Assembly: GCA_024277525.1 (NCBI GenBank)
Contig: JAJRUZ010000066.1
Location: 1 to 35,995, forward strand
Origin: Caldifarciminota bacterium
GTDB lineage: Bacteria; Hydrothermota; Hydrothermia; Hydrothermales; JAJRUZ01
Length of the DNA: 35,995 nt
Direction: 5' to 3'
Below are positions 1 to 35,995 of the stretch, piece after piece (position 1 is the first letter of the stretch; each line of letters begins with the position of its first letter). The position numbers and the translations under genes are program-made. The notes under the pieces were generated by a model. The model did no database searches. It worked only from the letters and a program-made list of their open reading frames with translations, and had not been told where the DNA came from.

Positions 1-342
1 GAAAAAGCAGGTTATAAAACCCGCTCGGAAGCAATAAGGGATTTGATAAGGGATAAACTTGTTGAGGAGAAGTTTAAAGAGGGTAAAAAGGAAATGATAG
101 GAATTTTAAGCATTGTATATGACCATGAAATAAGGGAGGTTCAGGAAAATCTTGTTTCTTTTGAACATAAGAATTATAAGAAGATAATCTCAACAACACA
201 TATTCACCTTGATAAACATACCTGTCTTGAAGTGAAGATTATTAAAGGAAAGCCGTCAGAGTTAAAGAAAATAGCAGATAAGATAATAAGCACAAGAGGA
301 GTTAAACACGGAGGACTTTTAATAACAGGAGATTATGAATAA
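1..342 (+). CDS. nikR: Nickel-responsive transcriptional regulator NikR (5' end outside window)
   Basis: NikR is a homotetrameric DNA-binding repressor that shuts off nickel uptake when Ni(II) is bound. The open frame runs from base 1, so the true start is upstream of the window. The first residues (GYKTRSEAIRDLIRDKL) are the end of the ribbon-helix-helix DNA-binding domain. The C-terminal ACT-like nickel domain keeps the whole square-planar ligand set: a His in FEHKNY, then eleven residues later HIHLDKHTC, which matches the His76/His87/His89/Cys95 arrangement of E. coli NikR. It ends normally with TAA. It lies directly upstream of a nickel-type ECF transporter on the same strand, so control of that transporter is the obvious role. 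I saw no clear GTATGA-type operator in the 58 nt that follow. Confidence 0.95.
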   Translation, partial: EKAGYKTRSEAIRDLIRDKLVEEKFKEGKKEMIGILSIVYDHEIREVQENLVSFEHKNYKKIISTTHIHLDKHTCLEVKIIKGKPSELKKIADKIISTRGVKHGGLLITGDYE

Positions 343-400
343 AATTTTTTTGAAAATCGGTGCTACTATTTTAAAAAAAATAACACAAAGGAGGTGAGGT

Positions 401-1129
401 ATGAAAAAATTACTTTATATGTTAATAACAGGAACTCTGCTCGCCCATCATGCAATGGAATATATAGAAATGGAATCATACTCAACTGCGTTCAAAGGTG
501 AAAAAATTTTTCACTTTCATTATGACTATTATGTTGAGGACAGTGATAATCCGATTTTTGACCACTGGGAATTGACTCCAGGAATATCATACGGAATTAC
601 AAATTATGTAATGTTTGATATTCATGCTCATTTTGCAAAATTCGGAAGAGGATTTATTGTTGACCAGAATGTAACAGAGCTCTCTCCTTTTATTGAGGCT
701 CTCGCAATGTCTCTTCAGGTTAGACTGAAAAAGTTTATGCCTCTTGATATTGCTTTTGTTTTTGATTATGAAATTCCTTTTGAAAGAAGTAAAAAATATC
801 TTGATGGAAAAGAAGTTTATGAAGGGAAGATAATATTGAGCAGGGATTTCGGTGAACATTCTAATATTACAATGAATTTTACCTTTTCAAAGGATGGAGA
901 AGAATTTATAAAGGAATGGGCTTTTGGTATCAAAACTCCCCTTTCCTCTGACCCTGATGGAATTGCAGGAGGAATTGAAATTCTCGGTGATTATGGAGGA
1001 GCCCTATTTTTCCTCCCGGGATTATACATGCCGATTGAAGAAAATATAATTTTCAAAGCAGGAATAGGAGCAGGTAATTCAAAATCAACGTCTTTAAGGG
1101 CAAATGTAACATTGATGTATAGATTTTAA
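401..1129 (+). CDS. Putative outer-membrane barrel protein of the nickel locus
   Basis: This 242-residue protein of unknown function has a short signal peptide (MKKLLYMLITGTLLA) cleaved before a His-rich mature N terminus (HHAMEYIEMESYS, then FHFHYDYYVED). The rest alternates polar and hydrophobic residues with many aromatics and ends in LMYRF. A terminal aromatic after a beta strand is typical of outer-membrane barrels. A strong Shine-Dalgarno (AAAGGAGGTGAGGT) precedes the ATG. It sits between nikR and the nickel transporter genes, so a role in passing Ni/Co across the outer membrane is a reasonable inference, supported by the clustered histidines. I cannot assign it to a named porin family by eye. 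Confidence 0.75.
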   Translation: MKKLLYMLITGTLLAHHAMEYIEMESYSTAFKGEKIFHFHYDYYVEDSDNPIFDHWELTPGISYGITNYVMFDIHAHFAKFGRGFIVDQNVTELSPFIEALAMSLQVRLKKFMPLDIAFVFDYEIPFERSKKYLDGKEVYEGKIILSRDFGEHSNITMNFTFSKDGEEFIKEWAFGIKTPLSSDPDGIAGGIEILGDYGGALFFLPGLYMPIEENIIFKAGIGAGNSKSTSLRANVTLMYRF

Positions 1130-1136
1130 TTAAAAT

Positions 1137-1193
1137 GTGTGATAAATCACACCGCTACAGTTGTATTTATTGTAGCGGTCGCATTTATGCGAC
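1137..1193. repeat. Triple-hairpin palindromic repeat element
   Basis: Three hairpins abut one another. Hairpin 1 is GTGTGATAAATCACAC (1137-1152). Hairpin 2 has arms CCGCTACA (1152-1159) and TGTAGCGG (1171-1178) around an 11-nt loop. Hairpin 3 is GTCGCATTTATGCGAC (1178-1193). Hairpins 1 and 3 have different 5-bp stems but share a core that is ATAAAT in one and its reverse complement ATTTAT in the other. The whole is therefore an inverted pair of variable-stem palindromes. It lies between two same-strand genes, just before a Shine-Dalgarno. It resembles REP/MITE-like intergenic palindromes of uncultivated bacteria, and a degraded half copy lies at 9255-9276. Confidence 0.75.
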
Positions 1194-1212
1194 AGAATAA
1201 AGGAGGTTAATT

Positions 1213-1827
1213 ATGAAAAAATTTTTATTACTTGTTTTTTCTTTCGGTTTATTATCTTCCCATAACTTCTGGATAGATTATTCAAATCCCTTTCCTGAAA
1301 AAGGAGAAAAAATTGAGATATATATTAAAGGAGGACATTCCTTTCCCGAATCAGAAATTGCTGTTAAAGAGAGATTGATAGGGAAATTTTCTGTGATTAC
1401 ACCTTCGGGTAAGAAAATTCGCCTTGATTTTTCAAAAAAGGATAAACTCATTTCAGCAGAATTTTCTCCTGATGAAAAAGGCACATATATTGTTTATTTC
1501 ATTCTTCAAAAACCGGATGGTGAAAAATTTTATTTTGCAAAGTCATACTTTTATGTGAAAAACAAAACAGAAATTAAAAATTTAAATCATGAACTTGAAA
1601 TTGTTATTGAGAATTTTAACTTCAAAAAGGATGAAAAAATAAATTTAAAATTTTTAATTAACGGAAAGGAAACAAAGAAAACCCTTGAATATACGAATAA
1701 AAAGGGACATGGATTTATAAAATTCAGACCCGGGAAACCCGCAGTTTATAAGGTTCAGGAGGGAATAAATGTTATATCCTGTGAAAAAGGGGGTAAGTCA
1801 TGCACCATTACTTTTTATGGACGTTGA
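1213..1827 (+). CDS. DUF4198-type periplasmic protein, NikK-like accessory of the nickel transporter
   Basis: This 204-residue exported protein has a signal peptide (MKKFLLLVFSFGLLSS) followed by the DUF4198 hallmark start HNFWIDYS and a GGHSFPESE segment. Both contain histidines expected near the metal-handling N terminus. The remainder is beta-rich, consistent with an immunoglobulin-like or periplasmic fold. DUF4198 proteins are commonly encoded with nickel/cobalt ECF transporters, where they are thought to serve as extracytoplasmic accessory components (NikK). An AAAGGAGG Shine-Dalgarno precedes the ATG, and the 3' end overlaps the next gene by 28 nt, so translation is probably coupled. 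The function is inferred from family and context. The exact metal is not readable from sequence, but the adjacent nikR favours nickel. Confidence 0.8.
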   Translation: MKKFLLLVFSFGLLSSHNFWIDYSNPFPEKGEKIEIYIKGGHSFPESEIAVKERLIGKFSVITPSGKKIRLDFSKKDKLISAEFSPDEKGTYIVYFILQKPDGEKFYFAKSYFYVKNKTEIKNLNHELEIVIENFNFKKDEKINLKFLINGKETKKTLEYTNKKGHGFIKFRPGKPAVYKVQEGINVISCEKGGKSCTITFYGR

Positions 1828-2213
1828 TTCTGATATCACACGGTGTTGAATATGAATTTTTTGAAAATGCAAAAGGCATAAGAGTTTATTATGAAAACGG
1901 GACTCCGATGAGTTTTGCTGATTATAAAATATACTCTCCTGATGGAAAAATCTTTGCAGAGGGAATGACCGATAAAAAGGGAAGAATCCTTTTTTTGCCT
2001 GATAAAAAGGGAGAATGGAAAATTGAGGTTGATGATGGAATGGGACACGGATTCATAAAAACCTTTAGCATAGAAAATCCTGAAGAGCCTGTTGTAACTC
2101 AAAAGGGAAATATTCCCTTTTATTCTAAATTTATAACAGGAATTTCCCTTATCATAGGTTTTACAGGTATATTTTTTTACATAACAGCAAGGAAAAAATA
2201 TGCACATACCTGA
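1800..2213 (+). CDS. Small membrane-anchored accessory protein, NikL-like
   Basis: This 137-residue protein has an N-terminal hydrophobic signal (YFLWTLILISHG), a soluble domain that resembles carboxypeptidase-regulatory-like repeats (SFADYKIYSPDGKIF, TDKKGRILFLPDKKG) with a GMGHGF segment, and a single C-terminal transmembrane helix around residues 110-130 followed by a Lys/Arg tail. This architecture matches the small NikL-type component found between DUF4198 (NikK) and NikM in nickel ECF operons. It overlaps the preceding gene by 28 nt and the following cbiM-type gene by 14 nt. The assignment rests on position and topology more than on a diagnostic motif. Confidence 0.65.
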   Translation: MHHYFLWTLILISHGVEYEFFENAKGIRVYYENGTPMSFADYKIYSPDGKIFAEGMTDKKGRILFLPDKKGEWKIEVDDGMGHGFIKTFSIENPEEPVVTQKGNIPFYSKFITGISLIIGFTGIFFYITARKKYAHT

Positions 2214-2829
2214 CGGTTTTCTTGATTTAAAAACAGTTTCAGCAACAAATGTCTTTTCTATTGGATTTCTTTTTTATTCAATTAAAAAAATAACAAAAAA
2301 ACTGAATCCTGAAAGAATTCCCCTTCTTGGTCTATCATGCGCCTTTATTTTTACACTTGAAGTAATAAGTTTTCCTTTACCAGGAGGGACAACTGTTCAT
2401 CTTTCAGGTGCCTTTTTTATTTCCCTTATTTTGGGTCCTTTTTCAGGATTTTTCATAACCTTTATTTCCCTTTTTGTTCAGGCACTCATCTTGGGGCACG
2501 GTGGAATACTTACAATCGGTGCTAATTCCCTTAACATTGCCTTTACGGGATGTGTAATGGGTTATTATTTTTATAAATTTTTTGAAGAATTATTTCCTTC
2601 ATTTAAGACCATGTGGATTTTCATAATATCATTTCTTACCCTTATAACAGGTTCACTCCTGCTTCTCATAGAACTAACAATATCAGGAAAAATTTTATTT
2701 TCAAAAAGTTTATTTCCTGTTCTTTTTGCCCATACCATTGCAGGTATAATCGAGGGTATATTTACAGTATCTGCAATTTCCTTTTTACAGAGAGTAAAAC
2801 CTGAAATTCTTAAAACTCAGAAAATATGA
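2200..2829 (+). CDS. cbiM: ECF transporter substrate-binding membrane protein CbiM/NikM
   Basis: CbiM/NikM is the integral-membrane S-component that captures Ni(II) or Co(II). The protein starts with MHIPDGFLD, the invariant N-terminal loop in which the terminal amine, His2 and a downstream His coordinate the metal. About six hydrophobic segments follow. The motif GTTVHLSGAFFISLILGPFSG and the glycine-rich LGHGGILTIGANSLNIAFTG are classic CbiM signatures, the latter including the second metal-site His. At 209 residues it is a stand-alone M component, with CbiN/NikN replaced by the two upstream accessory proteins. AAGGAAA precedes the ATG, and the gene overlaps the next by 4 nt (ATGA). Confidence 0.93.
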   Translation: MHIPDGFLDLKTVSATNVFSIGFLFYSIKKITKKLNPERIPLLGLSCAFIFTLEVISFPLPGGTTVHLSGAFFISLILGPFSGFFITFISLFVQALILGHGGILTIGANSLNIAFTGCVMGYYFYKFFEELFPSFKTMWIFIISFLTLITGSLLLLIELTISGKILFSKSLFPVLFAHTIAGIIEGIFTVSAISFLQRVKPEILKTQKI

Positions 2830-3428
2830 AACATCATTTTATAGATGATTTTGCCTATAAAAAGGGTTTTCTGCAAAGAGTAGATACAGGATTAAAAGTG
2901 ATTCTTCTTATACTTTTACTTTTATGTGTTCTTGTAATTCCTGAGAAAGTTCTTTTTTATATCCCTTTTATAATTTTGACCTTTTTGTTTTTAATTTTTT
3001 CAAAAATCCCTTTTATATATTTTTTAAAGAGAATTTTAATCATTTTTCCTTTTCTTCTTGTTTTATTTTCCCTCTCTATTTTTAAGGAAAACGGATTGAG
3101 GATTTTTCTCTTTTCCTTTTTGAAATCCCTTATATCAATTTCCTTTGTTTTTCTATTTGTGATGACAACAAAAATGACTGCTCTGTCAGAGTTTATAAAA
3201 AAACTTCCTGCAGGTTTTTTAATTTCGGATATCTTTTCTTTTTTATACAGATATTTCTTTCTGCTTCAGGATGAATTTGAAAAAATGAAAAGAGCGATGA
3301 TTTCAAAGGGTAAAAATCCGAAATTAAAGGATTATGCTCTTCTTTCCGGAAATCTATTCATAAGAAGTTATGAAAGGTCGGAAAGGGTTTTAAAGGCAAT
3401 GATTTCAAGGGGATGGAAAATAAAATAA
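2826..3428 (+). CDS. cbiQ: ECF transporter transmembrane coupling protein CbiQ
   Basis: This is the T-component of a cobalt/nickel energy-coupling-factor transporter. It couples ATP hydrolysis by CbiO to movement of CbiM. The protein has 200 residues with four to five hydrophobic helices, then a C-terminal cytoplasmic coupling region. That region contains the two Ala-Arg-Gly-type signatures of the family: MKRAMISKGKNPK and VLKAMISRGWKIK, in which SKG and SRG replace the usual ARG. The N terminus FIDDFAYKKGFLQRVDTGLKV matches the usual DP-R-K start. It overlaps its neighbours at both ends (4 nt with cbiM, 16 nt with cbiO), so it belongs to one translationally coupled operon. Confidence 0.9.
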   Translation: MKHHFIDDFAYKKGFLQRVDTGLKVILLILLLLCVLVIPEKVLFYIPFIILTFLFLIFSKIPFIYFLKRILIIFPFLLVLFSLSIFKENGLRIFLFSFLKSLISISFVFLFVMTTKMTALSEFIKKLPAGFLISDIFSFLYRYFFLLQDEFEKMKRAMISKGKNPKLKDYALLSGNLFIRSYERSERVLKAMISRGWKIK

Positions 3429-4123
3429 AGATAGAAATTAAAAATTTAAATTTTTCCTATGATGAGGAAAAGTATGTTTTAAAGAATATAAATTTGAAGA
3501 TTTATGAAAATGAAACAGTATGCATAATAGGTGAAAACGGTTCAGGTAAAACAACACTTCTTTTATGTATTGCAGGGCTTTTGAAATATGAGGGAGAGGT
3601 TAAAATTGATGGAGAGATTTTCAATGAAAATTTAAGAAAAAAAATGGGTTTTTTATTTGAGAATCCTGATGATGCCTTATTCATGCCCAGGGTATTTGAT
3701 GATATTGCCTTTGGTCCGAAAAATTTCGGATTTGAGGAAGAAAGGATTAAAGAAATTGTAAAAGAATCCCTTGAAAAAGTAGGGCTTCCCGGTTTTGAAG
3801 AGAGGGTTCCCCATCATTTAAGTTTCGGAGAGAAAAAAAGAATTGCTCTTGCTTCAATAATTTCTTACAGTCCTGAAATTCTACTTCTTGATGAACCTAC
3901 TCTTGCTCTCTCGCCCGTTTCAAAAGAAAATTTTTTAAAATTAATAAAAAGTATAAGAGCAACAAAGATAATTGCGACTCATGATTTGGAAGTAGCAGTT
4001 GAAACAGGAGATAGAGTAGTTTTATTAAACAAGGGAACAATAAAAAAGGTGTGGAATAAAAGTGAAGTAAAATCAATTAAGTATTTAAAGAACTTTTTAT
4101 TAAAGGAACCCGGAGAAAGGTAA
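3413..4123 (+). CDS. cbiO: ECF transporter ATPase CbiO (nickel/cobalt)
   Basis: This cytoplasmic ABC ATPase powers the transporter. Visible motifs are Walker A GENGSGKTT (about 40-48), signature LSFGEKKRIALA in the CbiO-typical form with GEKKR, Walker B ILLLDEPT and the H-loop ATHD. The length of 236 residues is a little shorter than the usual 260-280, lacking part of the C-terminal domain. The Q-loop reads FENPDD at about 81-86 where the family normally has F-Q-N/D-PDD, so the Q-loop glutamine appears to be Glu82. The start codon overlaps cbiQ by 16 nt. It is the last gene of the block before a 216-nt convergent gap. Confidence 0.93.
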   Translation: MENKIKIEIKNLNFSYDEEKYVLKNINLKIYENETVCIIGENGSGKTTLLLCIAGLLKYEGEVKIDGEIFNENLRKKMGFLFENPDDALFMPRVFDDIAFGPKNFGFEEERIKEIVKESLEKVGLPGFEERVPHHLSFGEKKRIALASIISYSPEILLLDEPTLALSPVSKENFLKLIKSIRATKIIATHDLEVAVETGDRVVLLNKGTIKKVWNKSEVKSIKYLKNFLLKEPGER

Positions 4124-4339
4124 CAGTCGCTTGGATAAATGAGTCTTTCTTTGCATTTATATGCTAATCGATATACAAACCATTTTGCTTGAAATTAACA
4201 ACAAATATTTAAACTACCACTTACCGAAGGTTTAGGATGTCCATTTCTTTTGCAACTTTCCCTAAACTGGGAACGGTTCACTCCATTTACTCAATCTTCG
4301 TTATTCAAACTTCGCTACATATTTACCACAATAAAAAAA

Positions 4340-5245
4340 TCATAAACTGCGGAATTCTTTTATCATTCGTGATAACCTCTCAATTTCCATTTTAAGATTC
4401 GGAAGTCTTTGCCATGCATTTTTAATGTGTCCCTCAACTTTTCCGAACTCAAGAAAAACCCTTGAGATTTGCTCATTTAAACCCCGCAAATTATCAAGTA
4501 TTTTTCTTGCATTCTTTTCAACCTCAAGTCCCTTGAAACCGAGAGCAAGTGCCGATAAATAAACATATAAAGTTGAAGGTGAAACAGGGAAAACCCTTAA
4601 CCTCATTGCCTCCTCGGTTAAATCCTCATAAGACAAGATAGTAGAATAAACTGACTCGGATGGAACAAACATTAAGGCAAAGTCATATGTGCCTTGTTCA
4701 GGTCTTATATAACTTTTTATTTTCCTTAAATGATTCTTTACAGCCTCCTTAAATACCCTTTCTCCATTCTTATCTCCTTTTAACATTTTATGATAACCGC
4801 TCAAAGGAAGTTTTGAATCAACCGGGACATCTTTCCCTCCTACCTTTATAACACAGTCTGGTCTTCCCTCAAACCTTGTTTTTTGGAATTCGTATGTACC
4901 GGGCGGAAGAATTTTTTTTATTATGTCCTCCATCACATACTCCCCGAATCCTCCCTTTACACCCGCTGATTTCTGCATAATTTCAAAAAATTTTGCAATA
5001 TTTTCACTCTTCACCTTCATATCTCTTGATATTTCAATAAGAGAGGAAAGATTTCCGGATAAATTCCTTTGAAGTTCTGTGATAAGATTCTCAATTCCCC
5101 GCAATCTCCCAAATGCCTCCTGAGACTTATCCTGCTTTTCGGATAAAACCTTCAAATATCCTTCAAGTTTTATCACTCTGTAAAATAAAAAGAGAATCAC
5201 ACCCAAAAGCAGAAACGCAAACAATATTGCTGTTAATATTTCCAT
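4340..5245 (-). CDS. rmuC: DNA recombination protein RmuC
   Basis: RmuC is a membrane-anchored protein of the PD-(D/E)XK-like superfamily that limits inversions at repeats. The 301-residue protein has an N-terminal transmembrane helix (LTAILFAFLLLGVILFLFYRV), a short coiled-coil and then the RmuC domain. Recognisable conserved stretches are GEYVMEDIIKKILPPGTYE, GRPDCVIKVGGKDVPVDSKLPL (the nuclease-like core D-x(n)-D-K) and the late LSALALGFKGLEVEKNA. It is shorter than E. coli RmuC because the coiled-coil is reduced. No Shine-Dalgarno precedes the ATG; a TAAAAT box lies five nt upstream. It is divergent from the gene at 5282. Confidence 0.9.
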   Translation of the reverse strand: MEILTAILFAFLLLGVILFLFYRVIKLEGYLKVLSEKQDKSQEAFGRLRGIENLITELQRNLSGNLSSLIEISRDMKVKSENIAKFFEIMQKSAGVKGGFGEYVMEDIIKKILPPGTYEFQKTRFEGRPDCVIKVGGKDVPVDSKLPLSGYHKMLKGDKNGERVFKEAVKNHLRKIKSYIRPEQGTYDFALMFVPSESVYSTILSYEDLTEEAMRLRVFPVSPSTLYVYLSALALGFKGLEVEKNARKILDNLRGLNEQISRVFLEFGKVEGHIKNAWQRLPNLKMEIERLSRMIKEFRSL

Positions 5246-5281
5246 ATTTAATTTTAAGACAAAATCTTTTATAATTTTTTT
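5246..5281. promoter_or_regulatory. Divergent promoter region with two leaderless-type starts
   Basis: Only 36 bp separate rmuC (-) from the gene at 5282 (+). Plus strand: TATAAT at 5270-5275, six T residues, then the ATG. Minus strand: TAAAAT (complement of 5251-5256), five nt, then the ATG of rmuC. Neither start has a Shine-Dalgarno. A -10 box this close places transcription initiation at or next to the start codon. The -35 regions are weak, and each would overlap the opposite promoter. Confidence 0.55.
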
Positions 5282-5842
5282 ATGGAAAATATTTTATTTA
5301 CGACTTTGGCTCTTATCCTTTTTGTCCTTGCATTGTTTATTGTAATTTACATTATTATAAAACAGCGAAAAACATATATTAAAGGTTTAGAAGAAAAAAT
5401 CGGAACAAAATTTAAACCCTCGCTTTTAGGATATAAAGCTTATTATAAAAATTATGAAGTTCTTTTGTTTTTGAAATATCAAAATAATCAAATGGAGACA
5501 AGAATCAGAATAAAACACGGAAAGAACATCCCATTTGTAATAACCAATTATTCCAAACTTGATGTTTTGTTTGAAAAAATGAAGTTTTTTTATAAAAAAG
5601 TGAAATTACCTTTTGATAATAAAGGTTATGAAGTGATGGCTAAAGACATTGATAAAGCAAAGAAGATACTTTATTCTCATCAGGAGATATTTGAAGAAAT
5701 AGAAAAATTTATTCCTATCTTAGAGATTTCAAAGGGAAAGTTTTATATGGAAAAGGAATTTCTGGAATTGAAATTTCCGGATATAAGATTAATAACAAAA
5801 TCTATAATAGATAAATCTTTAAATATAATTAAAAAATTATAA
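5282..5842 (+). CDS. Hypothetical single-pass membrane protein
   Basis: I do not recognise this 186-residue protein. It has one N-terminal transmembrane helix (LFTTLALILFVLALFIVIYIII, about 4-25) followed by a Lys-rich cytoplasmic domain of mixed alpha/beta character with no cysteine and no obvious catalytic motif. The soluble part ends in a helix (IIDKSLNIIKKL). It is the only gene on its transcription unit, driven by a TATAAT box six nt before the ATG and closed by a hairpin that starts at its stop codon. It shares a 36-bp divergent promoter region with rmuC, which gives no firm functional hint. Confidence 0.7.
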   Translation: MENILFTTLALILFVLALFIVIYIIIKQRKTYIKGLEEKIGTKFKPSLLGYKAYYKNYEVLLFLKYQNNQMETRIRIKHGKNIPFVITNYSKLDVLFEKMKFFYKKVKLPFDNKGYEVMAKDIDKAKKILYSHQEIFEEIEKFIPILEISKGKFYMEKEFLELKFPDIRLITKSIIDKSLNIIKKL

Positions 5843-5870
5843 AACTGGAGCCCCCTCCTGCCCCAGTTTT
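5841..5870 (+). terminator. Probable intrinsic terminator
   Basis: The arms AAAACTGG (5841-5848) and CCAGTTTT (5863-5870) form an 8-bp stem around a C-rich loop. The stem overlaps the TAA of the preceding gene and ends in a short T run. The T tract is brief, so strength is uncertain. Confidence 0.5.
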
Positions 5871-6016
5871 TAACAATCCACCCATAATTTTACCTCCTGT
5901 TTGAGAAAAAAATTTCTTTGCAATTTTCATTCCATATTTTTAAATATTTAGAAATAAAGACTTTTCGAATAAATCAGTGTTTTATTGAGACATCGAAATG
6001 AGACATTTTGAGATTA

Positions 6017-6045
6017 TTGAAATATTTTATAAATCTGTATATAAT
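6017..6045 (+). promoter_or_regulatory. Consensus-like sigma-70 promoter for the gene at 6071
   Basis: TTGAAA (6017-6022), a 17-nt spacer and a perfect TATAAT (6040-6045). A leader of about 18 nt follows and contains AAGGAGGTG before the ATG at 6071. This is the clearest promoter-plus-Shine-Dalgarno start in the window and contrasts with the leaderless-type starts elsewhere. Confidence 0.7.
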
Positions 6046-6070
6046 ATAATATATAAATAAGGAGGTGAAA

Positions 6071-6997
6071 ATGGGAATTTTGACTTTTTTTATTTTTAAT
6101 TTATATGTTTACGGAGTATTCCCTTTAGAAATGAGAAATGTTGATACGACAGTTGTTGCAATTATTACTGATTATTTGTGTGAAGAACTCTCAGCATACG
6201 GTTCTGTTCTGGGTAGAGATATTGTAAAAGATGCCCTTTATGAATTAAAAGGTTGTCTTACCGACACATGCCTCCTAAGGTTTTCAGAAAAATATGATGT
6301 TAAAAATATTGTTCTTTTATATATTGACCGGTTGGGAGAAAAATATATAGTCAGAATTAAAGTATTTAACTCGGATAAGAAAAAGTTTGTGTTCAATCAG
6401 AAAGATGTTGCTGATAAAGAATCTGACCTTGATATACTTATGCAGAGGTTTGCAGAGGCAATTTACGAGGGTAAACCAGTTGAAGAAGTGATTACCACCG
6501 AGACAATCACCGCACTGGAAAGTGAAAAAGAACCGAGGAAAAGGATAACAAGAAAATACTTTTCAGGAAGGGTTGGAACCCTTTTCCCGACCTCGGGCTT
6601 TTATGATGACCAAAATACCACCAGACCCAAGAACTTAACCAGGTTCATTCTGGGTTTTCATTATGAAGTTAAAAAAACGGCAATTGGAGCTGAATGGACT
6701 TTCTTTTCAAGGGGCTCGGGATTTGAATTTCCTTTGAGATTTTTTACATCAAACGAAGATTATACTTCTTATCTTGAAATTGCCCCCGGTTATTATTTGA
6801 TGCCCGATGTTTATAAGGACTGGAATGAAAAAATAGCAGGCGGAAACGGTCCCTCAATAGGACTGGGTGTAGGATATGCTATTTTTCATACCTATGATGT
6901 CCAATTTATAGTAAATTTGAGATACTTACTTATCTTAAATAACGGACCCGATTCAGGAATAGAATTCACATTCGGTCTTTTATTCGGAAAGGGATAA
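6071..6997 (+). CDS. Exported two-domain protein: FlgO/TolB-N-like domain plus outer-membrane barrel
   Basis: This 308-residue protein has a signal peptide (MGILTFFIFNLYVYG). Residues 20-110 (ITDYLCEELSAYGSV, LKGCLTDTCLLRFSEKYDV) resemble the domain of FlgO/TolB-N/CsgG-like periplasmic proteins that detect or bind partners, with a pair of cysteines five residues apart in CLTDTC. After a linker with repeated Thr/Glu, residues from about 160 onward look like an outer-membrane beta-barrel (FSGRVGTLFP, LGVGYAIFHTYDVQFIVNLRYL, terminal FTFGLLFGKG). I chose the ATG at 6071 because GGAGG ends five nt before it; the in-frame GTG at 6065 lies inside that Shine-Dalgarno. It is a single-gene unit, and its specific function is unknown. 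Confidence 0.65.
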   Translation: MGILTFFIFNLYVYGVFPLEMRNVDTTVVAIITDYLCEELSAYGSVLGRDIVKDALYELKGCLTDTCLLRFSEKYDVKNIVLLYIDRLGEKYIVRIKVFNSDKKKFVFNQKDVADKESDLDILMQRFAEAIYEGKPVEEVITTETITALESEKEPRKRITRKYFSGRVGTLFPTSGFYDDQNTTRPKNLTRFILGFHYEVKKTAIGAEWTFFSRGSGFEFPLRFFTSNEDYTSYLEIAPGYYLMPDVYKDWNEKIAGGNGPSIGLGVGYAIFHTYDVQFIVNLRYLLILNNGPDSGIEFTFGLLFGKG

Positions 6998-7005
6998 AAA
7001 TTTAA

Positions 7006-7035
7006 TTGAAAATTTTCTCTTTTTAAACTTAAAAT
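7006..7035 (+). promoter_or_regulatory. Promoter candidate for the NAD synthetase genes
   Basis: TTGAAA (7006-7011), an 18-nt spacer and TAAAAT (7030-7035), with the ATG at 7050. The predicted leader is only about 8 nt and has no Shine-Dalgarno. Confidence 0.4.
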
Positions 7036-7049
7036 CTTTTAATTTAAAA

Positions 7050-7877
7050 ATGAAAATTTTACTTGCTCAACTCTCAACAAAACTCGGTGATGTAAAAGGA
7101 AATGAAAAAAAAATAATAAAAGCAATAGAAAAAGCAAAAGAAGAAAAAGTTTATCTTCTTGTAACTCCTGAACTTGCGACTCTGGGATACGGAAGCGGAG
7201 ATATTTATCTTGATAAAGTTGATTAAAACCTTGAATCCCTTGAAAGAATAAAAAAAGAAATAGATGATTTTTATGCAATAATAGGCTATGTTGAAAAAGA
7301 CAATTATGGATTTTTTTATAATTCGGCTTCTTTAATCCATAAAGGTAAAATAATAGGAAATTACAGAAAGGTTCAACTTGTAAATTACAGATTATTTGAT
7401 GAGAAGAGATACTTTAAAAGGGGAACAAAGCTTCCTGTGTTTGACATAGGGGGGATAAAGATAGGGATTTTAATATGCGAAGATGTGTGGTTTCCGGAGC
7501 CTTCAAGGGCAATGGCATTGAGAGGAGCAGATTTGCTTGTTGTTCTGGGTGCCTCTCCTTTTGAAAGAGGGAAAAAAGAAATATGGGAGGATTTTATGAC
7601 CCAACGAGCAAGGGATAACATAATACCTGCACTTTTCTGCGACCAAGCAGGATGCCAGGACGGTGTCACTTACCTCGGATATTCAATGTATGTTTCCGCA
7701 AGAGGAGATATAGTTAAAAGTGCAAAACTTTTCGAGGAGGATTATTTGCTATGTGAAGTTGACCTTGAAGAAGCCAAAAGATTAAGAAGAAGAGACACAA
7801 GATTAAGGGAATTACATATAGAAATTCTGGAAGAGCTTTTGAATGCTTATAAGGAGATGGAAAATGGTAGAGGTTAA
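7050..7877 (+). pseudogene. Glutaminase (nitrilase-fold) part of NAD synthetase, interrupted by one in-frame TAA
   Basis: This is the ammonia-supplying half of glutamine-dependent NAD+ synthetase. Reading from ATG 7050 gives MKILLAQLST...LLVTPELATLGYGSGDIYLDKVD and then TAA at 7224-7226. The same frame continues without a gap as NLESLERIKKEID... to the natural stop at 7877. The full nitrilase triad is present in this frame: Glu41 (VTPE), the Lys of NYRKVQL (codon at 7368) and the Cys of LICEDVW (codon at 7476). The next in-frame start codon after the stop is GTG 7437, beyond the Lys codon, so re-initiation there could not give an active enzyme. No frameshift is needed to restore the protein, only one base change in the stop codon. 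It could be a fresh nonsense mutation, a sequence error or a read-through site. Confidence 0.85.
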
Positions 7878-8706
7878 ATTCAAAGAAAAAGAATTGCCCC
7901 TTATAAGGGATGTTATTGTAAATTCCATAAAGACAAGAATTGAAAAATTCGGATTTAAGGGTGCTGTTATAAATCTATCAGGGGGAGTTGACTCTTCACT
8001 TATTTTGAAACTCACATATATGGCAATCGGTAACAAAAAGACTCATGCCTTAATTCTTCCTGAAGAAGGAACAACAAGTGAAGAGGACGTAAAGGATGCT
8101 GAAAAATTATGTAAAGAATTGAAAATAAATTATGAAATAATACCAATAAATGAACCCTTGGAAGGGTTTCTTAAAAACCTTAAAAAAATAAAAGGAGATA
8201 TAAACTGGGGGGTAGCCAATTTAAAACCGAGAATAAGGATGATTTACGCCTATTTTTATGCAAATGCTAAGAAGCTCCTTGTTGTGGGAACATCAAACAA
8301 AACAGAGCTTTTACTCGGTTATGGAACAAAATACGGTGATTTGGGAGCAGATATTTATCCCATAGGAGATCTTTACAAAACCCAGGTATGGCAACTTGCA
8401 GAGTTCATAAGTATTCCGACCGAAATAGTTAAAAAGGTTCCTTCAGCAGGCTTATGGAAAGGACAGACCGATGAAGAAGAACTCGGCTATACTTATTATC
8501 AGATAGATAGAGTTTTATACTGTCTCGTTGATTTGGAATTATCGGTAAGAGAGACTGCGAAAATATTAAAAATAAAAGAAAATGCGGTAAAGGATTTGTA
8601 TGAAAGAATAATTAAAAATGAACATAAAAGAAGACCTCCTACAATAACAAAAATTTCAAGAATGTGCCTTGATAAAGATTGGAGATATCCTGTTGAGAGG
8701 TTTTGA
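7864..8706 (+). CDS. nadE: NAD+ synthetase, synthetase domain as a separate protein
   Basis: This enzyme adenylates the carboxylate of nicotinic acid adenine dinucleotide and amidates it to NAD+, the last step of NAD synthesis. The 280-residue protein carries the PP-loop SGGVDSS at about 39-45, then LPEEGTTSEEDVKDAE, VVGTSNKTELLLGYGTKYGD and PSAGLWKGQTDEEELG, all characteristic of NadE. I chose ATG 7864 because AAGGAG (7851-7856) sits just upstream; an in-frame ATG at 7843 has no such site. It overlaps the glutaminase gene by 14 nt in another frame. In many bacteria these two parts are fused into one polypeptide, so this is a split version. With the glutaminase broken, it would depend on free ammonia. 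Confidence 0.93.
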   Translation: MVEVKFKEKELPLIRDVIVNSIKTRIEKFGFKGAVINLSGGVDSSLILKLTYMAIGNKKTHALILPEEGTTSEEDVKDAEKLCKELKINYEIIPINEPLEGFLKNLKKIKGDINWGVANLKPRIRMIYAYFYANAKKLLVVGTSNKTELLLGYGTKYGDLGADIYPIGDLYKTQVWQLAEFISIPTEIVKKVPSAGLWKGQTDEEELGYTYYQIDRVLYCLVDLELSVRETAKILKIKENAVKDLYERIIKNEHKRRPPTITKISRMCLDKDWRYPVERF

Positions 8707-8708
8707 AT

Positions 8709-8798
8709 ATGGAAAGTAATTTATTTTTTGGTTTTGCATTAGTTCTATTGATAATAAGAGGAACTTTCGCAACAGGATGTTGCTATTACAGAATATAA
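8709..8798 (+). CDS. Possible 29-residue hydrophobic micropeptide
   Basis: An ATG three nt after the nadE stop opens 29 codons (MESNLFFGFALVLLIIRGTF, then ATGCCYYRI). The sequence has one hydrophobic segment broken by Arg-Gly and a CC pair near the end. It loosely recalls YjcZ-like single-helix micropeptides, but the similarity is too short to be sure. No Shine-Dalgarno is visible apart from purines within the end of nadE. It lies at the edge of a decaying patch, so it may be a remnant. Confidence 0.25.
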   Translation: MESNLFFGFALVLLIIRGTFATGCCYYRI

Positions 8799-8845
8799 TA
8801 ATAATTTACAGGAATAGTATCCTTGGGACGGATGAATTGCTTGCA

Positions 8846-9226
8846 TCAAATTTCAACTGACACACGATTTCTGCCTTGAATTTTACTTTTATACATTAAT
8901 TGATCCGCTCTTTTTATCATAATCGCTGTTCCGATATTTATTGAAGAAAAGAATTGAAAATCTGCAGATGCTCCTATTGAGATAGCATTTGTATTTCTAT
9001 TATTTAAATAGCCAAACATTATCCCTGCTCTAATTCTTGATTTCTTGTTTGAGCTTAGGAAATCTTTTACGATGATAAGTTCATTGTATTTTTTAATATG
9101 AATGCTCTTAAAGGATATAAAATCGGTATGATTAAAAACTTTCTCTGGCTTCGGTGCTGATTTGTTCGATAACAAAAATCCTTTTAAAAAAGATAAAATT
9201 ATAACCTGTTTTAAAAGTTTTTCCAT
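8846..9226 (-). pseudogene. Eroded GGDEF (diguanylate cyclase) domain remnant
   Basis: The 126-residue frame aligns by eye to the GGDEF fold: DFISFKSIHIKKY corresponds to the D-x-D-x-FK-x-IND-x-YGH segment, NELIIVKDFLSSNKKS to the following helix, MFGYL stands where GGDEF should be, and the end ISIGAS...IKRADQLMYKSKIQGRNRV is the well-conserved C-terminal part. The catalytic GG(D/E)EF motif is lost, the segment between it and ISIGAS is much shorter than normal, and there is no sensor domain. It cannot be an active cyclase. It is most simply a pseudogene with internal deletions, although the frame is still open. Confidence 0.65.
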
Positions 9227-9254
9227 GTTTCATTCCCCATACCGAGTGCCCAAT

Positions 9255-9276
9255 GTATGATAGATTACACTGCTAC
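9255..9276. repeat. Degraded half copy of the palindromic repeat
   Basis: The segment GTATGATAGATTACAC plus TGCTAC (from 9255) matches the first hairpin and CCGCTAC arm of the element at 1136-1158, with about four substitutions in 22-23 positions. The rest of the element is absent. It overlaps the stop codon of the flavin-type oxidase gene (9273-9275). Confidence 0.5.
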
Positions 9277-9767
9277 CCCTCATTTTGCTCCCCTTTATTT
9301 AAGATAGCAGTTACATCTTCCCTTTTTCCCCATCCGAAATGTTTTTCACTTAAAAGATAAATCTTTTCTATCTCAAATTCAAAAAATGCAAATTCTCCCC
9401 TTTTCTCTATAATATCCTTTAAAGGTAGCTTTCCTTTTGCTCTCGGAAACCTTTTTATATAGACTTTTAAAGCACGCAAACTTTCTTTTCCTTTGAGAAT
9501 TTTCACTTTTCCCTCCATTTGTATTCCCCTTAAAGGTCTCAATTCCCTCGGATAAATTGATGCAGACATTCTCGGATTTTTTGAGATATTTTTCGCGTGT
9601 CTCGTTGTTTTTCGTGATAAAAAATAAAATCTCTTATTCCCATCCCATGCATAAATAACAGGAGTAGCCCATGGTGCATCTTCAAAGCATGTTGCAAGAA
9701 CCATTATTTTTTCATTTTTCAAAATTTCATTCAGAATTTTTTTTATTTCCTCCTTCTGGTGTTTCAT
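9273..9767 (-). CDS. Pyridoxamine 5'-phosphate oxidase-fold (FMN-binding split barrel) protein
   Basis: This 164-residue protein has the split-barrel flavin fold: IMVLATCFEDAPWATPVIYAWD, FYFLSRKTTRHAKNISKNPRMS and GIQMEGKVKIL are the usual PNPOx-family strands and the FMN-contacting segment. Members bind FMN, F420 or heme and act as small oxidoreductases, so the family does not fix the substrate. I chose the ATG at 9767, which overlaps the radical SAM stop as ATGA, over an in-frame GTG at 9794 that would extend into that gene. Coupling to the radical SAM gene suggests a joint pathway. The 3' end overlaps a degraded repeat, but the domain looks complete. Confidence 0.8.
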   Translation of the reverse strand: MKHQKEEIKKILNEILKNEKIMVLATCFEDAPWATPVIYAWDGNKRFYFLSRKTTRHAKNISKNPRMSASIYPRELRPLRGIQMEGKVKILKGKESLRALKVYIKRFPRAKGKLPLKDIIEKRGEFAFFEFEIEKIYLLSEKHFGWGKREDVTAILNKGEQNEG

Positions 9768-10828
9768 TTCAAAATTTCTTTTCCAAAAAAACACAGCGGG
9801 TCTTCCTCAAGGTAATTCTCCTTTGCTCCATATGCCCTTGCTCTTGAACCTCCACAAACGGTTTTAAAATTACACTCTCCACATTTTCCTTTTAAAAGAT
9901 TTACATTTCTCAGATTTTTCATTATTTCATGATTTTTATAAACTTCTGATAATTTCACTTTTCTTACATTTCCAAGTTTTAAGGGCAAAAAGCCTGATGG
10001 ATAGATATCTCCTTTATGAGAAACAAACACAACACCATTTCCGTCACGAATACCAAATCCCATTTTTATTTCTGATTCCAGAATTTCTTTCAATTTTTTC
10101 CCTTTTTCAATTTCTTTTAAAAGATAAAAAACTTTGTAACTGGGTGCCTCTGTTGTTGTGATGTGAAAAGGAGATGATTTTGATTTTTCGTATAAAAACT
10201 CAAAAATATCTTTTGTCTCTTCGTGCGACGGGAGCTGAAGTTGCATTCCCCTTCCCACAGGAACAAGAAAAAATATGCTCCATCTTTTAACAGGCGGAGA
10301 AAATTTTTCTTTTAAAAGATTGTAAATTTTTTTTATTTCTTTTACTGTTTCCTTTGTACATGTTGTGTTAACTTGAACAGGTATATTCAATTCTTTTGCA
10401 TAACTTAAAACATTCATGGAATTTTTAAATGTGCCTTTAACCCCCCTGAAAGAATCCTGAGCATTTTCATCCGCTCCGTCAAGGCTTATACCGAGCGCAT
10501 AGATGCCGAGTTCTTTCATCTTTTTTATCTTTTCAAAATCAGCAAGCGGAGATGTGGTAGGGGTAACTGCGGTCGGAAGTTTTATTTCTTTTCCATACTC
10601 CAAGATCTCAAATAAATCCTTCCTCTTTAAGGGATCTCCTCCGGAAATAATAAGATGTGAACCCATTCCCTTTATATCATCCATTAATTCTTTTACTTCC
10701 TGAGTATTTAATTCTTCGGGACTTCTTTCAGGGATGGCTTCTGCTCTGCAATGTTTACATTCAAGGTCACAGGCAATTGTGATTTCAAGATAAACATTTA
10801 TAGGTTTTTCATAAACAAAATCTCTCAT
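9764..10828 (-). CDS. Radical SAM/SPASM-type protein (TIGR04053-like)
   Basis: This 354-residue radical SAM enzyme has its cluster motif CDLECKHC (Cys20, Cys24, Cys27). It continues with RAEAIPERSPEELNT, ISGGDPLKR and SLDGADENAQDSFRGVKGTF, and it has a C-terminal auxiliary-cluster region with Cys316, Cys319, Cys325 and Cys346 (KCGECNFKTVCGG...DPLC). This order and the WSIFFLVPVGRGMQ segment resemble the TIGR04053 group, near heme/peptide-modifying SPASM enzymes such as AhbD. The true substrate is unknown. I see no short precursor peptide beside it. It has no Shine-Dalgarno; TATAAA lies eight nt before the ATG. It is co-transcribed with the flavin-type partner. Confidence 0.88.
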   Translation of the reverse strand: MRDFVYEKPINVYLEITIACDLECKHCRAEAIPERSPEELNTQEVKELMDDIKGMGSHLIISGGDPLKRKDLFEILEYGKEIKLPTAVTPTTSPLADFEKIKKMKELGIYALGISLDGADENAQDSFRGVKGTFKNSMNVLSYAKELNIPVQVNTTCTKETVKEIKKIYNLLKEKFSPPVKRWSIFFLVPVGRGMQLQLPSHEETKDIFEFLYEKSKSSPFHITTTEAPSYKVFYLLKEIEKGKKLKEILESEIKMGFGIRDGNGVVFVSHKGDIYPSGFLPLKLGNVRKVKLSEVYKNHEIMKNLRNVNLLKGKCGECNFKTVCGGSRARAYGAKENYLEEDPLCFFGKEILK

Positions 10829-10894
10829 GAGTTTATTTTATAATTCAAAAACGAACAATTGCAAAAATAATTTTTTTTATATTATCATAAAATT
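10829..10894. promoter_or_regulatory. Divergent promoter region with one shared palindromic -35
   Basis: The 66-bp gap contains one TTGCAA at 10859-10864, which is its own reverse complement. To the right, TATCAT (10883-10888) follows after 18 nt and the blaI-type ATG after 6 more. To the left, TATAAA (complement of 10837-10842) follows after 16 nt and the radical SAM ATG after 8 more. Neither gene has a Shine-Dalgarno. A BlaI-type repressor could bind here and control both units. Confidence 0.5.
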
Positions 10895-11281
10895 ATGAAA
10901 TACAGTAAATCATTAAAAATTTTTCTCGGCAATTTACAAGCAGAATGTATGGAAGAATTATGGAAAAGGAGAACTGCAACTGTTAAGGAAATATGGAATG
11001 CTTTTAAAAAGAGAGGAAGAAAATACGCATATACCACGATTCTTACAGAGATGCAAAATCTTGAGAAAAAAGGACTGGTCAAATCCGAAAGAAAAGGGAG
11101 ACAGAATGTTTATACTCCGCTTATTAAAAAAGAAAAATTCTTGGGTTCAAAACTTGATGAGTTTCTTACTCCCATTATCAGAGAATTTCCGGAAATTGCA
11201 ACTGCTCATTTTTTGAAAAAAATTAAAAAACTTTCTCCGAAAGACAGAAAAAAAATAGAGGAAATCCTGAAGAAAAAATGA
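10895..11281 (+). CDS. BlaI/MecI/CopY-family transcriptional repressor
   Basis: This 128-residue winged-helix repressor has the family pattern ECMEELWKRRTATVKEIWNAF (helices 1-2), YAYTTILTEMQNLEKKGLVKSE (recognition helix) and RKGRQNVYTPLI (wing). The C-terminal helices carry the dimerisation segment. BlaI-family proteins repress an operon until a partner membrane metalloprotease cleaves them. The next gene encodes such a protease, overlapping the stop codon by 4 nt (ATGA). No beta-lactamase gene is nearby, so the regulon is something else. The only Cys is Cys18, so it is not a CopY-type metal sensor by itself. Confidence 0.88.
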   Translation: MKYSKSLKIFLGNLQAECMEELWKRRTATVKEIWNAFKKRGRKYAYTTILTEMQNLEKKGLVKSERKGRQNVYTPLIKKEKFLGSKLDEFLTPIIREFPEIATAHFLKKIKKLSPKDRKKIEEILKKK

Positions 11282-12135
11282 ATTTTGCTTTATTTTCTCT
11301 TATTCTCTTTATGTTTTTAATTTTATTAATCCTTTTATATCCTCTTTTGCCGTTTTCTCTTATTGCTCTGCGAAAATATTTCCCTCTATTCTTTCTCTTT
11401 ATATTTATATTCTCTTTAAATCCTTTTATTTTGTTAATTGTGGGTATTTATAATTGTAATTTTCATTGCTCTTTTATGGGACACTTTGCTTTTTATAAAG
11501 AACTCTTAACTTTGCCCTTAATCTCATCTTTCTTTTTTATCTTTATATTGACCTATTATTTAAAAAAGGATTTTAAATTTAAAAAACTTAGAGTCAGAAG
11601 GCTCACCTTCGGTAAAAACCCACATGGTATTTCTGTCATAGGGTTTTTTAAACCTTTTATATACATAGACAAAGGATTATGGAGCATTTTGGATAGGAAT
11701 GAAAAAAAAGCAATAATTTCTCATGAAATTTGCCATATTAAAAACAGGGATACATTATGGAAAATGTTAATTCATGCATTATCCCTTTCATTTTTTTATC
11801 TATTGCCCCTTTTATTTATCAAAAAAACTTTTGAGGAAATAACCGAACTTTCTGCTGATGAGTTTGTGTTAACAAAACGAAAGGATAGAGATTCACTTTT
11901 AAAAGCAATTGCTAAGACAATATATTTTCAGCATGGATTTCATTTAAATGCCGGTTTTTTTTCTTCTTCTATTTCAAAAAGAATTTCATTTATCGAAGGA
12001 AAAAGAAAAAGGATAAATATTTTATTTTTTGTTGTTATTTTATTTATGATAGCAGGTTTACTACCTGTACCCTTATTGTCAGCCGTGAATAATGTATGTA
12101 TTGTTTCCTGTTCGTCAATGTGTGGAATAATGTAA
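11278..12135 (+). CDS. M56-type (BlaR1-like) membrane metalloprotease without a penicillin-sensor domain
   Basis: This 285-residue integral-membrane protease has zinc motif HEICH (His149-His153) and downstream ELSAD supplying Glu190, as in M56/M48 peptidases. It has two N-terminal helices, one before the catalytic domain, a pair around 163-182, and one near 246-262. BlaR1 has a large extracytoplasmic beta-lactam-binding domain after the last helix; here only a 23-residue tail remains, with Cys274, Cys278 and Cys282. Another Cys/His cluster (CNFHC, Cys60-His63-Cys64, and His69) lies between helices 2 and 3. It probably cleaves or controls the BlaI-type repressor encoded just upstream. The signal it senses is unknown; a metal or redox cue would fit the cysteines. 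Confidence 0.85.
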   Translation: MNFALFSLILFMFLILLILLYPLLPFSLIALRKYFPLFFLFIFIFSLNPFILLIVGIYNCNFHCSFMGHFAFYKELLTLPLISSFFFIFILTYYLKKDFKFKKLRVRRLTFGKNPHGISVIGFFKPFIYIDKGLWSILDRNEKKAIISHEICHIKNRDTLWKMLIHALSLSFFYLLPLLFIKKTFEEITELSADEFVLTKRKDRDSLLKAIAKTIYFQHGFHLNAGFFSSSISKRISFIEGKRKRINILFFVVILFMIAGLLPVPLLSAVNNVCIVSCSSMCGIM

Positions 12136-12208
12136 TAAAAATATGTGGTACCCAACTTTTACAGGGTTATTAAGGAAAGTTTTCAGATTCTTCTAAAAAG
12201 TTAAATAA

Positions 12209-12490
12209 TTAAATCCAAATAAAATACAAAATAACAGCACCAAGAAGTAAAAATTCTATCTTTTTCTTTCCATATTTTTTATTTCGGATCGGATGTTCTG
12301 TAATTTTCTTTAAGAATTTAAGAAAGGAATTTATTGCTCTGTCTTCAAGCATATAATTGATAGCAAGTAATATATTGAAAGCTTTCTTGTTTTTTTGTCT
12401 TTCTGTGTTATTTGGTGACTTTTCTAAGTTCTTCTTTTTTCTGTGTTTTGTAACATCCCCTTCCCGGCTTAAGTCTTTAATAAAAAGCAA
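12209..12490 (-). CDS. Doubtful small basic protein with a C-terminal hydrophobic segment
   Basis: The 93-codon frame encodes a Lys/Asn-rich, mostly helical N-terminal part and ends in a hydrophobic stretch (IEFLLLGAVILYFIWI) that could be a tail anchor. The start would be TTG, with no Shine-Dalgarno. I do not recognise it. It is the only candidate gene in the 429-nt gap between the protease and the PEBP gene. In so AT-rich a region an open frame of this size can occur by chance, so it may be non-coding or the remnant of a longer gene. Confidence 0.25.
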   Translation of the reverse strand: MLFIKDLSREGDVTKHRKKKNLEKSPNNTERQKNKKAFNILLAINYMLEDRAINSFLKFLKKITEHPIRNKKYGKKKIEFLLLGAVILYFIWI

Positions 12491-12509
12491 AAAACCCTTT
12501 AGAAAAATA

Positions 12510-12539
12510 TTGAAAAAATCGCAAAAAGGAAGGTAAAAT
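12510..12539 (+). promoter_or_regulatory. Promoter candidate for the PEBP gene
   Basis: TTGAAA (12510-12515), an 18-nt spacer and TAAAAT (12534-12539). An AAAGGAGG Shine-Dalgarno follows before the ATG at 12565. The predicted leader is about 19 nt. Confidence 0.45.
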
Positions 12540-12564
12540 TTTTATATAAAAGGAGGTAATAAAA

Positions 12565-13104
12565 ATGTTCTATATATTTTTGATAATTTTTTTGTTGAAT
12601 CCAATACTTGAGAAAGAAGGAAAAGAGGTTAAAAAAGCAAAAATAAATCTTGAAAGTCCTGCATTTAAATACGGAGAAATGATTCCATCCAAATATACCT
12701 GTGATGGAGAAAATGTTTCTCCTCCTTTGAAATGGAGTAATATACCGGAAGGAACAAAGAGTCTTGTTTTGATATGTGAAGACCCTGATGCTCCGATAGG
12801 GACATGGGACCATTGGGTTTTATTTAACATTCCTCCTGATACAAAGGAGTTACCAGAAGGAATAAAACCTCTTAAAAAACTAAAAAATGGAGCAGTTCAT
12901 GGAAAAAATAGCTGGAAAAAGTTAGGATACGGCGGTCCTTGCCCTCCCTGGGGCACCCACAGGTACTTTTTTAAAATTTATGCTCTTGATACAGTTCTCA
13001 ATCTTAAACCCGTTGCCTCAAAAAAAGAAGTTTTAAAGGCAATAAAAGGACATGTAATAGGTTACGGAGAATTGATGGGAAGATATAAAAGGAGGAAGAA
13101 ATAA
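12565..13104 (+). CDS. YbhB/YbcL-family (PEBP, Raf kinase inhibitor-like) exported protein
   Basis: This 179-residue protein has a hydrophobic N-terminal segment (MFYIFLIIFLLNPIL) that acts as a signal or anchor, then a complete PEBP domain. Key pieces are ESPAFKYGEMIPSKYTCDGENVSPPL, CEDPDAPIGTWDHWVLFNIP (the DPDAP ligand-binding motif), GPCPPWGTHRYFFKIYALD (the GxHR-type motif) and the final HVIGYGELMGRYKR. PEBP proteins bind phosphates or phospholipid-like ligands in a conserved anion pocket. Bacterial roles are poorly defined, so no pathway is assigned. It is a single-gene unit with its own promoter candidate and a strong Shine-Dalgarno, and it converges on era. Confidence 0.93.
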   Translation: MFYIFLIIFLLNPILEKEGKEVKKAKINLESPAFKYGEMIPSKYTCDGENVSPPLKWSNIPEGTKSLVLICEDPDAPIGTWDHWVLFNIPPDTKELPEGIKPLKKLKNGAVHGKNSWKKLGYGGPCPPWGTHRYFFKIYALDTVLNLKPVASKKEVLKAIKGHVIGYGELMGRYKRRKK

Positions 13105-13170
13105 CTTTTTTATTTAATGTTTCTACTTTATGCGAAAAGGGAACAGAAAAAAGAAAGAGATGAGTATTTT

Positions 13171-14070
13171 TTAACTTACATACCCTATCCTTTTAAGGAA
13201 ATTCCTATCTCTTCTCCAGCCTTCTTTTTTCTTTACCCATAAATCAAGATAAACTTTTTTATTTAACCTCTTTTCAATATCTTTCCTCGCAAGCATTCCC
13301 ACTTTTTTTATCTTTTCGCCTCCTTTCCCTATTATAATCCCCTTCTGTGAGTCTCTCTCTACATATATTATTGCCTTTATATAAACCCTGTCTTCTTCCT
13401 CATTCCATTCATCTATCTCAACAGCAGTTGAATAAGGTATCTCCTCTCCGTATAAATTAAAAATTTTCTCCCTTATAAGTTCGGAGATGAAAAATCTTTC
13501 GGTTTTATCCGAAAGCTGCTCATCAGGATATAATTTTTCACCGTAAGGTAAACATTTAACAATCGCTTTTTCCACAATCTCAACTCCATCACCTTTTGAC
13601 GCAGAAATGGGAATTATTTCCTCAAATAAATTCTGTCTTGCATATATATCAATTACAGGTAATATCTTATCCTTTGCAACTTTGTCAATTTTGTTGATAA
13701 CCAGGATACTTTTTTTATTTGCTTTTTTTATAAGCTCAATTAGATTCCTTTCAATATTTCCGATTTCCGGGACGGGCTCAACCATGAGCACAATTACATC
13801 ACTTTCTTCAATCACTTTTTTAACTTCCTCTATCATCGTTCTGTGTAATTCATATTTTGCTCTTTCAAGCATTCCCGGTGTGTCAAAGAATGCAACCTGA
13901 TAATTCTCCGTTGTCTTGATTCCCAAAATATTCACCCTCGTTGTCTGAGGCTTTGGAGTAATTATTGAAATGAATTCACCTATAAGAGAGTTTAAGAGAG
14001 TTGATTTTCCTACATTCGGTCTTCCTATTATTGAAACAAATCCGAATTTAAAATCTTTTTTGGATTCCAA
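13171..14070 (-). CDS. era: GTPase Era (ribosome small-subunit assembly)
   Basis: Era is an essential GTPase that binds the 3' end of 16S rRNA and assists 30S maturation. This 299-residue protein has G1 GRPNVGKST (about 17-25), G3 DTPGM, G4 NKID, the G5 ISASKGDG region and the C-terminal KH domain with IIGKGGEKIKKVG. The start is TTG at 14070, supported by AAAGGAGG a few bases upstream. Reading from here gives MESKKDFKFGFVSIIGRPNV. It overlaps the 3' end of the barrel-protein gene by 23 nt, so the two are probably co-transcribed, which is odd for an essential ribosome factor. Confidence 0.96.
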   Translation of the reverse strand: MESKKDFKFGFVSIIGRPNVGKSTLLNSLIGEFISIITPKPQTTRVNILGIKTTENYQVAFFDTPGMLERAKYELHRTMIEEVKKVIEESDVIVLMVEPVPEIGNIERNLIELIKKANKKSILVINKIDKVAKDKILPVIDIYARQNLFEEIIPISASKGDGVEIVEKAIVKCLPYGEKLYPDEQLSDKTERFFISELIREKIFNLYGEEIPYSTAVEIDEWNEEEDRVYIKAIIYVERDSQKGIIIGKGGEKIKKVGMLARKDIEKRLNKKVYLDLWVKKKEGWRRDRNFLKRIGYVS

Positions 14071-15202
14071 ATCTAACCTCCTTTTTTATAGGATTAATGA
14101 TTTTATTCGGCATTTTAAAATAAATAAAAAATCGGTAATCATTATATATATACCCGATTTTTGACCCAAAAACAACAAAATTATTTTTAATTAAATAAAA
14201 GATTTCAGGATTAAAAAATATCCCTTTAAAGCCCATATTAATATCCAAAGTTAAAAGCTCAAGACCGGAATTTATTTTTTTAAATCTTAAGGTAAATCTT
14301 TTGAAAATTTCAGCATTAAACGATATTTCTTCTATAAAAGGAAATTTTTCGCACTCAAAGGAATTATCTTTAAAATAATACATTAAAAATTCCTCTCCCC
14401 AGAATTTTTTATATTCATAAAAAAGGGAAAAAACTTTAAATATGTAATAAAATTTAAAACTCACCGAATTTGAAAATATGTGAAAATTTGTTCCCTTAAA
14501 ATCGAAAGGGTAAACAGATAAAATATCAAAACACTCTTTATAAGGTGAGAAAAATTTGAAATTTTTGAAATAATCAAAATAAATTATGAATCCGCTTTTA
14601 ATAAAATAAATCTTCAACCCCGGAAAGAATTTGTTTTTTTTGAAGTATAAAAAAAGGGTTGGATAAAGGATTTTCTTAAAATCAGGGGAGAGAAAAAAAC
14701 AGGGGTATATTTTTTCTTTTTGAATATCTTTTAAAAAACCGAATCCTGTTTTTATCCTGTCAATATAAATTTCTCCGGAGAAATCATAATGATATTCATT
14801 CAGGTTTTCGGAATAATAAAGGTAATTTAAATAATTAAAATGAAACAAAAAGTATCCGTAATAGAAAAACGGAGAAATTTTAAATTCTGTGAGTGATTTA
14901 AAAGCTGGGAAATTTCCTCTTATGAAATTTCTTATAAGCAAAATTGTGTCGGTTTTCATATTTTTAAATACAAATATCTCACCCTTTATCTGACTGAAAT
15001 TATTTAAAAAATAATAATTTGTGTTAAAAAAAAGAAAAGGGAAGTTTTTTTTCACATCAAAATAAAATGAGTTTCCCACATTCAGCTCGGTCCTCAATTT
15101 TTTGTTAAGTATTTCTTCGGGTCGGATACAAAGTTTTTTTGAATAATAATCATAAACCGAAATTTCTGCCTGAAAAATTATAAAAAAAATAATAAAATTC
15201 AT
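14048..15202 (-). CDS. Putative outer-membrane barrel protein, aromatic-rich
   Basis: This 384-residue protein of unknown family begins with a short hydrophobic signal (MNFIIFFIIFQAEIS). Its composition is extreme: Phe and Tyr are exceptionally abundant and alternate with polar residues in short strands (FFNTNYYFLNNFSQIKGEIF, FYYGYFLFHFNYLNYLYYS), as expected of an outer-membrane beta-barrel. The last residues GIQKRF end in Phe, fitting recognition by the Bam machinery. It starts the operon that continues into era. TATAAA lies 12 nt before the ATG, and there is no Shine-Dalgarno. The AT-rich genome drives the Phe/Tyr/Lys/Asn bias, so composition alone is weak evidence of function. Confidence 0.7.
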   Translation of the reverse strand: MNFIIFFIIFQAEISVYDYYSKKLCIRPEEILNKKLRTELNVGNSFYFDVKKNFPFLFFNTNYYFLNNFSQIKGEIFVFKNMKTDTILLIRNFIRGNFPAFKSLTEFKISPFFYYGYFLFHFNYLNYLYYSENLNEYHYDFSGEIYIDRIKTGFGFLKDIQKEKIYPCFFLSPDFKKILYPTLFLYFKKNKFFPGLKIYFIKSGFIIYFDYFKNFKFFSPYKECFDILSVYPFDFKGTNFHIFSNSVSFKFYYIFKVFSLFYEYKKFWGEEFLMYYFKDNSFECEKFPFIEEISFNAEIFKRFTLRFKKINSGLELLTLDINMGFKGIFFNPEIFYLIKNNFVVFGSKIGYIYNDYRFFIYFKMPNKIINPIKKEVRFGIQKRF

Positions 15203-15241
15203 TTTATTGAAGTTTTTATACTCTTATTATAAAATAAAATT
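15203..15241. promoter_or_regulatory. Divergent promoter region, 39 bp
   Basis: Plus strand: TATAAA (15228-15233) eight nt before ATG 15242, with TTGAAG at 15207-15212 as a poorly spaced -35. Minus strand: TATAAA (complement of 15215-15220) twelve nt before the ATG at 15202. Neither start has a Shine-Dalgarno, and the two promoters overlap physically. Confidence 0.45.
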
Positions 15242-16072
15242 ATGAAGAAATTAATTCTTTTAAGTATAGGTTTTTATCTGTTTGCAGATATTATTGTAAT
15301 AGATGCTTATAAGAATAAAAAGGTTATAGACGAGATTATAAAGATATCCAAAGAGCCATTAATAATTTCCGGACCGGTAGATTTACCGGATAATCTCGCC
15401 AATTTTAGCTCTGTAATTATTTTAGGAGATAAAGCTCTTGAAGCTTATAAGAAAAAGAATTTAGAAAAGCCCTGTGTTGTGGGTTTTTTAAAGAATCCCT
15501 TTGAAGAAATACCAATTACCGGAACAGGGATAAGATATGTTTTACCTGCTACAAAAGTCATCCAGATAATTGCAAACTCATGTAAATGGGCTAAAAAGAT
15601 AGGAACAATTATTCCGAGTGAATATCAGGGAGCTTCTTATGTCAAGGAATTACAAAGAGCGTCAAAAATGCTGGGTGTTAATTTAAAGATAATTTTCCTA
15701 AAAGGAAAAGCACTTAAAAAAGCATTGAATGAATTAAAGGGTATCAATTTACTTCTTTTAATTCCTTCCGAACTCACAATACCCGAAGCAACTGCAAGAT
15801 ATCTGATACAGGAAAGTTTTAAAATGAATATTCCCGTGTTCGGATTCGAAAGAAAACATATTGAAATGGGAGCCTTGATGGCTTATGACCTTGAAAAGTA
15901 TTACAGAAAAGACTTTTTAAATTTGTTAAAAACAGTGTTTAAAGGAAGAAATCCCGCCATGATACCGGTAAAATATCCCGAAAACTATGAAATTTTAATA
16001 AAGAAAAAAATTAAAAACTTTTTCAAACTTAAAATAAATATAAAAAGAATAAAAAATGCAAGAGAGATTTAA
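15242..16072 (+). CDS. Periplasmic substrate-binding protein of the ABC_sub_bind (TrpX-like) family
   Basis: This 276-residue protein has a signal peptide (MKKLILLSIGFYLFA). The family hallmarks are TGTGIRYVLPATKVIQII, IGTIIPSEYQGASYVKEL, INLLLLIPSELTIPEATARYL, NIPVFGFERKHIEMGALMAYD and the end VKYPENYEILIKKK. This two-lobe fold resembles purine/Trp-binding periplasmic proteins. No permease or ATPase gene follows. Instead the gene overlaps (17 nt) a histidine-kinase-like gene, and a second kinase-like gene comes next. This arrangement suggests that the binding protein acts as an extracytoplasmic sensor for signalling, not uptake. The ligand is unknown. Confidence 0.85.
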   Translation: MKKLILLSIGFYLFADIIVIDAYKNKKVIDEIIKISKEPLIISGPVDLPDNLANFSSVIILGDKALEAYKKKNLEKPCVVGFLKNPFEEIPITGTGIRYVLPATKVIQIIANSCKWAKKIGTIIPSEYQGASYVKELQRASKMLGVNLKIIFLKGKALKKALNELKGINLLLLIPSELTIPEATARYLIQESFKMNIPVFGFERKHIEMGALMAYDLEKYYRKDFLNLLKTVFKGRNPAMIPVKYPENYEILIKKKIKNFFKLKINIKRIKNAREI

Positions 16073-17414
16073 TAAATTTATTTTAAGCATTTACAAATCA
16101 AAAGATGAATCCGAGTTTTTTAAAAAAATCAAAAATTTCCTCGAAATAAACGGTATTGACAGCGAAATTTGCTTTAATTTGGATGGGAAAGAAGTTATAA
16201 TAAGACCCTTTAAGGAAATTCTAATAAAAAAATCCGAAAAGGGAGAAATTTTTACCAAAATAAAAGGGGAACTGGGAAAGGATTATGAGGATATTTTTAC
16301 ATCTTGCCTCCTTTTCATAAAGAATAAAAAAGACGAAGAAATAATCAAAAGAATCAAAGAGGTTCCTGCCGAAGAACTCATATATTTCATTAAAGAAAAA
16401 GTTTTTAAATTGGAAAATTTTCCTTTTTTTAGACCTTTTATGGAAATTACCGAAAAACTTGAAAAAATTGAGGAAGAAAGGGACGGATATAAGTTGCTTT
16501 CCGAGATATTCGGATTTTCATTTTTTAAAATTACATCCGCGGAAAGAGAAGAATTTGTTAAGGAAGTTTTAATTTTTTCCTTAAGAAGGATAATTAAAGA
16601 TTACAGAGAGTTTCTCTTCCTTTTTCTTGAGGAAAAAGAAGGGGCTCCTTTGGAGACCCTGTTCTCCTCACCCTTTATTGACCAGTTCTTCTATGAGGAT
16701 TTGTGGAGAAACAGAATAAGAAAAAGGGAAAAGAAGATAAGTTATAAAGGAAAAATTCTGAATCTTTTTTATTCAAATTTAATATATGAAGAAACAGGGG
16801 TTTTGGGTGTGCTCACGGATAATGAAATAAAGGAAAACGAAATTTTAAATTTTCTTGATTATCTCTGCACACTGACACTTTATTTCTATCTTAAAAAGAG
16901 AATCAAATTCTCCTATACCTTTACAAAAAAAACATTGCCTCTTATAAATTTAAAAGCCTTTTTACTCAGAAAAAAGAAAGACGATGAAATTCTTTCCTCA
17001 TTAATAAACCCCATGCAAAAGATAGAACTTTCAAGTTTTTTAAATAATATTATCTCATCCTTGGAAACTGACATTTTAAGAAAGAAAATAAATTTAAAAA
17101 TTAAAAAGGAAAAAGAAGAAATATTTGCAGAAGGAGATGCTGTTCTTTTAAAAATTGCCTTCAAGAATCTTTTTAAATATTTGATTTCCTTTAACAGAAT
17201 AAGAGGGTTTATGAATATAGATATTTATGAAAATAAAATTATAATTGAAGATTCGGGAATAGGATTAACCGATGCGGAGAAGAGTTCCTTACTTGACCCC
17301 TCAAACCTTGATGAACCCCTTTCCCTCACAGGAGGAATATTCAAGATTCATGGTTTTGAATTAAATATATCTGTGGAAAGGGGAATAGGAAATAAAATTT
17401 CAATTCTCTTTTAA
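16056..17414 (+). CDS. Degenerate histidine-kinase-like protein (GAF-like plus HATPase), no phospho-acceptor His seen
   Basis: In this 452-residue cytoplasmic protein, residues about 1-110 are unassigned, a predicted helical segment around 120-160 follows, and a GAF-like region lies at about 170-290. The segment FSYTFTKKTLPLINLKAFLL sits where a DHp helix would carry the H-box, but the His is replaced. The C-terminal ATPase part keeps DSGIGL (D-x-G-x-G) and a G-rich end, while the N-box is poor (FKNLFKYLIS, second Asn missing). It may bind ATP poorly or act as a pseudokinase. The start overlaps the binding-protein gene by 17 nt. It ends with TAA directly abutting the next ATG in the same frame. 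Confidence 0.65.
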   Translation: MQERFNKFILSIYKSKDESEFFKKIKNFLEINGIDSEICFNLDGKEVIIRPFKEILIKKSEKGEIFTKIKGELGKDYEDIFTSCLLFIKNKKDEEIIKRIKEVPAEELIYFIKEKVFKLENFPFFRPFMEITEKLEKIEEERDGYKLLSEIFGFSFFKITSAEREEFVKEVLIFSLRRIIKDYREFLFLFLEEKEGAPLETLFSSPFIDQFFYEDLWRNRIRKREKKISYKGKILNLFYSNLIYEETGVLGVLTDNEIKENEILNFLDYLCTLTLYFYLKKRIKFSYTFTKKTLPLINLKAFLLRKKKDDEILSSLINPMQKIELSSFLNNIISSLETDILRKKINLKIKKEKEEIFAEGDAVLLKIAFKNLFKYLISFNRIRGFMNIDIYENKIIIEDSGIGLTDAEKSSLLDPSNLDEPLSLTGGIFKIHGFELNISVERGIGNKISILF

Positions 17415-17969
17415 ATGAATCCGATTGTTCTGTATGAATTCTTGAGAATTATTGATAAAAGAAAAAGAAGAAGAGAAATGGAAAGGTTATACTTATTGAA
17501 TAATATTCAGACAGGAAAAATCATAACCGAGATAAGTGAGATAAAAATTCCCGAATTTCTTGAAAATTTTATTAAAGAAAAAGAGGAAAACGGTATTTTT
17601 TTTGAAATACATTATGAAATTCCTGTGGAAGAAGCAACCGTTGAAACCGACAAAAAATATTTAAATCTTATATTAAGTGAAATAATTGAAAACTCAAAAA
17701 CAGGTATTCCGAAGTCAGGGATAATAAGAATAAACATCAAAAAGAAAAATCTTTTTATAATTGAGATTTCGGATTCAGGGATCGGAATCCCGAGAAAAGA
17801 TATTGATAAAATATTCGAACCCTTTTATATAACAAATTTCCATCAGTTCAAAGGACATTTGGGAATCGGGCTTTCAATTGTCAAAGGACTTTTAAAATAT
17901 CTCGGAGGGAAAATAGAAATAGAATCACAAATAGGTAAAGGAACCAAAGTCTCAATCTATTTGACATAG
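17415..17969 (+). CDS. Histidine-kinase-type ATPase domain protein
   Basis: This 184-residue protein is mostly a complete HATPase_c domain: N-box LSEIIENS, D-box ISDSGIGIP, F-box FEPFY and G2 GHLGIGLSIVKG, ending GKGTKVSIYL. Before it comes a helical segment (YEFLRIIDKRKRRREMERLY...) that should correspond to a DHp dimerisation helix, but I see no histidine suitable for phosphorylation there. The ATG directly follows the TAA of the previous gene in the same frame, and no Shine-Dalgarno is visible. It may be expressed by re-initiation, by read-through of that TAA, or from the previous gene as a split kinase. No response-regulator gene is beside it. Confidence 0.7.
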   Translation: MNPIVLYEFLRIIDKRKRRREMERLYLLNNIQTGKIITEISEIKIPEFLENFIKEKEENGIFFEIHYEIPVEEATVETDKKYLNLILSEIIENSKTGIPKSGIIRINIKKKNLFIIEISDSGIGIPRKDIDKIFEPFYITNFHQFKGHLGIGLSIVKGLLKYLGGKIEIESQIGKGTKVSIYLT

Positions 17970-17990
17970 ATAGAATTTAAAACATAAAAT
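17961..17990 (+). promoter_or_regulatory. Promoter candidate for the V-ATPase operon
   Basis: A perfect TTGACA (17961-17966), overlapping the end of the kinase gene, then an 18-nt spacer and TAAAAT (17985-17990). The ATG at 18020 follows after a leader of about 22 nt without a clear Shine-Dalgarno. Confidence 0.45.
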
Positions 17991-18019
17991 TAATTTTTTA
18001 AATAATTTCCTAAATCATT

Positions 18020-18358
18020 ATGGAACATCACAAAAAAATTAAAATACGGGAAGGTCTTTCTATCCTCCTTAAGGAGGAGGAGAAGAATTTGCCTGAAATT
18101 GAGAAAAAAATTGCAGAATCACAAAGAAAAATCGCAGAGGAAAAGTTAAGAATAGAAAAAGAGAAGGAAAAATTTACTGAAGAGATGATGAGGGAAAAAG
18201 AGAAAATAATAAGGGAAGGGATTGAAAAAATTGAGAGGGAATGCGGAGATGTACTTATGCAGGTAAAAGAAAAGGCAGAAAAACTTGTTTCCTCCCTTGA
18301 CAGATACAGAGACCTTGCAATGAAAATATTTGAAGAGATCATCTTGAAGGAGGAATAA
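18020..18358 (+). CDS. V/A-type ATPase peripheral-stalk subunit H/G
   Basis: This 112-residue protein is almost entirely charged alpha helix (KKIAESQRKIAEEKLRIEKE, REKEKIIREGIEKIERE), ideal for the long coiled-coil of the peripheral stalk that pairs with subunit E. In archaeal and bacterial A/V-type ATPase operons a short coiled-coil gene (ahaH/ntpF type) precedes the large membrane subunit I, and the same order is found here, two nt upstream. Assignment rests on size, coiled-coil character and position; the sequence itself is low-complexity. It probably opens the operon, with a promoter candidate at 17961-17990. Confidence 0.75.
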   Translation: MEHHKKIKIREGLSILLKEEEKNLPEIEKKIAESQRKIAEEKLRIEKEKEKFTEEMMREKEKIIREGIEKIERECGDVLMQVKEKAEKLVSSLDRYRDLAMKIFEEIILKEE

Positions 18359-18359
18359 T

Positions 18360-20261
18360 ATGGGAATTTTAAAAATGAAAAAAGTTGAAATTATGGGGGA
18401 AAAGGAAAAACTTGACGAAGTTTTGAAAAAAATTCAGGATTTTTCCTTATTGCATATTGAAGATGCTCCTTTAAATCCGAAAGAAGGAAATATAAAGCCG
18501 GCAATCAAAGAGGAGGAAAGGGAGATTTTAAAAGAGGTAGAAAGGGGAATCGGGTTAATAGAGGAGATTAAAAGGGAAGTTCCCTATATGAAAATAGAGA
18601 AGGAAGTTCATCTTGAGGGAAGGAATGTTTCCGAAATTCTTTCAAAATTGAATAAAATATGGGAAGAATATGTAAAGATAAAGGGAGAAGAGAGAAAAAT
18701 AAGGGAAGAAGCAAGTATTTATTCTTCTTTTAATAAAATTCTTGAAGCATTTGAGGATTTGATAGATAAAAAGGAGATTGAAATACCGGAGAATTTTGAA
18801 ATATTCGGTGCTCTTTTGCCGAGGGAGGAATTGATAGTATTTACAAGAATAGAAAAGACACTTAAAGAGAGTTATAAAGATAAAATAAAAATACATTACA
18901 GAATAATAAAAGGAAATCAAATAGCAATTTTAATTGCTTTTTCTTCTGAAATTTCACAGGAAATAAGGGAAAAACTGTGGAAAGAGGGTTTACCCGAACT
19001 TAAACTTCCCGAAGAAATTGAAAGACTTTCTTTTAAAGAGACACTTTCATTTTTAAGAAAAAAACTTAAAGAAATACCGGAGAAAATAAAGAAAATAGAA
19101 GAAAAGAGGTTAGCATTTTTGAGGGAAAAAATTGATTTTATTTTCACTGCTTACTTTCTTCTTCTTGATATAAGGGATTTTCTCAGATCAAAGGAAAAAG
19201 GTATTTTTGTCACAAGGCATTTCTTTTATCTTGAGGGATTTGTTCCTGAAAAAGAACTTGAAAATTTAAGAAAAATTTTTAAGAATGAAGAATGGGTTTA
19301 TATCAGGGAGTTAAAACCTGAGAAGGAAGAGTATGGAAGAATTCCGGTGGTTTTAAAAAATCCTTCATTTTTCAAAAATTTCGAGCCCCTTGTTGAGTTC
19401 TTTTCTCTGCCTGTTTATAAAACCTTTGATCCGACTCCGCTTCTTTCAATATTCTTTCCTGTTTATTTCGGTTTTATGCTCGGGGATATGGGTTATGGTT
19501 TTTTGGGTTTTATTCTTTTTCTTTTCCTTTACACAAAGTTTAAAAACAATGAATTTATAAGAAAAATCAGTTTCATTTTCCTTATTGCTTCAATTTCTTC
19601 CATATTTTTCGGTTTAATTTATATGGAGATGTTCGGTGATGCTCTTGAAAAAATAGGACTTTCTCCGATTTTTCATAGGGTTCATTCTGCAAACACCTAT
19701 CTTTTAATTGCCTTAATTTTCGGCACAATTCAGATAATTCTCGGGCTTTTACTCGGTATTTACAATGCTTTGAGACTCGGGCATAAAAAACATGCAATAG
19801 GTGTGCTTTCGATGCTCTTAGGGCTTATCTGCATTTTGATGCTTGCGGGTGTTTCCCTTGAGGTTTTACCTTCTTATTTATCAAGAATTTTCTTAATCCT
19901 TTTATTTGTTTTCATGATCCTTTCCTTCATCTTTCACGGACCTGCTGCACCTATTGAAATATTTTCTGCTTTCGGACATATTCTTTCCTTTGCACGATTG
20001 ATGGCAATAGGTCTTTCTTCTGCGATTATTGCTGTCATAGCAAATAAGTTTTTATCAATATTGCCTTCACTTGTTATAGGGTTCATTGTTATGTTATTAT
20101 TTCATGCACTTGCTTTTGTTTTGGGTCTCTTTGACCCAACCGTTCAGGGTTTAAGATTACAATTTGTGGAATTCTTTACAAAATTTTATGAAGCAGGGGG
20201 CAGGGAATATAAGCCCCTTTTCAAAAGATTAAAAAGGGTTCAATTCCCTGAAATAAAATAG
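18360..20261 (+). CDS. ntpI: V/A-type ATPase membrane subunit I (a-subunit homologue)
   Basis: Subunit I forms the ion half-channels next to the rotor. The 633-residue protein has an N-terminal cytoplasmic domain of about 370 residues with long coiled-coils, followed by about seven or eight transmembrane helices beginning at DPTPLLSIFFPVYFGFMLGDMGYG. The essential half-channel arginine is present in LSFARLMAIGLSS (Arg546). An AGGAGG Shine-Dalgarno precedes ATG 18360. The next gene, for the rotor proteolipid, begins 11 nt downstream. Confidence 0.93.
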   Translation: MGILKMKKVEIMGEKEKLDEVLKKIQDFSLLHIEDAPLNPKEGNIKPAIKEEEREILKEVERGIGLIEEIKREVPYMKIEKEVHLEGRNVSEILSKLNKIWEEYVKIKGEERKIREEASIYSSFNKILEAFEDLIDKKEIEIPENFEIFGALLPREELIVFTRIEKTLKESYKDKIKIHYRIIKGNQIAILIAFSSEISQEIREKLWKEGLPELKLPEEIERLSFKETLSFLRKKLKEIPEKIKKIEEKRLAFLREKIDFIFTAYFLLLDIRDFLRSKEKGIFVTRHFFYLEGFVPEKELENLRKIFKNEEWVYIRELKPEKEEYGRIPVVLKNPSFFKNFEPLVEFFSLPVYKTFDPTPLLSIFFPVYFGFMLGDMGYGFLGFILFLFLYTKFKNNEFIRKISFIFLIASISSIFFGLIYMEMFGDALEKIGLSPIFHRVHSANTYLLIALIFGTIQIILGLLLGIYNALRLGHKKHAIGVLSMLLGLICILMLAGVSLEVLPSYLSRIFLILLFVFMILSFIFHGPAAPIEIFSAFGHILSFARLMAIGLSSAIIAVIANKFLSILPSLVIGFIVMLLFHALAFVLGLFDPTVQGLRLQFVEFFTKFYEAGGREYKPLFKRLKRVQFPEIK

Positions 20262-20271
20262 GAGTAACAAT

Positions 20272-20610
20272 ATGAAAAGAATTAAATTTTTACTCTACAC
20301 AGTGTTTTTCATGATGATAAGTTCTGCAATGCTTTTTGCTCAGGAAATGGGTCATGCAGCAGCCGAAGCAGCTGCGGGTAGGCCTGCCGAAGGTTTATCA
20401 AAACTTTTGGCTCATGTAGGAGTTGCCCTTGCGGTCGGAATTCCGGGTTTAGGAACAGGATGGGCTCAGTCAAGGATAGGTGCTGCGGGTGCAGGAACAA
20501 TAGCAGAAAGACCCGAAACAACAATTTGGATAATAGTGATGCTTGCAATTCCTGAGACAACCGTTATTCTCGGGTTTGTTATTGCATTTATGCTTATGGG
20601 AAAAATCTAA
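20272..20610 (+). CDS. ntpK: V/A-type ATPase rotor proteolipid subunit K (c-subunit homologue)
   Basis: This 112-residue protein has an N-terminal hydrophobic signal-like segment (LLYTVFFMMISSAMLFA) followed by a single two-helix hairpin: VGVALAVGIPGLGTGWAQ, then IVMLAIPETTVILGFVIAFML. The ion-carrying carboxylate is Glu95 in PETT. Gln66 on the first helix and Thr96/Thr97 beside Glu95 resemble sodium-coordinating ligands of Na+-type rings, whereas many H+ rings have PETQ or no helix-1 Gln. Sodium coupling is therefore plausible but not proven. Single-hairpin proteolipids are usual in ATP-synthesising A-type enzymes. GGAG precedes the ATG. Confidence 0.92.
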   Translation: MKRIKFLLYTVFFMMISSAMLFAQEMGHAAAEAAAGRPAEGLSKLLAHVGVALAVGIPGLGTGWAQSRIGAAGAGTIAERPETTIWIIVMLAIPETTVILGFVIAFMLMGKI

Positions 20611-20615
20611 ATTAA

Positions 20616-21191
20616 ATGACCATACCCGAATTAGTAAAAGAAAAAGTAAGAAAAGTAATAAAAGAAATTGATAAAAAAACTGAAATTGAAATAAGAAAAT
20701 TGAGGGAAGAATTTGAAGGGGAGAAGCTAAGAATAAAAGAGAAAATTTTAAAAGAGGCGGAGGATTTTTTAAAGATTGAGAGAGCAAAAAGAATAGCAGA
20801 GAGCAGGATAAAGGCATTAAAAGAAATTTTACAATCAAGAGAAGAAGTTTTTAATAAGTTGCTTTCTTATCTAAAAGATGAAATCAAAGAAAAGAGAAAA
20901 AATAATTCATACAGGAAAATTTTTGAAAAACTCTTCAGGGAGGCATTAAGTGATTTCGGCGAGGATGAAGGTAGAATTATCGTGTCTCCGGATGACAAGA
21001 AATATGCGGAAAATCTTGTAAAGAATGAAAAACTCAATTTTGAGATTATTGAAGATGACAAAATCTTTGCCGGTTTAATCATTGAGAGAAAGGATGGTAG
21101 AATAAGGGTTTTGAACACCCTTGAGTCGAGATTGAAAAAGGCGGAGATGCTTTTAATGGAAAAATTATTCAAAGAGATTTTCAAGGAATAA
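20616..21191 (+). CDS. ntpE: V/A-type ATPase peripheral-stalk subunit E
   Basis: The N-terminal half of this 191-residue protein is a long charged helix (KVRKVIKEIDKKTEIEIRKL) that pairs with subunit H/G. The C-terminal half is the compact domain that caps the catalytic head, with features of the family such as GRIIVSPDDKKYAENLV and FAGLIIERKDGRIRVLNTLESRL. The ATG lies five nt after the K stop with no obvious Shine-Dalgarno, so translational coupling to K is likely. Its position between K and C matches the canonical I-K-E-C-F order. Confidence 0.9.
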   Translation: MTIPELVKEKVRKVIKEIDKKTEIEIRKLREEFEGEKLRIKEKILKEAEDFLKIERAKRIAESRIKALKEILQSREEVFNKLLSYLKDEIKEKRKNNSYRKIFEKLFREALSDFGEDEGRIIVSPDDKKYAENLVKNEKLNFEIIEDDKIFAGLIIERKDGRIRVLNTLESRLKKAEMLLMEKLFKEIFKE

Positions 21192-21192
21192 A

Positions 21193-22221
21193 ATGGATGA
21201 TTTCGGTTATATAAATGCAAGAATAAGAGCAAAAAAGGAAAGACTTTTAAAAAGGAATGATTTTGAGGAATTGATTTTATCTCCTGATTTCAATGCACTT
21301 ACGGAATCTCTTTTAAAAACCGAATACGGAAAGGATATAGAGAAAGGAGAAATTACGCTTGAGACATTAATAAGAGGAATAAATCGTAATTTTTCGAGAA
21401 CCATAACCGAAATCATAAACTTTTCATCCGGTGAGCCACGGGAACTTCTGTATGTGCTTCTTTCCCGTTTTCTTGTTTCCAACATAAGGGCGATAATAAG
21501 GGGTAAATTAAGAAAATTGTCAAAAGAGGAAATTGAGACAGCACTTTTTCCTGTTCTCGGACTTGATGAGGCAAAATTAAATGCTCTTCTATCAAAAGAA
21601 ACTGCATCCGAAGTCCTTGAGCTTCTTTTATCTTTCAGGATACAACTCCCTTTTGTCATATCAAGTGCTTTATTGAGAAAGGTAAGGGAGGAGGATATTG
21701 ATTGGGTTGAAAATTATCTTGAAAGGTCCTATTATGAATGGGCTATGGGTAAAGTTGAAAAAGGAAACGGGAACAGAGAATTTGTGAGATATATGTTGAA
21801 TTCTTGGGCTGATTTAAAGAATATTATAAGTACGTGTTTATATCTGAGATACGGAATTTCACCTGCAGGGAAAATAAAGCCCCTTCCCTTCGGGTTCTTA
21901 TCAGAATATTACAGAAAAAGACTTTTAATGTCGCAGAATTTAAAGGATGCAGCCGAAATTCTTTCCTCTACAAGATACAGGGAGTTGGCTAAGTTGTTGG
22001 TAGAGGAGAAGGAGCCCCTTTTAAGTTTTGAAAAAAGATTTGAGGAAGTTTTAAGTTTATGGGCTATAAAGGGATTTATAAAGGACCCCTTATCCATTGC
22101 CATTCCTCTTGCTTTTATAATAGCAAAATACAATGAAATAGTGAATTTAAGGGTAATAATTTACGGGAAGTATCACGGTTTAGAGGTGCATGAAATAAGA
22201 AAGGAGGTTTTATTCTTATGA
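21193..22221 (+). CDS. ntpC: V/A-type ATPase subunit C (rotor adapter, d-subunit homologue)
   Basis: Subunit C is the funnel-shaped adapter that sits on the membrane ring and holds the central stalk. This 342-residue, all-helical protein shows the family's start YINARIRAKKERLLKRNDF and internal repeats of the three-fold pseudo-symmetric fold. The VENYLERSYYEWAMGK and WADLKNIISTCLYLRYGIS segments are typical. AAGGA precedes the ATG one base after the E stop. The last four bases overlap the subunit F gene, so the block is one translation-coupled unit. Confidence 0.9.
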   Translation: MDDFGYINARIRAKKERLLKRNDFEELILSPDFNALTESLLKTEYGKDIEKGEITLETLIRGINRNFSRTITEIINFSSGEPRELLYVLLSRFLVSNIRAIIRGKLRKLSKEEIETALFPVLGLDEAKLNALLSKETASEVLELLLSFRIQLPFVISSALLRKVREEDIDWVENYLERSYYEWAMGKVEKGNGNREFVRYMLNSWADLKNIISTCLYLRYGISPAGKIKPLPFGFLSEYYRKRLLMSQNLKDAAEILSSTRYRELAKLLVEEKEPLLSFEKRFEEVLSLWAIKGFIKDPLSIAIPLAFIIAKYNEIVNLRVIIYGKYHGLEVHEIRKEVLFL

Positions 22222-22556
22222 AGGAGAAAATAAGGGATGTGAGGATTCTCGCGATAACGGAGGAAGGTTATGATGCGGGTTTTAAACTTGCAGGTTGTAT
22301 AACCAGGAAAGTGAAAGATGAAAGGGAGCTCACCAAATTACTTGAAAAAATAATTGAGGATGAAAGTTACGGAATAGTTCTGGTTGAGGAGAGTTTATAC
22401 AGGAAAATAGATGAGAAGAGGCGGAAAAAATTTGATGAGTCTTCTTTTCCTCTTATAATAAGTTTAAGTCTTAAGACGCAGGAAAAAATTTCACCTGAGG
22501 AGTATTTAAGGGAACTTACAAGGAGGACCATTGGATACAGCTTAAGGATTAAGTAA
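22218..22556 (+). CDS. ntpF: V/A-type ATPase subunit F
   Basis: Subunit F is the small regulatory Rossmann-like component of the central stalk. This 112-residue protein has ILAITEEGYDAGFKLAGC, then DESYGIVLVEESLYRKIDEK and FPLIISLSL, the signature beta-alpha pieces of the family. AAGGAGG lies upstream of the ATG and within the preceding gene. In most operons the catalytic A and B subunits and stalk D would follow, but here the strand runs into 154 nt of non-coding DNA and then an opposing gene. The essential A, B and D genes must lie elsewhere or be missing. Confidence 0.88.
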   Translation: MKEKIRDVRILAITEEGYDAGFKLAGCITRKVKDERELTKLLEKIIEDESYGIVLVEESLYRKIDEKRRKKFDESSFPLIISLSLKTQEKISPEEYLRELTRRTIGYSLRIK

Positions 22557-22710
22557 GAACAGTTTCCAAATCACGAAAAAAACTCTGTTAACATGACGGG
22601 ACGGTCTCAGGAAGTTCTCGATTAATATCAGACTCTGTTTTTTTAATTTTAACCTAAAATTACTATAAATAATCAATGTTACACAACATATTGTTTCCTT
22701 TTTTAAATTT

Positions 22711-24906
22711 TTATTTTGCTAACTTTATCAATTTTAATTTTATTCTATTGTCTATTATCAAAAAGTAGGCACTTGATTTTAAATTTTTTCCGATTTCTAA
22801 CCTTCTTATGTTTCTATACTCGTAAATTTTTCTTCCGGAAATATCAAAAACCTTTATATCCCTTATCTTTAAATCAGAATTTAATATGAGTTCTTCATTA
22901 AAAATATTTTTTGAAATACTTATCTTGCCTTTTCTTTTCTTAAATTCTTTAGCATAAGTTGAAGGTAAAACAAGAAGGTATATTTGAAATGTATCACCGA
23001 ATTCCTTGAATTTTCTTTCAAAAAAGAAACTCTCACTTATTATCATCGTGTCTTCCACATAAGGAGCCCTTAATTTTATGTCTATATAAAACTTTTGACC
23101 CGGAAGGGCATAAAAAGCAGCGGTGAATGCCCTCCTTGTATCATAAAAGAACTCAGGGGTATAAAATTGAGAGGAATCAAGCACGGATTTAAGAAATACA
23201 AGGGAATCATAAGGAGCAAAGCCTGAATTGTATGCCAAAATTTTTAAAGTAAATGTATCCGAAGAAATGATTTCGAATGGATAATACAAACTCATTATGT
23301 TGAAATGATAATCATTTGAGTCCTCGGGATTTTCAATTGATCTTGCATATGCTGAGTAATAAATCCATCCTTTCGTAAAACCTGATACTTTCCCTATGTA
23401 AATCCTTGCCCAATCACCCGAAAATGAATCAGCAACAAAAACCTGACCTTTTGATACCCTTGTTATTATATTGTAAGAGATTGAAGGTCCTTCTATTACA
23501 TTTAAAAGATTTGCCGTTATTCTTAAAATTTTATCCCCTGTCGAACCCTTAATATATTTTTTTATTATTCCATCTCCTCCGTAAACCCATCCATAGTAAA
23601 AACCAGTATTTGAAGGAAAATAAATTTTATAGAAATTATTTTTTTGATAAAAAGAAACCAGTTTTGAACCATAAGGAGCGGTTGATATAAGTGTGAGAGT
23701 TGAATCATGGTATTCCCATATTTTTATACTGTCAGAGGGGTCAACTTTTATGACAAAGTGCCTTTGCGGTGCTTCTATCCAGAAATTTTTTCTTATCACA
23801 TTCCATATATCATCCTCTGTTTTATCATACCCGAGCGCCCAACATCCTGCTCCTGCAAGCCCCGAATCAACAACCAAACCGAGCTTAATATCAATTGAAA
23901 GTGAATCATCATACCAACATTGATGCCATTCTGTTGAATAATACCTGTACCAGGGAGTTAATGAATAGGTGTCCCATAATCTTCCATAAGTATTCGCATT
24001 TTGCTTTGCATAATAAAAAATTACAGCACTCCCGTATCCAGTTGTACTTGAACCTATATCTCCTGAAACGGTTGGCCAGTCATATCCATAATAGGGAATT
24101 CCGAGAATCATCTTTTTCGGATCTGCTCCGTATACTTTATAACTGCCTATTGTTTTTGCAACAGAATATTCACCCCAAAAAGATGAAGGAACGGTAGGAG
24201 AAACGGGCCCTGCAACACTTGACCCTGCATAATGAAAATCATACGCCATTATAAAAAGCCCATCAGAATATTGGGATAGATAGGCTATATCATACCCGGG
24301 ATACCATTCCGGAACAGCAGGAGTGGCAATATAAACCTCTTTCCTTCCTCCGGGATAGTTCCATAATTCATAAGATAAATCACTTATAAATTTATTGAAA
24401 CTATCCCTTACAGAGGAAGTAACCCATTCAAAATCAATATTAACCCCGTCTATCCCGTAATTTGCTATAAAATTTTTTATGTTCTGGATTGCATTCTGCC
24501 TTGCATTCGGATTGTTTAAAAAAACACTTACACTGTCACTGTTGAATATTATAAATGTCATGTGCACCTTAACTCCTCTTTCATGAGCATAATTGAGTAT
24601 TTTTTCAAACTTGTAAAGATAAGGCACTGCTCCCAGCTCTCCCGTTGAAGGATAAATTTGAACCCCGAAATAAGAAATATGTGTCAAAAGTTCCATTTGA
24701 AAATATCTATAATATAAAGTATCTACCCAATAAGGAAGATATCCGTAATATTTATAAGTGGCATCTATTCCCTTTATTTTCGGATTGAGGGGGATATAAT
24801 TTATTTTTGATGAAGAATTCAAGAAAATTTCCTTTTTTAAATATTTTTTATACTCAATTTGATGAATTGAGGTAAAATTTAAAATAAATATAAGAAATAT
24901 TTTCAT
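22711..24906 (-). CDS. Secreted GH18-family glycosidase with SH3-like region and C-terminal sorting tail
   Basis: This 731-residue secreted protein has a signal peptide (MKIFLIFILNFTSIH). Residues about 48-380 are a GH18 TIM barrel with YYGYLPYWVD, ISYFGVQI, the catalytic motif DGVNIDFEW (acid/base Glu160, the usual second Asp replaced by Asn), MAYDFHYAG and ILGIPYYGYDW, as in chitinase/YaaH-like enzymes that cut GlcNAc polymers or peptidoglycan. Residues about 400-540 look like one or two SH3-type modules. After a beta-rich region, the last 70 residues (LKIRDIKVFDISGRKIYEY..., SAYFLIID) match a type IX-like C-terminal sorting/Por domain. It starts two nt downstream of nuoF, an unrelated neighbour. 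Confidence 0.88.
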   Translation of the reverse strand: MKIFLIFILNFTSIHQIEYKKYLKKEIFLNSSSKINYIPLNPKIKGIDATYKYYGYLPYWVDTLYYRYFQMELLTHISYFGVQIYPSTGELGAVPYLYKFEKILNYAHERGVKVHMTFIIFNSDSVSVFLNNPNARQNAIQNIKNFIANYGIDGVNIDFEWVTSSVRDSFNKFISDLSYELWNYPGGRKEVYIATPAVPEWYPGYDIAYLSQYSDGLFIMAYDFHYAGSSVAGPVSPTVPSSFWGEYSVAKTIGSYKVYGADPKKMILGIPYYGYDWPTVSGDIGSSTTGYGSAVIFYYAKQNANTYGRLWDTYSLTPWYRYYSTEWHQCWYDDSLSIDIKLGLVVDSGLAGAGCWALGYDKTEDDIWNVIRKNFWIEAPQRHFVIKVDPSDSIKIWEYHDSTLTLISTAPYGSKLVSFYQKNNFYKIYFPSNTGFYYGWVYGGDGIIKKYIKGSTGDKILRITANLLNVIEGPSISYNIITRVSKGQVFVADSFSGDWARIYIGKVSGFTKGWIYYSAYARSIENPEDSNDYHFNIMSLYYPFEIISSDTFTLKILAYNSGFAPYDSLVFLKSVLDSSQFYTPEFFYDTRRAFTAAFYALPGQKFYIDIKLRAPYVEDTMIISESFFFERKFKEFGDTFQIYLLVLPSTYAKEFKKRKGKISISKNIFNEELILNSDLKIRDIKVFDISGRKIYEYRNIRRLEIGKNLKSSAYFLIIDNRIKLKLIKLAK

Positions 24907-24908
24907 CT

Positions 24909-25775
24909 TTAAATTTTAAAGAAATTTTTATATTTTTTCAAAAAGACTTCTGTTATTAGGGCACAGGACTCACCCAGGGGACACGCGCAAAGCCCCTTCA
25001 TTTTAGCAGAAATTTTCTTTATTATCCTTAAACCCTCTTTTTTTCTGATTTCTTTGTTGGATATTTTTTCCATAACATCATACAGAGCCCATGTTCCTTC
25101 CCTGCAAGGAGTACATTTACCGCAGGATTCATCCTTAAAAAATTTTATTCCCCTTTTTAAAATTTCAAAAAGTTCTGTTTCTGGATTTTCTTTAAACCCG
25201 ATAACAATTATTGCTCCTGAACCTGCCATTGACCCTTTTTCTGAGATTGATTCAAAATCGTAGGGAATATCAATTTCATCGGGTAAAAGAACCGGAGCCG
25301 AGATTCCTCCCGGAATAACTCCTGCAAAATGAAACTCCTCTTTTATTCCTCCTGCAAGTTTAAATATTATTTCCCTTAAAGTAATTTTGCCCTGCTCAAC
25401 TTCATAAACTCCGGGTTTTTTAACAATACCGCTGATTGATATTAATCTTGTTCCCGTGCTTTTCGGAGTCCCTATTTTTGAATATTTTTCTGCTCCTAAT
25501 TCAAAAATTATCGGGATATTTGAAAGTGTCTCCACATTATTTATTACAGTAGGACAGCTGAAAAGCCCCTCTGTAGCAGGATAAGGTGGTTTTAATCTTG
25601 TAAACCCTTTCTTACCTTCCATTGACTCCAAAAGTGCTGTTTCTTCTCCGCATATATAGGCGCCGGCTCCTACAAAAATTTTTATATGATGGTTAAATCC
25701 TGAACCTAAAATATTCTTTCCGAGAAATCCCTTTTCCTCCACTTCCTCAATGGCTTTTTCAATTCTTTCCGAAAC
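24909..25775 (-). pseudogene. nuoF: NuoF, C-terminal two-thirds (downstream of an in-frame TAG)
   Basis: This is the continuation of the NADH-binding subunit of complex I in the same frame as the upstream part. It reads VSERIEKAIEEVEEKGFLGK directly after the TAG. It includes the NADH/FMN segment VGAGAYICGEETALLES and PTVINNVETLSNIP, then the N3 cluster residues SCGKCTPCREG and CACPLGESC. The first possible start after the stop is GTG at 25742. Without the upstream part it lacks the first half of the FMN/NADH site and should not function alone. It ends two nt before the GH18 gene. Confidence 0.9.
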
Positions 25776-26162
25776 CTACTCATATTCTTTTCTCAAATAA
25801 ATAAAAGATAACTCCGCACCCATTGCATAACCTGCTATTGTGATTCCTTCTATTAAAAGATAGGGAGCATTCAAAAGAATCTCCCTGTCTTTAAATGTTC
25901 CGGGTTCTCCTTCGTCCGCATTACATATCAAATATTTTAATTGTTTCGTATCTCTCGGAATAAAAGACCATTTTAAACCCGTAAGAAAACCTGCCCCTCC
26001 TCTTCCCCTCAGTCCGCTTCTTTTTACTTCTTCTATTACTCTTTCCGGTTTTATCTTATTTTTTAAAATTTTTTTTAAAGAACTAAACCCGCCTTTCCTC
26101 AGATAATCCTTTATACTTTTTGAATATTTATTCTTTATTAAAGGTCTTTCTAATTTCTTCAT
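25776..26162 (-). pseudogene. nuoF: NuoF, N-terminal third ending at an in-frame TAG
   Basis: NuoF carries FMN and the first iron-sulfur cluster of NADH dehydrogenase. This part holds [19 protein letters not shown] (FMN-binding glycine loop) and [17 protein letters not shown] (NADH site), and it stops at TAG (25776-25778) after YLRKEYE. Normal NuoF continues here into a helix and GLLGKNILGSGF, which is exactly what the same frame encodes after the stop. The ATG at 26162 has GAGG upstream and overlaps nuoE by 35 nt. A single base change in the TAG would restore the protein. Confidence 0.9.
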
Positions 26163-26577
26163 TTAATTCCTCTATTTTTTTTACGGTTAGTTTTTTAAGG
26201 GGCTTAAAATCAAAAAGCCCAGCAGGCGCATAATCACATAAACCGATGCATTCACATTCCTTAAAATCAAAATTTAACTTATCTTTATTTTCAGTCAGAT
26301 ATTTAAGAATTTCATCCGCGCCGTTCAGAAAACAGGATATATTCGTGCATAAGTAAAGTATAGGGGCTTTCTTTTCGGTATTTAAAAAATGATAAAATGA
26401 AATTGTCTCTATGATTCTTTTTTCTTTGATTTCAAGAATTTCGGAAATCTCTTTGATTTTTTCTCTCGAAATATAACCCTCTTCTTTTTGAATGAAATTC
26501 AAAACAGGTAAGAGTGTTAAGTCTTTATTTCCTTCATAATATTCAATTATCTTTTTAATTTTTTCCTTAAAATTCAC
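26128..26577 (-). CDS. nuoE: NADH-quinone oxidoreductase subunit E (thioredoxin-like 2Fe-2S)
   Basis: NuoE carries the N1a 2Fe-2S cluster next to NuoF. This 149-residue protein has an N-terminal helical bundle ([22 protein letters not shown]) and a thioredoxin-like domain with the four ligands in CTNISC (C-x4-C) and [11 protein letters not shown] (C-x3-C). It overlaps nuoD by 4 nt and nuoF by 35 nt. The stand-alone E-F-type module could also serve hydrogenases, but contiguous B-C-D genes make a complex I role likely. Confidence 0.93.
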
Positions 26578-27740
26578 CTATCCACCTCCCCGAAAACAGG
26601 GTCAAGTGAGCCTACAATAGCAACAAGATCAGAAATTAAATGACCCGGTAAGATTTTCTCAAGTAATTGTAAATTTGCAAATGAAGGAGATCTTATATGA
26701 ATTCTATACGGTTTTTCTGTTCCGTCGGATACGATATATACACCGAACTCTCCTTTTGCACTTTCACATGAGGCATAAACCTCTCCCTCGGGAACAGGGA
26801 AGCCATCCGTTATAATTTTGAAATGGTGAATCATCCCTTCTATGGAGTTATAAATTTCATCTTTCGGAGGCGGAATTATTTTAAAATTATTTATTAAAAT
26901 ATCACCTTCGGGTATTTTTTCAATTGCCTGTTCAATAATTTTTATTGACCATCTCATTTCTTCCATTCTTACAAAATATCTTGAATAAACATCACCTTTA
27001 TCTCCCACAGGTATATCAAATTCAAACTCCGAATAAACAGAGTATGGAAAGTTTTTCCTGACATCGTATTTTATTCCAGAACCCCTTAAAACAGGACCGG
27101 TTGCACTGTAAGAAATTGCGATCTCCGGTGTTATAATGCCTATATCTTTTGTTCTTGCTTTAAATATTTTACTTTTCTGGATCATCTCGTCCATTTCGTT
27201 TATTGATTTTAAGATAAAAGGCAAAAAATTTTTCAAATTTTCAAGCCATCCGTAAGGCACATCTGCTGCAACCCCCCCTATTCTGAAAAAGGAGGGATTC
27301 ATTCTCTGTCCCGATATTTCTTCAAAAAAATCAAGAATTTTTTCCCTTAACTCAAATGCATACATGAAAATTGTCATTAACCCTATATCCAGTAAATGTG
27401 TCCCTAACCAAACAAGATGTGAAGCAATCCTTTGTAATTCCGCAAGTATCACCCTTATATATTCTGCTCTTTCAGGCACTTTAATTCCTAATAATTTCTC
27501 AACCGCAAGAACATACCCGAAATTTTGCAAAAAGGAAGCAACATAATCCATTCTATCGGTCCATATTATTATTTTTTGATATTGCATATTCTCCATTATT
27601 TTTTCCGAGCCCCTGTGAAGGAATCCTATCGTTGTCTCCGCTTTTTTTATAACCTCACCGTCAAGATAAACCTTTAAACGCATTACCCCGTGTGTAGCAG
27701 GATGTTGAGGTCCTATGTTTAATTCAATTAATTCTTCCAT
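26574..27740 (-). CDS. nuoD: NADH-quinone oxidoreductase subunit D (49-kDa)
   Basis: NuoD forms the quinone cavity together with NuoB. The 388-residue protein begins with LNIGPQHPATHGVMRLKVYL, where PQHPATHG carries the quinone-site His, and includes GFLHRGSEKIMENMQYQK, DRMDYVASFLQNFGY and RIRSPSFANLQ, all conserved. The C terminus ends near [18 protein letters not shown], the complex I form in which the four [NiFe] cysteines of related hydrogenases are absent. It starts one nt inside the nuoC stop, with GAGG further upstream. Confidence 0.95.
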   Translation of the reverse strand: MEELIELNIGPQHPATHGVMRLKVYLDGEVIKKAETTIGFLHRGSEKIMENMQYQKIIIWTDRMDYVASFLQNFGYVLAVEKLLGIKVPERAEYIRVILAELQRIASHLVWLGTHLLDIGLMTIFMYAFELREKILDFFEEISGQRMNPSFFRIGGVAADVPYGWLENLKNFLPFILKSINEMDEMIQKSKIFKARTKDIGIITPEIAISYSATGPVLRGSGIKYDVRKNFPYSVYSEFEFDIPVGDKGDVYSRYFVRMEEMRWSIKIIEQAIEKIPEGDILINNFKIIPPPKDEIYNSIEGMIHHFKIITDGFPVPEGEVYASCESAKGEFGVYIVSDGTEKPYRIHIRSPSFANLQLLEKILPGHLISDLVAIVGSLDPVFGEVDR

Positions 27741-28222
27741 TAATATATATCCTCAAGCTTCGGAACAGGTCCTTTCCTTTCAAGCGGATAATCCTTTCTT
27801 AAAGGATGACCCGGAAAGTTATCCCATAAAAGAATTCTCTTTAAATTCGGATGATTGATAAATTTAATTCCGAACAAATCATATATTTCCCTTTCAAACC
27901 AGTTGGCAGAGGGAAAAATCGATGTAATGGATAAAATTTCGGGTTTTTTTCTTTCTAATTCTGACTTGATCCTTATTCTTTCGTTCCGAAGAAAAGAATA
28001 CAGATGATATATTACCTCAAATTCATTTTTATCAGGATAATCACAAGCAGTTATGTCAAGAAGATAATCAAATAAAAGATTTTCATTTTCCCTTAATAAT
28101 TTAATTCCCTCATATATTTTATTCGGGGGAATTAAAATTGTGAGAACATCCTTTGTTTCTATTTTAAAATCAATTCCTTTTTTGATAAAAATTTCTTCAA
28201 TTATTTGATATAATATTTTCAA
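27740..28222 (-). CDS. nuoC: NADH-quinone oxidoreductase subunit C (30-kDa)
   Basis: NuoC is a peripheral scaffold subunit bound to NuoD. The 160-residue protein has the family signature [11 protein letters not shown]-like segment ([20 protein letters not shown]) and ASWYERE-like [26 protein letters not shown], then [10 protein letters not shown]. It starts with TTG that overlaps the nuoB TGA as TTGA and has only a weak Shine-Dalgarno, so coupling to nuoB is likely. NuoC is not fused to NuoD here. Confidence 0.93.
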
Positions 28223-28677
28223 CTTTTTTTACCCTGTATTTTTTCTTGAAGTTTTTGCACGGCATATAAAAGAGCATCCGGTCGGGGAGGACATCCGGGA
28301 ACATAAATATCAACAGGAATAATATTATCTATACCGTTTAAAACAGAATAACTTCTGTAATAAGGACCTCCTGTAGATGCACATGTTCCCATAGAGATTA
28401 CCCATTTCGGTTCAGGCATCTGCTCATACAATCTCTTTATTACAGGAGCCATTTTTAATGTAACGGTTCCTGCAATTATTAAAAGGTCTGCCTGTCTCGG
28501 AGAAGGTCTGAAAACCTCTGCCCCGAATCTTGATAAGTCAAAAACAGGGTCCGTAGAGGACATCATCTCAATTGCACAACAGGCAAGTCCGAATGTTAAA
28601 GGCCATAAACTGTACTTTCTTCCCCAGTTTATTACATCCTCAATACGGGTCAAAATGTATGGGGGAAAGTTTTTCAT
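28219..28677 (-). CDS. nuoB: NADH-quinone oxidoreductase subunit B (N2 cluster)
   Basis: NuoB holds the terminal 4Fe-4S cluster N2 that passes electrons to quinone. The 152-residue protein has the tandem cysteines [20 protein letters not shown] and [11 protein letters not shown], the four ligands of N2. It opens the B-C-D-E-F unit. The membrane subunits and nuoG/nuoI are not in the window, nor is nuoA upstream, where a divergent gene starts 37 nt away. A TAAAAT box six nt before the ATG and a TTGACA upstream suggest a leaderless start. Confidence 0.95.
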
Positions 28678-28714
28678 TTTATCATTTTAAAACCTTATAA
28701 TCTTAAATTGTCAA
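28678..28714. promoter_or_regulatory. Divergent promoter region between nuoB and mlaD, 37 bp
   Basis: Minus strand (nuoB): perfect TTGACA (complement of 28709-28714) and TAAAAT (complement of 28684-28689), spacer 19 nt, six nt from the ATG; TTTAAA two nt earlier gives a 17-nt spacer. Plus strand (mlaD): TATAAT (28696-28701), 13 nt before the ATG. Neither start has a Shine-Dalgarno, and the two promoters occupy the same bases. Confidence 0.5.
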
Positions 28715-29494
28715 ATGGATAAAAGAAAAATAATTTCCGGTATTTTTGTTCTTATAGGGATTCTTGTTTTTGTTTTTTTATATGTTTTTTTTACCGAGTT
28801 TAAGATTTCAAAAAATAGATACTATTATGAGGTGACAGTAAAAGATGCTTCTTGGCTTGAAAGGGGAGACATTGTAACGGTCATGGGAATTAATATGGGG
28901 AGGGTCGAAAAATTATGGATTGAAGGAGATAAGGTTGTTATAAAGTTTTTTATAGACGGATTAAAACTCAGGGAGGGAGTAAAAATTACGGTTGAAAATC
29001 AGGGTTTTCTCGGCAGAAAAAGATTGATTATAAAACAGGGAAGCGGAAAGGAGATACCTCCGGGAACAAGATTAAAAGGTGAGACAGGATGGGACTTGGG
29101 AAACCTGATTTCAGCAGGTGAAAAACTGGTCGATTCCCTGAATGTACTTATAAAGGAAGTCAAAAATCTGGTTGCCACATATAATAATACGGGTTCCGAA
29201 CTTTCAAAAGAATTAAAATCTCTGTCTTATCAATTCAAAAGTTTTATAAAAACATGGGAAAAAACAGGTGAAAATATTGCCGGTCTTTCCGAAAAATTCA
29301 AAAAAATTTCAAATCTCATTGAAAAAACGGATTCCATTCTCGTGAGTATTGAAAAAGGAGAAGGGACAATCCCGAGACTTTTAAGAGAGGATAAAGTTTA
29401 TAAAAATGTTGATTCCCTTATCACAGAACTTAAAAGTCTTATAAAGGATATAAAGCAAAATCCAAAGAAGTATTTTAAAATAGAGATATTTTGA
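28715..29494 (+). CDS. mlaD: MlaD-family (MCE domain) protein
   Basis: MCE proteins form hexameric rings that help move phospholipids between the inner and outer membrane. This 259-residue protein has one N-terminal transmembrane helix (IISGIFVLIGILVFVFLYVFF), an MCE domain at about 38-112 (YYEVTVKDASWLERGDIVTV, MGINMGRVEKLW, GFLGRKRLIIKQGSG) and a long helical C terminus with an SGELSKELKSL-type coiled-coil and the GEGTIPRLLREDKVYKNVD motif common in these proteins. No MlaE permease or MlaF ATPase gene is adjacent. It overlaps radA by one nt. Confidence 0.9.
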   Translation: MDKRKIISGIFVLIGILVFVFLYVFFTEFKISKNRYYYEVTVKDASWLERGDIVTVMGINMGRVEKLWIEGDKVVIKFFIDGLKLREGVKITVENQGFLGRKRLIIKQGSGKEIPPGTRLKGETGWDLGNLISAGEKLVDSLNVLIKEVKNLVATYNNTGSELSKELKSLSYQFKSFIKTWEKTGENIAGLSEKFKKISNLIEKTDSILVSIEKGEGTIPRLLREDKVYKNVDSLITELKSLIKDIKQNPKKYFKIEIF

Positions 29495-30810
29495 TGAAAA
29501 GAGAAAAAAATTTTGTGTGTAAAGTCTGCGGGTATGAATCACCGAAATGGTTAGGAAAATGCCCTGTATGTGAATCTTGGGATTCTTTTAAGGAGATTGA
29601 AGAGAAAAGGAATAAATATGAAGAAAAAGGGAAGGTTTTTAAATTTACGGATGTTGAACCCAAGGAAGAGAAATATTTTCCGACAGGAATTTCCGAATTT
29701 GATAGGGTTTTGGGAGGAGGGATTGTTGAGGGAGGTCTCTATTTACTCGGGGGCGACCCCGGAATAGGTAAAACAACCCTTCTTCTCGAAATGGCAGAAA
29801 GATTATCGGAGAAAGGTAAAAATATTCTTTTCATTTCAGCAGAGGAATCGGTTGAGCAATTAAAATTAAAATCCGAAAGAATAGGGATAAAAGGGAAAAA
29901 TTTGTGGATTTCACAGAATTCGGATATATACTTGATTAAAGAAGAATTGGAAGATATTTCACCCTTTTTATGTATTATTGATTCAATTCAGACGGTTTAT
30001 AATCCCGAAAATCCCTCTTCTCCGGGAAGTGTCTCTCAGGTAAGAGATGTTGGTTCCTATTTTCTTAAAATCGCAAAATCAAAAAATATAGTGGTATTTC
30101 TGATAGGACATGTAACAAAAACCGGTGAAATTGCGGGTCCGAGAACTCTTGAACATATGGTTGATTGTGTGTTATACCTTGAAGGTGAAAAAAAGGAGGG
30201 ACTGCGAATTTTAAGACCTTTTAAGAATAGGTTCGGCTCAACCGAGGAAATCGGGTTGTTTGAAATGACCGAAAAGGGACTGATTGAAGTTAAAGACCCT
30301 TCAAATTTTTTTATATCAGATATAAAATCTCCCGGTATTTCCGTATTTCCTATGATGGAGGGCAAAAGGGTTATAATGGTGGAAATACAGGCATTGATAA
30401 ACAGAACTTTTTTCCCTGTTCCTAAAAGGGAATCACAGGGTTTTGATATTCGGCGACTTTCCATGCTTTTGACAGTTATGGAAAAGTATTTGAATCTACC
30501 TCTATACCAATACGATGTTTATATAAATGTGGCAGGAGGAATAAAAATTCTTGAAACAGCCGGAGATTTGCCCCTTATTTTGTCAATTTACTCATCTTTC
30601 AAAAATATTCCCCTTCCCGAAAAATTTTTCAGTTTCGGAGAAATAGGACTCGCAGGGGAGATAAGAGTTGTAAAAAATTGCCAAAAAAGAATCCAGGAAG
30701 CAAAAAGATTGGGATTCAACAAAGCCCTTATTCCGGAAATCCCTAATTTAAATCACGAATTTTTAAAGGTTAAAAATATAACACAGGCAATAAATTATAT
30801 ATTTAAATGA
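29494..30810 (+). CDS. radA: DNA repair protein RadA (Sms)
   Basis: RadA is a RecA-like helicase that drives branch migration during recombination. The protein has an N-terminal zinc finger CKVCGYESPKWLGKCPVC, Walker A GGDPGIGKTTLL, the RadA-specific KNRFG motif (FKNRFGSTEEIG) and a C-terminal Lon-protease-like domain (VYINVAGGIKILETAGDLPL, GEIGLAGEIRVV). The length of 438 residues is normal. I start it at ATG 29494, whose A is the last base of the mlaD TGA; the TTG three nt earlier is in the same frame but not needed. The 3' end overlaps the next gene by 4 nt. Confidence 0.97.
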   Translation: MKREKNFVCKVCGYESPKWLGKCPVCESWDSFKEIEEKRNKYEEKGKVFKFTDVEPKEEKYFPTGISEFDRVLGGGIVEGGLYLLGGDPGIGKTTLLLEMAERLSEKGKNILFISAEESVEQLKLKSERIGIKGKNLWISQNSDIYLIKEELEDISPFLCIIDSIQTVYNPENPSSPGSVSQVRDVGSYFLKIAKSKNIVVFLIGHVTKTGEIAGPRTLEHMVDCVLYLEGEKKEGLRILRPFKNRFGSTEEIGLFEMTEKGLIEVKDPSNFFISDIKSPGISVFPMMEGKRVIMVEIQALINRTFFPVPKRESQGFDIRRLSMLLTVMEKYLNLPLYQYDVYINVAGGIKILETAGDLPLILSIYSSFKNIPLPEKFFSFGEIGLAGEIRVVKNCQKRIQEAKRLGFNKALIPEIPNLNHEFLKVKNITQAINYIFK

Positions 30811-31463
30811 ACTTGGGCATAATTTTTTTCATCGGTTTTATTTCAGGGATTATAATATTTTTGATTTTATTGCCTTTTGTAAAAAGGGAAAAGATCCCGA
30901 ATTTCTTAATTGATTATGAAACCTTAAGAGACGAAAAATTTTTGGAACTTTTTATAAACGGACTATTTTGTTTTAAAATCACGATGTCAAATTCGGATTT
31001 TGAAAAGTTTAAGGATTATGTAAGTTTGCTTGAAAATGAAGAAAAAGAAAAATTTTTATGGTATCTTGACCAATTGAATGCAAAAATTAAAAAAGGCGAA
31101 ATCAAGATAAAAAAGAAAAATTTTCTTGAACTTGTTTTAAAGAAAAAAGAGAATATAATAATTTCGGATGTTGAATTGAGAGGGAAATTTGAAGAAGAGA
31201 ACATCTCTTTTATATTTTTTCCGGAAATTTCAAAGTTATTCAGAAAGAAAATAAATGAAGGTGAGATAATAAGAGTAAGGATTGAAAAAAGAGGAAGGGA
31301 GATTGATGAAGGAGTTGGTTTTCTGCCTGATGGTTCGGTAGTGATAATAAAAGGGGGAGCGGATTATTTAGGAAAGGAAATGGAAATTAAAATCAGAAAG
31401 ATAAGGGAAACTTATGCGGGTCTGATTTATGAGGCAGAGATAATAAAAGGTGAGATTTTTTAG
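30807..31463 (+). CDS. YacL-like membrane protein with eroded PIN domain and TRAM domain
   Basis: This 218-residue protein has one N-terminal transmembrane segment (LGIIFFIGFISGIIIFLILL), a region that follows the PIN-nuclease plan (FLIDYETLRDEKFLELFINGLF in place of the LDTSVIIDGRI region, IIISDVELRGKFEEENI in place of TNDYNLNKVAE) and a clear C-terminal TRAM domain (EIIRVRIEKRGREIDEGVG, GADYLGKEMEIKI). Two of the four PIN acidic positions survive (Asp36, Asp121), so nuclease activity is doubtful. Bacillus has the order radA-disA-yacL; here radA and this gene are directly adjacent with no disA. The YacL tandem TM helices are reduced to one. Confidence 0.75.
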   Translation: MNLGIIFFIGFISGIIIFLILLPFVKREKIPNFLIDYETLRDEKFLELFINGLFCFKITMSNSDFEKFKDYVSLLENEEKEKFLWYLDQLNAKIKKGEIKIKKKNFLELVLKKKENIIISDVELRGKFEEENISFIFFPEISKLFRKKINEGEIIRVRIEKRGREIDEGVGFLPDGSVVIIKGGADYLGKEMEIKIRKIRETYAGLIYEAEIIKGEIF

Positions 31464-31822
31464 CCCAGAACCTCCTGAATTTTTTTGAGTGTTTTTTTTG
31501 CCTCAATTCTTGCAAGTCCGAGATTTTGAATTGTACCGGAAAGGACAAGAAGGAAATAAACTTCATTATTTACCGGTCTTACAAGTATAGTATATTTTTC
31601 TGTGGTAAAGAATATTTCATTTAAATTTCCACCTTCAAGGGAGTCGCTTGCTCTTTTTACAACTCCGATAATATTTGCAATTTCGGCATCCGCAACAGCA
31701 GGGTCAAATTGTGCTTCTTTTACATGTTGTGAAAGGGCAATGCCATCATTTCCCACGCAGGAGGCATAAACAGCCCCCTCTACACGTAAAACAATTTCTT
31801 CAAGAATTGAACCCAGATTCAT
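31460..31822 (-). CDS. Roadblock/LC7-family (MglB-like) protein
   Basis: Roadblock proteins are small alpha/beta dimers that often act as regulators of Ras-like GTPases such as MglA. The 120-residue protein has the typical EGAVYASCVGNDGIALSQHV strand-turn, NEIFFTTEKYTILVRPV and YFLLVLSGTIQNLGLARIEAK segments. It converges on the YacL-like gene with a 4-nt 3' overlap. No MglA-type GTPase gene is in the window. The start at 31822 has no convincing Shine-Dalgarno. Confidence 0.88.
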   Translation of the reverse strand: MNLGSILEEIVLRVEGAVYASCVGNDGIALSQHVKEAQFDPAVADAEIANIIGVVKRASDSLEGGNLNEIFFTTEKYTILVRPVNNEVYFLLVLSGTIQNLGLARIEAKKTLKKIQEVLG

Positions 31823-31934
31823 ATTTAATTAAAATTTTTTCAGGAGTTGAACCTATGAAATAAGAAAAATTTTAAAATAATTTATAATTTGTTTTCAAAA
31901 ATTCCTGAATTTTTGCACAATTTCTTTAATTTTT

Positions 31935-31962
31935 TTGCATTGAAGAATCTTCTTGGTAAATA
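31935..31962 (+). promoter_or_regulatory. Promoter candidate for the ThiS-like gene
   Basis: TTGCAT (31935-31940), a 16-nt spacer and TAAATA (31957-31962), seven nt before ATG 31970. This implies a leaderless transcript. Confidence 0.4.
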
Positions 31963-31969
31963 ATTAAAG

Positions 31970-32164
31970 ATGAAAATTAAAATCGGAAAAGAAGAAAAAA
32001 TCCTTAACAAAAATTTAAAAAAAGTTATGGACATTTTTAAAGAATTGAATTTAAACCCCGAAGAATACTTAGTGATAAGAGGTGGTAAAGTATTAACAGA
32101 AGACGAGGAAATAAAAGAAGATGATGAGATTGAGCTCATAAGGGTCATTTCGGGCGGAAATTGA
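31970..32164 (+). CDS. ThiS/MoaD-like ubiquitin-fold sulfur-carrier protein
   Basis: This 64-residue beta-grasp protein (MKIKIGKEEKILNKNLKKVM..., EEYLVIRGGKVLTEDEEIKE, DEIELIRVISGG) is a sulfur carrier. Such proteins are adenylylated by an E1-like enzyme at a C-terminal Gly-Gly and then carry thiocarboxylate for thiamin, molybdopterin or tRNA thiolation. Here the Gly62-Gly63 is followed by one extra residue, Asn64, so the tail might need trimming or may work as it is. No thiazole synthase, MoeB-type E1 or desulfurase gene lies nearby. The last bases overlap the TTG start of the protease gene. Function beyond the carrier fold is not assigned. Confidence 0.85.
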   Translation: MKIKIGKEEKILNKNLKKVMDIFKELNLNPEEYLVIRGGKVLTEDEEIKEDDEIELIRVISGGN

Positions 32165-33657
32165 TTAATTTTTTTATTTTTTCCGCAACTCTACTGCTTC
32201 AGATAGGAAATCCTGATCCTAATCTTCCTTTTAAGAAATTGAAAAAAGAAATTGAATTAAAAAAACAGGAATTTTTATCTCAAAATAAATATTTAAAAGA
32301 TAAAATAAAAATCAAAAAAGAACTCATATTATCACAAAAATTGCTTGTTGATGTTCCTGATTCACTTGTTTCTTATATAAAAACATTAAATATACCTTAT
32401 TCTCCTGATTATATAATTCCGAGTCCGAAGTTAAGATTAACAGATTATGATGAGGGATTCTGGCATAAGAAGTTCATTAAAGCAGATTCATTGCAAAGGG
32501 AAGGGATAAGAGGGAAAGGAGTTATTGTGGTGGTGCTTGATACAGGCATTGATACTTCCCATCCGGAGATTAAAAATAAAATTATCTTATACAAAGATTT
32601 TGTGAATTATTCTCCTCCTTCGGATGAAGTCGGACACGGAACATTTGTTGCATCCCTGATTTGCGGAGATTCCGCAGGAATAGCACCTGATGCAAGGTTA
32701 ATTGTTTTGAAAGTTTTTTCCGAATACGGAGGAACCTTTTCTGATATTCACGAAGCATTTGACTATGTTGCAGAGTTGATAGAAAGGGGAATAGGAATTA
32801 AAATACTTAATGGGTCCTTCGGTGCCCACCCCTATATTCCCGAATTTTTTTACGATCTTTTATATTTAAAAAATAAAGCAGTATTTTTATGCTTCGCAGG
32901 AGGTAATGAGGGGCCTTCGTCAGGAACAGTATCCTCGCCCGGAAATTATCCCTTTGTTTTTTCCGCGGGTGCATGCGATGATGAAGGAAATGTAACAAGT
33001 TTTTCTTCAAGAGGTCCTTCTCCCTTTATAAGCCCATGGAATGACACAACAAATTGGTTTTTTAAAGACTGGAATTTTACCTCACCTTTTTTGTTATCAC
33101 CCGGAAAAAATATAAAATCCGCATTTCCGGGAAACAGATATTTAGTTGCGGAGGGAACAAGTGCATCATCTCCCATCCTCGCAGGCTCAATTGCATTAAT
33201 TTTATCCTACAATCCGTTTATAACCCCTGATTCACTTGCAGAAATTTTTAAAAACTATCTTTACAAAAACCCATCCAATTCCTATCCTAATTATGTAGAA
33301 GGATACGGAATTTTAAAGCTGAGTACAATCTTTAAAAACATTGAGAGAAAGGACACACTTGTTTTTAAAATATCAAAGTTTGAAATAGAATCCAAAAATT
33401 CTCAGATTTTTCCGGATGATTCTTTTTATATTAATTTGTCATTGACTTTTAATAAAGAAATGAAAGACACGGTTAAAGTAAAAATTTTACCTCCTCAGAA
33501 TGTGCTTATTTTTGACACCTTATTTAAATTTCCTCCCTATTCTTCCATTAACTTAAAAACAGAAGGAATTTTCCTTTATTACACTACAAATGATACATTA
33601 AAGTTCGGAATTTCGTTTCAAAGTGATTCTTTTGATTATTATCTTGAAGTAAAGTAA
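32161..33657 (+). CDS. Secreted S8-family (subtilisin-like) serine protease, ended by a TAA before its sorting tail
   Basis: This 498-residue subtilase has a signal peptide (FFIFSATLLLQ), a prodomain-like helical segment, and the full catalytic triad: Asp127 in VVLDTGIDTSHP, His159 in VGHGTFVASL and Ser334 in GTSASSP, with Asn249 of AGGNEG as the oxyanion residue. The protease domain ends near residue 395, followed by a beta-rich extension. The start is TTG, overlapping the preceding stop. The TAA at 33655-33657 interrupts a larger frame that continues in register to 34710 and ends in a C-terminal sorting domain. As it stands the protein would be secreted but lack its surface-sorting signal. 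Confidence 0.92.
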   Translation: MINFFIFSATLLLQIGNPDPNLPFKKLKKEIELKKQEFLSQNKYLKDKIKIKKELILSQKLLVDVPDSLVSYIKTLNIPYSPDYIIPSPKLRLTDYDEGFWHKKFIKADSLQREGIRGKGVIVVVLDTGIDTSHPEIKNKIILYKDFVNYSPPSDEVGHGTFVASLICGDSAGIAPDARLIVLKVFSEYGGTFSDIHEAFDYVAELIERGIGIKILNGSFGAHPYIPEFFYDLLYLKNKAVFLCFAGGNEGPSSGTVSSPGNYPFVFSAGACDDEGNVTSFSSRGPSPFISPWNDTTNWFFKDWNFTSPFLLSPGKNIKSAFPGNRYLVAEGTSASSPILAGSIALILSYNPFITPDSLAEIFKNYLYKNPSNSYPNYVEGYGILKLSTIFKNIERKDTLVFKISKFEIESKNSQIFPDDSFYINLSLTFNKEMKDTVKVKILPPQNVLIFDTLFKFPPYSSINLKTEGIFLYYTTNDTLKFGISFQSDSFDYYLEVK

Positions 33658-34710
33658 AAAATTAAAGGAGATACAATTTTAACTTTAAAAAACAAAAATT
33701 ATGAGTTTTCAATATCAGCAACCGGCTCCCTTGGATTTTTAACTTCTGAACAAACAAAGGGAATCGGATTCAAATATAAAAAATTCGGTAATCTATTATA
33801 TTATGGAAGCGTTGCTTTCGGTAATTCACCTTATTATATTGTTGATAGATTTTACGAAATTTTTGGAATCGATGACAGGGATACAAAGCCCTTGTTAAAA
33901 AACGGAGTTTTTTTTGAAAAAAAGAATAATGTAATAAGTTTTGATTTCTCGGATAATTATGCTCAATATCCCGAAGGAAATGTTTTGAGGGTTGAAATCA
34001 AAGACATTGATTACGGCTTTTTATTTAAATTAAAAACTTTAAATTTTAAACCCGAGACAACATATTTATCTTTATTTCTTGACCCTGACATAGGTAATCC
34101 TTTAACAAATTTTGCCTCTTATGATAGTGCAGGAAAGATTCTGTATGTTTCATCTTCGGGTGGTCCATATTTCGGAGTATTAACTTTTAAGAATGATGTT
34201 TTATGCGGTGCTTTTAAAAATGAAGAATATGCTTATCCTTACGGTGGTGTGCCTGATTCCCTGCAATACTTATTTATGTCAGGTAAATTAAAAGAAAAAT
34301 TTGATATTTTCCCATCCGATTATTCAATTTACATATCCAGAAAAATTTTCCCTCCTGATTCACTGCTATTTGTGATATTTGCTGGTGAAAATTATGATAC
34401 ATTATTGGAAAAAAGAAAAAAAATATTGGAAAGAATAAATATAAAACAGGAGACAAATTTCAAGGGAATCTCAAAGGTATGGCCGAATCCTTTTATAGAC
34501 CCTTATCAGAAGGAATTGAAAATTGAAGTAATGGGAGAGGGCAGAATAATTTTTTATGATGTAACAGGAAGGAAAGCGTATGAAGTTACGGGTTTAAAGA
34601 AAGGGCTCAATGTTATAAAATTAAAAAATTTTAGAAATTCCGGTATTTATTTTTTAAAATTTGAGAATAAAAAAAGGATTTATAAACTGATTTATTTGAA
34701 TTTAAGATGA
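33658..34710 (+). pseudogene. In-frame continuation of the S8 protease: beta domain and C-terminal sorting domain
   Basis: The 350 codons directly after the TAA stay in the protease frame. KIKGDTILTLKNKNYEFSIS, GNLLYYGSVAFGNSPYYIVD and the following strands look like the beta-domain that often follows subtilases in this kind of bacterium. The last 75 residues (WPNPFIDPYQKELKIEVM, IIFYDVTGRKAYEV, SGIYFLKFEN) are a type IX-like sorting/Por domain. It lacks its own signal peptide, and the first plausible start is TTG 33892, well inside the domain, so it cannot be exported alone. It overlaps scpA by 4 nt. Confidence 0.8.
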
Positions 34711-35369
34711 CGGTGATAATAAAAACTTCTTTTTACTACGGTCCTCTTGAAATTTTACTTAAATGGTTATTATCAAAAGAGCTTGACCCTTTTAAGGTAA
34801 AAATTTCGGTTTTATCAGAGGAATTTTTGAATTATTATTTAAAACAGAATACTTTATCATTTAAAGATTCCCTTGAATTTCTTTATGCTCTTACATTTTT
34901 TCTGATGTATAAAACAAAAGCACTTTTTGATAGGAGTATGGATGAAAAGGAAGAGGAGACAGAAGAAAAAGAAGAAAGAACTTTCTCCTTTATGGAACTT
35001 GTTGAATTTTTGACCGAGAGATACGAAAAAATGAGAAAAATGTATGCAAGGGAGGAGGATGAGACTGTGGAAAGTGAGGAAACTTTTGATCCTTCTATTT
35101 TATTTTCAATCTTCTCAAAATTAATTCAAAAAATTCCCGAAGTAAAGGAGAAGTTGCCGGAGATACCCAAAATAGAGGAGAAAATAAAATATATTTTGGA
35201 TCTTTTAAAGGAATGCAAGGAGATTTCTTTTAAAAAATTAATTCTTGAATCAAGGACAAAGATTGAGGCGATAGTAATTTTTCTTGCCATTCTTGAACTT
35301 ATAAAAATAAGGAAAATAAGATGTTATCAACGGGAAAGATTTGATGATATAGTAATTTATGAACTTTAA
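34707..35369 (+). CDS. scpA: Segregation and condensation protein A
   Basis: ScpA is the kleisin that links Smc heads with ScpB in the bacterial condensin. The 220-residue protein has the N-terminal ScpA motif SFYYGPLEILLKWLLSKELDPFKVKISVLSEEFLNYY, the helix AL-FFLMYKTKALFDR (equivalent to the LLxIKSRMLLP segment) and the C-terminal winged-helix part VIFLAILELIKIRKIRCYQ. A Glu-rich linker lies between. ATGA overlap with the preceding frame suggests translational coupling, which would be affected by the upstream premature TAA. Neither scpB nor smc is in the window. Confidence 0.9.
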   Translation: MTVIIKTSFYYGPLEILLKWLLSKELDPFKVKISVLSEEFLNYYLKQNTLSFKDSLEFLYALTFFLMYKTKALFDRSMDEKEEETEEKEERTFSFMELVEFLTERYEKMRKMYAREEDETVESEETFDPSILFSIFSKLIQKIPEVKEKLPEIPKIEEKIKYILDLLKECKEISFKKLILESRTKIEAIVIFLAILELIKIRKIRCYQRERFDDIVIYEL

Positions 35370-35387
35370 TTCTATTTATCTATCTCT

Positions 35388-35990
35388 CTACTTTTTTAAT
35401 TTGAATTCAAAAGGAATAACCATTCTTACAGGTACGGGTTTTCCTGCCTGCATCCCGGGCTTGAAGACGAATTTATTAAGTGCCCTTTTTACAGGCTCAA
35501 TAAAAATAGGATTGTCGGCAATAATTTTTTCAATTATTATACTGCTGTCAGGCATCACTACCAGTTTTACATAAACATTTCCTTCAATTTTGAGCATCTT
35601 TGCAAATTCGGGAAATTCGGGCTTCACTTTTTTCAAAATTTCAGGAGGGTTACTTACTTCCCATACCTCAAGGGTCTCAGGAATTAAAGGCTCAATCGGA
35701 ACCGGTATCGGATTTTGTGGTGTTTTTTCTGGTCTTGTGTAAGGCCCGGAAGGGTTATTCTCTGGGTCAGATGGAATTGAACGGGGATCAATCTTCGGAG
35801 GAGAAGGCTTTGTAGGGGGCAAATCGGGTGGTACAACATCCGGAGGTACAGCCCGGGGAGCCATTTTGATGGCTGTTTCAAACTCTTTCAAAGTCTCCTT
35901 CCGACTTGTCCGCACAAGAGAGAAAGCAGGCAAAATAAAACTCTCTCTTTTTCCTATTCTGGATTGACAAGGAAGCCCACCCGCACCCAC
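35388..35990 (-). CDS. TonB-like energy-transducer protein, N terminus abnormal or outside window
   Basis: The C-terminal 90 residues are a TonB domain (VKPEFPEFAKMLKIEGNVYV, KLVVMPDSSIIIEKI, ALNKFVFKPGMQAGKPVPVR and terminal FEFKLKK), preceded by a Pro-rich periplasm-spanning region (VPPDVVPPDLPPTKPSPP). TonB proteins transmit proton-motive force to outer-membrane receptors and must have an N-terminal transmembrane anchor. Here the expected anchor is reduced to about nine hydrophobic residues (FILPAFSLV), and the frame before it is GC-rich and unlike the rest. The GTG at 35990 is only the first start inside the window. The real start may lie beyond the end, or the anchor may be deleted. Confidence 0.75.
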   Translation of the reverse strand: MGAGGLPCQSRIGKRESFILPAFSLVRTSRKETLKEFETAIKMAPRAVPPDVVPPDLPPTKPSPPKIDPRSIPSDPENNPSGPYTRPEKTPQNPIPVPIEPLIPETLEVWEVSNPPEILKKVKPEFPEFAKMLKIEGNVYVKLVVMPDSSIIIEKIIADNPIFIEPVKRALNKFVFKPGMQAGKPVPVRMVIPFEFKLKK

Positions 35991-35993
35991 CCC
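35976..35993 (-). other. G-quadruplex-type motif at the window edge
   Basis: On the minus strand the bases read GGGGTGGGTGCGGGTGGG: four G-tracts of at least three, with loops of 1, 3 and 1 nt. Such G-rich DNA is strikingly out of place in this AT-rich window. It lies in the doubtful N-terminal part of the TonB-like frame. Confidence 0.6.
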
Positions 35994-35995
35994 GA

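Follow-up and report, generated by a model that had tools for sequence, protein, structure and literature searches.

The defining features of GTAG-type REPs are a GTAG tag that stays unpaired and, next to it, a short hairpin with a perfect stem (Di Nocera et al. 2013, PMC3733652). Dimers of these repeats are termed tail to tail when the GTAG termini lie inside and heterodimers when the partners have unlike stems. Heterodimers are preferred, with no obvious explanation, and clearance of long inverted repeats with identical arms has been suggested (Di Nocera et al., PMC3733652). REPs can also function as RNA elements elsewhere (PMC3733652). For one such system, the Marinomonas RAYT TnpA-Mb, the REP consists of GTAG, 2 nt, a 5-bp stem and a TTTA loop, in which T12, T13 and A15 are essential and position 14 is free; a stem mismatch is harmful, while the stem sequence is mostly of little weight (PMC8266576).

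The element at positions 1137 to 1193 of the window, i.e., the whole 35,995-nt stretch of DNA that was analyzed, is very probably a new yet recognizable relative of these repeats, namely, a tail-to-tail heterodimer of a GTAG-tagged REP, a mobile palindrome of the kind that a small transposase (RAYT) usually copies. Its features were those of GTAG-tagged REPs in tag, size, compensated stems, dispersal, mainly extragenic location, formation of dimers and, in other genomes, linkage to RAYTs. An unpaired GTAG was present at one palindrome end in both window copies and in the consensus. The dimensions of the unit (23 nt, with a 5- to 7-bp stem) fell inside the limits for GTAG REPs, which are 20 to 40 bp with a stem of 5 to 13 bp and a loop of 2 to 20 nt.

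Structure and position of the dimer

Positions 1137 to 1193 comprised two copies, in opposite orientations, of one 23-nt repeat, TGTAGCG-S5-ATTTAT-S5'. The features of the locus were as follows.

1137 to 1159, minus strand: REP copy A, TGTAGCG-GTGTG-ATTTAT-CACAC, with GTAG tag, CG dinucleotide, 5-bp stem and A-T-closed TTTA loop
1160 to 1170, unstranded: 11-nt spacer GTTGTATTTAT separating the two tails; spacers are unlike in all tail-to-tail dimers seen
1171 to 1193, plus strand: REP copy B, TGTAGCG-GTCGC-ATTTAT-GCGAC; its stem type is the most frequent, and its 23-mer occurs in MAGs of about nine phyla
1152 to 1178, unstranded: apparent central stem CCGCTACA/TGTAGCGG, formed by inverted conserved REP heads and no separate element
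1130 to 1212, plus strand: 83-nt intergenic gap with the dimer; the counterpart gap in the family-level relatives G020 and G019 is shorter and without a REP
1201 to 1206, plus strand: AGGAGG, the ribosome-binding site for the downstream gene that starts with the ATG at 1213; it lies clear of the hairpins

The minus-strand unit reads TGTAGCGGTGTGATTTATCACAC and the plus-strand unit TGTAGCGGTCGCATTTATGCGAC, and the two palindromes are GTGTGAT-AA-ATCACAC (1137 to 1152) and GTCGCAT-TT-ATGCGAC (1178 to 1193). The original prediction of outer palindromes with unlike 5-bp stems around a common core was exact in its coordinates, and loop and head were found to be fixed in the family. This prediction had also proposed a triple-hairpin element. 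All three hairpins were indeed present in the minimum-energy RNA fold of either strand (-26.6 kcal/mol, z -5.1, and -23.6 kcal/mol, z -5.9), and 0 of 200 shuffles were as stable, but the structure proved to be two 23-nt REPs rather than a single element. The central hairpin, in which CCGCTACA (1152 to 1159) is paired with TGTAGCGG (1171 to 1178) across an 11-nt loop, is two TGTAGCGG heads face to face and is expected of any tail-to-tail pair of this repeat. A search for bare 7+2+7 palindromes with at least 3 GC detected six in the window, including these two, and 0 to 4 per simulated sequence. Palindrome shape alone is weak evidence, since palindromes of this form also arise by chance; the proof of the element is the repeat family.

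The gap holding the dimer separates the stop codon of a 242-aa gene (401 to 1129) from the start codon of a DUF4198 gene. With NikR_C, DUF4198, CbiM, CbiQ and ABC ATPase domains, the neighborhood is a nickel operon, and the earlier placement of the element inside such an operon, before a ribosome site, was correct; the AGGAGG was unpaired in the predicted RNA fold. Two relatives from the same family as the host, G019 and G020, had a DUF4198 neighbor with 47 to 48% identity and the same gene order (242-aa gene, DUF4198, small 137-aa-type gene, CbiM) with a short gap. No REP was present in the syntenic operon of G019, G020 or a further relative, G030, and neither a pattern search nor a covariance model detected a copy of the repeat anywhere in the G019 and G020 genomes. 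As family-level relatives have the same operon without the REP, the element was interpreted as a lineage-specific insertion, and comparison of these sequences suggests, most simply, that it is dispensable to the operon. The relatives, at ∼47% identity in the neighboring protein, are too distant for an exact insertion junction or target duplication to be read, and no signature of excision, transposition or a target site was evident for the window copy.

The 242-aa protein, encoded between nikR and the DUF4198 gene, had no Pfam match. The same place ahead of DUF4198 was occupied in G020 and G030 by homologues that conserve an N-terminal HHAMEYIEMESY-like stretch, and in G019 by a diverged form, which suggests that this protein may be an undescribed component of the nickel-uptake operon.

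Copies, covariation and dimers of the repeat

The original prediction depended on the element recurring outside this locus and on its stems covarying in the other copies, and both were observed. A pattern search of the genome yielded 33 copies at ≤1 mismatch and none for a reversed-pattern control, while a covariance model detected 44 copies at E ≤0.01. This copy number is modest (33 to 46). The repeat adjoined dozens of unrelated genes, and 34 of 46 copies lay outside ORFs of ≥70 aa as called by a crude ORF caller. Single REPs without MITE-like flanks were the prevailing form. Copies with CGTAGCGG heads in contigs C38, C48, C58, C59, C81 and C85 had long common flanks, mostly ending at contig borders; these copies apparently lie just past the end of a repeated gene and were multiplied within a longer repeat. 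A text search of the literature for the repeat sequence returned chance matches only.

Two further units were noted. A second REP family in this genome, GTAGGAGCGGTTTCCNAACCGCG, numbered ∼51 copies when up to 3 mismatches were allowed (none in the control); it was often found beside the first, for example, at C7:1379-1633, C32:43451, and C56:39243 and 39315; it presumably resembles the Pseudomonas-type GTAG-1 REPs. A third REP-like unit, TGTAGCCGCAACCTTTAGGTTGC, adjoined a copy of the first family in the same genome (L008, C24:33252), and similar units flanked a RAYT in a WOR-3 MAG (L099).

Compensation in the stems was examined in 30 distinct copies. Paired stem cells amounted to 97.1% compared to 74% in shuffles, and there were 47 both-sided stem changes compared to 19.7 in shuffles. 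The covariation score was 0.579, while the shuffled score was 0.178 and 0 of 500 shuffles reached the observed value; sliding the partner by 1 to 3 columns left at most 52% paired. When the genome was searched with head and loop only, ignoring the right arm, 14 exact sites were detected and the right arm was fully paired in 13 of these. Hence the claim of compensated stems was sustained: the stems are free in sequence but constrained to pair, with the head and loop fixed.

Loop conservation was determined for 97 A-T-closed copies from all examined loci; the closing A-T pair was assigned to the stem, which leaves TTTA as the loop. Positions 1 and 2 were T in 97 of 97 copies and position 4 was A in 96 of 97; position 3 was T in 86 and C in 11, giving TTNA. 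The natural variation in this family thus appears, by analogy, to follow the in vitro recognition rules of TnpA-Mb position by position.

In the examined loci, the GTAG-CG family formed 29 distinct dimers (17 head to head, 8 tail to tail and 4 head to tail). None of the 29 had identical stems, compared to 4.7 expected under random partnering of the same stems (P = 0.001), with the limitation that several dimers were derived from one MAG and independence is imperfect.

Distribution and cognate transposases

Within the host's phylum, a match to the REP was sporadic (11 of 147 genomes), and the host was the sole listed member of its own class among the 11. An identical 23-mer was also found outside this phylum, in MAGs labelled Elusimicrobia, Zixibacteria, Omnitrophota, Ratteibacteria, Sumerlaeota, Nitrospinae, Planctomycetota and Spirochaetes, and was therefore common to about nine phyla. 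In these MAGs, the covariance model counted as many as 67 copies of the family in a single genome. Bin contamination is possible for G002 and G016 because only two copies were present in each. The exact 23-mer was not found in viral contigs, and there was no phage similarity.

The proposed check for a REP-type Y1 transposase gave a negative result in the host genome and a positive result elsewhere. No Y1 transposase was detected in this genome with PF01797, and none was detected with two RAYT profiles, A2 (E ≤0.1) and A3, in an assembly that is 96.5% complete; the resident RAYT that characterizes REPINs was thus absent from this assembly. PF01797 matched in 15 of 17 named MAGs with the identical 23-mer. 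However, absence of a PF01797 match is weak evidence against a RAYT, as this model missed a REP-bracketed RAYT at L057 (18.6 bits, below the cut-off), and the two profiles were built for this reason. Profile A2 was derived from RAYTs such as those in L111 and L162, whose bracketing REPs share the architecture but carry another dinucleotide (TT/TC), and it recovered the L057 RAYT; profile A3 includes the L057 RAYT.

The L057 gene, located at 1688 to 2137 on the minus strand in the Spirochaetes MAG B62_G9, was flanked by a tail-to-tail dimer (GTGCG/GTCGC, ∼1670 to 1728) and by a third REP of the window family (∼2166 to 2188). A RAYT with 62% identity to it was found at 7011 to 7460 in Candidatus Stahlbacteria CSMAG_1267 (L043, identical to L221). 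The exact 23-mer overlapped the 3' end of this gene and there supplied the codons for the tail RINATAT; upstream lay a tail-to-tail dimer with GTTTG/GTCGC stems. A similar arrangement was observed at L224, in another genome of the host's phylum. The L057 and L043 proteins matched NF047646, REP-associated tyrosine transposase, with E values of 2e-12 and 2e-16, below the curated cut-off. Putative cognate RAYT genes bracketed by the window REP family were thus found in a Spirochaetes MAG and two genomes of the host's phylum. The RAYTs with the best PF01797 scores in high-copy genomes (L087 and L089) were rejected as cognates, as neither was REP bracketed.

In-frame REPs were detected within the coding sequence of 14 of 68 RAYT-like ORFs, compared to 0.05 expected by codon shuffling (L098, L115, L148, L151, L156, L162, L169, L176, L219, L222, L223, L225, L226 and L230). 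The position was often the same, with a forward REP 22 to 24 codons before the HUH motif and sometimes a reversed one after it, while the REP family varied from RAYT to RAYT. We know of no description of in-frame REPs inside RAYT genes.

Origin of the dimer and relation to known systems

We infer that the copies in this genome spread by a RAYT-dependent route and that the RAYT was then lost from this genome. Copies would have spread as single-stranded hairpins recognized by an HUH/Y1 RAYT through the GTAG tag and loop, with recognition requiring a paired stem and little stem sequence. In this lineage, the dimer would have been inserted beyond the upstream gene's stop codon; the RAYT would since have been lost or would lie in the unassembled part. 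The copies appear, on the assembly as it stands, to be orphaned or to have their RAYT gene in that part; REP-flanked genes can break short-read assemblies, and so the ∼4% that is missing could include a RAYT of the host's own. As RNA, the dimer would amount to no more than three incidental hairpins separating two cistrons. The suggestion of a mobile palindrome in the original prediction thus agrees with the dispersed family, the operon without the element in relatives and the REP-bracketed RAYTs elsewhere.

A cis-acting RNA (an attenuator, a riboswitch or mRNA-stabilizing hairpins) selected to tune the downstream nickel transport genes would account for the location in transcribed DNA between two genes of the nickel operon, where an unpaired ribosome-binding site lies just downstream, and for the stability of all three hairpins as RNA; REPs are also able to act as RNA elements elsewhere (PMC3733652). 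This explanation was judged quite improbable, as the syntenic operon lacks the element in G019, G020 and G030, the same repeat lies beside dozens of unrelated genes, the ribosome-binding site is not sequestered and the final hairpin has no T tract behind it. A known structured RNA was rejected, as the window had no Rfam match, and a nickel-operon-specific modulator had no support from conservation. Farther still from a credible reading is a protein operator, such as a NikR or CRP/FNR-like site, despite the perfect dyad symmetry, the resemblance of TGTGATAAATCACA to a half-site pair and a NikR-type gene at the start of the operon. Stem bases, expected to be conserved in an operator, vary with compensation while the loop and GTAG head are fixed; moreover, the site is within the operon, away from the promoter, and the family is present at unrelated loci.

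The dimer could instead be left over from a larger element with terminal inverted repeats (MITE), in which it was cargo and which a DDE transposase or another enzyme of this kind, not a RAYT, had moved. Two genomes of the host's phylum, G108 and G110 (L251-L266), contain many dispersed copies, often at contig ends, of a ∼160-bp element whose inverted ends are GTAATAG...TTTTTCCTAAA and whose center is occupied by two REPs of the window's family, paired head to head as a heterodimer. REPs in these genomes ride in this element, and so REP spread is not necessarily always by RAYT. For the window copy, a MITE origin is improbable: it has no such terminal repeats, single REPs without such flanks are the most frequent form in this genome and RAYT genes are directly REP bracketed.

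The GTAG-tagged REP dimer extends REP/RAYT biology to the host's phylum and other candidate phyla and provides natural covariation data that appear to agree, at each position, with recognition rules established in vitro for one REP transposase. Two questions become testable, namely, why the partners in a dimer have unlike stems and how one REP both reaches distant phyla and persists without its RAYT. There is also a caution against reading such hairpins as operon-specific regulators. The unusual aspects are one 23-mer in about nine phyla and the REPs embedded in frame in RAYT genes. A tentative and rather doubtful extension is that one REP family, even to the point of an identical 23-mer, circulates across phyla and persists as orphan heterodimers with strictly unlike partner stems in genomes that lack its transposase; if true, it would imply horizontal spread, mobilization in trans by RAYTs that pass through and counterselection of inverted pairs that are identical.

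Comparison with described systems placed the repeat closest to the GTAG REP superfamily (PMC3733652), with which it shares the GTAG end, a 5-bp covarying stem, a short loop, a mostly intergenic location, occurrence as singles and as dimers in all three orientations, heterodimers and the RAYT link. The consensus GTAG-CG-S5-ATTTAT-S5' was not assigned to any one of the 24 published families. Reported hosts of that superfamily are Proteobacteria, Cyanobacteria, Chloroflexi and PVC, whereas the hosts here were mostly candidate phyla, and here every dimer seen was a heterodimer. REPINs (Bertels and Rainey 2011, PMC3116915) and the Escherichia coli BIMEs are likewise RAYT-associated inverted REP pairs with a short spacer; in contrast, the tags here point inward (tail to tail), spacers are variable, copies number in the tens and the host assembly has no RAYT. 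The RAYTs found carry HUH and tyrosine motifs, as in the IS200/IS605 family, but the window copy is not a complete IS with subterminal hairpins, and the REPs are far smaller and GTAG tagged. Finally, the Marinomonas REPtron Mb (group 3 TnpA-REP, PMC8266576) has the same GTAG, 2-nt gap, 5-bp perfect stem and TTTA loop, and the loop positions essential in vitro are those conserved here, while its free position 14 is the variable one. The repeat here differs in an extra A-T closing pair, and the likeness covers tag, spacing, stem length and loop.
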